The notes beneath the pieces are model-generated. The model was not told the origin of the DNA. It saw nothing but the letters and a program-made list of their open reading frames with translations, and searched no databases. Of a DNA stretch of 64,000 nucleotides, positions 1 through 64,000 are shown piece by piece. How positions within the stretch are numbered: position 1 is the first letter of the stretch; each line of letters starts with the position of its first letter. Origin of the DNA: Jiangella ureilytica (GTDB taxonomy: Bacteria; Actinomycetota; Actinomycetes; Jiangellales; Jiangellaceae); the NCBI RefSeq assembly GCF_004348545.1, contig NZ_SMKL01000007.1, forward strand, positions 1-64,000, given 5' to 3'. Position numbers and translations under genes: made by a program.

Positions 1-19
1 GGGCGGGGCAGACGGGGCG

Positions 20-1678
20 TCAGGTGAGGGGTGGCAGCTGCGCGTGGACGGCGGCGCGGGCGGCCCGGGCGTCGGGCGCGGACAGCGCGAGCTCGGCCAG
101 CCGGACGCACTCGTCGCGGGTGACGGAGAGCAGCGTCGTCGCGACCTCGGCAATGGCACGCGCCGTCATCGACAGGCTGGTCACGCCGAGGCCGGCCAGC
201 ACGACGGCGAGCGCGGGGTCGGCCGCGGCCTCGCCGCAGACCCCCACCGGTCGGCCGGCTTGGACGCCCGCCTCGGCGGTCAGGTGCACCAGGCGCAGCG
301 CCGCCGGCTGCCAGGCGTCGTTGAGCGCGGCGAGGTCGCCGAGCAGCCGGTCGGCGGCCATCGTGTACTGGGTGAGGTCGTTGGTGCCGAGGCTGGCGAA
401 CGCGACCGCCGACATCAGCGCGTCGGCGGTGAGCGCGAGCGCCGGCACCTCGACCATGACGCCGGCGGTGGCCAGGCCGTGGGCGTGGGCGCGCTCGACG
501 AAGTCGGCGGCCTCGCCGGCGGTCGAGACCATGGGCGCCATGACCCAGACCTCGGTTCCGGACGTCGTGGCAGCCCGGGCGATGGCCTCGAGCTGGTGGT
601 CGAGCACCTCGGAATGCCGGACGGCCGTGCGGTAGCCGCGGACGCCGAGGGCGGGGTTGGCCTCCGTGGCGTCGGTGAGGAACGGCAGCGGCTTGTCCGC
701 GCCGGCGTCGAGGGTGCGGACGACGACCTTCTTGCCGGCGAACGGCTCCAGCACCGCACGGTACTGCTCGACCTGCTCGTCGACCGTGGGCTCCTCGGCG
801 CGGTCGAGGAAGCAGAACTCGGTCCGGAACAACCCGACGCCCTCGGCGCCGGCCTCGGCGGCGGCCGCCGCGCCCTTGGGGTCGCCCACGTTCGCCAGCA
901 ACTGGACGCGGTGCCCGTCGGCCGTGCGACCGGTGCCGTCGAAGGTCCATTCGCGGTTCGCCAAGGCCTGCACCTGGGCGACGGTGTCGGCGGACGGGTT
1001 CGGCTCGATGGTCCCGAGGGCGCCGTCGACCAGGACGACGGCGCCGTCGGCCAGGTCCAGCACGCCCGGCGCCGCGACGACCGCGGGCAGTCCGAGCGCA
1101 CGCGCCAGGATCGCCGTGTGCGAGGTCGGCCCGCCGCCCTCGGTCACCAGCGCCAGGCAGGTCGACGGGTCGAGCGTGGCGGTGTCGGCGGGCGCGAGGT
1201 CGTGCGCCACCAGGACGAACGGCTCGTCGCGATCGGGAACGCCCGGCGCCGGCCGGCCGTCGAGCACGGCCACGATGCGGTCGCGGACATCGGCGACGTC
1301 GCGGGCGCGCTCGGCCATGTAGCCCCCCAGCGACTCGAGCATCGCCTGGACCTCGGCCGCGGCCTCCCACACGGCGCGCGCCGGCGCCGTCCCGTCGTCG
1401 ACCTTCTTCTGCGCCGCCGTGACCAGCGTCGGGTCGGCCGCCATCAGCGCCGTCGCCTCGAGCACGGCGGAGCCCTCGCCGTGCGCCGTCGTCGCCCGGT
1501 GCTCGAGGTCGGCGCGGACCTGCTCCGCGGCGGCGGCGATGCGCGCGCTCTCGGCGGCGACGTCGGCGCCGTCGGCCAGCCGCGCCTCCGCCGCCGGCTC
1601 CGCTACCGGATCCGGCATCCGGACCACCGGACCGACCGCTCGCCCGGAACTGACACCCACCCCGCTGATCACTGCCAC
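20..1678 (-). CDS. ptsI: PTS enzyme I (phosphoenolpyruvate-protein phosphotransferase)
   Basis: Cytoplasmic enzyme that takes phosphate from phosphoenolpyruvate and passes it to HPr, the first step of sugar uptake by the PTS. About 552 residues, the normal family length. The phospho-histidine is His187 in GGGPTSHTAILAR, and the C-terminal PEP-binding barrel carries the catalytic cysteine in GVCGEAA. I start at the GTG at 1678 because a strong GAGGAGG lies 6 nt upstream and the EI N-terminus (ISGVGVSSG) follows at once; the frame is open further upstream but without conservation. It lies downstream of the IIC gene, from which a strong hairpin separates it. No HPr gene is seen in the window. 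Confidence 0.95.
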   Translation of the reverse strand: MAVISGVGVSSGRAVGPVVRMPDPVAEPAAEARLADGADVAAESARIAAAAEQVRADLEHRATTAHGEGSAVLEATALMAADPTLVTAAQKKVDDGTAPARAVWEAAAEVQAMLESLGGYMAERARDVADVRDRIVAVLDGRPAPGVPDRDEPFVLVAHDLAPADTATLDPSTCLALVTEGGGPTSHTAILARALGLPAVVAAPGVLDLADGAVVLVDGALGTIEPNPSADTVAQVQALANREWTFDGTGRTADGHRVQLLANVGDPKGAAAAAEAGAEGVGLFRTEFCFLDRAEEPTVDEQVEQYRAVLEPFAGKKVVVRTLDAGADKPLPFLTDATEANPALGVRGYRTAVRHSEVLDHQLEAIARAATTSGTEVWVMAPMVSTAGEAADFVERAHAHGLATAGVMVEVPALALTADALMSAVAFASLGTNDLTQYTMAADRLLGDLAALNDAWQPAALRLVHLTAEAGVQAGRPVGVCGEAAADPALAVVLAGLGVTSLSMTARAIAEVATTLLSVTRDECVRLAELALSAPDARAARAAVHAQLPPLT

Positions 1679-1708
1679 GGCGTTCCTCCTCGAACCTGTC
1701 CCACACAC

Positions 1709-1755
1709 GATCATCGGCACTTCCCGCCTCGACGCCGCGGGAAGTGCCGACGATC
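1709..1755 (-). terminator. Hairpin terminator between IIC and ptsI
   Basis: Perfect 14-bp inverted repeat (TCGGCACTTCCCGC at 1714-1727, complement at 1737-1750) with a 9-nt loop, extended by GATC/GATC outside a single mismatch. It sits just after the IIC stop and overlaps the region upstream of the ptsI start, so ptsI probably has its own promoter or depends on readthrough. There is no T tract, which is common in high-GC actinobacteria. Confidence 0.7.
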
Positions 1756-1767
1756 ACAGCAACTGCG

Positions 1768-3225
<1,458 letters not shown>

Positions 3226-3277
3226 TCCAGCTCCCCTCTCGCGGTCGTGAGGATCTGACGGTTCACGTGCGTCTCCT

Positions 3278-4027
3278 CTACAGGTGATGTCCCGGGCCGG
3301 AGCCCGTGTGGGGGGTTCGTTCCAGCGTCATGTGCACCTGGTACCGGTCGGCGCGGTACCACGAGGTGACGTGCTCCATCGGCCGTCCGGCGGCGTAGGA
3401 GGTCTTGCGGAAGACGAGCAGCGGCGCGGCCGGCGGGACGCGCAGCAGCCGGGCGCGCAACGGGTCGGCGCCCTCGGCCCAGACCGTCTGGGCGGCGGAG
3501 TCGAGGACGCGGCCGTAGTCGTGCGCCAGGATCGAGTAGACGGAACTGGTGAGGTCGCGTTCGAGCAGTCCGGGCAGCGGCGATGACGGCAGCCACGACA
3601 CCTCGTGCGCCATGGGGGCGCCGTCGGCCGAGCGCAGCCGCTCGATCCGGTAGGCGCGGTCGGTGACGTCGAGCCCCAGAGCGGCCCGGGCCGGCGGCGG
3701 CGCGGCGGTCTCGTCGGCGCCCAGGACCACCGTCGACGGCTTGTGGCCGCGGCGGCGCATGTCCTCGGTGAACGACGACAGGTGCATCTGCGATTCGATG
3801 CTGGCGGCCGCCACGAACGTGCCCTTGCCGCGGACCCGGTAGAGCCGGCCCTCGGCGACCAGCCGGCCGACGGCCTCGCGGACCGTGGCCCGGCTGACCT
3901 TGAACCGGGCGACCAGTTCGCGTTCCGAGGGGACCGGGGCGTCAGGCACCAGCTCGCCCTCGATCATGGCGAGCAGGATCTCTCTCAGCTGCCGGTGTTT
4001 GGGCACCGGTCCGTCGACCACGTTCAC
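3278..4027 (-). CDS. GntR/UTRA transcriptional regulator, DasR-like
   Basis: 249-residue repressor of the HutC subfamily: an N-terminal GntR winged helix (PKHRQLREILLAMIEGELVP, then SERELVARFKVSRATVREAVGRL) and a C-terminal UTRA effector domain that in DasR/NagR senses phosphorylated amino sugars. I use the GTG at 4027, preceded by AGAGGG at about 5 nt; the frame is open further upstream but would run into the divergent operator. It faces a second GntR gene across about 205 nt that contain DasR-type half-sites, and lies directly upstream of the IIC gene. A role in GlcNAc PTS control is inferred from family, operator and neighbours. Confidence 0.9.
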   Translation of the reverse strand: MNVVDGPVPKHRQLREILLAMIEGELVPDAPVPSERELVARFKVSRATVREAVGRLVAEGRLYRVRGKGTFVAAASIESQMHLSSFTEDMRRRGHKPSTVVLGADETAAPPPARAALGLDVTDRAYRIERLRSADGAPMAHEVSWLPSSPLPGLLERDLTSSVYSILAHDYGRVLDSAAQTVWAEGADPLRARLLRVPPAAPLLVFRKTSYAAGRPMEHVTSWYRADRYQVHMTLERTPHTGSGPGHHL

Positions 4028-4055
4028 GGAGACCCTCTTTCCGGACTTAACGGAC

Positions 4056-4089
4056 ACTGGTAGTAACTGGTCTAGATGACTTGACCAGT
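4056..4089. promoter_or_regulatory. DasR-type (dre) operator cluster
   Basis: Three half-sites lie between the divergent GntR genes: ACTGGT at 4056-4061, ACTGGT at 4066-4071 and the inverse ACCAGT at 4084-4089. The stretch 4066-4081 reads ACTGGTCTAGATGACT, which matches the Streptomyces DasR-responsive element (consensus ACTGGTCTAGACCAST) at 14 of 16 positions as I recall the consensus. The direct repeat spacing is 10 bp, one helical turn. It would control the regulators and the PTS genes on both sides. Confidence 0.75.
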
Positions 4090-4232
4090 GGCCCATACAA
4101 TGTGGCTGCGCCTCTCGCTTGTCAAGGGGTTGTGGCAGCCGACCGCGAGGTCTGACGCCAGTCCCTGCGCGAGGTGCGGCCCGAATCGACCGGTCGACGG
4201 ACTTTCCGCGGCCCCGACCTGATGCGAGTCCC

Positions 4233-4985
4233 GTGCTGTCCTTGCGCCGATCCACGCTCAAGTACCTCCAGGTGCGCGACTACCTGCGTGGCCTCGTCGT
4301 GAGTGAGCTGCGCCCCGGTGACCCCGTGCCGTCGGAGCGGATGCTCTGCGAGCGGTTCGGCGTGTCGCGCATGACGGTGCGCCAGGCCGTCGACGCGCTG
4401 GTCGTCGAGGGGGTGCTCGAGCGGGTCCAGGGCCGCGGCACGTTCGTCGCGCCACCCAAGGTCGACCTGCAGGTCCGGCTGGCGTCGTTCACCGAGGAGA
4501 TGACCCGCCGCGGCATGACGGCGGGCGTCAAGGTGCTCGCGTCGGGCTTCGTGCGAGCCGAGCCGGACATCGCCGAGGCGCTCAAGGTGGCGCCGGGCGA
4601 GGAGCTCATCCACCTGCACCGGCTGCGTTTCGCCGACGACGAGCCCATGGCCGTCGAGCACACGTGGCTGCCCGCCGTCCGGCTGCCCGGCTTCCTCGAC
4701 GACGGCATCCCGGCCAGCGTCTACGTCGAGCTCGACGCCCGAGGGCTGGTCCCGGACTGGGGCGAGGACACCATCGACGCCGGCGAGGCCGACCACGAGG
4801 AGGCCAAGCTGCTCATGATCAAGCCGGGCAAGCCCGTGCTGCGCATCTCGCGGCGCGCGTTCACCGGCGACGCCGCCATCGAGTACAGCCGCTCGGCCTT
4901 CCGCTCGGACCGCTACACGCTGTGGGTCCCCGTGGCCCGGCCCAACCCGTCGGTGGTGCCGCGGCGGCGTACGGCCACACCCTGA
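4233..4985 (+). CDS. GntR/UTRA transcriptional regulator (second copy)
   Basis: About 250 residues with a GntR winged helix (KYLQVRDYLRGLVVSELRPGDPVPSERMLCERFGVSRMTVRQAVDALV) and a UTRA domain. It is a diverged paralogue of the divergent regulator at 3278. The start is uncertain: the GTG at 4233 fits the domain boundary but lacks a clear Shine-Dalgarno; the frame is open back to 4119. It is followed after 33 nt by the SIS-domain gene and then IIB-IIA-HAD in the same direction, so it heads the right-hand amino-sugar operon. Whether the two regulators share the operator or respond to different ligands cannot be told from sequence. Confidence 0.88.
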   Translation: MLSLRRSTLKYLQVRDYLRGLVVSELRPGDPVPSERMLCERFGVSRMTVRQAVDALVVEGVLERVQGRGTFVAPPKVDLQVRLASFTEEMTRRGMTAGVKVLASGFVRAEPDIAEALKVAPGEELIHLHRLRFADDEPMAVEHTWLPAVRLPGFLDDGIPASVYVELDARGLVPDWGEDTIDAGEADHEEAKLLMIKPGKPVLRISRRAFTGDAAIEYSRSAFRSDRYTLWVPVARPNPSVVPRRRTATP

Positions 4986-5018
4986 CCCCGTCCCCACCCC
5001 TCGACAGGAGAGAAGCGC

Positions 5019-6074
5019 GTGACCGAAACGATCATGGCTCGCGAGATCGCCGAGCAGCCCGAGGCGCTGGCCCGGACGCTCGACGCGCTGCTGCCGCTGC
5101 GCCCGGAGCTGCGCACGCTGACCGAGGGCCGGCGCGTCGTGCTGTTCGTGGCCCGCGGGTCGTCGGACAACGCCGCGATCTACGGCCGATACCTGCTCGA
5201 GGTGCACGCGGGCGTCCCGGGCGGGCTGGCCGCGCCGAGCGTCGCGACGCATTACCACGCCGACCTCGACCTCTCCGAAGCCGTCGTCGTGTCGGTGTCG
5301 CAGTCGGGCGAGACCGAGGAGATCGTCGAGACGCAGGCATGGGCCGCCGCGCACGGCGCCCGCACCATCGTGGTCACGAACGACGGCGGCAGCTCACTCG
5401 CCGCCGCGGCCGACCTGGCGCTGGTCACGCGCGCCGGCGCGGAGCGCGCGGTGCCGGCCACGAAGTCCTACACCACGCAGCTGGCCGCCATGGCGGTGCT
5501 GGCCGACTCGTTCGCCGCCAAGCCGGGCACGCTCGACGCCGACCTCCGCCGCGTCCCCGCCGAGGTGCAGCGGCTGATCGAGCGGCGCGACGGCGTCGAC
5601 GAGGCGGCCGAGCGGCTGGCGTCGACGCCGGAGACGCTGGTCAGCGGCCGCGGCATCACCTTCGGCACGGCGCTCGAGACGGCATTGAAGCTCGAGGAGA
5701 CCTGCCTGCGCCCGGTGCGCGGGCTCTCCTACGCCGACCTGCGGCACGGGCCGATCGCCGTCGTCGACGCCGAGCACGTCGCGCTGCTGGTGTCGGCGGC
5801 CGACGGGCCGATGGTCGTCGGCCTCACGGAGCTGGCCCACGACCTGCGCCGGCGCGGGGCCGCGGCCACCATCGGCGTGGGCGGCGACGCCGCGTTCGCC
5901 GGCGCCGTCGACGTCTGCGTCACCGGCCCGGACCTGCCGGAGTCGGTGGCGCCGCTGGCGCTCGTCGTTCCCGCACAGTTGACGGTCGAGGCGCTGGCGC
6001 GCAGGCTCGGGCTGGACCCGGACGCGCCCCGCGGGCTCTCCAAGGTCACCCAGACCGACCCGGCCGGCAGCTGA
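5019..6074 (+). CDS. SIS-domain amino-sugar phosphate deaminase/isomerase
   Basis: 351 residues with two SIS domains resembling the isomerase half of GlmS and the NagB-II/AgaS family. The N-terminus MAREIAEQPEALARTLDALLP is the family signature. Sugar-phosphate site motifs include ARGSSDNAA, SVSQSGETEEIVE and, in the second SIS domain, LKLEETCLRPVRGLSYADLRHGP. There is no glutamine amidotransferase domain, so it should act in the catabolic direction, most likely glucosamine-6-phosphate to fructose-6-phosphate. GTG start with AGGAG 9 nt upstream. The place between a DasR-like regulator and PTS IIB/IIA supports amino-sugar catabolism. Confidence 0.88.
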   Translation: MTETIMAREIAEQPEALARTLDALLPLRPELRTLTEGRRVVLFVARGSSDNAAIYGRYLLEVHAGVPGGLAAPSVATHYHADLDLSEAVVVSVSQSGETEEIVETQAWAAAHGARTIVVTNDGGSSLAAAADLALVTRAGAERAVPATKSYTTQLAAMAVLADSFAAKPGTLDADLRRVPAEVQRLIERRDGVDEAAERLASTPETLVSGRGITFGTALETALKLEETCLRPVRGLSYADLRHGPIAVVDAEHVALLVSAADGPMVVGLTELAHDLRRRGAAATIGVGGDAAFAGAVDVCVTGPDLPESVAPLALVVPAQLTVEALARRLGLDPDAPRGLSKVTQTDPAGS

Positions 6075-6114
6075 GCCGGCCCCGCACTCTCAGCACACCC
6101 AACGGAGGGGACAC

Positions 6115-6345
6115 ATGGACAAGGCCGAGCAGATCCTGGCGGCGCTGGGCGGCGCCGACAACATCGTCGAGATCGAGCCGTGCGCCACGCGGCTGCGCAC
6201 CGAGGTGCACGACGCCGCGCTGGTGGACGAGAAGGCGCTGAAGGCCGCCGGCGCCTTCGGCGTCATCTCGGCCGGGCAGGTGGTGCAGGTCGTGGTCGGG
6301 CCCGAGGCGGACACCATCGCCACCGACATCGAGGATCTGATGTGA
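6115..6345 (+). CDS. PTS IIB component, GlcNAc/glucose type
   Basis: A free-standing 76-residue IIB domain. The phospho-cysteine is Cys23 in EIEPCATRLRTEV, the family signature. It accepts phosphate from IIA and gives it to the sugar carried by IIC. An AGGGG-type ribosome site precedes the ATG. Its stop overlaps the GTG of the IIA gene by 4 nt, which indicates translational coupling. In most systems IIB is fused to IIC; here all parts are split, with IIC 3 kb away on the other strand. Confidence 0.93.
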   Translation: MDKAEQILAALGGADNIVEIEPCATRLRTEVHDAALVDEKALKAAGAFGVISAGQVVQVVVGPEADTIATDIEDLM

Positions 6346-6803
6346 CCCAGCTCGACGTGCTGTCGCCGGTGCCGGGGCGGGTGATCGAGCTGGCCGAGGT
6401 GCCGGACCCGGTCTTCGCCCAGGCACTGGTCGGCCCCGGCCTCGCGGTGGACCCCGTGCGCACCGGCCGCGTGACGGCGGTGGCCCCGGTGGCGGGCACG
6501 CTCGTCAAGCTGCACCCGCACGCGTTCGTCATCCAGACCGCCGGCGGCGCCGGCCTGCTGACCCACCTCGGCATCGACACCGTCCAGCTGGCCGGCGACG
6601 GCTTCGAGCTGCACGTGGCCGAGGGCGACACGGTGGCCGCCGGCGACGCCGTCGTCACCTGGGACCCGGCGGCCGTCGAGACGGGCGGCCGCTCGCCGGT
6701 GGTCCCGGTCGTCGCGCTCGAGGCGATGCCGTCGGACCTGACCGGGCTGCACCCCGCCGGGCCGGCCGAGGCCGCCGACGTGCTGTTCACGTGGGTCCGG
6801 TGA
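6342..6803 (+). CDS. PTS IIA component, glucose (Crr) type
   Basis: 153 residues matching the IIA(Glc) fold. It has the LSPVPGRVIELAEVPDPVFAQALVGPGLAV N-terminus, followed by a first active-site region (LHPHAFVIQTAGGAGLLTHLGIDTVQL), in which His75 is the expected phospho-histidine and His60 a partner. It carries phosphate from HPr to IIB. The GTG start sits inside the TGA of the IIB gene. The next gene (HAD) starts at its stop, so IIB-IIA-HAD form a coupled unit. Confidence 0.93.
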   Translation: MTQLDVLSPVPGRVIELAEVPDPVFAQALVGPGLAVDPVRTGRVTAVAPVAGTLVKLHPHAFVIQTAGGAGLLTHLGIDTVQLAGDGFELHVAEGDTVAAGDAVVTWDPAAVETGGRSPVVPVVALEAMPSDLTGLHPAGPAEAADVLFTWVR

Positions 6804-7465
6804 GCGGCGGGCTCGACCCGCAGCTCGCCGGCCGGCGGGCGGCGCTGATCGACCTCGACGGCACGCTGGTCGACAGCGAGCCGGCGAACCAGGCCGCCTA
6901 CCGGTCGTACTTCACCACCCGCGGCTGGGAGGTGGGGCCCGACGTCTACCGGCAGTTCGCCGGCCGCCGCGGCGCCGACGTGTTCGCCCAGCTGCCCGGG
7001 CCGTGGACCGGCGAGGACGCCGCGGCGCTGGTCGAGGGCGTGCTGGCACACGTGGACCACGACGCCCACCCGCTGCGCCCGCTGGCCGGCGCGGCCGAGC
7101 TGATCCGCCGGCTGCACGCGGCCGGCGTGGCGATCGCGCTGGTGACGTCGGCCAAGCTGAGCTGGGCCGAGTACGCGGTGGGCGACGTGCTGGGCGTGCG
7201 CGACTGCTTCACGGCACTGATCACCTGGGAGACGGTCGGCGCCGGCAAGCCCGACCCGGCGCCCTACCTGGCCGGCGCCGACGCGGTGGGTGCGCCGCCG
7301 GCCGACGCCGTGGCGCTCGAGGACACCGTGCCCGGCCTGCGGTCGGCGCTGGCCGCGGGCGTGGGCCTGGTGATCGGCGTGGCGTCGGGCGCCGACCGGG
7401 GGACGCTGCTGGACGGCGGCGCGCACCGCGTGGTGGCCGGGCCGGGCGACCTGCTGAAGTCCTGA
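6800..7465 (+). CDS. HAD-superfamily sugar phosphatase / beta-phosphoglucomutase-like
   Basis: About 221 residues, HAD subfamily I. Motif I is DLDGTLVDSEP (nucleophile Asp and acid/base Asp), motif II is VTSAK, motif III Lys lies in GKPDP, and motif IV is ALEDTVPG. A helical cap lies between motifs I and II. I use the GTG at 6800, which overlaps the IIA stop as GTGA; an in-frame GTG at 6791 is possible. Operon position suggests dephosphorylation or isomerisation of a sugar phosphate made by the PTS; the substrate is unknown. Confidence 0.88.
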   Translation: MSGGLDPQLAGRRAALIDLDGTLVDSEPANQAAYRSYFTTRGWEVGPDVYRQFAGRRGADVFAQLPGPWTGEDAAALVEGVLAHVDHDAHPLRPLAGAAELIRRLHAAGVAIALVTSAKLSWAEYAVGDVLGVRDCFTALITWETVGAGKPDPAPYLAGADAVGAPPADAVALEDTVPGLRSALAAGVGLVIGVASGADRGTLLDGGAHRVVAGPGDLLKS

Positions 7466-7551
7466 CCACCGTTTGATCGATCTGGGTACGGGTACATCGC
7501 CGCCATAGCAAGCCTGCGACTGGTCGACGAGCCCCGTAGGAGGTCGGAACC

Positions 7552-7992
7552 ATGATGATCGTGCTCGCACTGCTGCTCCTCGCGGTGGCCGGTGTCGCGG
7601 TGTACGTGATCGCGATGGACGGGACCGGTCAGATGATGATCGACGAGTTCGGCCTGAACACCGAGGTCCCGATCTGGGCCGTCTTCGTGGCCGGCGCCGT
7701 GACGATGTTCGTGGTGGTGGCGGCCGTGGCCGCGTTCGCCTCGGGCATGCGCGCCGCGAGGGCCCGCCGGACCGAGATCCGGTACCTGCGCCAGAAGGTG
7801 GCCACCCAGGAGACGGCCGAGGATCACGCGGTCGCCGACCGCTCCACCACGGACGGCGCGCCCGCCGGCCGGACCACCGACGACACCGTCGCCGACGACG
7901 GACAGCACCACCGGCTGGGTCGCTGGCGCCGGCGCCACGCCGCCGACGACACCCGGACCGACAAGCCGCCGGCCGAGGCCACGCGCAGCTGA
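7552..7992 (+). CDS. Small two-helix membrane protein (LapA/DUF1049-like)
   Basis: 146 residues. Two transmembrane helices (about residues 3-20 and 43-66) flank a short extracytoplasmic loop, followed by a basic coiled segment (MRAARARRTEIRYLRQKVATQE) and a charged disordered tail. The topology resembles LapA-domain proteins, but similarity is only in layout. AGGAGG lies 8 nt before the first of two tandem ATGs. A strong terminator follows. Confidence 0.75.
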   Translation: MMIVLALLLLAVAGVAVYVIAMDGTGQMMIDEFGLNTEVPIWAVFVAGAVTMFVVVAAVAAFASGMRAARARRTEIRYLRQKVATQETAEDHAVADRSTTDGAPAGRTTDDTVADDGQHHRLGRWRRRHAADDTRTDKPPAEATRS

Positions 7993-8013
7993 GACGTGGG
8001 CGTGGTGACACCG

Positions 8014-8047
8014 GGCCCCGGTCGTGGAGGAATCCACGGCCGGGGCT
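8014..8047. terminator. Bidirectional terminator
   Basis: 13-bp stem (CCCCGGTCGTGGA at 8016-8028 with its complement at 8033-8045, one G-U pair) closed by a GGAA tetraloop and extended by one G-C pair. It lies between two convergent genes and can serve both. Confidence 0.85.
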
Positions 8048-8060
8048 TCGTCTGTGCCGG

Positions 8061-8552
8061 TCAGCCCGGGGAGTGCGGCCGCGGCGCCGGCTGCAGCCCG
8101 GCGGGCAGCTCGTAGCCGGCTTCCCACGGGAACCGGCCCGCTGCGTCGTCCCAGATCAGCTGCAGGGCCGGGACCGGCCCCGCGGCGCCGAGGTCGTAGT
8201 AGCGCTGCGCCGACCCCAGCAGGGGTGGGTCGCCGCCGTCGTGGAACGGGAACAGCCGCAGCTTGTGGTCCCAGCCCGCCAGCCGCAGCGGGCGCCCCGG
8301 GCCGAAGCGCTCGCCGTCGCGCACCCGCTGGCCGAACTCGTTGAGCAGCCACGCGCTGGTCTGCAGGTCGAGACCGTAGACCAGCAGCTCGGGGTGCTCG
8401 AAGCCGTACAGCCCGACGGTGTAGGCGAACGGGGGCGACCCCGCGGCGTACTGCACCGCCCAGCCGTGCCGGCGGACCGTGTCGCGCAGCCACGCGTCCT
8501 CCTGGTCCTGCCATTGCTGCAGCTGGAGAGCGGTGCACGCGATCGACGACAT
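8061..8552 (-). CDS. DUF4262 family protein
   Basis: 163 residues. The PPFAYTVGLYGFEHPELLVYGL segment is the hallmark of the DUF4262 family, whose function is unknown; members are small soluble actinobacterial proteins. It begins MSSIACTALQLQQWQDQEDAWLRDTVRRHGWAV. It is a single-gene unit, convergent with the upstream membrane protein gene and separated by 82 nt from the next gene on the same strand. Confidence 0.8.
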   Translation of the reverse strand: MSSIACTALQLQQWQDQEDAWLRDTVRRHGWAVQYAAGSPPFAYTVGLYGFEHPELLVYGLDLQTSAWLLNEFGQRVRDGERFGPGRPLRLAGWDHKLRLFPFHDGGDPPLLGSAQRYYDLGAAGPVPALQLIWDDAAGRFPWEAGYELPAGLQPAPRPHSPG

Positions 8553-8634
8553 GTCAGGCCTCCGGGGATTCCATCGAGGGAACAGGAGTTCGAACGTTAC
8601 GCGGACCCACTGACAATGTCGCGGCGACGGCGGC

Positions 8635-9282
8635 TCAGCGGTCGCGCCGGCGCTTCGCGGCGGCGATGTCCGCGCGCAGCTCGTCGGCGTTGCGGCGCGG
8701 GCCGTACCCAGGCGTGCCGGGCTGGATGCGCCAGCCCTCGGCGAGCGGGCCGATGTCGACGGCGTCGAAGCCGAACCGGTCCATGACCTTCGCCACCTGT
8801 GCCTTGGCGCCCTCGTCGTCGCCGGCGACGACGAGGGCGCGGCGGTCCGGCGTGCCGGGCGGGGCGCCGTCGGTCGTCAGGGCCGAGGCGTAGATGTGGT
8901 TGAACGCCTTCACGACGTGCGACTGCGGCAGGTGCGCCTGCAGTAGCTGCGAACTGGTGGTGCTCTCGTCGTCGAGCTCGGCGATGTGGCCGTCGCGCTG
9001 CCAGTAGTAGTTGGTGGTGTCGACCACGGTCTTGCCGTCCAGCGGCTCGGCCGGCACGTCGTGGATCGCCCGCAGCGGGATCGTTACGACGACGATGTCG
9101 CCCCCGGCCGCGGCCTCGTCGGTCGTGCCCGCCCGGGCCCGGTCGCCCAGCTCGTCGACCAGATCGACCAGCGTCTCGGGCCCGCGGGAGTTGCTGAGGA
9201 CCACGTCATACCCGTTCGCCACCGCGAGGCGCGCCAGCTGGCCGCCGATGTTGCCGGCGCCGATGAAGCCCAGAGTCGTCAT
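8635..9282 (-). CDS. NADPH-dependent F420 reductase-like oxidoreductase
   Basis: 215 residues with an N-terminal Rossmann motif (TLGFIGAGNIGGQLARLAVANGYDVVLSNSRGPETL), including NSR, typical of NADP binding. The rest fits the F420-dependent NADP oxidoreductase (Fno-like) family, in which hydride moves between NADPH and coenzyme F420 or another substrate. In actinobacteria many such genes are F420-independent paralogues, so the true substrate is open. Confidence 0.85.
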   Translation of the reverse strand: MTTLGFIGAGNIGGQLARLAVANGYDVVLSNSRGPETLVDLVDELGDRARAGTTDEAAAGGDIVVVTIPLRAIHDVPAEPLDGKTVVDTTNYYWQRDGHIAELDDESTTSSQLLQAHLPQSHVVKAFNHIYASALTTDGAPPGTPDRRALVVAGDDEGAKAQVAKVMDRFGFDAVDIGPLAEGWRIQPGTPGYGPRRNADELRADIAAAKRRRDR

Positions 9283-9333
9283 GCTCGGTTGAACATCGAA
9301 GCACCGGCGAACAGTCCCCGGACCAGGCGGGGA

Positions 9334-10050
9334 TCACTCCTCGCCGGCGAGCGACAGCACCCGCAGGCGCTGCCCGGCGTACCAGGTGGCACCCACGATG
9401 ACGACCGCGAGCAGCACCCCGGCCACCGCGAGCCGGACGTCCGACGACACCAGGTCGCGGGTGGCGATCGCCTCGGTCAGCGACAGCGACCACTGCTGCA
9501 CGCTCAGCGTCCGCGCGCCGGGGACGAACGAGCCGAGCAGGCCCTCCCAGATCAGCGCGTACGCCAGCCCGTACACGACGGCGTGCCGGGTGACGACGGC
9601 CAGCAGCAGGAAGATCGCGCTGTAGGCGATGGACGCCACCAGTGCGGCCACGCCGAAACCGAGCGCGATGCGCCCGGCCGTCCCGGACATCACCAGGCCC
9701 GCCACGAACGTGGGAACCGCGGCGAACAGCACGGTCCCCGTCGCGGCGACCGCGAACTTGCTCAGGATGATCCTCGGCCGCGAGATCGGCTTGGACAGCA
9801 GATACACGACGGAGCCGTCGTCGATCTCCGGGCCGATGACACCGGTGCCCACGATGAGCCCGAACAGCGGCACCAGGGCCGCCACCGCGACCGCGCCGAG
9901 AAAGTCGGCCGTGACCTGGTGGTCGACGCCGACGGTGAGGCGCAGCAGCACGGCCATGGCGAGCAGCAGCACCGACATCGCCAGCAGCAGCCAGGCCCGC
10001 CGGCCTCCGAGCAGCGCCCGGTAGGTCAGCCGGACAACGGTCCCGTTCAT
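9334..10050 (-). CDS. ABC-2 type transporter permease
   Basis: 238 residues with about six hydrophobic helices and the ABC-2 permease layout; it starts MNGTVVRLTYRALLGGRRAWLLLAMSVLLLAMAVLLRL. It is the last gene of a four-gene operon of two ATPase-permease pairs (12773 to 9334). It lies 10 nt after the second ATPase. The substrate cannot be inferred; such pairs often export lipids, peptides or drugs. Confidence 0.85.
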   Translation of the reverse strand: MNGTVVRLTYRALLGGRRAWLLLAMSVLLLAMAVLLRLTVGVDHQVTADFLGAVAVAALVPLFGLIVGTGVIGPEIDDGSVVYLLSKPISRPRIILSKFAVAATGTVLFAAVPTFVAGLVMSGTAGRIALGFGVAALVASIAYSAIFLLLAVVTRHAVVYGLAYALIWEGLLGSFVPGARTLSVQQWSLSLTEAIATRDLVSSDVRLAVAGVLLAVVIVGATWYAGQRLRVLSLAGEE

Positions 10051-10060
10051 GCCTGAACCC

Positions 10061-10972
10061 CTAACTCTTCACCAGGTAGGAGAAGACGCTCTCGAGCGAC
10101 TCGTCCGTCGGCGAGACCTCGTAGAGCCGGATGCCCGCGGCGCGGGCGACGCGTGGCAGCAGCTCGGTGAACCGCAGGAAGGACACCGCCTCGACGCTCA
10201 GCACGTCGTCGGTCAGCTGGACGCCGGCGGTGGAGCCGTCGGCGATGAGCGCGGACGCGAGCGCACGGTCGTCGGAGGAACGGATGACGTACTGGTGCGG
10301 CCGGTCGATCATGAGCCGGCGGATCTCGCGGAAGTCGCCGGACGCGGCGTGCCGGCCGGCGACCATGACCTCGATCTGTTGCGCCAGCTGCTCGACCTCT
10401 TCGAGGATGTGCGAGCTGAACAGCACCGTCCGGCCCGCGGCGCCCATCTGGCGCAGCAGGTCCATGAGGTGCAGTCGCTGCCGCGGGTCCATGCCGTTGA
10501 ACGGCTCGTCGAGCAGCAGGACGGCGGGGTCGTGCACGAGCGCCGAGGCCATCTTGACCCGCTGGCGCATGCCCTTGGAGTACTCGCCGACCTTGCGGCC
10601 CTGCGCGAACTCCATCTCGACCGTGGCGAGCGCCCGCTTGGCCGCGGCGCCGGGGTCGGGCAGGCCGTGCAGCTCGGCGTTGGCCAGCACGAACTGCCAG
10701 CCGGTCAGGAAGTCGTAGGAGGCCTCGCGCTCGGGCACCAGCCCGATGGTGCGGTAGATCTCCGGGTTCTTCCAGACGGTGACGCCGTCGAGCGTGACGG
10801 TGCCGGCCGAGGGCGCCAGGAACCCCCCGAGCATGCTGATGAGCGTCGACTTGCCGGCGCCGTTGGGACCGAGCAGGCCGGTGATGCCCGGGCCGATGGT
10901 CATCGTGACGTCGTTGACGGCGACGACGTTGCCGTACCAGCGCGACACGGTGTCCACGGAGAGGACGTTCAT
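10061..10972 (-). CDS. ABC transporter ATP-binding protein
   Basis: 303 residues. Walker A is GLLGPNGAGKST, the signature is EYSKGMRQRVKMA, Walker B is AVLLLDEPFNGMD, and the switch His lies in FSSHILEEVEQLA. It energises the neighbouring ABC-2 permeases. Its ATG overlaps the stop of the upstream permease (ATGA). A C-terminal region of about 80 residues after the NBD may be regulatory. Confidence 0.92.
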   Translation of the reverse strand: MNVLSVDTVSRWYGNVVAVNDVTMTIGPGITGLLGPNGAGKSTLISMLGGFLAPSAGTVTLDGVTVWKNPEIYRTIGLVPEREASYDFLTGWQFVLANAELHGLPDPGAAAKRALATVEMEFAQGRKVGEYSKGMRQRVKMASALVHDPAVLLLDEPFNGMDPRQRLHLMDLLRQMGAAGRTVLFSSHILEEVEQLAQQIEVMVAGRHAASGDFREIRRLMIDRPHQYVIRSSDDRALASALIADGSTAGVQLTDDVLSVEAVSFLRFTELLPRVARAAGIRLYEVSPTDESLESVFSYLVKS

Positions 10973-11874
10973 GAGACGGAGACCTTCCGGTAGCGCAGGT
11001 TCAGCAGGGCCCAGCAGGCGCCGATGACGGCGAATGTCACCAGCACGTACACGACGCCACCGGCGTCACCGGGCGGTGGTGCGACGGCGGACGAGGAGGC
11101 GTCGAGCACCCAGGATTGGAAGCCGTCGACCAGCGTGATGGGCGACAGCAGCCCCAGCCAGCCGGCCAGGTCGGCGTTGCCGACCTCGTAGCGGATGATC
11201 CCCTGCAGGGCGCTGACGGCGGCGAAGCTCAGCGCGAAGACGGTGATGATGGCGGCGACGCCGAGTCCGCGCCGCGGCGTCAGCGATGCGATGACCAGCC
11301 CCACGCCGGCGAACACCACCGCGAACACCGCCGCGCCGACCAGCGCCAGCAGCACGTCGCCGGTCTCGCGGCCGACCGGGAACTCCGCCAGCAGCGCACC
11401 CACGTACATGATCAACAGTGGCGCCGTCAGCAGCAGGAACAGCGCCGTCGCCAGCCCCGCGAACTTCGCCAGCACATAGTCGGAGCGCTCGAGCGGCCGC
11501 GAGAAGTACAGCGGGACCGTCTTGAACCGCAGGTCGCGCGAGAGCGACGCCGGCGCCTGCGCGGCCACGAAGATGGTCAGGATGCCCTGGGTCACGACCG
11601 CGTAGCGCGAGTACGCCAGCGGCAGCTCGCCGGTGATGCTGGACGTGACGTTGGCGATGACGGTGATGATGAACGCGGGCAGGCACATGACGCCGAGCAG
11701 CAGCATCGGCAGCACCTTGGCGCGGGCCGACCGGCCCAGGCCGTAGGCGCCGCGCAGGCTCTGCGCGAACAGCGCCCGGGTGACCTGACGCCGGCCGAGC
11801 CGCGGGCCGTCGTACTTGCGGTAGCCGATGTCGTGGATGACACCCGACGGCGGATTGGGCATCGGGCGGCTCAT
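10969..11874 (-). CDS. ABC-2 type transporter permease (larger subunit)
   Basis: 301 residues starting MSRPMPNPPSGVIHDIGYRKYDGPRLGRRQ, with a cytoplasmic N-terminus and about six helices. The start overlaps the stop of the preceding ATPase and its own stop overlaps the start of the next ATPase, both as ATGA, so the operon is tightly coupled. The frame is open for about 1 kb further upstream, but that part is the shadow of the ATPase. Confidence 0.88.
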   Translation of the reverse strand: MSRPMPNPPSGVIHDIGYRKYDGPRLGRRQVTRALFAQSLRGAYGLGRSARAKVLPMLLLGVMCLPAFIITVIANVTSSITGELPLAYSRYAVVTQGILTIFVAAQAPASLSRDLRFKTVPLYFSRPLERSDYVLAKFAGLATALFLLLTAPLLIMYVGALLAEFPVGRETGDVLLALVGAAVFAVVFAGVGLVIASLTPRRGLGVAAIITVFALSFAAVSALQGIIRYEVGNADLAGWLGLLSPITLVDGFQSWVLDASSSAVAPPPGDAGGVVYVLVTFAVIGACWALLNLRYRKVSVS

Positions 11875-12773
11875 TCCTGGTCCTCTCCGAAGACCTCCGA
11901 GATGTGGTGCCGGCGCTGCTCCAGCCGGATCAGCCCGACCCCCTGGGCGGCGACGGTGTCGCGCACGACGTCGTAGGTCTCGTCGTCGTCGAGCGAGAGC
12001 TCCAGCAGGTGGCCGTCGCGCTTCACCGTCAGCCCGGCGGCCGTCAGCGCGTCGGCGACGGCATCGGTCTCGGCCGACACCTCGATCGCCAGGAACTGGC
12101 TGGTGCGGGTGAACTCCGACGTGGACGACGACCGCAGCAGCTGGCCGCCGTCGACGACCACCACGTGGTCGGAGATGCGCTCCAGCTCGCCGAGCAGGTG
12201 CGACGTCACCAGCACGGTGATGCCGAACTCGGCCCAGATGCGCCGGATCAGCAGCAGCATCTCGTCGCGGCCGACGGGGTCGAGCCCGTTGGTCGGCTCG
12301 TCGAGCATGACGATCTCGGGGTCGTGCACGAGCGCCTGGGCCAGCTTGACCCGCTGCTTCATGCCGGTGGAGTAGCCGCCGATGGGGCGGTACCGCTCCT
12401 CGTAGAGGCCGACGTGGCGCAGGGTGTCGGCGGTCCGCTCGCGCGCGGCGTCGGCCGGCAGCCCGGACATGCGCGCCATGTGCACGACGAACTCGGTGGC
12501 GGACACGTCGCCGGGCAGGCAGTCGTGCTCGGGCATGTAGCCGACCCGCTCCCGGATCGCCGGCCCGTCCTTCGTCACGTCGAGCCCGAAGACGCGCGCC
12601 GTGCCGGACGTCGCCGGCGACAGCCCGAGCAGGACCTTGATCAGCGTCGACTTGCCCGCGCCGTTGGCGCCGACGAGCCCCACGACGCCCGGCTCGACGT
12701 CGATGGTGAGCCGGTCGAGCGCGGTGGTCGCCGGGAACCGTTTCGTCAAGTCCTCGGTCTGGATGACTGGCAC
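11871..12773 (-). CDS. ABC transporter ATP-binding protein (first gene of the double exporter operon)
   Basis: 300 residues. Walker A GLVGANGAGKST, signature GGYSTGMKQRVKLA, Walker B EIVMLDEPTNGLD and the switch region TSHLLGELERISD are all intact. It is paralogous to the second ATPase of the same operon. A 50-residue C-terminal extension ends QRRHHISEVFGEDQE. The transcription start should lie in the 130-nt gap before it, which also holds the terminator of the upstream flavoprotein gene. Confidence 0.92.
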   Translation of the reverse strand: MPVIQTEDLTKRFPATTALDRLTIDVEPGVVGLVGANGAGKSTLIKVLLGLSPATSGTARVFGLDVTKDGPAIRERVGYMPEHDCLPGDVSATEFVVHMARMSGLPADAARERTADTLRHVGLYEERYRPIGGYSTGMKQRVKLAQALVHDPEIVMLDEPTNGLDPVGRDEMLLLIRRIWAEFGITVLVTSHLLGELERISDHVVVVDGGQLLRSSSTSEFTRTSQFLAIEVSAETDAVADALTAAGLTVKRDGHLLELSLDDDETYDVVRDTVAAQGVGLIRLEQRRHHISEVFGEDQE

Positions 12774-12875
12774 GGCTCGACGCTACCGGTGCCACCCCGC
12801 CGCGCGCGTCGGGCGGGGGTACGACACGCGATGTCGTACCAGAGCACGACCTTCCCCGAGCCGGCGGCACGGTGT

Positions 12876-12899
12876 GACCCTGAGACCACTCTCAGGGTC
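12876..12899 (-). terminator. Hairpin terminator after the flavoprotein gene
   Basis: Perfect 10-bp stem (GACCCTGAGA, complement at 12890-12899) with a CCAC tetraloop, extended by a G-U and a G-C pair. It starts 7 nt beyond the stop of the flavoprotein gene on the minus strand. Confidence 0.8.
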
Positions 12900-12905
12900 G
12901 CGCCG

Positions 12906-14261
12906 TCAGAGCGTGTCGGCGGCCTTGCGCGCGGCGATCTGGACCGGGTCCCACACCGACGAGAACGGCGGCGCGTAGGCGAGGTCGGTCATGGCCAGCT
13001 CGCCGACCGTCAGCTCGGTCCACAGCGCCATGGCGCACACGTCGATGCGCTTCGCCGAGCCGTCGCGGCCGACGATCTGGGCGCCCAGCAGCCGGCCGGT
13101 CGGGCGCTCGGCGACCATCTTGACGGTGATCGGCTGTGTGCCGGGGAAGTAGCCGGACCGCGTCGTCGACTCGATGGTGACGGCGACGTGGTCGAGCCCG
13201 GCCTCGACGGCGTCGCCCTCGGTCAGGCCGGTGCGGGCGAGCTCGAGGTCGCACACCTTCGTCAGCGCGGTGCCGACGATGCCGGGGAACCGGGCCGAGC
13301 CGCCGCCGAGGTTGGTCCCCAGGATCCGGCCCTGCTTGTTGGCGTGCGTCCCCAGCGGCACGTGCACCCAGGCGCGGCGGACCCGGTCCCACGTCTCGAC
13401 GCAGTCGCCGGCCGCCCAGACGCCGTCGGCCACCCGCTGGGTGTCGTCGGTGCGCAGCCCGCCGGTCTCGCCCAGCGGCAGCCCGGCGGCGCGGGCCAGC
13501 TCCGTGGCCGGCCGCACGCCGGTCCCGAGCACGACGATGTCGGCCGCGAACGTGCCGGCGTCGGTCACGACGGCGGTGACGCCGCCGGCGCCGGCCTCGA
13601 ACGCCGTCACGTCCGCGGAGGTGACGACGTCCATGCCCATGCGCTCCATGGCGGCGTGCACCTGGGTGCCGAGGTCGGGGTCGAGGGTGTTCATCGGCTC
13701 CGGGCCGCGGTCGACGACGGTGACCGTCAGGCCGCGGCGGACCAGCGCCTCAGCCATCTCGAGGCCGATGTACCCGGCGCCGACGACGACGGCGCGACGC
13801 ACCTCGCGGCCGAGGTGGGCGATCACGGCGCCGCCGTCGTCGAGGGTCTGCACGCCGTGGATGCCCGCGGCGTCGGCGCCGGGGACGTCCGGTCGCACGG
13901 GCGTCGCGCCGGTGGCGACGATCAGCTGGTCGTAGCCGAGCCGCTCGCGCCGGCCGGCCGCGTGGTCGACGACCTCGACCCAGCCGGCGTCGGTGTCGAT
14001 GGCGACCGCCTCGGTGAGCAGGCGGACGTCGATGCCGTTGGCGCGGTGTTCCTCGGGCGTGCGCGCGACCAGCGCGCCGGGCGAGGCGACGTCGCCGCCG
14101 ATCCAGTACGGGATGCCGCACGCCGAGTAGGACGTCCAGTGCCCGCGGTCGACGGCGATGACGTCGAGGTCGCGGCCGGCCGCCTTCGCCGTCCGCAGTG
14201 CCTGCGAGGCCGCGCTCATTCCGGCGGCGTCCGCCCCGATCACCAGCACGCGGTCAGCCAT
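12906..14261 (-). CDS. FAD-dependent pyridine nucleotide-disulfide oxidoreductase (CoA-disulfide reductase/NADH oxidase type)
   Basis: 451 residues. FAD-binding motif VLVIGADAAGMSAASQA near the N-terminus, a single redox cysteine in YSACGIPYWIGG (the CoA-disulfide reductase position), an NAD(P)-binding motif VVVGAGYIGLEMAEAL and the second FAD motif VWAAGDC. A C-terminal dimerisation domain follows. The family reduces CoA disulfide or related low-molecular-weight disulfides. ATG at 14261 with GGAGG 5 nt upstream; it overlaps the end of the methyltransferase gene by 8 nt, so the two are co-transcribed. Confidence 0.88.
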   Translation of the reverse strand: MADRVLVIGADAAGMSAASQALRTAKAAGRDLDVIAVDRGHWTSYSACGIPYWIGGDVASPGALVARTPEEHRANGIDVRLLTEAVAIDTDAGWVEVVDHAAGRRERLGYDQLIVATGATPVRPDVPGADAAGIHGVQTLDDGGAVIAHLGREVRRAVVVGAGYIGLEMAEALVRRGLTVTVVDRGPEPMNTLDPDLGTQVHAAMERMGMDVVTSADVTAFEAGAGGVTAVVTDAGTFAADIVVLGTGVRPATELARAAGLPLGETGGLRTDDTQRVADGVWAAGDCVETWDRVRRAWVHVPLGTHANKQGRILGTNLGGGSARFPGIVGTALTKVCDLELARTGLTEGDAVEAGLDHVAVTIESTTRSGYFPGTQPITVKMVAERPTGRLLGAQIVGRDGSAKRIDVCAMALWTELTVGELAMTDLAYAPPFSSVWDPVQIAARKAADTL

Positions 14262-14907
14262 CGGCACCTCCGGGGACGACGTGCCGGCGGATCCAGGCGT
14301 GCATGGCGATGGCCGCCGCGGCGCCGGCGTTGATGGACCGGGTGGAGCCGAACTGCGCGATCGACAGGACGGCGGTGACGTGTTCGCGCGCGGCCTCGGA
14401 CAGGCCGGGTCCCTCCTGCCCGAACAGCAGGACGCAGGCGCGCGGCAGGTCGAACGTCTCGAGCGGGACCGCACCGGGCAGGTTGTCGATGCCGATGACG
14501 GGCACGCCCTCGGCCCGCGCCCAGGCGGCCAGGGCGGCGAGGTCGGCGTGGTGCCGTACGTGCTGGTAGCGGTCGGTGACCATGGCGCCGCGGCGGTTCC
14601 AGCGGCGCCGGCCGACGATGTGCACCTCGGCGGCGAGGAACGCGTTCGCCGTCCGCACGACCGAGCCGATGTTGAAGTCGTGCTGCCAGTTCTCGATCGC
14701 CACGTGGAACGGGTGCCGGCGCCGGTCGAGATCGGCGACGATGGCCTCGTTGCTCCAGTAGCGGTACCGGTCGACGACGTTGCGGCGGTCGCCCCGGGCG
14801 AGCAGGTCCGGGTCGTAGCGCGGATCGTCGGGCCGAGGACCGGGCCACGGGCCCACGCCCGGCAGCTCCGGCCCGTCGGGCACCGTCTCCTCGCTCACGG
14901 TGCCCAA
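14254..14907 (-). CDS. TrmH/SpoU family RNA 2'-O-methyltransferase
   Basis: 217 residues with the three SPOUT knot motifs: NIGSVVRTANAF (motif 1), VLLFGQEGPGLS (motif 2) and GSTRSINAGAAAAIAMHAW (motif 3). The family methylates ribose 2'-OH of tRNA or rRNA using S-adenosylmethionine; the target here is not known. It has a short N-terminal extension rich in Pro and charged residues. It is co-directional with and overlaps the flavoprotein gene. Confidence 0.9.
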   Translation of the reverse strand: MGTVSEETVPDGPELPGVGPWPGPRPDDPRYDPDLLARGDRRNVVDRYRYWSNEAIVADLDRRRHPFHVAIENWQHDFNIGSVVRTANAFLAAEVHIVGRRRWNRRGAMVTDRYQHVRHHADLAALAAWARAEGVPVIGIDNLPGAVPLETFDLPRACVLLFGQEGPGLSEAAREHVTAVLSIAQFGSTRSINAGAAAAIAMHAWIRRHVVPGGADG

Positions 14908-14930
14908 CGGTAGCCGGGATCGTGCCGGCG

Positions 14931-15683
14931 TCAGCCCTGGGCCTTGAGCTTGTCCAGGGCGACGGCGGCCAGCGCGTTCAGGTCGAACGTCGTCGACTCC
15001 GGGTTCCCGGCGACGTAGACGCCGCGGTCGCCGTCGATCATGTAGATGACGCGGGTCGGGACGGCCGGCATGTTCGCCGACTCCGTGACGGTCTCGACCG
15101 CGATGACCTCGTCGGCGTCGACCTCCGGTGCGTCGACCGTGCTGGTGCGGACGGTCATGTCGAGGGTCTGGCCGGCGGCCTCGCCGCTGATCGTGATCTC
15201 GCCGCAGCGGTCGTAGTAGTCCTGGACGCTGGCGACGTCGTCGGCACTCGCGTGGGTGTAGACGGCGTTGACCAGGACGTCCGCGCCGGAGGTCGCGGAC
15301 ATGCCGGCGGACTCGGCGCCGTCCTTCTGCAGCGGGTTGTTGTCGTAGGCCTGGCAGTCGGCCGGCTCGTAGCTGACGCCCTCGAGCAACTGCGCCATGC
15401 CCTCGGCGGCGCTGCTCAGCTGGGCGACGTCGAACGCGGACACGGTGGCGCCCTCGGGCAGGTCCTCGGCCGTGAGCAGCGCGGCCTGCAGTTCGCCGGC
15501 GGCGGCCTCGCCGCCCTCATCCTCGGCGCCGGCCTCGTCCGTGGCGTCGCCGGCGGGGGTCTCGCCGGCCGCGGCGGTCTCGTCGCCGCCGGTGGTCGCG
15601 TCGCCGCCGGGCTCGTCGTCACCGCCGCACGCTGCGAGGAGGAGGGTGGCGGCCACAAGCGCAGAAATTCCGAGCTTTCGCAT
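14931..15683 (-). CDS. Secreted lipoprotein, unknown function
   Basis: 250 residues with a lipoprotein signal peptide (MRKLGISALVAATLLLAACGG; lipobox LAAC) and then an acidic Gly/Glu/Asp/Ala-rich linker of about 50 residues before a folded C-terminal domain of 170 residues. I start at the ATG at 15683; the frame is open further upstream but the signal peptide fixes the start. No motif identifies the fold; a PknH-sensor-like or LppX-like extracellular domain is possible but unproven. It is divergent from the ECF sigma gene. Confidence 0.8.
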   Translation of the reverse strand: MRKLGISALVAATLLLAACGGDDEPGGDATTGGDETAAAGETPAGDATDEAGAEDEGGEAAAGELQAALLTAEDLPEGATVSAFDVAQLSSAAEGMAQLLEGVSYEPADCQAYDNNPLQKDGAESAGMSATSGADVLVNAVYTHASADDVASVQDYYDRCGEITISGEAAGQTLDMTVRTSTVDAPEVDADEVIAVETVTESANMPAVPTRVIYMIDGDRGVYVAGNPESTTFDLNALAAVALDKLKAQG

Positions 15684-15872
15684 GATGTGTCTGGATCCTT
15701 GACTGAGGGGTGTGCATAGGACATCCCCTGACATGAGCAGTCGTATCCGCTGTCACGCAGGGGAACGGCGGCAAATCTACCGACCTCCGGGCGCGCGCGT
15801 GGGCGGTGCCGAAGATTTGCTCCGGACGGCCGATGCACGACGTGGACCGGCCGAACTGGTATCCCTTGGGGC

Positions 15873-16355
15873 ATGGCCGTCGACTTCCACGAGTACGTGG
15901 CGACCCGGCGACGGCCCCTGCTCCGCCTGGCCTACCTGCTCACCGGCGACCCCCACCACGCCGAAGACGTCGTCCAGACCGCGCTGCTGCAGGCCTTCCG
16001 GCAGTGGCGGCGCGTGAGCAGGGCCGACCAGCCCGACGCCTACGTGCGGCGCATGGTGGTCAACGCCTACATCGACGGCAAGCGCCGGCGCAGCTCCACC
16101 GAGTCCCCGACAGCCCCGGAGGACCTCCCCGCCGCCGTCCAGCACGACCACACCGACGCCCACGCCGAGCGGTCGCTCATGTGGACCGCGCTGGCCGGGC
16201 TGCCGCGGGTCCAGCGCGCGGTCCTGGTGCTCCGCTACTACGAGGATCTCGACGACGCCCGCATCGCCGAGCTCCTCGGCAGCAGTCCCGTCACCGTCCG
16301 GTCGAACGCCTCACGGGCGCTGGCCAGGCTGCGGAAGGAGTGGACCCGTGTCTGA
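15873..16355 (+). CDS. ECF sigma factor, SigE-family (Streptomyces-type SigE/sigma70 ECF)
   Basis: 160 residues: sigma region 2 (FHEYVATRRRPLLRLAYLLTGDPHHAEDVVQTALLQAFRQW, then DAYVRRMVVNAYID) and region 4 (LAGLPRVQRAVLVLRYYEDLDDARIAELLGSSPVTVRSNASRALARLR). These short ECF factors direct RNA polymerase to stress or developmental promoters. The stop overlaps the start of the downstream membrane protein by 8 nt, typical of a sigma factor and its partner. Confidence 0.92.
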   Translation: MAVDFHEYVATRRRPLLRLAYLLTGDPHHAEDVVQTALLQAFRQWRRVSRADQPDAYVRRMVVNAYIDGKRRRSSTESPTAPEDLPAAVQHDHTDAHAERSLMWTALAGLPRVQRAVLVLRYYEDLDDARIAELLGSSPVTVRSNASRALARLRKEWTRV

Positions 16356-17259
16356 CCTCGACCCGGAGCTCGAAGCCTTCCTGCGCACCACGCTGATCGA
16401 CCACGCCGCCGACGCCCCGGCCGGTGACGACCTCGCCGCCGCCGTGACCCGCGTGGGGCGGGCACAGCGCCGCCGGCACCGGCTGACCGGCGGGGCGGTG
16501 GCCCTCGCGCTCGGCGCCGTGGCGGTCCTCGCCGGGTCGCAGCTCGGGCCCTTCGCCGACGACGTCGAAGCGCCACCAGCCGGCGCCCGCCGGGACCTCG
16601 GGACCGGGGTCGGGAAGGCACTCCCGCCCGAACCGTCGATGCGTACCTGCGACGGGACCGGCTGGCCGGCCTTCGACGTCGCGCTGCTCACCGAGCGGCC
16701 ACCGGTGGACCCGTCCAGCGACCTGGGCCAGGACATCGCCGGCAGCGATCTCGACACGAGCCCCGTCCAGGCCGCCCGCTGGGCCCTGGCCGGGCAGGTG
16801 GGCAACGTCGCCTATCTGCTCGGATGGACGTCCAGTGGCGCCGTCGTGAAGACGATGTTCAGGAACGACAACCCGGCGGGCACCTGGACACGTGCCGGTG
16901 CGGTGGAGTTCTGCGAGCTGCAACTCGCGTTCGCCGACGGCCGGCAGCCGGCCTCCTGGTCACTGGCCGCCGAGCCCGGACCCGAGGCCACCACGATCCG
17001 GATCCATCTTCTGCCGCCCTGGTGCGCTGAGGGCTACGTGGACACCGCGCCCGACCTGCTGACCGACGTGCTCGTCGACTACCGCGACGACTCCGTCGTG
17101 GTCACGCCGCTGGTGCGGCCGCCGGCAGAGCCGGAGACCCACAGCTGCGAGGCGGGGGAACCCAGTGTGGTCGACGTCGATCTCGCCGGGCCGCTGGGCG
17201 ACCGACAGCTCCTGGACGGCCGCTGGGACCCGCCCCGGCCGGTCGGCCAAGGGGCCTGA
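16348..17259 (+). CDS. Membrane protein paired with the ECF sigma factor (possible anti-sigma factor)
   Basis: 303 residues. A cytoplasmic N-terminus of about 45 residues, one transmembrane helix (residues 50-68) and an extracytoplasmic domain of 230 residues with several cysteines (CDGTGWPAF, EFCELQL, PPWCAEGY, HSCEAGEP). There is no HXXXCXXC zinc motif, so it is not a ZAS-type anti-sigma factor. GTG start with AAGGAG upstream, overlapping the sigma gene. A sensor or anti-sigma role is inferred from the pairing only. Confidence 0.75.
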   Translation: MSDLDPELEAFLRTTLIDHAADAPAGDDLAAAVTRVGRAQRRRHRLTGGAVALALGAVAVLAGSQLGPFADDVEAPPAGARRDLGTGVGKALPPEPSMRTCDGTGWPAFDVALLTERPPVDPSSDLGQDIAGSDLDTSPVQAARWALAGQVGNVAYLLGWTSSGAVVKTMFRNDNPAGTWTRAGAVEFCELQLAFADGRQPASWSLAAEPGPEATTIRIHLLPPWCAEGYVDTAPDLLTDVLVDYRDDSVVVTPLVRPPAEPETHSCEAGEPSVVDVDLAGPLGDRQLLDGRWDPPRPVGQGA

Positions 17260-17331
17260 CGGATCAGCGTCCGCGACCGGCCGCCGTGGTCGATCGCTGT
17301 TGATCGGCTCCCATGCTCCGCGGGACACTCC

Positions 17332-17871
17332 CTAGAGGCCGAGGTCGGCCTGGGAGTAGGCGGCCCGGTACTCCAGCCCCGCCGCCTCGATGCGCTCCTT
17401 CGAGCCGGTCGCCCGGTCGACGATGACGGCGACGGCGACCACGCCGGCGCCGGCCTCGCGCAGCGCCTCGACGGCGGTGAGGACGCTGCCGCCGGTGGTG
17501 GAGGTGTCCTCGACGGCGAGGACGCTGCGCCCGGCGACGTCGGGACCCTCGATGCGCCGGCGGAGGCCGTGCTGCTTGGCGTCCTTGCGCACCACGAACG
17601 CGTCCAGGGTGCGCCCGGCGGCGTGCGCGGCGTGCAGCATCGAGGTCGCGACCGGGTCGGCGCCCAGCGTGAGCCCGCCGACGGCGTCGAAGGCGAGGTC
17701 GGCGGTGAGGTCGTTCATGACGTGCCCGACCAGCGGGGCCGCCGCGCCGTCGAGCGTGATGCGGCGCAGGTCGACGTAGTAGTCGGCCTCCTTGCCGGAC
17801 GACAGCACGACCTTCCCGTGCACGACGGCCTTCTCGGTGATGTGGCGGCGCAACTCGTCCCAGGCACTCAC
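17332..17871 (-). CDS. pyrE: Orotate phosphoribosyltransferase
   Basis: 179 residues, the usual length. It joins orotate to PRPP to give orotidine 5'-phosphate in pyrimidine synthesis. The PRPP-binding motif is SVLAVEDTSTTGGSVLTAVEALREAG, and the catalytic loop carries VVRKDAKQHGLRRRIEG. The GTG at 17871 fits the family N-terminus (SAWDELRRHITEKAV); upstream open frame is shadow of the divergent gene. It lies alone, 30 nt from the divergent hydrolase gene. Confidence 0.93.
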   Translation of the reverse strand: MSAWDELRRHITEKAVVHGKVVLSSGKEADYYVDLRRITLDGAAAPLVGHVMNDLTADLAFDAVGGLTLGADPVATSMLHAAHAAGRTLDAFVVRKDAKQHGLRRRIEGPDVAGRSVLAVEDTSTTGGSVLTAVEALREAGAGVVAVAVIVDRATGSKERIEAAGLEYRAAYSQADLGL

Positions 17872-17901
17872 GAGGCACGAGCGTACGGCAGGCTGTGCAC
17901 C

Positions 17902-18549
17902 GTGCAGCCCGGTGCCGTCGTCGTCGTGTCCGGCCCGCTCGGTCCGTGGGCCGCCGGGCGGGCGCTGGCCGAGCCCGGACGCCTGCCCTACCCCGTCGTC
18001 GTCGCCGAGCCGGTCGCCGACCGCACGCCGTACGCCGTCGCCTGGCTGGCGGCCGCGGCCCGCGACCTGCTCGCGGCGCCCGCGCTCACCGCGTCGCCGC
18101 TGCTCCTCGTCGCGCACGGCACGGCCGGTCCGCTGCTGCCGGCGCTGGCCCGCGCCCAGCGGGCCGCCGGCCGCCGCGTCGGCGGCTACGTGTTCGCCGA
18201 CGCCACCCTGCCGCGGGCGGGCTCCCCGTCGCACCTCGACCTGCTGCGGGCGGCCGACGGCGAGCAGGCCGACGCCGTCCACACCACCCTGCACGACGGC
18301 GCCGGCTGGCCGCCGGGCGCCGCCCACCCGGGTGACCACGACTTCTGGACCGAGCGGCTGCCGCCCGCACCGGACTGGCCCGACGCGCCGTGCGGCTACC
18401 TGCACACCGGTGCCGCCGTCGCCGGCATCGGGCCGGCCGACTTCTGGACGCGGTCGGCCGCGGCTCGCGGCTGGCCGGCGCACACGATGGCCGGCGGCGA
18501 GGACGTGGCGGACGCGCTGGCGGGGCTGATCGCCGCACTCCCCGGCTGA
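17902..18549 (+). CDS. Alpha/beta-hydrolase-like protein
   Basis: About 215 residues. The LLLVAHGTAGPLLPALARAQ segment resembles the nucleophile elbow of alpha/beta hydrolases, but the motif reads GTAG where a catalytic Ser would be expected (HGTAG in place of GxSxG), so it may be inactive or use Thr. A C-terminal half rich in Pro, Asp and Trp carries HTGAAVAGIGPADFW. The GTG at 17902 is the first sensible start after the divergent pyrE start. Function not known. Confidence 0.65.
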   Translation: MQPGAVVVVSGPLGPWAAGRALAEPGRLPYPVVVAEPVADRTPYAVAWLAAAARDLLAAPALTASPLLLVAHGTAGPLLPALARAQRAAGRRVGGYVFADATLPRAGSPSHLDLLRAADGEQADAVHTTLHDGAGWPPGAAHPGDHDFWTERLPPAPDWPDAPCGYLHTGAAVAGIGPADFWTRSAAARGWPAHTMAGGEDVADALAGLIAALPG

Positions 18550-18564
18550 CCACGACCCACGCGA

Positions 18565-19329
18565 TCAGCGCCGGCGTGCCGCGGGGTGCCGCCGGCCGAT
18601 GGCGCGCACCAGCCGGCGCGGCAGCCGCGGCAGGGCGGCGGCCGCGACCTTGTACACCGTCCCGGGGACCGAGACGGTCCTGCCCAGATCGAGGTCGCGC
18701 AGCGCGGCGTCGACCAGGGCGTCGGCCTCGAGCCACAGCCAGGACGGCAGCCCGGACATGTCGATCTGCGCGCGGTCGTGGAACTCGGTACGGACGAAGC
18801 CGGGCGCGAGCGCCATGATCCGCACGCCGGTGCCCTCGAGCTGCGGCGCCAGGCCCTCGCTGAACGCCGTCACCCACGCCTTGGCCGCGCTGTAGCTGCT
18901 GCGCGGCAGCCAGCCGGCGACAGAGCTCACGTTGACGACGGCGCCGTGGCCGCGCTCGATCATGCCGGGCAGCGCCGCGTGCGTCAGCCGCAGCACGGCC
19001 CGGATCAGCACGTCGACCAGGTACTCCTCGGCGGCGACGTCGTTGTCGAGGAAGGACTTCCCGAGCCCGAAGCCGGCATTGTTGACCACCAGGTCGACCG
19101 GGCGTTCGGTGGCGCGCAACCGCTTCTCGACCGCCTCGGTGTCGGTGGCGAGATCGGCCGGCAGCACCTCGGCGCCGACGCCGTAGGCGCCGCGCAGCTC
19201 GGCCGCGACCGACTCGAGCCGGCCCTCGTCGCGAGACACGAGGACCACGTCGTGGCCGCGCGCCGCGAGCGCGCGGGCGAAGGCCAGCCCGATGCCCGCG
19301 GTGGGGCCGGTGACGAGTGCCGTTGCCAT
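18565..19329 (-). CDS. Short-chain dehydrogenase/reductase
   Basis: About 254 residues, classical SDR. The cofactor motif is TGPTAGIGLAFARALAARG, followed by NNAG (NNAGFGLG) and the catalytic Ser-Tyr-Lys set: Ser in VSSVAGWL and YSAAK. The C-terminus is longer than in small SDRs and basic (RLPRRLVRAIGRRHPAARRR). The start is between 19341 and 19329; I prefer 19329 because the family opens directly with MATALVTG. Substrate unknown; the family includes steroid- and acyl-reducing enzymes. Confidence 0.88.
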   Translation of the reverse strand: MATALVTGPTAGIGLAFARALAARGHDVVLVSRDEGRLESVAAELRGAYGVGAEVLPADLATDTEAVEKRLRATERPVDLVVNNAGFGLGKSFLDNDVAAEEYLVDVLIRAVLRLTHAALPGMIERGHGAVVNVSSVAGWLPRSSYSAAKAWVTAFSEGLAPQLEGTGVRIMALAPGFVRTEFHDRAQIDMSGLPSWLWLEADALVDAALRDLDLGRTVSVPGTVYKVAAAALPRLPRRLVRAIGRRHPAARRR

Positions 19330-19470
19330 GGAGCCATCCATCCTCTACGTGTCGGGCCTTGCACGACACAGTCTGCTCTCTGTCCGCGTTCCGCTCTCGA
19401 CCGACGCCTCGCGCGGGCCACCGGCCCCTGGTCGTCGCCGGTGTGCAAGGCCCTCCACAGGCGCCGACGA

Positions 19471-19522
19471 TCACCATGTGAGACCGGGTGGTCGATTCGG
19501 CCGAACCGGACGATCATGGTGA
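19471..19522. repeat. Imperfect palindrome in divergent promoter region
   Basis: TCACCATG (19471-19478) and CATGGTGA (19515-19522) flank a segment that itself contains the perfect palindrome TTCGGCCGAA. It lies between the SDR and the serine hydrolase genes. It may be an operator or a member of a dispersed palindromic family (compare 1709-1755 and 43485-43566). Confidence 0.4.
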
Positions 19523-19557
19523 CACTTCGGGCATTGCGGTCGATAAGGTCATGATTC

Positions 19558-20997
19558 GTGAACGATCTTTCTCACACGGCCGTCGCCGACGCGGCCCGCT
19601 ACTTCGACACATGGGTGGCGTTCCGCCAGCAGTACGACCGCGTGCCGGGCATCCAGGCGGCCGTGCTGCACGAGGACAAGCTGCTGCTGTCCACCGCGTA
19701 CGGCTGCGCCGACGTCGAGCAGGGCACGGCGCTCACGCCGCAGCATCTGTTCCGCATCGCGTCGCACTCGAAGACGTTCACCGCCACCGCCGTCCTGCAG
19801 CTGGTCGAGCGCGACCAGCTGCGTCTGGACGACCGCGCCGGCCGGTGGCTGCCGTTCCTGCGCGGCACCGCGCTCGCGGGCGTGACGGTGCGCGAGCTGC
19901 TCGGCCACGGCGGCGGCGTCGTCCGCGACAGCGGCAACGGCGACTACTGGCAGCTGGCGCACGCGTTCCCCGACGAGGACCGACTGCGCGCCATCCTGCT
20001 CGACGACGGCGCCGGCGTGCTCCCCGCGAACGAGCGGTTCAAGTACTCCAACATCGGCTACTCGATGCTCGGCCTCATCGTCGCGGCGGCGGCGGACATG
20101 CCGTACGACGCGTTCGTGTGCGAGCACATCGTCGAGAAGCTGTCGCTGGAGAACACCGGCCCCGAGTACGACCCGGACCGCGCCGGCGACTACGCCACCG
20201 GCTACACCGCGCTCTCCTACGCCGACCACCGCATCCCCATCGACCACGTCGACACCGCCGCCATGGCCGCCGCCACCGGGTTCTTCAGCACCGCCGAGGA
20301 CCTCGTCCACTATGTGGCGGCGCACTTCCACGGCGACAGTCGGCTGGTCTCCGACGCGTCCAAGCGGCTCATGCAGCGGGCGGAGTGGAAGGTCGAGGGG
20401 CGCGGCGGCGCCGAGTACGGGCTGGGGTTCGGCCGGTCGATGATCGGCGACCGGCTGGTCTTCGGGCATGGCGGCGGCTACCCCGGGCACCTCACCCGCA
20501 CGTCGTTCGACCCCGTCGGGCGGCTGGCCGTCTCCGTGCTGACCAACGCCATCGACGGGCCGGCGGTGATGCTCGCGGAAGGGCTGATCCGGCTGGTGAA
20601 CCTCGCCGAGAGCGCCAGCCCGCTGCTGGAGCCGTCGCCGGTCGACCTGTCCCGGTTCACGGGGCGGTTCGCGACGATGTGGCGGGTCTTCGACGTGGTC
20701 GACCTCGCCGGGCGGCTCTACCTGCTGGACCCCACCGAGCGCGACCCGACCTCCGAGCCGGTGACGCTCGCCGTCGTCGACGACCACACGCTGCGCATCA
20801 GCGGCGGCACCGGCTACGCGCCGGTGGGCGAGCCGATCCGCTACGAGTTCGCCGTCGACGGCGTGGCGTCGGTGCAGGCCTTCGCCATGACGGCGCACCC
20901 GATCGACCGGGTGGCCCGCGCGGTGCGCACGCACGACCGCGTCTCACCGGGCACGCCGTTGCTCACGGATGGTGGCGGCGACGCTCCCGCGCGATGA
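19558..20997 (+). CDS. Serine hydrolase, class C beta-lactamase/D-Ala-D-Ala carboxypeptidase family
   Basis: 479 residues. The active-site motif SxxK is SHSK in FRIASHSKTFTATAVLQL, the second motif YxN is YSN in FKYSNIGYSMLG, and the third is HGG in VFGHGGGYPGH. No signal peptide is seen, so it may act in the cytoplasm as an esterase or peptidase like many actinobacterial members. After the lactamase fold (about 340 residues) a C-terminal beta-rich domain of about 110 residues follows. GTG start at 19558. Confidence 0.9.
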   Translation: MNDLSHTAVADAARYFDTWVAFRQQYDRVPGIQAAVLHEDKLLLSTAYGCADVEQGTALTPQHLFRIASHSKTFTATAVLQLVERDQLRLDDRAGRWLPFLRGTALAGVTVRELLGHGGGVVRDSGNGDYWQLAHAFPDEDRLRAILLDDGAGVLPANERFKYSNIGYSMLGLIVAAAADMPYDAFVCEHIVEKLSLENTGPEYDPDRAGDYATGYTALSYADHRIPIDHVDTAAMAAATGFFSTAEDLVHYVAAHFHGDSRLVSDASKRLMQRAEWKVEGRGGAEYGLGFGRSMIGDRLVFGHGGGYPGHLTRTSFDPVGRLAVSVLTNAIDGPAVMLAEGLIRLVNLAESASPLLEPSPVDLSRFTGRFATMWRVFDVVDLAGRLYLLDPTERDPTSEPVTLAVVDDHTLRISGGTGYAPVGEPIRYEFAVDGVASVQAFAMTAHPIDRVARAVRTHDRVSPGTPLLTDGGGDAPAR

Positions 20998-21052
20998 TCT
21001 CGCAGACGGCCCACAACAGGGGCAGGGCAAGGACGACGAGGGTGGAGGTCAT
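20963..21052 (-). CDS. Possible 29-residue single-helix membrane peptide
   Basis: Reads MTSTLVVLALPLLWAVCEII followed by the basic tail ARERRRHHP: one transmembrane helix with a positive C-terminus. The ATG lies 7 nt after the stop of the small cysteine protein upstream on the same strand, which would allow coupling. It has no clear Shine-Dalgarno of its own and overlaps the antisense end of the serine hydrolase gene by 35 nt. Plausible but unproven. Confidence 0.35.
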   Translation of the reverse strand: MTSTLVVLALPLLWAVCEIIARERRRHHP

Positions 21053-21059
21053 CGCTCAC

Positions 21060-21278
21060 TCACTCGGTTCGGGTCATGCCGTGGCTCCACTGGCCGGCCC
21101 ACGCCGCCGCGGGGCACGGCCAGGTCTCTCCGCACTCGCGGCACGACGACGACCGATGGGGCATCCAGCGGCGGCCCGGGACGTGGTCGCGCAGCAGCCG
21201 CGAGGCGTAGGCGTCCACCTCATCGGGCGACCAGTCGACGAGTCCGTACCCGTGCGCTCGCGCCGTGAAGCGGGCCAT
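21060..21278 (-). CDS. Small cysteine-rich protein beside the XRE-DUF397 pair
   Basis: 72 residues. The C-terminal half holds HRSSSCRECGETWPCPAAAWAG, with three cysteines arranged C-x2-C-x4-C that look like a small metal or redox site. Start ATG at 21278 follows GGAGGAG at very short spacing; the frame is open far upstream but without a ribosome site. It is divergent from the XRE regulator. Similar small proteins often accompany XRE-DUF397 pairs in actinobacteria (recollection, not checked). Function unknown. Confidence 0.65.
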   Translation of the reverse strand: MARFTARAHGYGLVDWSPDEVDAYASRLLRDHVPGRRWMPHRSSSCRECGETWPCPAAAWAGQWSHGMTRTE

Positions 21279-21521
21279 CTCTCCTCCGTCGTGCCGGGCC
21301 TCTGGAAGGGCCCGCGCGTGCGGTCTCGTCCGCGGCCGTCCACATGTGTCGCGGATCGGGGGCTGGCAGCGCTTCGCCACGGCTTGGATCAGCCGAAACG
21401 CTGCGCCGTAGCCCTTGGCGAAGTATCGTGCATGATCTGAGCCACCCGCGGGAACAATTCGGCTGTCACGCCCGCCACCTGTGACGCCGTCCGCGACTTT
21501 GTGACATTGCCTGGAGATGCC
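21279..21521. other. Divergent intergenic region, lower GC
   Basis: 243 nt between the small cysteine protein gene and the XRE regulator, with a GC content visibly below that of its neighbours. I see no further gene; it should hold the promoters for both directions. No clear palindromic operator was found. Confidence 0.5.
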
Positions 21522-22328
21522 GTGACAGACCATGATCCGGATTCCGCGGCCGCCTTTTTCGGTGGTGAGCTGGCGCGCGCGCGTCACCGCGCCGGCCTCA
21601 CCCAGGAACAGTTGGCCGAAAAGCTGAACTACTCGCGCGGGGCCGTGGCTAATGTGGAAACTGCGCAGCGGCCTCCGCAGCGAGAGTTCGCGGAACGATG
21701 CGACGAGATCCTGGGTACTGACGGCCTCCTCGTCCGAGCATGGAAGATGGTCAGCCGTGAGTCGGTGCCCGCGAAGTATCGAGGGTTCATCGAGGAGGAA
21801 GAACGGGCAAAGTCGATCCACACGTACGAGCAGACATTTCCGCCCGGACTCCTGCAGACACAGGCGTATGCACGCGAGCTCCTGGCGGGCGTCAGGATGG
21901 CCTATGACAACCACGTCGACACGCAGGTCGAAGCCCGAATGCGGCGGCAAGAGATCTTGCGTCGCGATGATCCACCGAGGCTACGAGCCGTGATCGACGA
22001 GGCCGCACTCCGCCGGATGATCGGCGGTTCGGACGTCATGCGTGATCAACTCCAGCACCTGCTCAAAATGGGCGAGATGCGGCATATCACCATCCAGGTG
22101 ATGCCCTTCGTCGCGGGAGCACATGCCGCGCTGAACGGACAAATGACGATCTTCGACCGCCTGAACGGGCAACCGGTGCTGTATTACGAAGGCCCCACCG
22201 GGGGTCATCTCATGACGGACAGCGGGGTCGTGGGAGATGCCGTGGACCGGATGGACGTGCTCCGGGCCCAGGCGTTGTCACCAGACGAATCGGCGGGCAC
22301 GATCCGCCACATCATGGAGGAATTATGA
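21522..22328 (+). CDS. XRE-family regulator with DUF5753 (Scr1-type)
   Basis: About 268 residues. N-terminal helix-turn-helix (FFGGELARARHRAGLTQEQLAEKLNYSRGAVANVETAQRPP), then a DUF5753 domain (YRGFIEEEERAKSIHTYEQTFPPGLLQTQAYARELL; later MPFVAGAHAALNGQMTIFDR). GTG at 21522 has GGAG about 6 nt upstream. It overlaps the DUF397 gene by 4 nt. In Streptomyces such pairs behave as regulator plus small partner, with the DUF397 protein often viewed as an antagonist. Its GC is lower than most genes here, hinting at an accessory locus. Confidence 0.92.
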   Translation: MTDHDPDSAAAFFGGELARARHRAGLTQEQLAEKLNYSRGAVANVETAQRPPQREFAERCDEILGTDGLLVRAWKMVSRESVPAKYRGFIEEEERAKSIHTYEQTFPPGLLQTQAYARELLAGVRMAYDNHVDTQVEARMRRQEILRRDDPPRLRAVIDEAALRRMIGGSDVMRDQLQHLLKMGEMRHITIQVMPFVAGAHAALNGQMTIFDRLNGQPVLYYEGPTGGHLMTDSGVVGDAVDRMDVLRAQALSPDESAGTIRHIMEEL

Positions 22329-22534
22329 GCGAGGTGTCGGAGCTGGCCGGCGCCGTGTGGCGCAAGTCCAGCTACAGCAACGGCGACGGCGGACAGTGTG
22401 TCGAGATCACGCCGTTGACGGACGGTGGCATGGCCGTGCGCGACAGCAAGAATCCCAACGGTGGCATTCTGAAGTTCACCGCTGGTGAGTGGTCGGCATT
22501 CGTGATGGGCGCGAAGGCCGGCGAGTTCGACTGA
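22325..22534 (+). CDS. DUF397 domain protein, partner of the XRE regulator
   Basis: 69 residues with the family signature WRKSSYSNGDGGQCVEI ... MAVRDSKNPNGGILKFTAGEWSAFV. DUF397 proteins are encoded next to DUF5753 regulators and are thought to bind or counteract them. Start ATG lies in the stop of the XRE gene (ATGA). A strong terminator follows 16 nt later. Confidence 0.93.
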   Translation: MSEVSELAGAVWRKSSYSNGDGGQCVEITPLTDGGMAVRDSKNPNGGILKFTAGEWSAFVMGAKAGEFD

Positions 22535-22550
22535 GACCGGACGAACCTCT

Positions 22551-22585
22551 GACCGCCCCCGCAGCCATCGGCAGCGGGGGCGGTC
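22551..22585. terminator. Strong hairpin terminator
   Basis: Perfect 12-bp stem (GACCGCCCCCGC at 22551-22562 and its complement at 22574-22585) with an 11-nt loop. It lies just after the DUF397 stop and before the co-directional siderophore-interacting protein gene. Confidence 0.88.
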
Positions 22586-22658
22586 TGCTTCCCCTCTCCC
22601 CTGTGGGACTCGCCGCCGTCTGTGATCTCGCGCTCGGCCGTGAGCCGGCGGGACGGGC

Positions 22659-23423
22659 ATGACCGCCCTGGCCGGACCCACGCGCGGGCCGTCGGGACGG
22701 CTGCGGATCACCGAGCTCACGCCGCTGACCCCGGCCATGCTGCGGCTGACGGCCGCGGTCGAGCAACCGCACCTGCCCCTCGATCCGGACTGCCCGAACC
22801 AGGTGCTGCGGCTGTCCCCGCCCGGCCCCGACACGGCCGCCGCGTCCGCCGTCGCCACGAGCGGGGCCCGGCCGGCCAGCCGCACCTACACGATCCGGCG
22901 GGCCGACCCGGCGTCCGGGCTGATCGACATCGACGTCGCCCTGCACGGCGACGGGCTGTTCGTTCGCTGGGTCCGCGGCGCGGCGCCCGGCGACCTGCTC
23001 GACTTCACCGGGCCGCGGCCGCACGCCGTCCCGTCGTTCGACGCCGACGCCGTGGTCATGGCGGCCGACGAGACCGGGCTGCCCGCCTTGGCCGCCGTCG
23101 TCGAGGCCGCCCCCGCGGGACTGGCCGTTCACGCCGTCGTCGAGGTGCCCGACGCCGCCGAGGAGCAACAGCTCACGAGTCCCGCGGACCTGCGGGTCAC
23201 CTGGCTGCACCGCGACGGCGCCCCGGCCGGGACGACCGGCGCCCTCGAGCGGGCGGTCCGGTCGCTCCCCTGGCCCGAAGGCGCCGTCGACGTCTGGATC
23301 GCCGGCGAGGCGGGCGAGGTGCGCGCGATCCGCCGGGTCGCCGTCGCCGAGCGCGACGTCGAGCGCCGGCGGATCCACGCGTTCGGCTACTGGCGCCTCG
23401 GCCGCGCCGGCTCCCCCGCCTGA
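22659..23423 (+). CDS. Siderophore-interacting protein (flavin-dependent ferric-siderophore reductase family)
   Basis: 254 residues with the SIP/ViuB layout: an N-terminal FAD-binding barrel with SRTYTIRR (the RxYT/S flavin motif) and a C-terminal NAD(P)-binding part with AADETGLPALAAVVE and VWIAGEAGEVRAIRR (the GE.GEV..IR signature). It reduces ferric siderophores to release iron in the cytoplasm. No siderophore synthesis or uptake gene is adjacent. It is convergent with clpB, 5 nt apart. Confidence 0.9.
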   Translation: MTALAGPTRGPSGRLRITELTPLTPAMLRLTAAVEQPHLPLDPDCPNQVLRLSPPGPDTAAASAVATSGARPASRTYTIRRADPASGLIDIDVALHGDGLFVRWVRGAAPGDLLDFTGPRPHAVPSFDADAVVMAADETGLPALAAVVEAAPAGLAVHAVVEVPDAAEEQQLTSPADLRVTWLHRDGAPAGTTGALERAVRSLPWPEGAVDVWIAGEAGEVRAIRRVAVAERDVERRRIHAFGYWRLGRAGSPA

Positions 23424-23428
23424 CGGCG

Positions 23429-26014
23429 TCAGGCGGAGCGGACGCTCAGCTTGTCGGCGCCCTCGTCGAGGTCGACGACGACGGTGTCGCCGTCGCGCAC
23501 CTCGCCGGCCAGGATCGCCTTCGCCAGCTGGTCGCCGATGGCCGTCTGCACCAGGCGGCGCAGCGGCCGGGCGCCGTAGACCGGGTCGTACCCCGTGAGC
23601 GCCAGCCACTCCTTCGCGCTGTCGGTGACCTGCAGCGCCAGCCGGCGGTCGGCGAGCCGCTGCGCGAGCCTGACGACCTGCAGGTCGACGATGCGGGCCA
23701 GCTCGTCGGTGCCGAGCGGCTCGAACATGACGATGTCGTCGATGCGGTTGAGGAACTCGGGCTTGAACGACGCCCGCACGACCTCCATGACGGCGTCGCG
23801 CTTGGACTTCTCGTCCAGCGACGGGTCGGCCAGGAACACCGAGCCGAGGTTCGACGTCAGGATGAGGATGACGTTGCGGAAGTCGACCGTGCGGCCCTGC
23901 CCGTCGGTCATGCGGCCGTCGTCGAGCACCTGCAGCAGGATGTCGAACACCTCGGGGTGCGCCTTCTCGACCTCGTCGAGCAGCACGACGGAGTACGGCC
24001 GGCGGCGGACCGCCTCGGTGAGCTGGCCGCCCTCTTCGTAGCCGATGTAGCCGGGCGGGGCGCCGACCAGCCGGGCGACGCTGTGCTTCTCGCCGTACTC
24101 GCTCATGTCGATGCGGACCATGGCCCGCTCGTCGTCGAAGAGGAACTCCGCGAGCGCCTTGGCCAGCTCGGTCTTGCCGACACCCGTCGGGCCGAGGAAC
24201 ACGAACGAGCCCGTGGGCCGGTCGGGGTCGGAGATGCCGGCGCGGGAGCGGCGGACGGCGTCGGACACCGCCGCCACCGCGGCGCGCTGGCCGACGACCC
24301 GGCTGCCCAGCTCGTCCTCCATGCGCAGCAGCTTCTCGGTCTCGCCCTCGAGCAGCCGGCCGGCGGGGATGCCGGTCCAGGCGGCCACGACGTCGGCGAC
24401 GTCGTCGGGCCCGACCTCCTCCTTGACCATGGTGGTCGCCGCCTGGGTCTCGGCGGCCTCGCTGGCGGCGGCGAGCTCCTTCTCGAGCTCCGGGATGCGG
24501 CCGTAGAGCAGCTCGCTGGCGCCGGCGAGGTCGCCCTCGCGCTGCGACCGCTCGGCCTGGCCGCGGAGCTCGTCGATCTGCTCCTTCAGCGCGCCGACGC
24601 GGTTGAGCCCGGCCTTCTCCTGCTCCCAGCGGGCCTCGAGGGCGCGCAGCTCCTCCTCGCGGTCGGCGAGCTCGGCGCGCAGCGAGGCCAGCCGCTCGCG
24701 GGAGGCGGCGTCGGACTCCTTGTCCAGCGCCAGCTCCTCCATCTTGAGGCGGTCGACCTGACGGCGCAGCGTGTCGATCTCGACCGGCGAGGAGTCGATC
24801 TCCATGCGCAGCCGGGAGGCGGCCTCGTCGACCAGGTCGATGGCCTTGTCGGGCAGCTGCCGGCCGGAGATGTAGCGGTGCGACAGGGTGGCGGCCGCGA
24901 CCAGCGCGGCGTCGGCGATCTGCACCTTGTGGTGCGCCTCGTAGCGCTCGCGGAGGCCACGCAGGATCGCGACGGTGTCCTCGACGCTGGGCTCGCCGAC
25001 GTAGACCTGCTGGAACCGGCGCTCGAGCGCGGCGTCCTTCTCGATGCGCTCGCGGTACTCGTCGAGCGTGGTGGCGCCGACCATGCGCAGCTCGCCGCGG
25101 GCCAGCATCGGCTTGAGCATGTTGCCGGCGTCCATCGCGGAGTCGCCGGTGGCGCCGGCGCCCACGACGGTGTGCAGCTCGTCGATGAACGTGACGACCT
25201 CGCCGTCGCTGGCCTTGATCTCGTCGAGAACGGCCTTGAGCCGCTCCTCGAACTCGCCTCGGTACTTCGCCCCGGCCAGCATGGCGCCGATGTCGAGCGC
25301 GACCAGCCGCTTGCCGCGCAGCGACTCCGGCACGTCGCCGGCCACGATGCGCTGGGCCAGCCCCTCGACGACGGCGGTCTTGCCGACGCCGGGCTCGCCG
25401 ATGAGCACGGGGTTGTTCTTCGTGCGCCGCGACAGCACCTGCACGACGCGGCGGATCTCGGAGTCGCGGCCGATGACGGGGTCGATCTTGCCCTCGCGGG
25501 CCCGCTCGGTGAGGTCGACGCCGTACTTGTTCAGCGCGTCATAGGTGCCCTCGGGGTCGGGGCTGGTGACGCGGGCGGAGCCGCGCACCTCGGTGAACGC
25601 CGCGCGCACCTTCTCGGCGGTGACGCCGTGCCCGGCCAGCAGGTCGCGCACCGGCGACGCCACGTGGGCCAGCCCCACGACGAGGTGCTCGGTGGAGACG
25701 TACTGGTCGTCGAGCTCGCGGGCGACCTCGCCGGCGTGCGACAGCACGGAGTAGGTGGTGCGGGCGAGGTTGGGCGACGCGACGGTGGACCCGGCCGCCT
25801 TGGGCAGCGCCTCGAACGCGGCATCGACGTCGCGGCGGACGGCTGCGAGGTCGGCCCCGGAGGCCTCGAGCAGCGAGCCGGTCAGGCCACCGGACTGGAT
25901 GAGGAGCGCCCGCAGGACGTGTACCGGCTCGACGGCCGGGTTGCCTGCCGTGGCCGCGCTGCGGACGGCGACGGACAGCGCCTCCTGCGCCTTGGTGGTG
26001 AGCTGGTCGTTCAT
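23429..26014 (-). CDS. clpB: ATP-dependent disaggregase ClpB
   Basis: 861 residues, full family length. N-terminal Clp_N repeats (residues 1-145), AAA domain 1 with Walker [14 protein letters not shown] near residue 205, a long coiled-coil M domain (about 400-525), AAA domain 2 with Walker [16 protein letters not shown] near 605, and a ClpB C-terminal domain. It works with DnaK-DnaJ-GrpE to resolubilise protein aggregates. A HAIR operator lies 44-72 nt upstream of the start, so HspR should repress it, as in other actinobacteria. Confidence 0.97.
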
Positions 26015-26057
26015 CGATCTCCTCGGGTGCGTGGTCTCGTGATAGAGGCAACCGCCA

Positions 26058-26086
26058 CAGAGTTGAGCCTATTCCACTCAACTCTG
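26058..26086. promoter_or_regulatory. HAIR element (HspR operator) upstream of clpB
   Basis: Perfect 10-bp arms CAGAGTTGAG (26058-26067) and CTCAACTCTG (26077-26086) around a 9-nt centre. The core matches the HspR site (CTTGAGT-N7-ACTCAAG) as GTTGAGC-N7-ACTCAAC. It lies just upstream of clpB. Confidence 0.88.
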
Positions 26087-26244
26087 CGATTTCCACCCAG
26101 GAGAGTCGCACCACCGAGTGGCGATGGGGCCGAAGGTCTTTCCCTGATTCCTCGGTCCAGCGCACAGGGCGGCTGCGGAGCGCTCGCGATCCTCGCACGA
26201 CCCGACGTCGGGACAAGGACATGGGTCGGGGATGATGGGCGGCG

Positions 26245-26616
26245 ATGTCCGGTCCTCGCCTCGCGGCCGCGCTGGCCGCCGCCGCCCTCGTCGGCGCCGC
26301 CCTGTCCGCGTGCTCCGCGCTCGACGACCGGTCCGTGCCGGAGTCCGACCTCGAGACCGCCGTGAAGCAGCTCATGGAGGAGCAGTCCGGTCACCCGGTC
26401 GAGTCGGTGACCTGCGACGGCGACCTGCCCGGCGAGGTCGACGCGTCGGTGCGCTGCACGGCCACGGTCGACGGCGAGACCGTCGGGCTCACCGTCACCG
26501 CCACCGACGTCGACGGCAACGACGTCCGGTACGAGGTGCGCACCGACACCGCGACCCCGGCCCCCACGCCGCCGGCGACGCCACCGGGCGAACCCACCCC
26601 GTCACCGAGCAGCTGA
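26245..26616 (+). CDS. DUF4333 lipoprotein
   Basis: 123 residues. Lipoprotein signal (LAAALAAAALVGAALSAC; lipobox LSAC), then a DUF4333-type domain with one cysteine pair (VESVTCDGDLPGEVDASVRCTATVDGE) and a Pro/Thr-rich tail. Cell-surface protein of unknown role, common in actinobacteria. The last 15 nt overlap the convergent TetR gene. Confidence 0.85.
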   Translation: MSGPRLAAALAAAALVGAALSACSALDDRSVPESDLETAVKQLMEEQSGHPVESVTCDGDLPGEVDASVRCTATVDGETVGLTVTATDVDGNDVRYEVRTDTATPAPTPPATPPGEPTPSPSS

Positions 26617-27210
26617 CGCCGTCCAGCCGGTGACGTTGGCCCGCACGGCCGCCGCGAACACCGCGGCGGGGTCGCCCGCGCGCGGCGGCATGAACTCGCC
26701 GAGCTCGATCGAGACGAGCCCGTGCACGTTGGCCCAGAGCGCGGTGGCGATCGACTCCGGCGCCGGGGTGGCCGGGAAGGCGCCCGCGCGGACCGCCCGC
26801 CGGACCGCGTCGAGCAGCGGCTCGAACGTGCGCGCCCCGGTGCGCGCCGCGCGCCGGCCGACGTCGCCGGGCCGGAGCTCGTCGCCGAACATGACCCGGT
26901 AGCCGTAGGGATCGGCGAGCGCGTTCTCGCGGTAGGCGTGGCCGAGGCGCACGATGTCGTCGACCGGGTCGGCGCTGACGCCGACCGCGGCCAGCCGCCC
27001 GGCGAACCGGGCGAACACCCGCTCGTAGAGGGCCGTGACCAAGCCGGGCTTGCCGCCGAACAGGGAGTACACCGCCGCCGTGGACGTGCCGGCGTCGGCG
27101 GCCAGCGTGCGCAGGCTCAGCGCCGCCACGCCGCCGGACGACACCGTCTCGGCCGCCCGTTCGAGCAGCAGGTCGCGCAGCGCGTCGTCGTGCAAGCGAG
27201 GTCTACCCAC
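26602..27210 (-). CDS. TetR-family transcriptional repressor
   Basis: 202 residues: N-terminal helix-turn-helix (LLERAAETVSSGGVAALSLRTLAADAGTSTAAVYSLFGGKPGLVTALYERVF) and a TetR_C_13/WHG-like ligand domain (GYRVMFGDELRP). GTG at 27210. A 40-bp imperfect palindrome lies 8 nt upstream of its start, between it and the divergent membrane protein gene; it probably represses both. Confidence 0.93.
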   Translation of the reverse strand: MGRPRLHDDALRDLLLERAAETVSSGGVAALSLRTLAADAGTSTAAVYSLFGGKPGLVTALYERVFARFAGRLAAVGVSADPVDDIVRLGHAYRENALADPYGYRVMFGDELRPGDVGRRAARTGARTFEPLLDAVRRAVRAGAFPATPAPESIATALWANVHGLVSIELGEFMPPRAGDPAAVFAAAVRANVTGWTASAAR

Positions 27211-27217
27211 TTGACGA

Positions 27218-27257
27218 GAATAACCTGACGCTGTTTCATAACAGTGTTAGATTATTC
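27218..27257. promoter_or_regulatory. TetR operator (40-bp palindrome)
   Basis: Two 18-nt arms (27218-27235 and 27240-27257) that are complementary at 15 of 18 positions around a TCAT centre; the inner arm pair CTGTT/AACAG is perfect. It is AT-rich for this genome and fills the gap between the divergent TetR and membrane protein genes. Confidence 0.8.
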
Positions 27258-27284
27258 GCTCCACCCGTACGAGAGGTCACCGAC

Positions 27285-27695
27285 ATGCTCGAGCTCAGTA
27301 CGGAGGCCACCCGGCTGGCCGGTGTCCTCCTGCTCGCCGCCGTCACCATCGAGTCCGGCGGTTGGTACCTGACCCGCATCGCGCGCGGCAAGGTCCCGGC
27401 CACGGACTTCCAGCGCTCGTTCGCGCGGGCCGGGCACGGTCACGCGGGCATGTTCGTCACGCTGGGCCTGATCACGGCGATCCTCACCGACGCGACGTCG
27501 CTGGACGGGTTCGCGGCGTGGGTGGCCCGCAGCGGCGTGCCGATCGCCGCCATCGTCATGCCGGCCGGGTTCTTCTTCTCCTCGCTCGGGCCCGGGCGCA
27601 CGAGACCCAACCAGTTCATCTGGCTGGTCTGGATCGGCGCGCTGATCCTCGCCGCCGGCCTCGCCACCCTGGGCGTCGGCCTGCTGACGGCCTGA
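27285..27695 (+). CDS. Small integral membrane protein, likely TetR-controlled
   Basis: 136 residues with four predicted helices (about 8-27, 52-70, 82-100, 112-134). Starts MLELSTEATRLAGVLLLAAVTIESGGWYLTRI; a loop HGHAGMFV and FFFSSLGPGRTRPN follow. I do not recognise the family beyond conserved actinobacterial membrane protein. Start ATG 27285. Divergent from the TetR gene and downstream of the shared operator. Confidence 0.8.
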   Translation: MLELSTEATRLAGVLLLAAVTIESGGWYLTRIARGKVPATDFQRSFARAGHGHAGMFVTLGLITAILTDATSLDGFAAWVARSGVPIAAIVMPAGFFFSSLGPGRTRPNQFIWLVWIGALILAAGLATLGVGLLTA

Positions 27696-27714
27696 CGCCT
27701 CCGGCCGGGGGCGG

Positions 27715-28137
27715 TCAGTCGCGGGCGACGTAGCGGGACCGGTAGACCGCCAGCGCCGACGTGAACGCCGGGACCGGCAGGTAGTCGGCCGGCTCGTCGG
27801 CCGCGCCGGTGATGAGGTCGAGTTGCTGGCGCAGGGCGTGCACCTCGGCCTCGAGCTCCAGGATGCGCTTGATGCCGACGAGGTTGACGCCGTCTTCCTG
27901 GGACAGTCGCTGCACCTCGCGGAGCATCTCGACCTCGCGCAACGAATAGCGCCGGCCGCCGCCGGGGGTGCGCCGGGGCGTCACCAGCCCGAGGCGGTCG
28001 TACTGGCGCAGCGTCTGCGGGTGCATGCCGGCCATCTCGGCCGCCACGGAGATGACGTACAGCGGCTCGTCGTCGCTGACCAGCCGCGCGGCGCCGGACA
28101 TCGTCACGATGAAGCGTCCTCCGGCCTCCATGGTCAT
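27715..28137 (-). CDS. hspR: HspR, MerR-type heat-shock repressor
   Basis: 140 residues. MerR winged helix (LYVISVAAEMAGMHPQTLRQYDRLGLVTPRRTPGGGRRYSLREVEML) and coiled coil (GIKRILELEAEVHALRQQLDLI). It represses dnaK, clpB and itself by binding HAIR sites, with DnaK as corepressor in Streptomyces. ATG at 28137 overlaps the dnaJ stop (ATGA); an in-frame ATG at 28131 is an alternative. Confidence 0.95.
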   Translation of the reverse strand: MTMEAGGRFIVTMSGAARLVSDDEPLYVISVAAEMAGMHPQTLRQYDRLGLVTPRRTPGGGRRYSLREVEMLREVQRLSQEDGVNLVGIKRILELEAEVHALRQQLDLITGAADEPADYLPVPAFTSALAVYRSRYVARD

Positions 28138-29285
28138 GCCTCCTTCGCCGCCAGGTTCATCAGCTCGGCCCGGACGTCCTCGCCCGAGGTGGCCGTCTGG
28201 AACTCCTCGAGCGCGTGCTTGGCATCGCCCTTGAGGTTCGGCGGCACCGACACCTCGACGGTGACCAGGAGGTCGCCGCGCGTGCCGTCCTTGCGCGCCG
28301 CGCCGCGGCCGCGGACCCGGAAGGTGCGGCCGTTGGGCGTGCCCGGCGGCAGCTTGAGGGTGACCGGGCTGCCGCCCAGCGTGGGCACCTTGATGTCGGC
28401 GCCGAGTGCGGCCTCGGGGAACGTGACCGGCACGGTGACCGTGAGGTGCTCGGCACGGCGGCCGAACACGGGGTGCGACCCGACGTGGATGATCACGTAG
28501 AGGTCGCCTGCAGGCCCGCCGCGCTCGCCCGGCACGCCCTTGCCGCGCAGCCGGATGCGCTGCCCGTCGACCACGCCGGCCGGGATGCGCACGTGCATGA
28601 CCTTGCTGGTCGTGCCGCGGCCCGAGCCGCTGCACACCGGGCAGGGGTCGTCGACGACCAGGCCGCGGCCCCGGCAGTCCTTGCACGGCTCGGCCATGCC
28701 GAAGCCGCCGGAGTCGGTGCTGGTGAAGCCGGTGCCCGAGCACGTGGGACACACCCGCGGAACCGTGCCCGCCCGCGCGCCGGTGCCGGCACAGGCCGAA
28801 CACGCCGACGAGCTGGTGAGCTTCAGCGGGATGGTCTTGCCCTCGACCGCCTCGGAGAACGTGACGGTGACCTCGCGCTCGACGTCGGCGCCCCGGCGGG
28901 CGCCGGTGCCCCGCGGTCGGTTGCGCTGGCCGAAGATGCCGCCGAACACGTCACCGAGACCGCCGCTGCCGCTTCCGGAGAACAGGTCCCCGAGGTCGAA
29001 GTTGAACGATCCGCCGCTCCCGCCGCCCGCCGGGGTGCGGATGCCGCTGCCGAAGAGCGTGCGCGCCTCGTCGTACTGCTTGCGCTTGGCGGGGTCGGAC
29101 AGCACGGAGTACGCCTCGGAGACGTCCTTGAAACGCTCTTCGGCGGCCTTGTCGTCCTTGTTGCGGTCGGGGTGGAGCTCGCGAGCGAGGGTGCGGTAGG
29201 CCTTCTTGACCGTGGCCGCGTCGGCGTCCTTGGCGACGCCGAGGATCTTGTAGTAGTCCTTCTCGATCCAGTCCTTCGTGCTCAC
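28134..29285 (-). CDS. dnaJ: Chaperone DnaJ
   Basis: 383 residues. J domain with HPD (YKILGVAKDADAATVKKAYRTLARELHPDRN), a Gly/Phe-rich stretch (residues 85-145), four zinc-binding CxxCxGxG repeats (CSACAGTG, CPTCSGTG, CKDCRGRG, CPVCSGSG) and the C-terminal substrate-binding domain. It delivers substrates to DnaK and stimulates its ATPase. GTG start with GAGGGG upstream; 31 nt after grpE in the dnaK operon. Confidence 0.97.
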   Translation of the reverse strand: MSTKDWIEKDYYKILGVAKDADAATVKKAYRTLARELHPDRNKDDKAAEERFKDVSEAYSVLSDPAKRKQYDEARTLFGSGIRTPAGGGSGGSFNFDLGDLFSGSGSGGLGDVFGGIFGQRNRPRGTGARRGADVEREVTVTFSEAVEGKTIPLKLTSSSACSACAGTGARAGTVPRVCPTCSGTGFTSTDSGGFGMAEPCKDCRGRGLVVDDPCPVCSGSGRGTTSKVMHVRIPAGVVDGQRIRLRGKGVPGERGGPAGDLYVIIHVGSHPVFGRRAEHLTVTVPVTFPEAALGADIKVPTLGGSPVTLKLPPGTPNGRTFRVRGRGAARKDGTRGDLLVTVEVSVPPNLKGDAKHALEEFQTATSGEDVRAELMNLAAKEA

Positions 29286-29316
29286 GGGCTCACCCCTCCT
29301 CTCCGTCTACGGAACG

Positions 29317-30023
29317 TCAGCTCTGGTCGTCCTTATTCTCCGCCGAGTCGTCCCCGGCGGACGAGTCGGCGGACGAGTCGGCGGACGGCTCCGGCAGCGC
29401 CTCGGTCGGCTCGGCCACCGCGACCCGGGCGGGCCGGATGACGCGCTCGCCGATGCGGTAGCCCGGCTGCAGGATCTGCGTGCAGGTGGGCACCTCGACG
29501 TCGTCGGCGTAGCCGTGCATGAGCGCCTCGTGGATCATCGGGTCGAAGGCGTCGCCCGGCTCGCCGAAGCGGACCAGGCCGGCCTTCGCCGTGACCGACT
29601 CGAGCGCCTCGCCGACCGACCGGAACGCCCCGGTGAGGTCGCCGTGCTCGCGGGCCCGGCCGATGTCGTCGAGCACGCCGAGCAGCTCGGCCAGCACCTC
29701 GGCCTTGGCGGCCTCGCGGTTGGCCTCGCGGTCACGATCGACCCGCCGCCGGTAGTTGACGTACTCGGCCTGCAGCCGGCGCAGGTCGTCGAGCCGCTCG
29801 GCCGCCTCGGCCTTCGCCGCCGCGAGCTCCGCATCGGACACGGTTCCGCCGGGACCGGGCGCGGCGGCCGTGGCCCCCGCGCCCGCCGCGGCGGACTCCG
29901 AGCCGGCGTCGGCGTCGGTGTCGCGCCGCTCGCCGGTCTCGGGGTCGATGCGGCGCCGGTCGCGGATGACGGGCTTCAGCTCCTCGGAGCCCTCCCCCGC
30001 GGTGTCAGGTCGCTGCGCATCGG

Positions 30024-30027
<4 letters not shown>
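29317..30027 (-). CDS. grpE: GrpE nucleotide exchange factor
   Basis: 236 residues. Disordered acidic N-terminus of 75 residues, a long coiled coil ([46 protein letters not shown]) and the C-terminal beta domain ([22 protein letters not shown] type: [20 protein letters not shown]). It releases ADP from DnaK. The GTG overlaps the dnaK stop (GTGA). The C-terminus ends in an unusual Ser/Asp repeat ([21 protein letters not shown]). Confidence 0.96.
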
Positions 30028-31910
<1,883 letters not shown>

Positions 31911-31938
31911 GGCAGTTACCTCCAGAGTCCACTCAGCA

Positions 31939-31959
31939 GTTGAGTCAGTATGGCTCAAC
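31939..31959. promoter_or_regulatory. HAIR element 1 upstream of dnaK
   Basis: GTTGAGT at 31939-31945 and GCTCAAC at 31953-31959, separated by 7 nt; matches the HspR consensus CTTGAGT-N7-ACTCAAG at 11 of 14 defined positions. It lies 29 nt upstream of the dnaK start. Confidence 0.88.
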
Positions 31960-31965
31960 TATAAC

Positions 31966-31986
31966 CTTGAGCCGATGCGGCTCAAC
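31966..31986. promoter_or_regulatory. HAIR element 2 upstream of dnaK
   Basis: CTTGAGC at 31966-31972 and GCTCAAC at 31980-31986 with 7 nt between. Its centre is 27 bp from that of the first HAIR site, so two HspR dimers could sit on adjacent faces. It also lies 70 nt upstream of the divergent 42-residue ORF. Confidence 0.87.
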
Positions 31987-32055
31987 TTCACTACCCCCGA
32001 CAACGACCGACCGGCTCTGAGGATTCCCTCAGTTCCGCCGCGTACGCTGGCCCGC

Positions 32056-32184
32056 ATGTTCCCGGAGTTCCAGGACGACGACCAGCCGCGGCGCACCGAC
32101 CTCCGCACCAAGATCGTCGCGGCGGTGCTCATCCTGTGCCTCGTCGCCGGGGCGGCGCCGTTCCTCGCCGCCCTGTTCTTCTAG
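32056..32184 (+). CDS. 42-residue single-helix membrane protein
   Basis: Acidic/basic N-terminus (MFPEFQDDDQPRRTDLRTK) and one helix (IVAAVLILCLVAGAAPFLAALFF). It lies divergent from dnaK, with the HAIR sites between them, and ends 2 nt before the start of the DUF418-like gene. The layout is sound for a small membrane protein; no family is recognised. A CTGAGG-ATTC-CCTCAG palindrome (32017-32032) lies just upstream. Confidence 0.6.
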   Translation: MFPEFQDDDQPRRTDLRTKIVAAVLILCLVAGAAPFLAALFF

Positions 32185-32186
32185 GC

Positions 32187-33380
32187 ATGGCCGTTCAGGA
32201 GGACGCGCGCCCCACCGCGGTGCGCAGCCGGCTCCTGGGAGTCGACGCGGCCCGTGGCATCGCCCTGCTGGGCATGATGTCGGTGCACATCATCCCGGCG
32301 ATCGGCGACGACGGCGGGCTCACCGCGTCGCGGCTCATCGCCAGCGGCCGCTCGTCTGCCCTGTTCGCTCTGCTGGCCGGAGTGGGCCTGGCGCTGGCCA
32401 CCGGAGGACGCACGCCGCCGCGGGGCCGGCCGCTGGCCGCCGCGAGCGTCGGCGTGGCCCTGCGTGCGCTGGTCATCCTGCTGGTCGGGCTGTGCCTGGG
32501 CGCGTTCGACTCCGGCGTCGCGGTCATCCTGGTCAACTACGCGCTGCTGTTCGTGCTGGCGATCCCGTTCCTCGGGCTCGGGCCGTGGATCCTGCTGCCT
32601 CTCGGCCTGGCCTGGGCCGCCGGCGCGCCGCTGCTCAACCACTACTGGCGCATCGGCGAGCCGTTGTCGTCGTACGACTCGCCCTCCTTCGACTCGCTCG
32701 AGAACCCGGGCGCCCTGCTGCGCGAGCTGCTGGTCACCGGCTATTACCCGGTGTTCCCCTGGATGGCGTACCTGCTGGTCGGGCTGGGCATCGGCAGGCT
32801 GGCGCTGTCGTCGACCAGGGTCGCGACGCTGCTGCTGGCCGGCGGCGCGGCGCTGGCCGTGGCCGCCTGGGTGACGTCGACGGTGCTGCTCGACAACGGC
32901 GCGCTGGAGCACCTGGTCGCCGCCGGCCTGGGCGGGCACCCGGCCAGCCCGTTGGACTTCGCCGCGGCCGTGAACCACACGTCCTTCTACGGCACCACCC
33001 CGGCCACGTCGTGGTGGTGGCTGGTGGTGGCGGCGCCCCACACCGCCACGCCGTTCGACCTGCTGCACACCATCGGCACGAGCGCGGCGGTGCTGGGCCT
33101 CATGCTGCTCCTGGCGGCACGGGCCCGGCCGCTGGTCTGGCCGCTGGCGGCCATCGGCGGCATGACGTTCACGCTGTACACCCTGCACGTCGTGCTGCTC
33201 TCAGGCCCGGTGCAGGGCCACGACCTCTCGACCTACCTGACGCACGTGGTGATCGTGTTCGCCATCGCGATGCCCTGGCGCGCGTTCATCGGCCGCGGCC
33301 CGCTCGAGGCGGTGGCGGCCGCCATGGGCCGGGCCGGTCGCGACCTGGTGCTGTCACCGTCGCCGCGGCGACAGGACTGA
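32187..33380 (+). CDS. DUF418/DUF1624-like multi-pass membrane protein (acyltransferase-like)
   Basis: 397 residues with about ten helices. The N-terminal RLLGVDAARGIALLGMMSVHIIPA motif (R-x-x-G-x-D-x-x-R-G-x-A-x-x-G-M-x-x-H) is that of DUF418 and heparan-acetyltransferase-like membrane proteins; C-terminal GGMTFTLYTLHVVLL fits the same families. It may move acyl groups across the membrane; substrate unknown. Start ATG 32187, 2 nt after the small ORF. Its last 27 nt overlap the convergent GDSL gene. Confidence 0.85.
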   Translation: MAVQEDARPTAVRSRLLGVDAARGIALLGMMSVHIIPAIGDDGGLTASRLIASGRSSALFALLAGVGLALATGGRTPPRGRPLAAASVGVALRALVILLVGLCLGAFDSGVAVILVNYALLFVLAIPFLGLGPWILLPLGLAWAAGAPLLNHYWRIGEPLSSYDSPSFDSLENPGALLRELLVTGYYPVFPWMAYLLVGLGIGRLALSSTRVATLLLAGGAALAVAAWVTSTVLLDNGALEHLVAAGLGGHPASPLDFAAAVNHTSFYGTTPATSWWWLVVAAPHTATPFDLLHTIGTSAAVLGLMLLLAARARPLVWPLAAIGGMTFTLYTLHVVLLSGPVQGHDLSTYLTHVVIVFAIAMPWRAFIGRGPLEAVAAAMGRAGRDLVLSPSPRRQD

Positions 33381-34658
33381 CAGGTCCACCGCGGCGGCCA
33401 TCGCGGCGTAGCCGGCGTCGCCCGGGTGCAGGTGGTCGCCGGAGTCGTACTCCGGGCGGATCCGCTGCGGGTCGGCCGGGTCGCGGAGGACCGCGTCGAC
33501 GTCGATGACCGCGTCGAACGCGCCGGACCCGCGGATCCACTCGTTGACCGCGACCCGCACGGCCTCGCGCTCCGGCGTCCACGTGCCCCAGCCCCGGAAC
33601 GGCCCGATGGTGGCGCCGATGACGCGCATCCCCTGGTCGTGGCCGCGCTCGACGATCTGCTCGTAGGCCGCGATCAACCTCTCGGGGTCGTACTGCGAGT
33701 TCGGCTGCTGGATGTCGTTGACGCCCTCGAAGACCACGACGGTGCCGGCGCCGGTCTGGGTCAGCGCGTCGCGGTCGAGCCGGGCCAGCGCGTTGTCGCC
33801 CTGGCCGGGACTGTTGGCGTGCAGCAGCAGCCGGTTGCCGCCGATGCCGGCGTTCAGGACGCCGAACCGCTGCGGCCGCGGCAGCTGGAGCATGCGGTCG
33901 GCCAGGTAGTCGGGCCAGCGCCGGTTCGCGTCGCGGGTCGAGCCGCTGCCGTCGGTGATGGAGTCGCCGAGGAACACCACCGCGCCGGACGTCGCGCCGC
34001 GCACGTCCAGTCCGTCGAGGAACCAGAACGACGTGGTGGTCCGGTCGAACGCCGACCCCGACGGCGTGGCGGTCCGGTCGCCGTCGGCCAGCCAGCCGGT
34101 CGAGTGCGCCGCGGAGTGGTACGTCGCCGGCCCGGTCGGGCCGGGCACGTGCAGGCTGACGAGGACGTCGTTGTCGTCGGCGATCCGCAGCGCGACGGGG
34201 TCGGACACCACCTCCGCTCCGGCCGGGACGGTCACGCTCGCGTCGCCCGAGAACGTCACCGGCCGCAGCGTCGCCGCGTCGACGTCACCCGGGTTCGCGC
34301 CCGGCAGGGCCAGCGTCGCGGCCCCGACGACCAGCGGCTGCGTCCCGTACACGTTGCTGAGCCGGAGCCGGGCCTGCGTGCCGCCCACCGACACGTGCAG
34401 CCGCTGCCGGAACGTGGTGTCGGTGAAGCCGGCCAGCGCCGCGCCGCTCTCCGGCCGCGCCACCGCGGTGGCCCAGGTGCCCACCCAGCCGGTCGCACCT
34501 GCGGTGGCGTCAGCGGCGGCAGTGCTCGGGACCGCGGCGTCGGCGGGCGGCTCGGCCAGTGTGGCGCCGGCCATCAACGCGGCGCCCGCCGCGGCGGCGG
34601 CGGTCAGCAGCCCGGCCCAGCGGCGGAGGGATCTCGGCAACGAACGGGACGGCGGCAT
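33354..34658 (-). CDS. Secreted SGNH/GDSL hydrolase
   Basis: 434 residues. A signal peptide (residues 1-42, RSLRRWAGLLTAAAAAGAALMAGATLA), then an N-terminal beta domain (80-210) and an SGNH domain: Ser in VFLGDSITDGSG, Gly in GIGGN, Asn in FEGVNDIQQ, and Asp/His in YDSGDHLHPGDAGY. It is an esterase, probably acting on polysaccharide acyl groups or lipids outside the cell. It is convergent with the DUF418-like gene. Confidence 0.92.
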   Translation of the reverse strand: MPPSRSLPRSLRRWAGLLTAAAAAGAALMAGATLAEPPADAAVPSTAAADATAGATGWVGTWATAVARPESGAALAGFTDTTFRQRLHVSVGGTQARLRLSNVYGTQPLVVGAATLALPGANPGDVDAATLRPVTFSGDASVTVPAGAEVVSDPVALRIADDNDVLVSLHVPGPTGPATYHSAAHSTGWLADGDRTATPSGSAFDRTTTSFWFLDGLDVRGATSGAVVFLGDSITDGSGSTRDANRRWPDYLADRMLQLPRPQRFGVLNAGIGGNRLLLHANSPGQGDNALARLDRDALTQTGAGTVVVFEGVNDIQQPNSQYDPERLIAAYEQIVERGHDQGMRVIGATIGPFRGWGTWTPEREAVRVAVNEWIRGSGAFDAVIDVDAVLRDPADPQRIRPEYDSGDHLHPGDAGYAAMAAAVDLSVLSPRRR

Positions 34659-34860
34659 CGGCGGCTCCTCGTCGTGTCGGCTGCGTCCGGCGGGGGTGAC
34701 CGCACGCGGCAGTCGTGACGCTAGAGCCGCCGCGGCCCGGCCCGCCAGCCGTGGTGCGCCGAACGGCCGGCCCCGTGCGGCAGACGGTTTCCGCTGCTAC
34801 GTCCGCGCAGCTGCCCGCCAGGCTTGCGGACAAACTACTTTGTGCCTTAAAGTCATTGGC
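34659..34860. promoter_or_regulatory. Divergent promoter region with ACTTT-N7-AAAGT palindrome
   Basis: 202 nt between the GDSL gene and the operon at 34861. It carries an inverted repeat ACTTT (34837-34841) and AAAGT (34849-34853) 7 nt before the ATG at 34861; the 5' flank ACAAACT extends it. It is a good candidate operator for the winged-helix regulator encoded in that operon. A similar ACTACTTTG sequence occurs at 52697. The rest shows no gene. Confidence 0.55.
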
Positions 34861-35496
34861 ATGACGAACCCGGATGAGCTGACCCCTGAGGAGTCGCTGC
34901 GGCTGATCGCCCGCGAGCAGGCGGCGGTCGCCGGGCGGCACCGGAGCAGCATCGTGCTCTACTACCTGCCCTGGGGCCTCGCCCTGTTCATCGGCTTCGG
35001 CCTGCTCGCCCTCGATCAGGGGCCGGGCAGCGACGGCCCTTGGGCCGACCTCCCCGACGCGTTGCCGCTGGCCGTGCTGTTCGTGCTCATGGCGCTCGCC
35101 GCCGCCGTCACCGTCGTCACCTCGGCGCGCGAGGCCCGTCGGATCGGCGGCGAGAGCACCCGCCGCGGCGCCATCTACGGAGCCGGCTGGGCGCTGGGGT
35201 TCGGCACGATCTTCCCGCTCCTCGGCCGGTTCGCCGAGCACCTGCCCGAGGACCAGCGCGGGCTGCTGTTCGGGTCCATCAGCGTGGCCGTGACCGGCGT
35301 CCTGTACGTAGCCGGCGCGGCCATCTGGCTCGACTGGAGCATGTTCGTGCTCGGCGGCTGGCTGCTGGTGGTCAACCTCGTGGGCGCTCTGGCCGGACCG
35401 GGGTGGCACTCGCTGGTCATCGCGGTCGCCGGCGGCGGCGCGCTCATCGTCGCCGGGCTGGTGGCAACGGTGACGGCCCGGCGAGCCGAGCCATGA
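34861..35496 (+). CDS. Multi-pass membrane protein of a regulator-ABC operon
   Basis: 211 residues with six hydrophobic helices after a soluble start (MTNPDELTPEESLRLIAREQAAVAGRHRSS). The N-terminal LTPEESLRLI...A resembles membrane proteins that accompany small winged-helix regulators. It overlaps the regulator gene by 4 nt and heads the operon membrane protein-regulator-ATPase-permease (34861-37434). Function not known; a sensor or accessory role is possible. Confidence 0.8.
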   Translation: MTNPDELTPEESLRLIAREQAAVAGRHRSSIVLYYLPWGLALFIGFGLLALDQGPGSDGPWADLPDALPLAVLFVLMALAAAVTVVTSAREARRIGGESTRRGAIYGAGWALGFGTIFPLLGRFAEHLPEDQRGLLFGSISVAVTGVLYVAGAAIWLDWSMFVLGGWLLVVNLVGALAGPGWHSLVIAVAGGGALIVAGLVATVTARRAEP

Positions 35497-35813
35497 CGAC
35501 GCCGCCCGACCTCGACCCCGTCATCCACGCCCAGGCCCGGCTGCGAGTGGTCGCGGCGCTGTCCGCGCTCCCCACCGGCGACCACATGACCTTTCCCTAC
35601 CTGCAGAAGGTGCTCGACATGACCGCCGGCAACCTCTCGGTCCACCTCGGCAAGCTCGAGGAGGCCCGCTACGTCGAGATCACGAAGACCCACCAGGGAC
35701 GACGCCCGGTCACCTACGTCGCCCTCACCTCGCGCGGCCGCGCCGCGTTCGACGACTACACGACGGCGATCCGCGCCCTGCTCGACGGCGCCGCCGGAAC
35801 GGAGCAGCCATGA
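35493..35813 (+). CDS. Winged-helix transcriptional regulator (ArsR/MarR-like, DUF7342/HTH_27 type)
   Basis: 106 residues: LDPVIHAQARLRVVAALSALPTGDHMTFPYLQKVLDMTAGNLSVHLGKLEEARYVEITKTHQGRRPVTYVALTSRGRAAF, the form of small winged-helix repressors with a recognition helix TAGNLSVHLGKLE. It should repress the operon through a site near 34840. Start ATG lies inside the stop of the upstream gene, and its own stop overlaps the ATPase start. Confidence 0.9.
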   Translation: MTTPPDLDPVIHAQARLRVVAALSALPTGDHMTFPYLQKVLDMTAGNLSVHLGKLEEARYVEITKTHQGRRPVTYVALTSRGRAAFDDYTTAIRALLDGAAGTEQP

Positions 35814-36700
35814 CCGGGCTCATCGCCCGCGCCGCCGGTGTCTCGCGCCGCTACGGCGATATCGTCGCGCTCGACCACGTCGACCTCGACATCCCGCGCG
35901 GGCAGCTGGTCGGCCTGCTCGGCCCGAACGGCGCCGGCAAGTCGACCCTCATCAACCTGTTCGTGGGGCTGCGCCGGCCCGACGACGGCCGGGTCGAGAT
36001 CCGGGGCCGGAACCCGATGACGCCCGCCACCCGCCGCATCGTCGGCGTCACGCCGCAGGAGACCGGGCTGCCGCTGAGCCTGCGCGTCGGCGAGACCGCC
36101 CGCCTGGTGGCGGCGCACTTCGCCGACCCGGTCCCGCCGGCGGAGCTGTTCGAGCGGTTCGGCCTCACCGGGATCGAGGGGCGCCAGTGCGGCTCGCTCA
36201 GCGGCGGGCAGAAGCGGCGGCTCGCGGTCGCGCTGGCGTTCGCCGGCCGGCCCGAGATCGTCTTCCTCGACGAGCCGACCACCGGGCTCGACGTCGACGC
36301 GCGGCACCACCTGTGGGAGGGCATCCGCGCCTTCCACGCCGAAGGCGGCACCGTCGTCCTGACCAGCCACTATCTCGACGAGGTGGAGGCGCTGGCCGAG
36401 CGGGTCGTCGTCATCGACCACGGCCGCGTCATCCGCGACGGCAGCACCGCGGAGATCCGCGACGTCGCCGGCATGCGCCGGGTCAGCCTGACGGCCGGCG
36501 AGCTGCCGGCGCTGCCCGGCGTGGTGTCGGCGGCGAGCGACGACACCGGCCGGGCGCACCTCATGACCACCGACGCCGACGCGCTCGTACGCGAGCTCGT
36601 CACCGCCGGCGTGCCGTTCCGCGACCTCGAAGTGCGCAGCACGTCGCTCGAGGACGCGTTCCTGGCCATGACCGCGAACGACCACCGGAGCCTCGCATGA
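35810..36700 (+). CDS. ABC transporter ATP-binding protein
   Basis: 296 residues. Walker A GLLGPNGAGKST, signature GSLSGGQKRRLAVA, Walker B IVFLDEPTTGLD, switch TSHYLDEVEALAERV. It forms an ABC-2 exporter with the following permease. Start ATGA-overlaps the regulator gene. Efflux of a drug or peptide under winged-helix control is the natural reading. Confidence 0.93.
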   Translation: MTGLIARAAGVSRRYGDIVALDHVDLDIPRGQLVGLLGPNGAGKSTLINLFVGLRRPDDGRVEIRGRNPMTPATRRIVGVTPQETGLPLSLRVGETARLVAAHFADPVPPAELFERFGLTGIEGRQCGSLSGGQKRRLAVALAFAGRPEIVFLDEPTTGLDVDARHHLWEGIRAFHAEGGTVVLTSHYLDEVEALAERVVVIDHGRVIRDGSTAEIRDVAGMRRVSLTAGELPALPGVVSAASDDTGRAHLMTTDADALVRELVTAGVPFRDLEVRSTSLEDAFLAMTANDHRSLA

Positions 36701-37434
36701 GCCTCGTCCTCACCTACGCGCGCTACCAGTTCCTCGAGACGGTGCGCATCCCCGTCGCCGTCATCGCGACCGTGTTCTTCCCGGCGGCGTCGATGCTGTT
36801 CTTCGTCGTCCCGAGCATCGGCAGCGACCCGCGAGCGGCCACCCTCGCCACCGCGTCCATGGTGGTGTTCGCGTCGATGGTCACCTGCCTGTTCCAGTAC
36901 GGCGCCGGCGTGGCCGAGGACCGCGCGCTGCCGTGGGAGCCGTTCGTGCGCACGCTGCCCGCCGGCCCCGGACCCCGCTTCGCCGCCCGGGTGCTGGTCG
37001 GCACCGCGTTCGTGCTGGTGGCGGTCGTCCCGGTCGTGGTCATCGCGGTCCTGTTCACCGAGGCCACGCTGAGCCCGGCCCGGTTCGCCGCCGCCCTGGG
37101 CGCGTTGGTGGTCGTCGTCGTGCCCTTCACGCTGCTGGGCCTGGCCATCGGGTACTCGCTGCCGGCCAAGGCCGCCACCGCCGTCGCGACCATCTCGTTC
37201 CTGCCGCTGGCCTTCGGCGGCGGCCTCATGGGCGACCCCGAGGACCTGCCCGGCTTCATCGAGACCATCGCGCCGTTCCTGCCCACGCGCGGCGCCGGGG
37301 AGCTGATCTGGGCCGCCGTCTCCGACATCGCCGTCGAGCCGGTGTCGATGATCATGCTCGGCGTGTGGACGGTGGCAGCGGGTGCCGCGGCGGTGGTCGC
37401 CTACCGCCGCGACGAGGGCCGCCGGTTCAGCTGA
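36697..37434 (+). CDS. ABC-2 type transporter permease
   Basis: 245 residues with six helices, starting MSLVLTYARYQFLETVRIPVAVIATVFFPAASMLFF. It contains the ABC-2 motif region FLPLAFGGGLMGDPEDLPGFIETIAPFLPTRGAGEL. It overlaps the ATPase gene by 4 nt and, tail to tail, the GH42 gene by 8 nt. Confidence 0.9.
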   Translation: MSLVLTYARYQFLETVRIPVAVIATVFFPAASMLFFVVPSIGSDPRAATLATASMVVFASMVTCLFQYGAGVAEDRALPWEPFVRTLPAGPGPRFAARVLVGTAFVLVAVVPVVVIAVLFTEATLSPARFAAALGALVVVVVPFTLLGLAIGYSLPAKAATAVATISFLPLAFGGGLMGDPEDLPGFIETIAPFLPTRGAGELIWAAVSDIAVEPVSMIMLGVWTVAAGAAAVVAYRRDEGRRFS

Positions 37435-39445
37435 GTCGGTCCTCCAGGCGCAGGACGGCGACACCGCGGGGCGGCAGCTCCACCCGTCCGCCCGACGGCG
37501 CCGGGCCCACCAGCGCCGTCGCCGCGGGCACCGGCACGAGTGCCGTCGCCGTCGCGTGGTTGAGCAGGAACGCGTAGCGCCCGGAGTCGTTCGACCGCAC
37601 CGTCGCCTGTACGCCCGCGGGCAGCCCGGGCAGCACCGGCGTCACCCCGGCGCCCGTCAGCACCCGGCCGACCAGTGCGTCCATGGCGCCGTCGGCCAGC
37701 CGGGTGCCGACGTACCAGGCGACCCCCGTGCCGTAGGCGTTGCGGGTGACCGCTGGCCCGCCGGCCGGCTCGGACGACGCGAACGTGCCGACCACCTCGG
37801 CGCCGGCCGGCTCGACGATCTCGGACCAGACGGTCGCCGGGGTGACGGTGCCGGCGAGCTCGACGTCGACGGTGCCGCCCTCCTCGAGCGGCCAGAACTC
37901 CGCCACCCGCAGCCCCAGCACGTCGCGGAACGGCGCCGGGTAGCCGCCCAGGTGGACGCGGTCGTACTCGTCGACGATGCCGGAGAAGAACGACATCAGC
38001 AGGTGCCCGCCGCCGTCGACGTAGGCCGTCAGCCGGGCCGCGTCGGCCTCGGACACCAGGTACAGGTTCGGGACGACGACCAGCTTGTACGCGGACAGGT
38101 CGCGCGACGGCGGCACGACGTCGACGGCGACCGAGCGGCCCAGTAGTGGCGCGTAATGCGCCGTGATGGCGTCGAACTGCTCGAGCACCGCGGGATGCGA
38201 GCTGCGCTGCAGACCCCACCAGCTGCGCCAGTCCATGACCAGCGCGACGTCGGCCGTGCTGCGCCCGCCGGCCACCTCGGCGGCCGCCCGCAGCTCCGCC
38301 CCCAGCTCGCGGACCTCCTGGAATCCGCGGGTGTGCTCGCCGCCGTGCGGGACCATGGCCGAGTGGAACTTCTCCGCGCCGCCGCGTGACTGTCGCCACT
38401 GGAAGTACAGGACGGCGTCGGCACCCTGGGCCACGGCCTGCCACGACCACAGCCGCATCAGCCCCGGCGGCTTCGGACTGTTGCGCGGCCGCCAGTTCAC
38501 CGCGCCGGGCGCCTGTTCCATGAGCATCCACGGCTGGCCGTGGCGCAGCGAGCGCATGAGGTCGTAGCCGAACCCGGCCAGCACGTGGGCGTCGGGATCG
38601 TACGGGTCGGGGTAGGAGTCGTAGCTGACGACGTCCTGGTGCGGCGCCCAGGCGAACGGATCGGTGCCGCGCGGCATCGGGATGAAGTTCGTCGTCACCG
38701 GCACGTCCGGGGTGATCCGGCCGACGATCTCCTTCTCCATGAGGTAGCAGGCCAGCAACGCGTCGGAGCCGAACTCGGTGAAGTCGATCTCCTGGGCCGG
38801 GTTCGGGAACGTCGGCGCCGACCGCGGCGGCTGCACCTCCTCGAACGACGAGTAGCGCTGTGACCAGAACGTCGTCGACCACGCCTCGTTCAGCCCGTCG
38901 ACGTCGCCGTAGCGGCGCTGCAGCCAGACCCGGAAGTCCGCCGCCGACACGTCGCACCAGCAGCGCGACACGTGGCAGCCGTACTCGTTGCCGATGTGCC
39001 ACTCGGCGAGGGCCGGGTGGTCGCCGTAGCGCTGCGCCACCCGCTCGACCAGCTGGCCCGCGTAGCGCCGGTAGACCGGGCTGGACGGGCAGTAGTGCTG
39101 CCGCCCGCCCGGCCAGAGAGTGACGCCGTCGGCCGTGACCGGCAGCGTCTCGGGGTGCAGCCGGGCCAGCCAGGGCGGCGGCGACGCGGTCATGGTGGCC
39201 AGGCCGGCCACGATGCCGGCGTCGGCCAGGGTGTCGAGGACGCGGTCGAACGTGGCGAACTCGAAGCGGTCCGGCTCGGGCTGGACGACGGCCCACGAGA
39301 AGATGCCGACGCTGACCATGGTGACGCCGGCGTCCTTCATCAGCCGGACGTCGTCGGCCCAGACCTCCTCCGGCCACTGCTCGGGGTTGTAGTCACCACC
39401 GAAGGCGATGCCGGTGATCTTCGCGTTCCACGGGCGTGGGCTCAA
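37427..39445 (-). CDS. GH42 beta-galactosidase
   Basis: About 672 residues, family length. The TIM barrel holds the acid/base Glu154 in WHIGNEYGC and the nucleophile Glu310 in PWMLMEQAPG; GGDYNPEQWPEEVWADDVRLM is the GH42 N-terminal signature. A trimerisation domain and a C-terminal beta domain follow. It hydrolyses beta-galactosides in the cytoplasm. I start at TTG 39445, preceded by GGGAG at 5 nt; a TTG at 39457 is possible. No signal peptide and no sugar transporter adjacent. Confidence 0.92.
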   Translation of the reverse strand: MSPRPWNAKITGIAFGGDYNPEQWPEEVWADDVRLMKDAGVTMVSVGIFSWAVVQPEPDRFEFATFDRVLDTLADAGIVAGLATMTASPPPWLARLHPETLPVTADGVTLWPGGRQHYCPSSPVYRRYAGQLVERVAQRYGDHPALAEWHIGNEYGCHVSRCWCDVSAADFRVWLQRRYGDVDGLNEAWSTTFWSQRYSSFEEVQPPRSAPTFPNPAQEIDFTEFGSDALLACYLMEKEIVGRITPDVPVTTNFIPMPRGTDPFAWAPHQDVVSYDSYPDPYDPDAHVLAGFGYDLMRSLRHGQPWMLMEQAPGAVNWRPRNSPKPPGLMRLWSWQAVAQGADAVLYFQWRQSRGGAEKFHSAMVPHGGEHTRGFQEVRELGAELRAAAEVAGGRSTADVALVMDWRSWWGLQRSSHPAVLEQFDAITAHYAPLLGRSVAVDVVPPSRDLSAYKLVVVPNLYLVSEADAARLTAYVDGGGHLLMSFFSGIVDEYDRVHLGGYPAPFRDVLGLRVAEFWPLEEGGTVDVELAGTVTPATVWSEIVEPAGAEVVGTFASSEPAGGPAVTRNAYGTGVAWYVGTRLADGAMDALVGRVLTGAGVTPVLPGLPAGVQATVRSNDSGRYAFLLNHATATALVPVPAATALVGPAPSGGRVELPPRGVAVLRLEDRLS

Positions 39446-39624
39446 AATCGCTCCCAATTTACCGGTTTGTTATTGCACCGTCAATAGCATCTTGTCCTAC
39501 TGACATGAGCATTGACCCTACCAACTGCTGTCGCTACGTTACGGGGACCCCCACGTCCGAAATGTCCAGCGAGCACCAGGGCTATTGCACGCATCGCCGG
39601 GCTCAATGTACGGAGGTCCCGACC
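39446..39624. other. Divergent intergenic region
   Basis: 179 nt, GC-poor relative to the genome (many TTG/CAAT stretches), between GH42 and the secreted peptidase; promoters for both are expected here. I see no clear palindrome or small gene. Confidence 0.5.
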
Positions 39625-42255
39625 ATGTCAATGAAGCGTGCCCTGACGGGTGTGGCCGCAGCCGCTCTCGCCGCGTCGGTGCTGGTCGTCATCCCCGGTG
39701 ACGACCGGTCGAGCACCGCGGACGCCGCCCCCGAGGACATTCCCACCCCCGAGGAATTCTTCGGATTCGCCATGGGAACCAGCGGAAAGCTGGCTCCTTT
39801 CGAGGAGATCAAGGACTACTTCGAACTCGTCGCCGAGGAATCGGACAGCGTCGAGTACGAGGTCGCCGGCACCACGACGCTGGGACACGAATACCCCGTC
39901 ATGCGGGTGAGCTCGGCCGAGAACCTGGCCGACCTCGACGAGATCCTCGAGGCCAACGAGCGCCTCGCCGACCCGCGCTCGGACCTCAGCGAGAGCGAGG
40001 CCCGCGCCCTCGCCGAGCAGAGCGTCCCCGTCTACTACCTCGAGGCGACTCTGCACTCCACCGAGGTCGGCAACCTGCCGGCGCTGGTCGACGTCATCCA
40101 CCGGCTGTCGACCGAGCGGTCGGAGTTCGTCCAGAACATTTTGGACAACCTGGTGATCCTGGTGGTGCCGTCGGCGAACCCGGACGGGCAGCATCTGCTG
40201 GTCGACTACTTCAACGAGACCGAGGGTACGGCCTACGCGCGCACCTACCCGGACCTGTACCACAAGTACGTCGGCCACGACAACAACCGCGACTGGATCT
40301 TCTTCACGCAGGAGGAGTCGCGCATCCGCACCCGGCTGGAGCAGCAGTATCGTCCGGTGATCCTGCACTTCATGCATCAGGCCGGGTCCAACAGCCCGCG
40401 CATGTGGGTGCCCCCGTTCGACGAGCCGCTGGGCCCGAACATCGACTCGATCACGATCTCCGCCTCGAACGCGCTGGGCGCCGAGGTCGCCAACGCCGCC
40501 GCCGAGGCGGGACTGCCCGGCGTCAGCACCGACGACGCCTACGGCATCTTCTGGAACGCCGACGTGTTCGGCACCGGCCCGCACCGCGGCGCCTCGCTGT
40601 TCCTGCACGAGATCGCCTCGGTGCGCGACCTCGCGCTGCCGTTCTCGAACCCCGACGGCTCCCCGCCCGGCGCCCGCGACCGCACGATGCGCACGTTCGA
40701 CCCGTACACGGAGCCGACGTGGACGCTGGAGCAGATCGTCGAGTACGCCAAGCTGTCGATGTACACCGGCCTGGACAGCGTGGCCAAGGACGCCGACGAC
40801 TGGCTGTTCAACAACCTGTATCAGGTCAACCGCAGGAACATGGAGCCCGACGGCGGCCCCGAGACCTACCTGGTGCCGGCCGGCCAGCGCGACCCGTACG
40901 CCGTCAAGCAGCTGGTCCAGATCTTCGACACCGCCGGCGTCGAGGTCGACCGCGCGCTGTCGACGGTGCGGGTGGGCCGGACGACCTACCCGGCCGGCAC
41001 GCTGCTGATCCAGACGCGGCAGCCGATGGGCAGCTGGGTCGACCAGGTGCTCGAGGTGGACCACTACCCGGAGCAGGCGCGCAAGTGCGCCGGCTGCCCG
41101 CTGATCATGCCGTACAGCGAGACGACCGACAATCTCGCCATGCTGCTCGGCCTGACGGTGGCGACGGCGGACGACGCGCGAGTGGCGCGCACGGAGCGGA
41201 TCGACGCCGACGACATCACCGCCCCCGCGGTGCCGAACCCGCCGGCGAACGGCGCCTACCTGGTGCGGCCGACGTCGTACGGGCTGACGCACGTGATCTC
41301 CGGGCTGCAGGCGGACGGCGTCCCGGTGTTCCGGGCGACGGCGGCCTTCCAGTCCGGCAGCATGGCCTACGAGCCCGGCACGCTGATCGTGCCGGCGACG
41401 GCGGCGGCCCGCGGCGCCCTGGCCGAGGCGTCGGCGCTGACCGCGCTGCCGGTGACGACGGCGCCGCAGGTGCCCGCCGTCGCCGCGCTGGAGCTCAAGC
41501 CCGATACGACGATCGGGCTGATCCGCGGCGCCAACAACATGCCCGGCGGCTGGCTGATGTGGCTGGCCGACACCTACGGACTGAACTACGAGGTGGTCGA
41601 GGCCGACGACTACGCGAACCTCGCGCGGTTCGACACCATCCTCGTCGCCCCGGGGGTGAACAAGGCCCGCATCGTCACCGGCCTGAACCCGGCGCAGTAC
41701 CCGGAGGAGTTCCACTGGGCCCGCGGCGTCGGCGAGACCGGCTGGCAGGCGCTGGCGACGTGGGTGCAGCAGGGCGGCAACCTGGTCGCCGTCGGCGCGG
41801 CCGCGGAGACGGCACGCGAGCTGCTGGCGCTGCCGATCACCAATGCCACGCCGCGTGACCGGGCCGCGTTCAGCGCCCCCGGCACGCTGCTGAACGCGCA
41901 GTTCGACCCGGCCGCCCCGGCCACCTGGGGCATGCCGGCGAACTGGCCGGTCTGGTACAACAACAGCCCGGCCTACACCGTGGCCGGAGGGTCCGGCGCC
42001 ACCGTCGCGTCGAGCTATCCCACCTCCGGCGAGTTGCTGGCCAGCGGGTACGCCCACGGCCAGGCGGCGCTGGCGGGCCTCGCCAACGTGGTGACCGTGC
42101 CGGTGGGCGAGGGCCAGGCGACGGTGGCGGGTGCGGACATCACCTTCCGCAGCTGGCCGCGGTCGGCGTGGACCATCGTGTCCAACGCGCTGTACAACGG
42201 TCCCGGCACCCCGGTGTCCGCGGCCGAGCTACCGGCCCGGGTGACCGCCCGGTAG
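39625..42255 (+). CDS. Secreted M14-family zinc carboxypeptidase-like protein
   Basis: 876 residues. An export signal (MSMKRALTGVAAAALAASVLVVIP) is followed by an M14 domain: zinc ligands His144 and Glu147 in LEATLHSTEVGNLPAL, third His in HFMHQAGSN, and NNRDWIFFTQEESRI in between. The 400 residues after it resemble the C-terminal part of large exported M14 peptidases (glutamine-amidotransferase-like fold is possible). ATG at 39625 has GGAGG 8 nt upstream. It degrades peptides outside the cell. A strong terminator follows. Confidence 0.88.
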   Translation: MSMKRALTGVAAAALAASVLVVIPGDDRSSTADAAPEDIPTPEEFFGFAMGTSGKLAPFEEIKDYFELVAEESDSVEYEVAGTTTLGHEYPVMRVSSAENLADLDEILEANERLADPRSDLSESEARALAEQSVPVYYLEATLHSTEVGNLPALVDVIHRLSTERSEFVQNILDNLVILVVPSANPDGQHLLVDYFNETEGTAYARTYPDLYHKYVGHDNNRDWIFFTQEESRIRTRLEQQYRPVILHFMHQAGSNSPRMWVPPFDEPLGPNIDSITISASNALGAEVANAAAEAGLPGVSTDDAYGIFWNADVFGTGPHRGASLFLHEIASVRDLALPFSNPDGSPPGARDRTMRTFDPYTEPTWTLEQIVEYAKLSMYTGLDSVAKDADDWLFNNLYQVNRRNMEPDGGPETYLVPAGQRDPYAVKQLVQIFDTAGVEVDRALSTVRVGRTTYPAGTLLIQTRQPMGSWVDQVLEVDHYPEQARKCAGCPLIMPYSETTDNLAMLLGLTVATADDARVARTERIDADDITAPAVPNPPANGAYLVRPTSYGLTHVISGLQADGVPVFRATAAFQSGSMAYEPGTLIVPATAAARGALAEASALTALPVTTAPQVPAVAALELKPDTTIGLIRGANNMPGGWLMWLADTYGLNYEVVEADDYANLARFDTILVAPGVNKARIVTGLNPAQYPEEFHWARGVGETGWQALATWVQQGGNLVAVGAAAETARELLALPITNATPRDRAAFSAPGTLLNAQFDPAAPATWGMPANWPVWYNNSPAYTVAGGSGATVASSYPTSGELLASGYAHGQAALAGLANVVTVPVGEGQATVAGADITFRSWPRSAWTIVSNALYNGPGTPVSAAELPARVTAR

Positions 42256-42270
42256 GCGCCGCGCACGACT

Positions 42271-42303
42271 CGCCCCCGTGGCCCGCCCTGGGCCGCGGGG
42301 GCG
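42271..42303. terminator. Bidirectional terminator
   Basis: 14-bp stem with one G-U pair (CGCCCCCGTGGCCC at 42271-42284, complement at 42290-42303) and a GCCCT loop, between the convergent M14 and ferritin genes. Confidence 0.9.
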
Positions 42304-42322
42304 GTTCGCGCCTCGGGCGGGG

Positions 42323-42832
42323 TCAGGCCTCGTCGGCGCCAGGGCGGCGGGAGCCCAGCTCTTCGTCCAGCCGCAGCAGGCCGGGACCGTCGTCGCCGAT
42401 GAGGTGCAGCCGGCCGAGGATCTCGGAGACCGTCGACTCCTCCTCGATCTGCTCCTCGATGAACCAGCTGAGCAGCGGGAGGCTGTCGATGTCGCCCTCG
42501 GCCAGGGCCAGCCGGTAGAGCGAACGGATGGAGTCGGAGACCTTCTGCTCGTGCGCCAGCGACGCCTCGAACGCCGCCACCACGGCCGTGCCGGGGTCCT
42601 GGGGCGCCGCGATGCCGCCGATCTGCGGGCGGTTGCCGCGGGCGGTGACGTGCTGGATGAACTTGACGGCGTGGGCGCGCTCCTCGTCGGACTGGATGCG
42701 CATCCACGACGCCATGCCCGGCAGGTTGGCGTCCTCGAGCGCGATGGCCAGCTGCAGGTAGGCCACGGACGACTCGACCTCGAGCGTGATCTGCTCGGAG
42801 AAGGCCTTGGCAAGCGTGTCGTTGAGCTTCAT
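42323..42832 (-). CDS. Ferritin (non-haem iron storage)
   Basis: 169 residues. Ferroxidase ligands are visible: Glu in FSEQITLEVESSVAYLQL, Glu and His in MRIQSDEERAHAVKFIQHV, and Glu/Gln in WFIEEQIEEESTVSEI. There is no haem-ligand Met as in bacterioferritin. It stores Fe(III) in a 24-mer shell. The start at 42832 has no ribosome site; CGATAAC about 11 nt upstream could be a -10 box of a leaderless mRNA. A palindrome with an IdeR-like half-box lies 50 nt upstream, over the stop of the MFS gene. Confidence 0.93.
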   Translation of the reverse strand: MKLNDTLAKAFSEQITLEVESSVAYLQLAIALEDANLPGMASWMRIQSDEERAHAVKFIQHVTARGNRPQIGGIAAPQDPGTAVVAAFEASLAHEQKVSDSIRSLYRLALAEGDIDSLPLLSWFIEEQIEEESTVSEILGRLHLIGDDGPGLLRLDEELGSRRPGADEA

Positions 42833-42879
42833 GAGCACGACGTTATCGCAGCTCAGAGCGCATTTCCACGAAGTCGTGC

Positions 42880-44169
42880 CTAACCTTGCGAAGGTTCGCC
42901 GAACCTCCGCGGCAGCGTCACTACCACCGGGATCGCGACCACCAGCACCACGATCGCCGCGCCCGCCACGAGCGCCGCGAAGCCGCCCGACGCCATCACC
43001 AGCCCGGCGATCGGCGCACCGCCACCGGCCGCCAGGCCCATGGCCACCTCGCCCCGCCCCTCGGCCCGCAGCCGCTCGCCCACCGGCACCGACGCCGTGA
43101 GCAGTGCGCTGCCGGCAAGCACGCCGGCGTTCCAGCCCAGGCCGAGAAGAGCCAGCGACACGAGCAGCACGACGCCGTCGCCCGCGCCGGCGGCCCCGAC
43201 CACGCCGGCCGCGGCCATCAGCACGGCGGCCACCACCGTCACCACGGCCGGGCCGGCGCGGTCCAGCAGCGGACCGGAGACCAGCGACGGGGCGAACATG
43301 CACAGCGCGTGCACGCTGACGATGCCGCCCACCAGCGCCGGGCCGTGGCCGTGCGCCAGCAGGTGCACCGGCGCCACCGCCATGACCCCCACCATCACCA
43401 GGTTCGTCACGGCCAGCAGCGCGACCGCCCGCCACGCCGTCGCCGTCGCCGTCGTCGTCACCCCCGCCGGCACACCGCCCGCAGCCAAAGTCGATCTTGG
43501 AGAAACCGGGGTATCGCCGGGCGGAATGTCCGATCGACGGCGCACGTTCTCCACGATCAACTTTGGGAGGAGAAGGAGGAGGGTGGCCGCGGCGGCGAGG
43601 AAGGCGACGACGGAGACCAGGTACAGACCGGTCAGCGACGGCAGCCCGGCCGACGACGCGAGCCGGCCGCTCGCCGCGAGCAGGTTCGGGCCCGCGACCG
43701 CCCCGGCCGCCACCGCGAACAGCACGATGCCCAGCGCGCGGCCCCGGGCGTCCGGCCCGCCGGCCTCGGCCGCGGCGTAGCGGGCCAGGAACACCGGCGC
43801 GTTGCCGATCCCGAAGATCGCGCTGCCCACGAGCAGCAGCCCGAAACCTGCCCCGGCAGCGGCGGCGACGACCACCACCGCGCCGACGGCGCCCAGGACG
43901 TAGCCGAGGGCGAGCGCGGCGGGCCGGCCGGTGCGGGTGCTGACCCGCGAGATCAGCAGGGCGCCGACGGCGGAGCCGGCCACGTGCACGCCGATCGGCA
44001 GGCCGGCCGTCGCGGGGTCGCCGGTGAGCTCGGTGGCCAGCAGCGGCCCGGCCATGCCACCGGCGGCCAGGCCGATGCTGCCGACGGCGGTGGCGGCGGC
44101 GAGCAGCGCCACCCGGGTGCGGGTCGACGGGGGCCACGTGGGCGCCGCCGGAAGCATGGAGGTCGTCAT
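42880..44169 (-). CDS. Major facilitator superfamily transporter
   Basis: 429 residues with twelve helices; GSIGLAAGGMAGPLLATELTGDPATAGLPIGVHVAGSAVGALLISRVSTRTGRP is the first helix pair with the MFS motif A-like loop. The loop between helices 6 and 7 (about residues 200-230) is encoded in part by an 82-bp palindromic element (43485-43566). It is divergent from the LysR gene, which probably controls it. Drug efflux or sugar transport cannot be distinguished. Confidence 0.9.
   Translation of the reverse strand: MTTSMLPAAPTWPPSTRTRVALLAAATAVGSIGLAAGGMAGPLLATELTGDPATAGLPIGVHVAGSAVGALLISRVSTRTGRPAALALGYVLGAVGAVVVVAAAAGAGFGLLLVGSAIFGIGNAPVFLARYAAAEAGGPDARGRALGIVLFAVAAGAVAGPNLLAASGRLASSAGLPSLTGLYLVSVVAFLAAAATLLLLLPKLIVENVRRRSDIPPGDTPVSPRSTLAAGGVPAGVTTTATATAWRAVALLAVTNLVMVGVMAVAPVHLLAHGHGPALVGGIVSVHALCMFAPSLVSGPLLDRAGPAVVTVVAAVLMAAAGVVGAAGAGDGVVLLVSLALLGLGWNAGVLAGSALLTASVPVGERLRAEGRGEVAMGLAAGGGAPIAGLVMASGGFAALVAGAAIVVLVVAIPVVVTLPRRFGEPSQG
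42882..42896. promoter_or_regulatory. Palindrome with IdeR-like half-site upstream of ferritin
   Basis: AACCTT-N3-AAGGTT is a perfect palindrome; read on the minus strand it continues as AAGGTTAGGC, identical to half of the IdeR/DtxR box (TTAGGTTAGGCTAACCTAA). The other half is degenerate. Its place 50 nt upstream of ferritin would suit iron-dependent control. Confidence 0.35.
43485..43566. repeat. 82-bp palindromic element inside the MFS gene
   Basis: 20-nt arms (43485-43504 and 43547-43566) complementary at 18 positions flank a 42-nt centre. It sits in the loop between helices 6 and 7, in frame with no stop codon, and encodes LIVENVRRRSDIPPGDTPVS-like sequence. It looks like a small mobile palindrome (REP/MITE-like) accepted by a tolerant loop. 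Confidence 0.6.
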
Positions 44170-44222
44170 GTCCCCACGATCGGCGCCGTCACCTGCGGGC
44201 GTCCAACACCTGTTCGAGCGCC

Positions 44223-44245
44223 ATTGACCGTCTCATGTTGTCAAT
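44223..44245. promoter_or_regulatory. LysR-type operator
   Basis: ATTGAC (44223-44228) and GTCAAT (44240-44245) with 11 nt between: the T-N11-A dyad typical of LysR regulators. It lies in the 91-nt gap between the divergent MFS and LysR genes. Confidence 0.75.
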
Positions 44246-44260
44246 CGGTAGGGTGGCGGG

Positions 44261-45250
44261 GTGGCCGTCCCCGACGTCGACACCCGGCTGCTGCGGCATT
44301 TCGTGGCCGTGGCCCAGGAACTGCACTTCGGCCGCGCCGCGGCCCGGCTCCTGATCGCCCAGCAGGCGCTCAGCCGCGACGTCGCGCGGCTCGAACGCGA
44401 GGTCGGCGTCCGGCTGTTCGTCCGCACCACCCGGCGGGTGACCCTCACGCCGTCGGGCGAGCGCCTGCTGGCCCGGGCCACCGAGCTGCTGGCCCTGCAC
44501 GACGCCATGCTCGCGGAGCTGCGCGACTCCGCCCGCCCGCTGCTCGTCGACGTCATGCACGACCGCTCGACCGCGCTGCGCGTGCTCGAGACGGCCCGGC
44601 CGCTGGCGCCCAGCGCCGAGCTCGAGGCGCGGTTCCACGGCGGGTGCGACGCCGCGGTGCGCGGCCTGCTGGCGCACCGGGTCGACGTGGTGTTCGGCCG
44701 GCTGGCCGGCATCCGGGCCGCGCTGCCCGCCGACGTGAACCGCCGTCCGGTCCGGCTGGAGCCGCTGGGCCTCATGATCCTCGACGACGACCCGCTCGCC
44801 CGCCACGACACCATCCCCATGGCGGCGCTGCGTGGCCGCACCGTCGACACCAGCGGCGGGAACCCCGAGGCGCCGGAATGGGTCGCACTCGGAGCCGAGC
44901 TCGTCACCGGCCACGGCGGCACCGTCGCCCCGGACCACCACCCCGGCATGGCCGCCGTCGCCGCCGCGCCGCCCGAGGAGACCACCCACCACCTGCGCAC
45001 CACCGGCTGGCCGGTGCTCACCAAGACCGACGCCGCGCCGATCCCGGGCACCGTCGTGCGGCCGCTCACCGATCCGGTCCCGCTGTACCCGTGGACCATG
45101 GCGCACCGGGCGGCGCTGCGCCACCCCGGCATCGACGCCCTGCACCGGGCGCTGGACGAGCTGATCCCCGCCGAGGGCTGGCTCGACCCGCCGCCCGGCG
45201 CCTGGCTACCGGCCGCCGACCGGGCGCTGCTCGGCGACGCCCCCCGCTGA
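44261..45250 (+). CDS. LysR-family transcriptional regulator
   Basis: 329 residues. Winged helix [61 protein letters not shown], then a periplasmic-binding-type effector domain. GTG at 44261. Divergent from the MFS transporter with a classical LysR dyad between them. Its last 45 nt overlap the convergent hutI gene. Confidence 0.93.
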
Positions 45251-46420
45251 GGCCGGCCGGCCCGAGACCCAGGTGTCGGCGACCAGGGGCACGCCGGGGC
45301 GGTAGGCGAGGTGCACGTACGACGGCGCGTCCAGCACGACGAGGTCGGCGCGCGCACCCGGCGACAGCCGGCCGACGTCGGTGCGCCGCAGGGCCGCCGC
45401 GCCACCGGCGGTGGCCGCCCGGAGCGCCTCGGCCGGCGTCAGCCGCATCTCGCGCACCGCGAGCGCGATGCAGAACGGCATCGACGACGTGTAGCAGGAG
45501 CCGGGGTTGCAGTCGGTGGCGATGGCGACGGTGACGCCGGCGGCCAGCAGCCGGCGGGCGTCGGGGTACGGCGACCGGGTCGAGAACTCGACACCGGGCA
45601 GCAGGGTCGCGACAGTGCCCGAGCCGGCCAGCGCGGCCACGTCGGCGTCGTCGAGGAACGTGCAGTGGTCGGCGCTGGCCGCACCCAGCTCGCAGGCCAG
45701 CTGCACGCCCGGGCCGGGACCGAGCTGGTTGGCGTGCACGCGCGCGCCCAGGCCGCGGTCGATGCCCGCCGTGAGCACCGCGCGCGCGGCGTCGGCGTCG
45801 AACGCCCCGGTCTCGCAGAACACGTCGACCCAGCGGGCGTGCGGGGCGCAGACGTCGAGCATGGCACCGGTGACGAGGTCGACGTACGCCGCCGGGTCGG
45901 AGGCGTACTCGGCCGGCACCACGTGCGCCCCGAGGTACGTCGTCTCGTCGGTGTGCTGCCCGGCGAGCGCGAGCGCGCGGGCCTCGTCGGCCACCGTCAG
46001 GCCGTAGCCGCTCTTGATCTCGACGGTGGTGGTGCCCTGACGGCGCATCTCGGCCACCAGCCGGGCGAGATTGGCCGCCAGCTGCTCGTCGGCCGCGGCC
46101 CGGGTGGCGGCGACCGTCGTGCGGATGCCGCCCGCGGCGTAGGGCTGCCCGCTCATGCGCGCGGCGAACTCGGCCGACCGGTCGCCGGCGAAGACCAGAT
46201 GCGCGTGACTGTCGACGAAGCCGGGGACGACACAACGTCCGCCGAGGTCGACACGGGTGTCGGCGCTGGGCGCGGCGGGGGCCGGGCCGACCCAGAGCAC
46301 CCGGCCACCGGAGTCGGCGATCAGGGCAGCGCCGGAGATCTCGCCGAGCGGCGAGCCGTCACCGTGGGCGGGATCGTTGGTCACCAGCAGCCCGATGCCG
46401 TCGAGCAGGGTCGTTGCCAC
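45206..46420 (-). CDS. hutI: Imidazolonepropionase
   Basis: 404 residues, amidohydrolase fold. It opens imidazolone propionate to N-formimino-glutamate, the third step of histidine breakdown. The metal ligands appear as [12 protein letters not shown], the substrate His in HANQLGPG and the Asp in [12 protein letters not shown] start. It lies 23 nt downstream of bldD in the same direction, so bldD transcripts may read into it. hutU and hutH are 15 kb away. Confidence 0.95.
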
Positions 46421-46443
46421 GACCGCAGCCTAACGAGACCGAG

Positions 46444-46941
46444 CTACGGGCTGGTGCTGGCGAGCACGCCCCAGGTGACCAGTTTCTCCCGCAGCTCGGC
46501 GGGCGGGATCTCGTAGAGCAGGGCGGCCAGCGAGATGTCCTCGGACCGGATGGTGAGCACCGGGCTGCCGAAGTCGTTGCGCTGGCGCTGGATGGAGGCC
46601 ACGAAGGTGGCCAGCCGCTCGGCCTCGGGCGGTGCGTTGCGCAGCGCGTCGAGATCGAGGACGACCTTGCCCTCTTGGGCCGGGATACGGGACCGGGCGC
46701 CGTCGGACACCAGGGTGTCGACCGGGACGCCGTAGAACTCGGCGAGCTCAGCGATGCGCCGGATGGACGCCACGCGGTCGCCGCGTTCGTAGGAGCCGAC
46801 CACGACAGCGCGCAGCCGGCCACCGGACTTCTCTTCGACGGCCTGCAGCGAGAGCCGGCGACGCTTGCGCAGCGCGCGCAACCGTGCACCCACGACCTTC
46901 GCGAAGTCCTCCTCGGTCGAGTCGGGACTGCCGTCGTTCAT
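46444..46941 (-). CDS. bldD: BldD, c-di-GMP-responsive developmental regulator
   Basis: 165 residues. N-terminal XRE-type DNA-binding domain closely like Streptomyces BldD (LRALRKRRRLSLQAVEEKSGGRLRAVVVGSYERGDR ... AELAEFYGVP). The C-terminal domain carries both halves of the c-di-GMP motif: RxD (Arg121-Asn-Asp123) and RxxD (Arg132-Ser-Glu-Asp135), with 8 residues between. In Streptomyces c-di-GMP bridges two BldD protomers and keeps sporulation genes off. ATG at 46941 follows GGGGAG by 7 nt. It lies beside a GGDEF-EAL operon. Confidence 0.93.
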   Translation of the reverse strand: MNDGSPDSTEEDFAKVVGARLRALRKRRRLSLQAVEEKSGGRLRAVVVGSYERGDRVASIRRIAELAEFYGVPVDTLVSDGARSRIPAQEGKVVLDLDALRNAPPEAERLATFVASIQRQRNDFGSPVLTIRSEDISLAALLYEIPPAELREKLVTWGVLASTSP

Positions 46942-47073
46942 CGTCGAGCTCCCCAAAGGTGCCTCGTCCTCCGTACTGATCCGCCCGCACCAGCACGCCT
47001 GCGCCGCCCCCCTGGCAGGTCCCGGACTACGCCCGGACAGATCAGAGGATACCGGGCATTCGCGCCCGGTTGA

Positions 47074-47090
47074 TCACCGGACGTCCGTGA
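47074..47090. promoter_or_regulatory. Palindrome upstream of bldD
   Basis: TCAC-N9-GTGA centred on CGGACGTCCG, about 135 nt upstream of bldD. It resembles the BldD-type TnAC...GTnA pattern only loosely; an autoregulatory site is possible. Confidence 0.3.
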
Positions 47091-47115
47091 CCTTCTTCAG
47101 CTTCGCATGCTAAGA

Positions 47116-47159
47116 GGTGTGGCAGGAACACGCCAGCGGCACGTGTTCCACGTCACACC
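47116..47159 (-). terminator. Terminator of the GGDEF-EAL operon
   Basis: Two-part stem: GGTGTG with CACACC outside, GGAACACG with CGTGTTCC inside, 9-nt loop. It overlaps the stop codon of the GGDEF-EAL gene and separates the operon from bldD. Confidence 0.7.
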
Positions 47160-49387
47160 ATGCGTAACGGGACTCCTGGATTCCGCGCCTGCTCCAGGAC
47201 CACCTGGGCCGGCAGCGGCTTGGACATGAAGAATCCCTGAGCGCGGTAACAGCCGAGGTCGAGCAGCGTGGTGACCGCTGCCGGATCCTCGACCCCCTCG
47301 GCCACCGTGGTCAGGTTGAACGCCTCGGCGAGGCGGACGATCGCGGCGACGATGGCGCGATCGCCGCTGCTCTCGGCGAGCGCCGAGACGAAGCTGCGGT
47401 CGATCTTGAGGATGTCGACGGGGAGCTGCTTCAGCTGGGCCAGCGAGCTGTACCCGGTGCCGAAGTCGTCGATGGCGAGCGTGACGCCCAGGCCCCGCAG
47501 CCCGTTGAGGGTGGCCCGCACGTCGTCGATCTCGCGCATCACCGTGCTCTCGGTGATCTCGATGCCGAGCTCGGCGGGGGCCAGCCCGTACCGGCTCAGC
47601 AGGGTCGCGACGAAGCCGACGAAGTCGGCGCTGATGAGCTCGCCGGCGGAGATGTTCACGCGGACCAGGGGCGGCGGCACGGGCGACGTGCGCTTCCACG
47701 TCGCCAGCTGCCGGCAGGCCTCCTCGAGCACCCAGCGACCCAGCTCGGCGGCGAGGTTGATCTCTTCGACGACGGAGATGAAGGCGTCGGCGGCGAGCAG
47801 CCCGCGCTCGGGATGCTGCCAGCGCACCAGCGCCTCGACCCCGGTCATGCGGCCGTCGCGGAGGTCGAACTCGGGCTGGAAGTACAGCCGCATCTCGTTG
47901 TTGCTGATGGCGGTGCGCAGGCGCAGCTCGAGGTCGGCGCGGACGAGGAGTTTGGACCGCAGGTCGTCGTTGAACACCACTACCGAGTCTCCACCGCGCT
48001 CCTTGGCCTCGAGCAGCGCGACGTCGGCGTTGCCGAGCAGCTCGTCGACCGTGCTGGGTACCTCGCCGTTGACCACCACGCCGATGCTGGCGCTGCGGCT
48101 GATGGAGTGCCCGCCGACCTCGAGCGGCTCGGCGACGCGGTCGAGGATGCGCCGGGCGGCCCGCTCGGCCGCCGACGTGGACCCGATGTCGTGCAGCACG
48201 ATGACGAACTCGTCGCCCGCGAGCCGCGCGACGAAGTCGTGCGGACGGACCGAGTCGCGCAGCCGGTGGGCGACGGCCTGGATGAAGTTGTCGCCGACGG
48301 TGTGGCCCAGCACGTCGTTCACGGTCTTGAGGCGGTCCATGTCGGCGAAGAGGACCGCGAGCGGGGCGCGCGGGTCGGCGTCGAGCACCGCTTTGAGGTC
48401 CTCGACGAAGGCCCGGCGGTTCCACAGGCCGGTGAGCTCGTCGTGGTACGCCTGATGGTGCAGGCTCTCCTCGGCCGCGACCCGGGCGTCGAGCTGCACC
48501 AGCAGTGCGGCGATGGCCCGCAGCGCCCGCACCTCGGCGCGGGTCCAGATGCGGTCGCCGAAGTGGATCAGCCCCAGCACGCCGAGCGTGGTGTCGTCGT
48601 GGATGAGCGGCACCATGGCCAGGGAGACCTCGGGCACGCCGGAACCGGCGCGGACCCGCTCCTGGTATTCGAGCTGCCCGTCGGACGGCCGGGTGATGAA
48701 CGGCTCGCGCTGGTCCTTGATCATCGCGAAGATCGCGTCGTCGGTCTCCCACGGCACGATGCCGAGCGGATCGGGCTCGGGCACATCGCGCCGCCGCGGC
48801 CATTCGTCGACGAGCACGCTGGCCTGCAGCTCGGGATCGTTGTGCCGGAGGAAGCAGGTGTCGGCGCCGAAGTAGCGGCCCAGTTCGCCGAGCACGCGGT
48901 ACAGCGTCTCGGCGAGGTCGCGGGCGGTGACGCTCATGAGCTCCGCGGCGACGTAGGTGACCAGGGCGTCGAGGCGCCCGTGCTGGTCAGTGACCTCGCC
49001 CGCCTCCATGACCGCCGTGCACAGCTGGGCGGAGACCGTCAGCAGGTCGCGGTCCTTCTGCGAGTACGACCGGCCGTCGAGGCGCACGAGGCAGAGGCTG
49101 CCGCGGAAGTCGCTGTAGGCCACCCGGGCGGCCATGACGCCGACGCCGGAGGCGGTGGTGTGCTCGACCAGCGCGCCCGTGGGATCGGCGGCGGCCTGCG
49201 CGGTGACGGCACGGATGGCCTCGCGCATGACGGTGATGTCCTTGCCGTATACGCCGGACTGGGCCGCGCTGCCCCACGAGACCAGCGGCATGCCGCCGTC
49301 GACCGCGAGCACGTCGGCAGAGATGGAGTCCGTGGCCCGAGCCAGCGCCTCGAGAAGTGGCTGGATCGTCTCCGGGTCCATCTTCAT
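47153..49387 (-). CDS. GAF-GGDEF-EAL cyclic-di-GMP enzyme
   Basis: 744 residues: an N-terminal region with a weak GAF-like or roadblock-like fold (1-130), a GAF domain (about 145-300), GGDEF (315-480) and EAL (490-735). The cyclase site is AGDEF (390-394), usually active, and the allosteric RxxD is RPHD (381-384). The phosphodiesterase part keeps Glu in GVEALVRW, ESTVM, DDFGTGYSS, KIDRSFV and AEGVE, so both activities may work. It resembles M. tuberculosis Rv1354c. ATG overlaps the stop of the ThiF-nitroreductase gene. Not membrane-bound. Confidence 0.93.
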   Translation of the reverse strand: MKMDPETIQPLLEALARATDSISADVLAVDGGMPLVSWGSAAQSGVYGKDITVMREAIRAVTAQAAADPTGALVEHTTASGVGVMAARVAYSDFRGSLCLVRLDGRSYSQKDRDLLTVSAQLCTAVMEAGEVTDQHGRLDALVTYVAAELMSVTARDLAETLYRVLGELGRYFGADTCFLRHNDPELQASVLVDEWPRRRDVPEPDPLGIVPWETDDAIFAMIKDQREPFITRPSDGQLEYQERVRAGSGVPEVSLAMVPLIHDDTTLGVLGLIHFGDRIWTRAEVRALRAIAALLVQLDARVAAEESLHHQAYHDELTGLWNRRAFVEDLKAVLDADPRAPLAVLFADMDRLKTVNDVLGHTVGDNFIQAVAHRLRDSVRPHDFVARLAGDEFVIVLHDIGSTSAAERAARRILDRVAEPLEVGGHSISRSASIGVVVNGEVPSTVDELLGNADVALLEAKERGGDSVVVFNDDLRSKLLVRADLELRLRTAISNNEMRLYFQPEFDLRDGRMTGVEALVRWQHPERGLLAADAFISVVEEINLAAELGRWVLEEACRQLATWKRTSPVPPPLVRVNISAGELISADFVGFVATLLSRYGLAPAELGIEITESTVMREIDDVRATLNGLRGLGVTLAIDDFGTGYSSLAQLKQLPVDILKIDRSFVSALAESSGDRAIVAAIVRLAEAFNLTTVAEGVEDPAAVTTLLDLGCYRAQGFFMSKPLPAQVVLEQARNPGVPLRMV

Positions 49388-51516
49388 AGGTTGCTCCCTG
49401 CCTCCAGGGCGTCCCGGACGGTGCGGTGGGCAGACAGGCGGCGGCTCCGGACGCTGACGTTAGGAGCGTAGCCGATCCGCATCACCAGCGCGACGTGCCT
49501 CCGGTCCAGACCGGTGACACCGCCGAATTCATCGTGCAGGCGGCGAAGCCGGTCGGCGTAGCGGGGCGACAGCTCCTCGTAGTCGGCGTCGTCGACGGCG
49601 TAGATGAACACCGGTGACGTGGGGTGTACCGCCAGCCCCAGCCGCTCGGCCTCGATCCAGACCCGCTCGACCGCCTGGCCGCCGCGCACGTAGTCGGCCT
49701 GCGACGACCCCGCGACGGAGAGGACGGCCAGCCCGGCGGCGGCGTCGATGCGGTCGCGGGTGGACTCGCCGAGGGCCCGGCCGAGGTCCTGCTCGGCCAG
49801 GACGGCCATGACGTCGGCCCGGCGGGCGACGCTCAACTTGGCGAGATCGGAGCGGTCCAGCTCGAGGGTGCGGACGTCGATGCCCCAGTCGAGCGCGTCG
49901 ATGCCGGGCCAGCGCAGCTCGCGCATCATCTCCCGGTGCAGGTGCTCGGTGAGGTAGCGCAGCCGGTCGGACTCGCCCAGCAGCTCGGCCAGCTCGTGCA
50001 GCCGGTCGCGGTCGGTGACGAGGTGCAGCTCGGCGTCCTCGGCGGCGGCCGCGGCGCCCAGCACGGCGCCGGTCCCCGCCGGCAGCGGGACGGGCTCGTG
50101 GAAGTGCCGGTTCGAGACCCGGCGCAGCATGCCGTCGTACAGCGCGGCGAGCTCCGGGTCCGTACCGGCGCCGAAGCGCAGGCGCGCGACACGGTCGCCG
50201 TCGGGCCGTATCTCGACGTCGCCGAGCAGGCCGTGCCGGGCGGCCGCGACCCGCGCGTTGAACAGCGCCGCGCCGATGGCGACGTGGCTGCCGCGGTACG
50301 CGACGTCGAGCGTGGAGGTCTGCGCCGGGTCGAGGTCGATGTCCAGGCCCTCAGGGCCGAGGGTGAAGAGCCACGGCTGCGTGTTGCCGCCCGACGGCGC
50401 CAGCCGCGCGGCGTGCGCGACGGCGGCCCGCGACTCGGCCGGCACCGGCTCGGGGTCGCGGACGAGGTCGGCACCGAGGTCGGCGGCGGCGGCCGCCGGC
50501 GGCTCGGCCAGCTTGGACAGCACGACGTCGAGGTCCACCCGGGCCCGTCCGGACGACAACGGCGCACCCAGGGCGAGCCGCCGAACGGCGGCGGCCACCG
50601 ACGCTGCGCCCAGTGTGATGTCGCCGCCCAGCTGCGGCCAGGTGTTGAGGCTCTCGTCGACCTCCGCCATCGAGGCGGCCATCGACGCCGACAGTTCGGC
50701 CGGCTCCAGTACCCGCATCACGTACGGGACCCTGTCGTGCGTCGACAGGCCCGCAAGGTCGGCCGGGCGCGCTTCGCCGAGAAGCCCGTGGAACAGCGGC
50801 CGGTTCGGCTCGAGGTCGTACCGCTCGACGTCCAGCAGACCGCGATCGCTGGTCTCCATGATGACCGGCAGGCGGTGCCGCCGCGCGGCTTCGCGCACCG
50901 CCAGCTTCAGGTCGAACGAGTCGCACTCCTCGACGACGATGTCGAGGCCGTTCAGGAAGTCGTCGATCGACTCCAGGGTCACACCGGACGGCTCGATGCT
51001 GACCTCGAGGTACGGGTCCAGCTCCGCGATGCGGCGGGCCGCCACGACCGCCTTGTTCACACCGAGGTCGAAGATCGTCGCCGGGATGCGGTTGAGGTTG
51101 GACAGCTCGATCTCGTCGAAGTCGGCCAGCCGGATGTGCCCGCAGCTGCGCTCCAGCGCCAGCGTGTGCGCGATCGCGTGACCGACGCTGAGGCCGACGA
51201 CGCCGACGGAGAGCCGGCGCAGCCGTTGCTGCTCCTCGGCGGTGATCTTGTTGCGGTTGCGGTTGGTGCGCAGCGTCTGGAAGGCCTCGGGCCCGAGCAG
51301 GTGCACCAGGGTGCGCCGCCACGGGTAGAAGTACCACCGCGTCGGCTCGTCGACGATCTCCGGGGAGGGCGCGGAGAGCAGCCGCGCGAGGTCACGCCGC
51401 TGCTGCTCGATGGTGTCGACGACCTGTACCGTCGGATCCGTCCTCAGGCCGGCCAGCAGGGAGGGGTCGTCCACAAGCTCGGGGCGCCAGCTGGCCCCGT
51501 TCGTGGCATCGGTCAT
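49384..51516 (-). CDS. ThiF (E1-like)-nitroreductase fusion, Rv1355c/MoeY-like
   Basis: 710 residues. The N-terminal half is an E1/ThiF Rossmann domain (VGVVGLSVGHAIAHTLALE, then LADFDEIELSNLNRI and GVNKAVVAARRIAELDPY), without the CxxC zinc pairs or a clear catalytic Cys. The C-terminal half is nitroreductase-like (ESRAAVAHAARLAPSGGNTQPWLF ... SNRHFHEPVPL). This is the domain order of M. tuberculosis Rv1355c (annotated moeY). The substrate is unknown. The ATG at 51516 overlaps the GNAT-like gene, and the stop overlaps the GGDEF-EAL start. Confidence 0.9.
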   Translation of the reverse strand: MTDATNGASWRPELVDDPSLLAGLRTDPTVQVVDTIEQQRRDLARLLSAPSPEIVDEPTRWYFYPWRRTLVHLLGPEAFQTLRTNRNRNKITAEEQQRLRRLSVGVVGLSVGHAIAHTLALERSCGHIRLADFDEIELSNLNRIPATIFDLGVNKAVVAARRIAELDPYLEVSIEPSGVTLESIDDFLNGLDIVVEECDSFDLKLAVREAARRHRLPVIMETSDRGLLDVERYDLEPNRPLFHGLLGEARPADLAGLSTHDRVPYVMRVLEPAELSASMAASMAEVDESLNTWPQLGGDITLGAASVAAAVRRLALGAPLSSGRARVDLDVVLSKLAEPPAAAAADLGADLVRDPEPVPAESRAAVAHAARLAPSGGNTQPWLFTLGPEGLDIDLDPAQTSTLDVAYRGSHVAIGAALFNARVAAARHGLLGDVEIRPDGDRVARLRFGAGTDPELAALYDGMLRRVSNRHFHEPVPLPAGTGAVLGAAAAAEDAELHLVTDRDRLHELAELLGESDRLRYLTEHLHREMMRELRWPGIDALDWGIDVRTLELDRSDLAKLSVARRADVMAVLAEQDLGRALGESTRDRIDAAAGLAVLSVAGSSQADYVRGGQAVERVWIEAERLGLAVHPTSPVFIYAVDDADYEELSPRYADRLRRLHDEFGGVTGLDRRHVALVMRIGYAPNVSVRSRRLSAHRTVRDALEAGSNL

Positions 51517-52229
51517 CGTGTGCCCGGAACCTCCGTGCCCGTCGCGGTGCGGAACTCGTTCTCGAACAGACGGCGCTGTTCCTCGGTGGCGCGCCCCACC
51601 GCCGTCGCGCCGTCCCACGTCAGCATCGTCGTGCGGTAGCGATCGTCGGGGTAGCGGGCCGGGATGACGCCGGGCAGTTCCTCGGCGCCGGAGCTGGCCC
51701 AGCGCGACGCCGCGTGCTCCGCCGCCGAGCAGTAGGCGTAGCGCACCCCGAGCAGCCGCATGGCGTGCACGAACGCCCTCGACATGAGGTCGGCCAACGC
51801 GGACTTGTGCTCCGACGTAGCGTCCACCCAGACGCCCTTGAGCTCGATGACGCCGTCCGGCAACGCGGACTCGATCCAGTGACTGGCCAGCGAGGCCGAC
51901 ACCGGCTCGCTGACGAGCTCGCGGGGCGCGTAAGCGTCGCGCACGGATCGCAGCGGGCCGTTGACGTAGCAGCCGGCCCAGACCTTCCCGCTGTCGTCGG
52001 ACACGATGGCGAACACCGGTGCGCTGGAATCCTGCGTGGCCACGGGCAGCGCCAGGGCGTGCTCGACGCGATGGCGCCGGTAGCTGGCCCGGGCGCCGTC
52101 GGCGTATGCGGTCCAGTCGTCGAACCGCTGGCTCGGCGTGGAGAAGCGCATCGTCATGCCCGACGCCTCGTCCCGGAAGCGGTACAACGCGCGGGTGGTG
52201 TCGGCGACAGGCTTGAGGGGGCTGGTCAT
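51513..52229 (-). CDS. GNAT-fold-like protein heading the c-di-GMP operon
   Basis: About 238 residues. The layout (RFRDEASGMTMRFSTPS..., then FAIVSDDSGKVWAGCYVNGPLR, then ELKGVWVDATSEHKSALADLMSRAFVHAMRLLGVRYAYCSAAEHAASRWASSGAEELPG) fits a GNAT or acyl-homoserine-lactone-synthase-like fold, with no clear P-loop for CoA. I do not recognise the family. It is the first gene of a three-gene operon with ATGA overlaps. ATG at 52229. Confidence 0.75.
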   Translation of the reverse strand: MTSPLKPVADTTRALYRFRDEASGMTMRFSTPSQRFDDWTAYADGARASYRRHRVEHALALPVATQDSSAPVFAIVSDDSGKVWAGCYVNGPLRSVRDAYAPRELVSEPVSASLASHWIESALPDGVIELKGVWVDATSEHKSALADLMSRAFVHAMRLLGVRYAYCSAAEHAASRWASSGAEELPGVIPARYPDDRYRTTMLTWDGATAVGRATEEQRRLFENEFRTATGTEVPGTR

Positions 52230-52309
52230 GGCATCCGCACCTGGCTTCACGGCTCCGTCCGGTCTGCTCGATCTGTACCGTATGCGCCGTTCAGGTTATA
52301 GATGAATTA

Positions 52310-52484
52310 TGCCCGACTCGGCGCGAGGGTGACGCCGGAATGGAGAACGCGACGGGTGCCTGCCCCCCAACAGACCCGCCGCGTCTCCACCTTGCGGCAG
52401 CAGGACCAGCCCGCGGAAACCTGCCACCGCCCCGTTTGGGACGTGGTGCGAACGTCCCCGGACGCGCGCACCACGTCCCCTTTT
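52310..52484 (+). ncRNA. Candidate structured RNA with terminator
   Basis: Three consecutive hairpins. The first (52342-52388) has a 15-bp stem with a bulge and a loop containing six consecutive Cs. The second is 52394-52430. The third has a perfect 13-bp stem (GGGACGTGGTGCG at 52438-52450, complement 52467-52479) followed by CTTTT. TATAGAT at 52297 could be its -10 box. GGGACGT can pair instead with ACGTCCC at 52452-52458, giving a switchable terminator. The C-rich loop recalls the actinobacterial 6C RNA, but the second C-loop is missing. Confidence 0.45.
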
Positions 52485-52486
52485 CG

Positions 52487-52548
52487 CGGTACGGCCTGTG
52501 CAGGGCGGAGGGCCGTACCGGTCCAAGGTCACGGCCCGGAGGCCGTGA
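52487..52548. repeat. Two adjacent perfect hairpins
   Basis: CGGTACGGCC (52487-52496) pairs with GGCCGTACCG (52511-52520). TCACGGCC (52529-52536) pairs with GGCCGTGA (52541-52548) over a CGGA tetraloop. Both follow directly on the candidate terminator at 52479. Confidence 0.65.
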
Positions 52549-52698
52549 GTCGCACCGCCACTCGCTGCTCCTACGGTCTGAGGAGCCACTTTCGCGGCAT
52601 CCCCGTCCCTCATGACCTATCCAACGAATTGGACCAGAGCACCGAATTGCTGGTGCGGATGATTAGAGAATAGACACGAGAAACCCATCGCGCAACAA

Positions 52699-52731
52699 CT
52701 ACTTTGCGTAACAAAATGTGACGCAGAGTAG
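52699..52731. promoter_or_regulatory. 33-bp palindrome, possible operator
   Basis: CTACTTTGCGT and ACGCAGAGTAG, complementary at 10 of 11 positions, with 11 nt between. The left arm shares ACTACTTTG with the candidate operator at 34837. No gene starts nearby, so its target is unclear. Confidence 0.4.
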
Positions 52732-53153
52732 CGGAATCACGCCTGCCGGGAGCGTGACGCTCCGTGATCGAAAACTCACTCTACGTCACTGTTCTCCAGC
52801 TCAGAGGCGGTGCGGACCTGGCGACGCCGCCTCTTTCCGCACGTCGGCCACGACACCGGACCATAACGCCCCGTAATGGTGCCGTGAAGCGAAACGGGCG
52901 TTTTTCCCAGGCGAACCGAGAATACGATTCCCTCGGCGCATTTTCGTTTCGGCGCAATGCCCGCCTCGGGAATCGGCCCGAGGCGCGCAATGGATGTCGG
53001 TGCCGCTCACCGGCGACGACGCGGGCTCCGGCGCGGCCGTCCGCGCCGGGTCACGGGCGCACGGGCCCGCCGGACCGGGCGGGCGCACCGCCCGTCGACG
53101 AACTGTGAACTCGATCTTGCCCGTCGTCATCGGACCGGTCAGACTCTCCACAA

Positions 53154-54413
53154 ATGTCTGTTTCCCCGGCTTCCTACCGCGAGGCGTTCGCGGCGACCGA
53201 GTTCCGCTGGCTGTGGTCCGCGCACCTGCTGTCGGTCGTCGGGGACCAGCTCGCCCGCGTGGCGCTCACGCTGCTGGTGTTCGACCGGACGGCGTCGGCC
53301 GGGCTGGCGGCGCTCACCTACGCGCTGACCTACCTGCCGGACCTCGTCGGCGGCGCGGCGCTGGCCGGGCTCGCCGACCGCTTCTCCCGCCGCGGCGTCA
53401 TGGTGGTGACCGACCTCGCCCGGGCCGGCCTCGTGGCGATCATGGCCGTCCCCGGCGTCCCGCTGGCCGGGCAGATGGCGCTGCTGGTCGTGGTCCAGCT
53501 GCTGACGGCGCCGTTCTCGGCCGCACGGCAGGCGGCGCTGCCGGACATCCTGAGCGGCGACCGGCTCACGCTCGGCCTGGGGATCTTCTCGATGACGTAC
53601 CAGGTGGCGCTCGTCGTCGGGTTCGGCGCGGGCGCGGCGCTGGTGGCCCAGCTGGGCGTCTCCGCGGCGCTGCTGATCAACGCGGCGACATTCGCGCTGT
53701 CGGCGCTGCTGATCGCCCGCGGCGTCGGCCCGCACCACCCCGTCGCCCCCGCCGTCGACCCGCGGACGGCCGGCGCCGGTCAGTGGGCGACCATCCGGGC
53801 CGGCTGGCGGGTCGTGGCCGGCGACCCGCGGCTGCTGACGCTGCTCGCCATCGCCTGCTGCTCGGGGTTCTACGTCGTGCCCGAAGGGCTCGCCGTGCCG
53901 TATGCGGCGGAACTCGGCACCGGCCCGGCCGGCGTCGGCTGGCTGCTGGTGGCCAACCCCGTCGGCACCGTCATCGGGATGCTGCTGCTGCGCCGGGTCC
54001 GGCCGGACCGGCGGCTGGCGCTCATGGGCCCGCTCGCGGTGGCCAGCAGCCTCGTGCTCATCCCGACGGGCTGGACGCCCGGGCTCGCCGTGACGGTGCT
54101 GCTGTGGACCGTCAGCGGGGCGTGCTCCGCCCACGACATGGTGGTCCAGGCCACCTACGTCGAGTCCGTCCCCGCGCACTGCCGCGGTCAGGCGGTCGGG
54201 CTCGCGATCGCCGCTCTCCGGGCGGCACAGGGTGTCGCCATCATCGCCGCGGGCATCCTGGCCCAGCTGCTGACGCCCTCGACGATCATTCTCGTCGCGG
54301 CGGTGCTGGGAGTCCTCGCTGCCGCGGCCGCATGGCACCGGTGGTCACGACTGGCCCCGCCCCGCGCCCATCCACCACCCCAGGGCGAGGCCGACATTCC
54401 CGGCCGGCCATGA
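53154..54413 (+). CDS. MFS transporter, MacA/EntS-like exporter
   Basis: 419 residues with twelve helices. It opens SYREAFAATEFRWLWSAHLLSVVGDQLARVALTLLVFDRT, the start of the DHA3-type drug or siderophore exporter group, with a motif-A loop GLADRFSRRGVMV. No ribosome site is seen before the ATG; a leaderless mRNA is possible. It is convergent with the minus-strand heptapeptide array that begins 33 nt beyond its stop. Export of a small molecule or peptide is plausible; any link to the array is inference from position. Confidence 0.9.
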   Translation: MSVSPASYREAFAATEFRWLWSAHLLSVVGDQLARVALTLLVFDRTASAGLAALTYALTYLPDLVGGAALAGLADRFSRRGVMVVTDLARAGLVAIMAVPGVPLAGQMALLVVVQLLTAPFSAARQAALPDILSGDRLTLGLGIFSMTYQVALVVGFGAGAALVAQLGVSAALLINAATFALSALLIARGVGPHHPVAPAVDPRTAGAGQWATIRAGWRVVAGDPRLLTLLAIACCSGFYVVPEGLAVPYAAELGTGPAGVGWLLVANPVGTVIGMLLLRRVRPDRRLALMGPLAVASSLVLIPTGWTPGLAVTVLLWTVSGACSAHDMVVQATYVESVPAHCRGQAVGLAIAALRAAQGVAIIAAGILAQLLTPSTIILVAAVLGVLAAAAAWHRWSRLAPPRAHPPPQGEADIPGRP

Positions 54414-54445
54414 ACGACCGGCTGATTCCGACGCACTGTGGGACC

Positions 54446-54469
54446 TCAGGTCCAGGTGTTGTCGCGCAT
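54446..54469 (-). CDS. Heptapeptide mini-gene, copy 1 (MRDNTWT)
   Basis: ATG at 54469; AGGAG 7 nt upstream. Thr7 codon is ACC. Last unit in the transcript direction; its spacer is identical to that of copy 2. Confidence 0.6.
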   Translation of the reverse strand: MRDNTWT

Positions 54470-54511
54470 GTCACCGCTCCTCTCGCTCCGCTCGGGCGCC
54501 GTGCTGTTCGT

Positions 54512-54535
54512 TCACGTCCAGGTGTTGTCGCGCAT
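54512..54535 (-). CDS. Heptapeptide mini-gene, copy 2 (MRDNTWT)
   Basis: ATG at 54535; AGGAG 7 nt upstream. Thr7 codon is ACG. Forms with copy 1 a recent duplication: the 42-nt spacers upstream of both are identical. Confidence 0.6.
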   Translation of the reverse strand: MRDNTWT

Positions 54536-54577
54536 GTCACCGCTCCTCTCGCTCCGCTCGGGCGCCGTGCTGTTCGT

Positions 54578-54601
54578 TCACGTCCAGGTGTTGTCGCGCA
54601 T
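54578..54601 (-). CDS. Heptapeptide mini-gene, copy 3 (MRDNTWT)
   Basis: ATG at 54601; AAGGAGG 8 nt upstream, the strongest ribosome site of the set. Thr7 codon is ACG. Confidence 0.6.
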   Translation of the reverse strand: MRDNTWT

Positions 54602-54648
54602 GTCCCGCTCCTCCTTCGCGTGCCTCGGGCGTCATGGACAGCCGGTTC

Positions 54649-54672
54649 TCACGTCCAGGTGTTGTCACGCAT
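54649..54672 (-). CDS. Heptapeptide mini-gene, copy 4 (MRDNTWT)
   Basis: ATG at 54672; AGGAG 6 nt upstream. The only copy with CGT for Arg2, a synonymous change. Thr7 is ACG. Confidence 0.6.
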   Translation of the reverse strand: MRDNTWT

Positions 54673-54714
54673 GTCCCGCTCCTCTCCGTCCGATGGGTCC
54701 AGGTCCGCTCCGAC

Positions 54715-54738
54715 TCAGGTCCAGGTGTTGTCGCGCAT
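54715..54738 (-). CDS. Heptapeptide mini-gene, copy 5 (MRDNTWT)
   Basis: ATG at 54738; AGGAG 7 nt upstream. Thr7 codon is ACC. Its upstream spacer shares the GAGCGGAGCGAGAGGAG stretch with copies 1 and 2. Confidence 0.6.
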   Translation of the reverse strand: MRDNTWT

Positions 54739-54781
54739 GGCACGTCTCCTCTCGCTCCGCTCGGGTGCTGTCCGGTCCGCC

Positions 54782-54805
54782 TCACGTCCAGGTGTTGTCG
54801 CGCAT
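54782..54805 (-). CDS. Heptapeptide mini-gene, copy 6 (MRDNTWT)
   Basis: ATG at 54805; AAGGGAG 7 nt upstream. Thr7 codon is ACG. Its spacer is unlike those of copies 1, 2 and 5. Confidence 0.6.
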   Translation of the reverse strand: MRDNTWT

Positions 54806-54853
54806 GACGGGTCTCCCTTCGTCCTCGTGCCGGCTGTGAGCGGGGTTCGTCGC

Positions 54854-54877
54854 TCAGGTCCAGGTGTTGTCGCGCAT
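54854..54877 (-). CDS. Heptapeptide mini-gene, copy 7 (MRDNTWT)
   Basis: ATG at 54877; GGAGGGAG 7 nt upstream. Thr7 codon is ACC. Confidence 0.6.
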   Translation of the reverse strand: MRDNTWT

Positions 54878-54922
54878 GGCACTTCTCCCTCCGCCTGGTC
54901 GTTGTGGGTGCGGTGGTGCCGG

Positions 54923-54946
54923 TCAGGTCCAGGTGTTGTCGCGCAT
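54923..54946 (-). CDS. Heptapeptide mini-gene, copy 8 (MRDNTWT)
   Basis: ATG at 54946; GGGGAGG 8 nt upstream. Thr7 codon is ACC. First unit in the transcript; it is also in frame with a longer ORF that begins at 55003. Confidence 0.6.
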   Translation of the reverse strand: MRDNTWT

Positions 54947-55003
54947 CGCTGTGACCTCCCCGTCTCGCGTCAGGGCAGCCTCGGTTCGGGCGCCGTCGCA
55001 CAT
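54923..55003 (-). CDS. 26-residue ORF ending in the heptapeptide
   Basis: A 19-residue N-terminal part (MCDGARTEAALTRDGEVTA) runs in frame into MRDNTWT of copy 8. AAGGAG lies 10 nt before the ATG. A further in-frame ATG at 55039 would add 12 mostly basic residues (MRTRRRGRRARP). It could be a leader-core precursor or simply upstream translation through copy 8. It may be coincidence, as only one copy has it. Confidence 0.4.
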   Translation of the reverse strand: MCDGARTEAALTRDGEVTAMRDNTWT

Positions 55004-55079
55004 CGGGCGAGCTCTCCTTCCGCGGCGTCGCGTTCGCATGGTCGAGAGTGCGGCAAACGCCCGCATTTGTGCACTCATT

Positions 55080-55100
55080 GTCGCCGACCCCGGCGGCGAC
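55080..55100. promoter_or_regulatory. Perfect 7-7-7 inverted repeat between the array and the GGDEF gene
   Basis: GTCGCCG and CGGCGAC around ACCCCGG, in the divergent gap (55004-55170) upstream of both the array and the GGDEF gene. TACTAT at 55116 could be the -10 box for the GGDEF gene. It may be an operator shared by both directions or a leader hairpin of the array RNA. Confidence 0.45.
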
Positions 55101-55170
55101 AGAACGTCCGGAATTCAGCTACTATGTGCCCACCCCGCATGACCCCGGCTAACTGCGCAGGTGAACGCGA

Positions 55171-56535
55171 GTGCACGGCTTGATTCGGCGAGCACGGAAG
55201 GTGGTCGCGGGCTGGGCCCTCTGGCAGGCGCCAGCGCCGGTCCGGATCCTCGTGCTCCTCGTGTCCGCCGTGGCCGTCGGCACCAGTGTCGGAACCGCTT
55301 TCCTGTTCCCCGTCACCACCACCGACCTCACCCGGTTCGCCATCCTGGCGGTCTGCGCGGTCATCGCCATCGAGCTCACCCGCCACATCGAGCGGCGCCG
55401 GGTCTACGGGCACAGCAGCTCGGTCGCCTACATCGACACCAAGGCGGTCTGGAGCTTCGCGGCGGTCATCGTGCTGCCGCCCGTCTTCGCCACGCTCATG
55501 GTGGTCCTGACCTATGTGCTCTCCTGGACCCGCGTGCAGCACGAGCGGCCCGGCGGCCTGGTGTACCGGTGGACGTTCTCCGGCGCGACGGTGCTCTGCG
55601 GCACCCAGGCGGCGGTCGCGGTGCTCGCGCTCGGTATGCACTCCTACCCCGGGGCGCCCGCCACGGCCGGGCTCGACGGCCTCGCCGACCTCGGCATCAT
55701 CGTGCTGGCGGCCACGCTGCGGTGGGGCCTCAACGTCGCGCTGATCATGGCCGCCATCGCGCTCAGCAAGCCCAACATCCAGGCCCGCGAGCTGTTCTCC
55801 AACTTCGGCGAGCAGATGCTCGAGGCCGGCGCCATGGGCCTCGGGCTGGTAGCTGCGGCCATCGTGGTGGCCAACCCGTTCGTCATGCCGGGCATCGTCA
55901 TCGCCATGGTCGCCCTGCACCGCGGCATCCTGGTCAACCAGTACCAGCAGGCCTCGCGCACCGACGCCAAGACCGGCCTCTCCACAGCCGGCTGGTGGCA
56001 CGACTTCGCCGAACAGGCCCTCGTGCGCGCCCGCGACCACGGCAGCACGCTGGGCCTGCTCATCGTCGACCTCGACCACTTCAAGCGGCTCAACGACACC
56101 TTCGGCCACCCGCACGGCGACCGCGTCCTCAAGGCGGTGGCCGAAGAGCTCATCGCCGAGATCCGCAACGAGGACGCCTGCGGCCGCTGGGGCGGCGAGG
56201 AGTTCGTGGTCGTGCTGCCCGACGTCGGCGACCGCACCAACCTGCGCAACGTGGCCGAGCGCATCCGCCGGCGCATCCAGTCCGTCGTGGTCGAGCCCCC
56301 GGCGCACCTCACGCAGACCGGCGACGCCACGGTCACGGCCTCCGTCGGAGGCGCCGTCTTCCCGTCGCCCGCCATCAACAGCCTCGACGAGCTGCTGCTG
56401 GCCGCCGACACCGCCCTCTACGCGGCCAAGAACGCCGGGCGCAACACCGTCCGGCTCAGTGGTGCCGACCAGCCGGCCGGTCCGAGCCAGCAGCCGCTGC
56501 CGCACCGGGCCGAGCCGCCGTCGGCGACGTCCTGA
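55171..56535 (+). CDS. Membrane-bound diguanylate cyclase (GGDEF)
   Basis: 454 residues. About six membrane helices in the first 250 residues, then a GGDEF domain. The active site is GGEEF (341-345) in GRWGGEEFVVVLPD, and the product-inhibition site RxxD is intact as RNED (332-335), so it should make c-di-GMP from two GTP under feedback control. No EAL domain. GTG at 55171 with AGGTGA 7 nt upstream. It is divergent from the heptapeptide array and 8 kb from bldD, whose product binds c-di-GMP. Confidence 0.92.
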   Translation: MHGLIRRARKVVAGWALWQAPAPVRILVLLVSAVAVGTSVGTAFLFPVTTTDLTRFAILAVCAVIAIELTRHIERRRVYGHSSSVAYIDTKAVWSFAAVIVLPPVFATLMVVLTYVLSWTRVQHERPGGLVYRWTFSGATVLCGTQAAVAVLALGMHSYPGAPATAGLDGLADLGIIVLAATLRWGLNVALIMAAIALSKPNIQARELFSNFGEQMLEAGAMGLGLVAAAIVVANPFVMPGIVIAMVALHRGILVNQYQQASRTDAKTGLSTAGWWHDFAEQALVRARDHGSTLGLLIVDLDHFKRLNDTFGHPHGDRVLKAVAEELIAEIRNEDACGRWGGEEFVVVLPDVGDRTNLRNVAERIRRRIQSVVVEPPAHLTQTGDATVTASVGGAVFPSPAINSLDELLLAADTALYAAKNAGRNTVRLSGADQPAGPSQQPLPHRAEPPSATS

Positions 56536-56577
56536 CCCCCGCTCCGGCACCCCGCACCGCTCCGGAATGATGGACTG

Positions 56578-57609
56578 ATGCGCGCATTCATCGGGGCCGC
56601 CACGTCGGCCGGCCAGGGCAGCCCGGCGGCCGGCGTCACCGTCGCCGACATCGACACGGGTGTGGTCACGCCGCTCGACGAGTCGGCCCTCGCCGGCGTC
56701 GATGACCCCATGTACCTGGCCCTGTCGCCCGACGGCCGGGTGCTCTACGCCGTCCACGAGACCGCGGCCGGCGCCGTCAGCGCGTGGGTGCCCGGCGACG
56801 ACGGCGTCCGCCCGCTGGGCGTCCCGCGCCCGACCGGCGGAAACGGACCCTGCCACCTCTCCGTCCATCCGAGCGGACGGCATCTGCTGACCGCCGACTA
56901 CGGCTCCGGCTCGATCAGCGTCCACCCCATCGGACCCGACGGCGCCCTCGGCGAGGCGACGCACGTCGTCCAGCACGAGGGCGAAGGCGCCGACCCGGAC
57001 CGCCAGGCCGGCCCGCACGCGCACATGATCGTCACCGACCCCGTTCGCGGCCACGTGCTGGCCGCCGACCTCGGCACCGACACCGTCTACCGGTACCGGC
57101 TCGACGAGGCCACCGGCCGGTTGTCACTCGACGACGAGATCCGGCTCGCGCCAGGATCGGGGCCGCGGCACCTCGTGCTGAGCGAGCCGTACGCCTACGT
57201 CGTCACCGAGCTCGCCTCGACCGTGACCGTCCTGGACCTGACGGCGCCCGCGGCGGACGCCGTGGTCGCCGACGTCGCCACGCACGTCGACGACGGCCGC
57301 GGCCCCAGCTACCCGTCGGCCATCCGGCTGAGCCCCGACGGCCGGTTCCTGTACGTGGCCAACCGGGTCGTCGACGACATCGCCGTCCTGTCCGCCGACG
57401 GGCCCGCCGTCGAGCTGGTGGCGACCGTTCCGTGCGGCGGCGTGCACCCCCGCGACATCGAGCTCGACCCGGACGGTCGGTACCTCTACGTCGCGAACCA
57501 GTTCTCCGACCAGCTAGTCTCGTTCCGCGTCGACCAGCGGACCGGCGTGCCCGAGCCGACCGGTCAGGTGCTCAGCACGCCGAGCCCGTCGAGCGTCCTG
57601 TTCGGCTGA
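56578..57609 (+). CDS. Lactonase, 6-phosphogluconolactonase (YbhE/Pgl) type beta-propeller
   Basis: 343 residues, seven-bladed propeller. Repeated blade motifs appear as LSPDGRVLYAV, VHPSGRHLLTADY, LSPDGRFLYVAN and LDPDGRYLYVANQ. The HAHMIVTDP segment and GGNGPCHLSVHP match the lactonase family, which hydrolyses 6-phosphogluconolactone or related lactones. Start ATG 56578, 42 nt after the GGDEF gene, so co-transcription is possible. Confidence 0.9.
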   Translation: MRAFIGAATSAGQGSPAAGVTVADIDTGVVTPLDESALAGVDDPMYLALSPDGRVLYAVHETAAGAVSAWVPGDDGVRPLGVPRPTGGNGPCHLSVHPSGRHLLTADYGSGSISVHPIGPDGALGEATHVVQHEGEGADPDRQAGPHAHMIVTDPVRGHVLAADLGTDTVYRYRLDEATGRLSLDDEIRLAPGSGPRHLVLSEPYAYVVTELASTVTVLDLTAPAADAVVADVATHVDDGRGPSYPSAIRLSPDGRFLYVANRVVDDIAVLSADGPAVELVATVPCGGVHPRDIELDPDGRYLYVANQFSDQLVSFRVDQRTGVPEPTGQVLSTPSPSSVLFG

Positions 57610-57616
57610 CGCGGCG

Positions 57617-59059
57617 TCAGGACCGCGACCGCTGCCACCGGGACCGCTGCCGCGCCGGGCGGTCGCGGACGGTGTCGTGCGCGGTGGCCGGACGGTGGGC
57701 GCGGTCGGGCGAGAGCCGGCCCAGGCGGCGCCGTCGCCCGGCCGTCGCGGTCTCGCGCGGCAGGTGCGGCTCGGGCGCCACGGGCGGCGTCTGGCCGGTG
57801 ATGGGCGGGTCGGGCTCGAGGCCGGTGAGGTGCCGGGGCCGGGCGATGAGGAACATCGCGGCGACCGCCAGCACGGACATGCCCAGCATGACGCCCGCCA
57901 TGGGCACCGCCGACCCGGAGCCGAACGCCCCGACGAGCGGCGCGCTGACCGCGCCGACGGCGAAGTTCATCGCGCCGAGCAGGGCCGCCGCCGTTCCCGC
58001 CGACCGGCTGTGGCGGGCCAGGGCGAGCACCGGGATGTTCGGCATGGTGAAGCCGACCGAGGTGAGGATGACGAACAGCGGGACGGCGATGCCGTAGATG
58101 CCGAGCGCCCCGGTGGCCGCGAACACCAGCATCAGCGCGGCCGCCGACGACGCCGCGACCAGCGCTCCGGCCACGATCCACTGCGGCCGCACCCGCCGGA
58201 CCAACCGCGCGTTGAGCTGCGTGGCGATGATCAGGCCGAGCGAGTTGACGCCGAACAGGATGCCGTAGCCCTGCTCGGACAGCCCGAAGACGTCCTGGAA
58301 CACGAAGGACGAGCCGGCGATGTAGCCGAACAGCGCTGCCATCATCAGCCCGCCGGTGAGTATGAGACCGACGAAGGCGCGCTCGTGCAGGATCGAGCCG
58401 TAGGTGCGGACGGTGTCGGCGATGCCGCCGGAGCGGCGCCGGTCCTCGGGCAGCGTCTCCTCGAGCCCGAACACGACGACGGCGACCAGCCCGAGGCCCA
58501 GGGCGGCGAGCACCCAGAAGACGCCGCGCCAGTCGGTGAACTGCAGCACCTGGCCGCCCAGCGTCGGCGCGAGCACCGGCGCGACGCCTGTGACCAGCAT
58601 GAGCCGCGACAGCAGCTGCACGGCCGGCAGCCCGGTGTAGAGGTCGCGGACCACGGCCATCGAGACGACGGCGCCGGCCGCGGCGGCCATGCCCTGCAGC
58701 ACGCGGAAGACCCCGAGAACCTCGATGGTGGGCGCGAGGGCGCACAGCAGCGACGCCACCACGTGCATCAGGGTGGCGGCGATGAGCGGACGGCGGCGGC
58801 CGACGGCGTCGGACCACGGCCCGAGGATGAGCTGGCCGACGGCGAAGCCGAGCAACGTCCCGGTGAGCGTCAGCTGGACCTGCGCCTCGGTGGCCCCCAG
58901 GTCGCCGGCGATGTCCGGGAACGCGGGCAGGTAGAGATCGATGGTCAGCGGGCCGAGTGCGGTGAGCGCGCCGAGCACGAGGACCCGGCGGATCATCGCG
59001 CTGCGGGACAGGCCGGTGCCGCCGTCGGCGTCCGGCACGGCGCGAGTGCGCGCAGGCAA
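57617..59059 (-). CDS. Bcr/CflA-type multidrug MFS transporter
   Basis: About 480 residues with twelve helices. RRVLVLGALTALGPLTIDLYLPAFPDIAGDLGATEAQVQLTLTGTLLGFAVGQLILGPWSDAVGRRRP is the Bcr/CflA signature, with motif A GPWSDAVGRRRP. The C-terminus is a basic tail of about 80 residues. The start is unsure: TTG 59059 has GGAAGAGG 6 nt upstream; a GTG at 59086 and an ATG further in are possible. Exports chloramphenicol-, bicyclomycin-like drugs in relatives. Confidence 0.9.
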   Translation of the reverse strand: MPARTRAVPDADGGTGLSRSAMIRRVLVLGALTALGPLTIDLYLPAFPDIAGDLGATEAQVQLTLTGTLLGFAVGQLILGPWSDAVGRRRPLIAATLMHVVASLLCALAPTIEVLGVFRVLQGMAAAAGAVVSMAVVRDLYTGLPAVQLLSRLMLVTGVAPVLAPTLGGQVLQFTDWRGVFWVLAALGLGLVAVVVFGLEETLPEDRRRSGGIADTVRTYGSILHERAFVGLILTGGLMMAALFGYIAGSSFVFQDVFGLSEQGYGILFGVNSLGLIIATQLNARLVRRVRPQWIVAGALVAASSAAALMLVFAATGALGIYGIAVPLFVILTSVGFTMPNIPVLALARHSRSAGTAAALLGAMNFAVGAVSAPLVGAFGSGSAVPMAGVMLGMSVLAVAAMFLIARPRHLTGLEPDPPITGQTPPVAPEPHLPRETATAGRRRRLGRLSPDRAHRPATAHDTVRDRPARQRSRWQRSRS

Positions 59060-59216
59060 GGGCAACCTCTTCCAGAGGATGTGCACGAGTGGAGGGTCGA
59101 CTGGCCCGCGACGCCTGCGGCGCGGAAACCGCCATCAACAACTGTGCCAGACGCCGCTGACATTCCGACAGTGCCTGTCGTGTGACGAGGCGCACCGCGC
59201 CCGGCTGGCTCCCCTG

Positions 59217-60254
59217 TCAGCGCAGCAGCGGCGCGACGGCCTTCCAGCCGGGGTCGGGACGGGTCTGCAGCGTCGCGGTGCCGTGCGTCCAGAGCGGCAG
59301 CACCTGGCCGACGCCGGAGGGGTCGACCTCGAGGCCGTCGACGTAGAAGTGCACGACGATCTGCCCGCCGCCGGTGACCCGGCCGACGTGGATGACGCGC
59401 GGGCCCTCGCCGCCGAGCTCGGCCAGCGCGCGCCGCACGACCTCGTCGGCGTCGTCGAGGATGCCGGTCGCGAGCGGCTGGCCGTCGGGGCCGGGCGGGT
59501 AGCCGAGGACGACGGCGATGTGGGTGTCGGCGAGCGGGCGCTCCACGCGGTCGAGCGGACGGCGCACCAACGCGACGACGGGGCCCTTGCGGCCGGCGCC
59601 GCGCAGCGTCGCCCATGTCTCGCCGGACGGGCGCAGCTGGCCGACCACCGTCCCCAGCATGGACACCGGGATGGCGTCGATGGGGGTGTCGGCCGAGACC
59701 TCGACCTCGCCGATCCATCGCTCGGCCTCGTCCTCGCCGAGCGCGGCGTCGAGGCCGTGGAACGCGACGGAGAGGCGGTGCTCCTTGTCGAGCAGCGGGA
59801 ACAGCGGATGGTGGATGACGACGTCGAGCACACCGTGCTGCACGTCGACCCGGGTGCCGGCGACCAGCTCGCGCAGCTCGATGTCGTAGTCGTCGACCTT
59901 CATGACGACGGAGTCGAACAGCGCGGGGTCGGCCCGGCGCACGGGTGCGAACTCGACGTCGGGGTCGTCGGGGGCGGCCAGGGCCCAGCGCTCCGTCACG
60001 CCGCGCAGCTCGGCCTTGCCGCCGCTGGACACCACCAGCGTGAACCGCTTCGCCGAGCTGGGCGACACCTCCCAGTTGAGCGACGGGTCGATGGCGGCGA
60101 CCGGCGGGCGCAGCAGCTCGATGAGATCGTCGGAGCGCTTCTCCTCGTACGCGGCGAGGACGTCGTCGCGGCTCTCGGACCACCATGCCCAGAACCGGGC
60201 GATCGCGGGCCGGGGGTCGTCGGCCCCCCTGGTCTTGCGCCGGAAGATCGCCAT
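59217..60254 (-). CDS. Conserved protein of unknown function
   Basis: 345 residues, soluble. It opens MAIFRRKTRGADDPRPAIARFWAWWSESRDDVLAAYEEKRSDDLIELL, with PSSAKRFTLVVSSGGKAELRGVTERW. The second half contains FYVDGLEVDPSGVGQVLPLW. I do not recognise a catalytic motif. The N-terminal half is of the kind seen in actinobacterial hypothetical proteins. It is divergent from the nitroreductase gene, 48 nt away. Confidence 0.8.
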   Translation of the reverse strand: MAIFRRKTRGADDPRPAIARFWAWWSESRDDVLAAYEEKRSDDLIELLRPPVAAIDPSLNWEVSPSSAKRFTLVVSSGGKAELRGVTERWALAAPDDPDVEFAPVRRADPALFDSVVMKVDDYDIELRELVAGTRVDVQHGVLDVVIHHPLFPLLDKEHRLSVAFHGLDAALGEDEAERWIGEVEVSADTPIDAIPVSMLGTVVGQLRPSGETWATLRGAGRKGPVVALVRRPLDRVERPLADTHIAVVLGYPPGPDGQPLATGILDDADEVVRRALAELGGEGPRVIHVGRVTGGGQIVVHFYVDGLEVDPSGVGQVLPLWTHGTATLQTRPDPGWKAVAPLLR

Positions 60255-60302
60255 TCGAGCATCATAGGAGGGTCCGGCCCGCAGTCGGCCATGATGTCGG
60301 CC

Positions 60303-60899
60303 ATGGAGTTCGCCGACGTCGTCACCCGCCGCCGCATGGTCCGCAACTACACCGACGAGCCGGTCGACCCGGCCGTCGTCGACCGCATCCTCACCGCCGG
60401 GCTGCACGCGCCGAGCGCCGGCTTCAGCCAGGGCTGGGCCTTCCTGCTCCTCGACACCCCCGAGGACGTGGCGCGGTTCTGGGTCGCCGCGACCCCGCCC
60501 GGCGAGGGCACCGACTCGTGGTCCGCCGGCCTGCGGCGGGCCCCGGTGCTCATCGTGCCGCTGTCGTCGAAGGCGGCCTACCTCGACCGGTACGCGGAGC
60601 CCGACAAGGGCTGGACCGACCGCGACGAGGCCCGCTGGCCGGCGCCGTACTGGGACATCGACACCGGCATGGCCGGCCTGCTCATGCTCCTCACCGTCGT
60701 CGACGAGGGCCTGGGGGCGTGCTTCTTCGGCATCCCGCCCGAGCGGGTCGGCGGCTTCCGGGCCGAGTTCGGGGTGCCGGACGACCACAAGCCGATCGGG
60801 GTCATCAGCGTCGGCCACCGCGCGGCGGACCGGAAGTCGCCGTCCCTGCGCCGCGGCCGCCGCGACCTCGACGCCGTCGTCCACCGCGGCGGCTGGTGA
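60303..60899 (+). CDS. Nitroreductase-family flavoprotein
   Basis: 198 residues. FMN-binding start MEFADVVTRRRMVRNYTDEPVDPAVVDRILTAGLHAPSAGFSQGWAFLLLD, and LGACFFGIPPERVGGF later. The family reduces nitro compounds, quinones or flavin-linked substrates with NAD(P)H; physiological substrate unknown. ATG at 60303; an ATG 12 nt upstream is possible. Confidence 0.9.
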   Translation: MEFADVVTRRRMVRNYTDEPVDPAVVDRILTAGLHAPSAGFSQGWAFLLLDTPEDVARFWVAATPPGEGTDSWSAGLRRAPVLIVPLSSKAAYLDRYAEPDKGWTDRDEARWPAPYWDIDTGMAGLLMLLTVVDEGLGACFFGIPPERVGGFRAEFGVPDDHKPIGVISVGHRAADRKSPSLRRGRRDLDAVVHRGGW

Positions 60900-60990
60900 G
60901 CTGATCTCCCAGCGGACGGTCGCCTCCGGCTCGCCCGGCGGGCCGGGTCGGCGAGGGCTGTTGATCGGGCCGCTCACGGGCACGCGCGGC

Positions 60991-62646
60991 TCAGCCCTCG
61001 CGCATGGGGATGCGCACGCCGCGGTCGGCGGCGACGTCGGCGGCGTGGTCGTAGCCGGCGTCGACGTGGCGGATGACGCCCATGGCGGGGTCGTTGGAGA
61101 GCACCCGGGCGATCTTCTCGCCGGCCAGCGCGGTGCCGTCGGCGACGGTGACCTGCCCGGCGTGGATGGACCGCCCCATGCCGACCCCGCCGCCGTGGTG
61201 GATGGACACCCAGCTCGCCCCGGACGCGGTGTTGACCAGCGCGTTCAGCAGCGGCCAGTCGGCGATGGCGTCGGAGCCGTCGGCCATGGCCTCGGTCTCG
61301 CGGTAGGGCGAGGCGACGGAGCCGGCGTCGAGGTGGTCGCGGCCGATGACGACGGGCGCGGACAGCTCGCCTGACGCCACCATGTCGTTGAACCGCAGCC
61401 CGGCGACGTCGCGCTCGCCGTAGCCGAGCCAGCAGATGCGCGCCGGGAGCCCCTGGAACTGCACCTTCTCGCCGGCCAGCCGGATCCACCGCTCGAGCGG
61501 CTCGTTGCCGGGGAACAGCTCGAGCACGGCGCGGTCGGTGGCGGCGATGTCGGCGGGGTCGCCGGACAGCGCGGCCCACCGGAACGGCCCCCTGCCCTCG
61601 CAGAACAGCGGCCGGATGTAGGCGGGCACGAACCCCGGGAACGCGAACGCCCGCTCGTACCCGGCCAGCTGCGCCTCGCCGCGGATGGAGTTGCCGTAGT
61701 CGAACACCTCCGCACCGGCGTCGAGGAAGCCGACCATCGCCTCCACATGAGCGGCCATCGACTCGCGCGCCCGCCGCGTGAAGCCGGCCGGGTCCTTCGC
61801 CCGCTCCCCCGCCCAGTCCTCGAACGCCACCCCCACGGGCAGGTAGGCCAGCGGGTCGTGCGCCGACGTCTGGTCGGTGACGACGTCGATCTGCGCCCCA
61901 CGAGCCAGCAGGTCCGGCACCACCTCGGCGGCATTGCCGAGCACCCCGATCGACACGGCCCGGCGGTCGCGGCGCGCCTCGCCGGCCAGCCGCAGCGCGT
62001 CGTCGACCGACGCGGCCTGCACGTCGAGGTAGCCGTGCTCGATGCGCCGGGTGATGCGCGACGGATCGCACTCGACCACCAGCGCCACGCCCCCGTTCAT
62101 CGTGACCGCCAGCGGCTGCGCGCCGCCCATGCCGCCCAACCCGGCGGTGAGCGTGACGGTGCCGGCCAGCGACCCGCCGAACCGCTTCGCCGCGACCGCG
62201 GCGAACGTCTCGTAGGTGCCCTGCAGGATGCCCTGGGTGCCGATGTAGATCCACGACCCGGCCGTCATCTGCCCGTACATCGTCAACCCGAGCGCCTCGA
62301 GCCGGCGGAACTCGTCCCACGTGGCCCAGTCGCCGACCAGGTTGGAGTTGGCGATCAGCACCCGCGGCGCCCACTCGTGCGTCGGCAGCACCCCCACCGG
62401 GCGCCCGGACTGCACCAGCATGGTCTCGTCGCCGCGCAGCGTGGTCAGCGTACGCACCAGCGCGTCGAACGACGGCCAGTCCCGCGCGGCCTTGCCGGTG
62501 CCGCCGTAGACGACCAGCTCGTCCGGGTGCTCGGCCACCTCCGGATCGAGGTTGTTCTGCAGCATCCGCAGCGCCGCCTCCTGCGGCCAGCCCTGTGCGG
62601 TCAGCTGAGTCCCCCGCGGGGCGCGGACGGGTCGGGGTGCGTTCAT
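60991..62646 (-). CDS. hutU: Urocanate hydratase
   Basis: 551 residues, full family length. It converts urocanate to imidazolone propionate with NAD+ as electrophile. NAD-binding motif [11 protein letters not shown]; active-site Cys in [26 protein letters not shown] and [15 protein letters not shown] are characteristic. Start ATG with AAGGAG 6 nt upstream, 16 nt after the hutH stop. hutI is 15 kb to the left. Confidence 0.97.
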
Positions 62647-62662
62647 GTCGTTCTCCTTCTCA

Positions 62663-64000
62663 TCAGCGGAGGTCGCCGACGGCGCCGGCCGCGGCCCGGG
62701 TGACCGCGCCGGAGCGGACCAGGCCGAGCACTGCCTCGATCTCCGGGGCGAGGTGACGGTCCGGGCCGGGCCCGGGGACGTGCTCGCGGATCAGGTCGCG
62801 GACGGCGCCGGTGCCGGCCGCCGGGGTCAGCGGCGCCCGCAGGTCCAGCGCCCGGGCCGCGGTCAGCAGCTCGACCGCCAGCACCCGGGCGACCCCGTCG
62901 ACGGCGCGGCGCAACTTGCGCGCGGCCGCCCAACCCATGGAGACGTGGTCCTCCTGCATGGCGCTGGACGGGATGGAGTCGACCGACGCCGGCACCGCCA
63001 GCCGCTTCAGCTCCGACACGATGCCGGCCTGGGTGTACTGGGCGATCATGTGGCCGGAGTCGACGCCGGGGTCGTCGGCCAGGAACGGCGGCAGCCCGGC
63101 GTTGCGGGCGACGTCGAGGAACCGGTCGGTGCGCCGCTCGCTGATCGACGCGAGGTCGGCGGCCGCGATGGCCAGGAAGTCGAGCACGTACCCCACCGGA
63201 GCGCCATGGAAGTTGCCGTTGGACTCCACCCGCCCATCGGGCGTGACGACGGGGTTGTCGACGGCGGCCGCCAGCTCCCGCGATGCGACCAGCGACGCGT
63301 GCTCGACGGTGTCGCGGACGGCGCCGTGCACCTGCGGCGAGCAGCGCAGCGAGTACGCGTCCTGCACCCGCGTGCAGTCCGGCCCGCGGTGGCTCTCGAC
63401 CACCGCCGACCCGGCCAGCAGCGCCCGCAGATTGGCCGCGGACTCCCGCTGCCCCGGGTGCGGCCGCAGCGCCTGCAGGTCGTCGGCGAACACCCGGTCG
63501 GTGCCCAGCAGCGCCTCCACGCTCATGGCCGCGGCGACGTCGGCCACCCGCAGCAGCGCACCGATGTCGTGCAGCGCCAGCACCAGCATGCCGAGCATGC
63601 CGTCGGTGCCGTTGATCAGCGCCAGCCCCTCCTTCTCGGCCAGCTCGACCGGCTCGATGCCGGCCGCGGCGAGCGCCGTCGACGCCTCCACCAGCGCACC
63701 CGAGGCGTCGCGCACCGGACCCTCGCCCATGAGCGCCAGCGCGCAGTGCGCCAGCGGGGCGAGGTCGCCGGAGCAGCCGAGGCTGCCGTACTCGTGCACC
63801 ACCGGCGTGATGCCGGCGTCGAGCAGCCGCGCGTACGCCGTCGCCGTCGACAACCTGACCCCGGTGCGCCCGGTCGCCAGCGTCGACAACCGCAGCAGCA
63901 TGAGCGCGCGGACCACCTCACGCTCGACCTCGGGGCCGGACCCGGCGGCGTGGCTGCGGATGAGGCTGCGCTGCAGCGCCGCCCGCTTCACCGCCGGGAT
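62663..64000 (-). CDS. hutH: Histidine ammonia-lyase, 5' end beyond the window
   Basis: The visible 446 residues cover most of a protein of about 510. The frame is open to the right edge, so the first ~65 residues are outside. It deaminates histidine to urocanate. The MIO cofactor forms from the tripeptide in [15 protein letters not shown], where Cys replaces the usual Ala (Cys-Ser-Gly); this variant is known in actinobacterial HALs. Conserved Phe/Glu segments QEDHVSMGW and [13 protein letters not shown] are present. It is cotranscribed with hutU. Confidence 0.95.

Follow-up and report, generated by a model that had tools for sequence, protein, structure and literature searches.

Heptapeptide minigenes in an array beside a membrane diguanylate cyclase in Jiangella: a possible, so far undescribed system of peptide signalling

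A row of genes for one heptapeptide

What might a bacterium gain from eight separate genes of 24 nt that all encode the same heptapeptide, and which protein might respond to the product? We addressed this question for a 64,000-nt stretch from Jiangella ureilytica, in the following called the window. On its minus strand, positions 54446–54946 hold eight exact copies of ATG-CGY-GAC-AAC-ACC-TGG-ACS-TGA, 24 nt each and all encoding MRDNTWT. Read directly from the sequence, units 1 to 8 lie on the minus strand at 54923–54946, 54854–54877, 54782–54805, 54715–54738, 54649–54672 (with CGT for Arg2), 54578–54601, 54512–54535 and 54446–54469, respectively. Start-to-start distances are 69, 72, 67, 66, 71, 66 and 66 nt, and due to this uneven spacing the units share no common frame. 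Upstream of every unit, a Shine-Dalgarno-like core, i.e., GGAGG, AGGAG or GGGAG, ends 6–8 nt before the ATG. The initial annotation had described this arrangement, i.e., eight minus-strand copies in 66–72-nt units, each with its own Shine-Dalgarno core, and both points were borne out. With up to three mismatches allowed, the 24-nt unit matched only the eight copies in the whole window; shuffled sequence gave a mean of 0.01 matches, and none of 100 shuffles reached eight. A genome-wide search of the source genome with up to one mismatch revealed no further MRDNTWT copy elsewhere. No gene follows downstream of the array on its strand in the window, and the reading as a known RNA was rejected, as Rfam gave no match over 54000–55600 at E 0.1.

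Unit 1 is a candidate for an N-terminally extended form. An in-frame ATG 19 codons upstream at 55003, preceded by its own Shine-Dalgarno sequence, would yield 26 residues ending in MRDNTWT (54923–55003, minus strand); alternatively, the stretch may be a decayed unit. The same upstream in-frame start is found in G008, G010 and, as GTG, in G011.

In the window array, codons 1–7 show 23 pairwise nucleotide differences between copies, every one of them synonymous. Averaged over the copies, identity reaches 0.966 for the 24 coding bases, compared with 0.316 for bases 21–40 upstream and 0.304 for the 20 bases that follow the units, so that the earlier reading of purely synonymous variation between differing spacers (identity about 0.3) holds. 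Seven arrays were measured in this way, with coding identities of 0.93–0.99 versus 0.32–0.55 in bases 21–40 upstream. Over the 16 array stretches scanned, we counted 131 synonymous and 40 non-synonymous pairwise differences, the latter all from G002, G006 and G009. Codon choice varies between genomes as well: for Ser4, G004 uses AGC and G006 TCG, and Ser7 is encoded by AGC, TCC or TCG. Moreover, GTG and ATG starts stand side by side within the same arrays, an exchange that leaves the (fMet) peptide unchanged.

Homologous arrays, whose absence from relatives would have spoken against a selected peptide, were found in 12/12 Jiangella genomes searched (family Jiangellaceae; pattern MRD-x-x-W-x), 10/12 of them with at most two mismatches. 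Depending on the genome, the main array consists of 4 to 13 units. Its peptide is nearly uniform inside a genome and different between genomes: eight main arrays are uniform for MRDNTWT, MRDNTWS, MRDNNWN or MRDTTWS, and four genomes (G002, G004, G006, G009) have mixed peptides within the main array. Non-synonymous changes between orthologues, which the initial annotation had named as counter-evidence, do exist, yet most arrays are homogenised, with the exception of these four. Selection on the peptide is evident from these patterns. Together, the arrays in all 12 genomes, the AGC and TCG codons for Ser4 and the mixture of ATG and GTG starts support the proposal of the initial annotation that selection acts on MRDNTWT-type peptides and on their translation, which we infer to take place in vivo.

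Constancy of R2, D3 and W6 in the Jiangella set is partly due to ascertainment because the first array pattern had fixed these positions; at paralogous loci, outside this set, position 3 varies. Over all array peptides, the consensus is M-R-x-x-x-W-x, where Arg and Trp hardly change and the residues that separate them vary. The last residue is mostly Thr, Ser, Asn, Asp or Ala. It is Thr in the window; Asn is uniform only in G003 and in the two units seen in G017, and it occurs once in G009. Arrays also interrupt assemblies, i.e., in G017 (end of C16, start of C29) and G020 (end of C5, start of C6), where unit counts are therefore lower bounds, and in G016. The G016 array (L236, about 5882–6218, with an N gap in the assembly) has 15-residue units, MRDTNWVLRDTNWSW, with RDTNW duplicated inside the gene.

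Genes of 24 bp can hence stand in conserved multi-copy arrays. Since gene finders with a minimum length miss them, similar minigene ligands may hide beside other receptors.

Linkage with a diguanylate cyclase and an MFS transporter

We searched 393 actinomycete genomes, blind to gene context, for MRxxxWx-stop occurring twice with 30–60 nt in between. Eighteen genomes matched, giving 27 array loci after neighbouring matches had been merged. Of two control patterns, the reversed one gave a match in a single genome (G178) and the out-of-register one in none of the 393. All 27 arrays are divergent, at a distance of 165–383 bp, from a cyclase-family match found separately in the same genomes. In the window, this cyclase is a membrane diguanylate cyclase of 454 aa encoded divergently from the array (55171–56535, plus strand).

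In the reverse test we started from the cyclases. At least 55 family matches were obtained in 38/393 genomes, where up to six candidates were scored per genome. For 45 of the 55 matches listed, the 700 nt on the divergent side contain a minigene [MV]x(0-1)[RK]xxxW preceded by a ribosome-site core; sequence covered this stretch only in part at G018, G017, G030:C104 and G020:C6. On the opposite strand of these 700 nt, none of the 55 listed has such a minigene, and one was found 600–1360 nt downstream at a single locus out of the 48 of these that have sequence there. At two of the 45 minigene-bearing loci, Lys replaces Arg (MSKGVSWA); G048 and G019:C37 use GTG starts only. The form in the divergent region of G314 (C69), MERGVTWTYQLPQPR, is longer and apparently a relative of MLRGVTWT. 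Across 1,621 strand-kb of flanking stretches, only two matches to the minigene pattern encode a peptide outside the array peptides. The array and the cyclase are linked.

Ten of the 55 cyclase matches listed had no minigene (G016:C29:61751, G020:C3:297810, G367, G153, G250, G171, G037, G298, G361, G125). At G020:C3:297810–298340, a second cyclase-family match lies just downstream of a first one, contains an in-frame TAG and is probably a decaying duplicate. In the wider phylum (alignment A2), weak cyclase homologues were present in 3/346 genomes besides the source (four matches), and no RxxxW minigene was found there behind a ribosome site on either strand.

A search with the N-terminal domain of the cyclase revealed paralogous loci in Jiangellaceae that also have divergent minigenes, each locus with a peptide of its own. 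MRGNSWD is the second-locus peptide in six Jiangella; further paralogue peptides within the family are MRANSWD, MRDNKWSR, MRDNHWTP, MRDAHWES/MRDAHWNW and VRENCW. From another family, G030 has five cyclases and five peptides, i.e., MRGNNWT, MRSVQWA, MRGVNWV, MRGADWA/C and MRGVKWA. The other multi-locus genomes have two or three cyclases, again with a different peptide at each locus. Peptides from other families also include MRHTSWS (G027), MRDVHWG (G077), VRGWKWS (G048) and, in the f17 genomes, MLRGVTWT/I and MSKGVSWA, where each locus has one minigene unit.

On the other side of the window array, a gene for a major facilitator superfamily (MFS) transporter is convergent with it (53154–54413, plus strand) and ends 32 bp from the last array stop. 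The protein matches Pfam MFS_1 and MFS_3 above cut-off and scores under the curated cut-off of the nearest NCBIfam antiporter model. A full-length homologue is present at 28 of 40 array loci examined, the window included (the 45 minigene-bearing loci minus G219, G368, G306, G314 and G030:C104). Outside the source genome, these homologues are 41–93% identical to the window MFS, and in two other families they also stand beside an array (G048, 46%; G030:C407, 41%). A full MFS is absent from 12/40 loci, i.e., G021:C25, G019:C37, G027, G077, G030:C55, G030:C137, G030:C93 (with an MFS piece of 107 residues only), G258, G322, G337, G196 and G020:C6 (where the contig ends within the array). No MFS was found at the four f17 array loci examined, nor at any of the four cyclase loci examined that lack an array (G037, G171, G250, G367).

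Six other neighbours, i.e., a ThiF protein, a GGDEF-EAL protein, an orphan (51513–52250), a BldD-like regulator, a lactonase and a second MFS, are found at all 12 Jiangella main loci and at none of the other 34 stretches compared. As these six stay behind while the MFS travels, we regard cyclase, array and often MFS as the unit and the rest as local context. Cyclase and MFS belong to the array unit, which goes beyond what the initial annotation had seen.

The cyclase as proposed receptor

The cyclase is our proposed cognate receptor, based on its Pfam assignment, linkage, motifs and predicted fold. It is laid out as a predicted S-component-like membrane domain (about residues 47–237) and a GGDEF domain (264–425) with GGEEF and RxxD. 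The PF00990 (GGDEF) match scores 131 bits versus a curated cut-off of 23.8. As GG[ED]EF and RxxD (I-site) are kept in 30/30 aligned cyclases, the enzyme is likely active and product-inhibited.

For its N-terminal domain, we found no Pfam family such as PF07694, a scan of the full protein at E 0.001 giving GGDEF only, and no PDB chain by sequence. The AlphaFold2 model of the domain has a mean pLDDT of 90.2. Foldseek with this model returned nothing at E 0.001 and is not significant alone. When the Foldseek candidates were aligned with VIA-align, the 12 best rows were all ECF S-components (RibU, PanT, BioY, CbiM, ThiT and one unnamed) with Z 9.3–12.8, followed by 6.3; the best row (Z 12.8, rmsd 3.3 over 160 residues) falls in the range below about 13 in which, as the tool warns, Z can reflect a common helical-bundle arrangement. 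The membrane domain is predicted to resemble ECF S-components, whose six-helix fold is shared with known receptors. Lys/Arg loop counts predict eight helices with the N-terminus inside, which suggests that the S-like core would begin outside, inverted versus 5TMR receptors, whose core starts on the cytosolic side after helix H0, and that its pocket might face the cytosol.

For many membrane diguanylate cyclases, we know of no ligand. Partipilo and Slotboom (PMC11109136) describe the S-component fold in 5TMR receptors, among which several contain a GGDEF domain. Like these 5TMR/LytS-type receptors, the cyclase would combine an S-component-like membrane domain with a cytosolic output domain, GGDEF being among those known (PMC11109136). 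It differs in that its membrane domain has no Pfam match and in the opposite predicted orientation of the core, and the ligands given for the known receptors in this source are small molecules, e.g., pyruvate for BtsS, not encoded peptides (PMC11109136).

In a tree of 30 cyclases, those paired with MRGNSWD form one clade, G004 and G006 are sisters, and MRDNTWT occurs in two separate places. Peptide types thus seem to track cyclase clades loosely, a pattern in line with co-inheritance that is no proof of co-evolution.

The intergenic region between cyclase and array (54947–55170) contains a recurring GACAAT motif, which in the window lies in the palindrome TGTCGCC...GGCGACA (55079–55101). Most Jiangellaceae loci have GACAAT at this place, some of them inside a TGTC...GACA palindrome, and the region is possibly a shared operator or promoter.

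A proposed peptide signal and its alternatives

We consider it moderately probable that the locus is a module in which many gene copies are translated directly into a peptide ligand, which the MFS probably moves and which is sensed by its own cyclase. The minigenes, all of them with separate ribosome sites, would supply many copies of a leaderless heptapeptide, (f)Met-Arg-x-x-x-Trp-x, with no processing step; for comparison, the 7-codon gene of microcin C undergoes reiterative translation in vitro (PMC6495379). Where present, the MFS would carry the peptide across the membrane, most likely outwards. The divergent cyclase would be the cognate receptor; the peptide would bind to its S-component-like domain and change c-di-GMP output, which might result in autocrine or density-dependent control. 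Residues 3, 4, 5 and 7 would set the specificity of each channel, with Arg2 and Trp6 as a common handle. That the peptide is transported and bound, in which direction it moves, whether it raises or lowers c-di-GMP and on which membrane side it is sensed are inferences.

This ligand–receptor reading is most favoured by the one-to-one pairing of cyclases and peptides, five each in G030 and two or three elsewhere, and also by the nearly constant Arg and Trp with variable residues in between. In its favour we further counted the 27/27 array linkage, the 45/55 cyclases listed in the reverse test, the travelling MFS, selection on the peptide, the cyclase motifs and the S-component-like prediction. 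Against it stand the 10/55 listed cyclases without minigene, the 12/40 array loci without full MFS, the non-significant Foldseek result with a best Z just under the level up to which the tool considers chance possible in helical bundles, the predicted inverted S-like core, the loose match of peptides with clades and the MFS score below the NCBIfam antiporter cut-off.

Array and membrane cyclase, often with the transporter, look like a peptide signalling system of some soil actinobacteria that is so far undescribed; among the open-licence PMC papers listed in our searches, we found no report of such arrays or of a pair of peptide and diguanylate cyclase. It might be called peptide quorum sensing in a broad sense, in view of the genetic linkage and the pairwise specificity pattern. 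We see an even chance that it represents a new class of actinomycete cell–cell signalling, in which leaderless RxxxW peptides from multi-copy minigenes leave the cell through a dedicated MFS and are sensed directly by S-component-like cyclases, each genome having several insulated channels. If so, an encoded peptide would control c-di-GMP with neither kinase nor transcription factor in between. The genome itself seems to spell the ligand for a cyclase family, in up to five versions per genome, which makes ligand, specificity code and c-di-GMP effect testable with synthetic heptapeptides.

In RRNPPA quorum sensing, secreted propeptides are processed by proteases and the receptors are cytosolic. 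The precursor of yeast alpha-factor contains repeated pheromone units in one polyprotein that proteases cut; tandem repetition there also raises the copy number of one peptide signal, whereas the units found here are separate genes with separate ribosome sites. The arrays would share with RRNPPA systems a multi-copy short peptide signal (tandemly duplicated pheromone propeptides) and a nearby gene for the cognate receptor (PMC11343458). Unlike RRNPPA or Agr-type pheromones, they have no propeptide and no secretion or processing segment, and the partner is a membrane diguanylate cyclase.

As the main rival, purely intracellular action of the peptide is possible, at a distinctly lower probability than the module. 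The free heptapeptide would act on the cytosolic face of the cyclase as activator or brake with no cell–cell signal, copy number would set dosage, and the MFS would remove the peptide or be unrelated. This agrees with the predicted inverted orientation of the S-like core, with the array loci that lack a full MFS, and with the minigene units, in which we found neither signal sequence nor processing segment (6–8 residues, 15 in G016 and G314). It is at odds with a related MFS that travels with array and cyclase to paralogous loci and two other families while the six other neighbours do not.

We regard as unlikely a secreted or modified natural product in the manner of microcin C or biarylitides, i.e., a peptide or peptide–nucleotide antibiotic that the MFS exports and whose production the cyclase only regulates. 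Microcin C usually has a C-terminal Asn that is to be modified. Its precursors usually have seven residues, MRTGNAN in E. coli, and MccA is, as here, a directly translated 7-residue gene product that starts with Met-Arg and has no leader (PMC6495379); the N-terminal formyl group of the peptide can matter in that system (PMC6495379). MccA differs in being a single gene with an adenylating enzyme and, in E. coli, a C-terminal Asn, compared with tandem copies and a diguanylate cyclase partner here (PMC6495379). No MccB-type adenylating enzyme adjoins the array. A ThiF-domain gene does lie 3–5 kb from it in the window, but it is the only one, belongs to the Rv1355c family and is missing from all 34 stretches compared that are not Jiangella main loci; with a ThiF gene that does not follow the array, we dropped the microcin-C reading that the Met-Arg heptapeptide with ThiF and MFS nearby had raised. 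The biarylitide gene bytA is likewise tiny, directly translated and able to evade gene finders; its precursors have five residues and can be multi-copy, with up to six copies in some Lysinibacillus (PMC13417212). It encodes a pentapeptide cross-linked by a dedicated P450, unlike the seven residues with one aromatic found here (PMC13417212). The array peptides are not pentapeptides with an aromatic pair, the window peptide having a single aromatic residue, and no cross-linking P450 was among the eight neighbouring proteins scanned in the window; the biarylitide reading was rejected. Moreover, no other tested gene travels with the unit, and a natural product has no need for peptides that differ cyclase by cyclase.

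Less probable still is a regulatory RNA or translation device, in which the repeated ribosome sites and mini-ORFs would act in cis or as a sink for ribosomes or tRNA, the peptide being a by-product. Every unit has a strong ribosome site and minigenes can be translated reiteratively, as described for the 7-codon microcin C gene in vitro (PMC6495379). A device of this kind is hard to reconcile with synonymous variation that keeps the peptide, including AGC or TCG for Ser4 and the ATG/GTG exchange, with a different peptide at each paralogue, or with the lack of an Rfam match and of a downstream gene on the array strand. Among the roles suggested in the initial annotation, a signal peptide fits best, while a precursor for tailoring enzymes and a leader series found no support at the locus. 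Chance, an assembly artefact or a mere DNA repeat has practically no probability left, since the linkage seen in different genomes refutes it. Slippage and recombination can spread tandem repeats, and the arrays do break assemblies (G016, G017, G020), but no shuffle reached eight copies, the out-of-register pattern matched no genome, all 27 arrays were linked, and spacers diverged while coding parts stayed.

The tandem pattern also matched five viral contigs. Four of these had no Shine-Dalgarno-like site or had differing units and the fifth had internal stops, and we took them as chance.

BldD binds c-di-GMP in Streptomyces. Beside the module, the stretch 46444–52250 (minus strand) encodes in all 12 Jiangella a BldD-like regulator, a GAF-GGDEF-EAL protein and the Rv1355c-family ThiF/nitroreductase protein; this c-di-GMP neighbourhood stays behind where the array occurs at other loci. 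The orphan at 51513–52250 (minus strand), a 245-aa protein with no Pfam or NCBIfam match, is kept at 12/12 Jiangella main loci.
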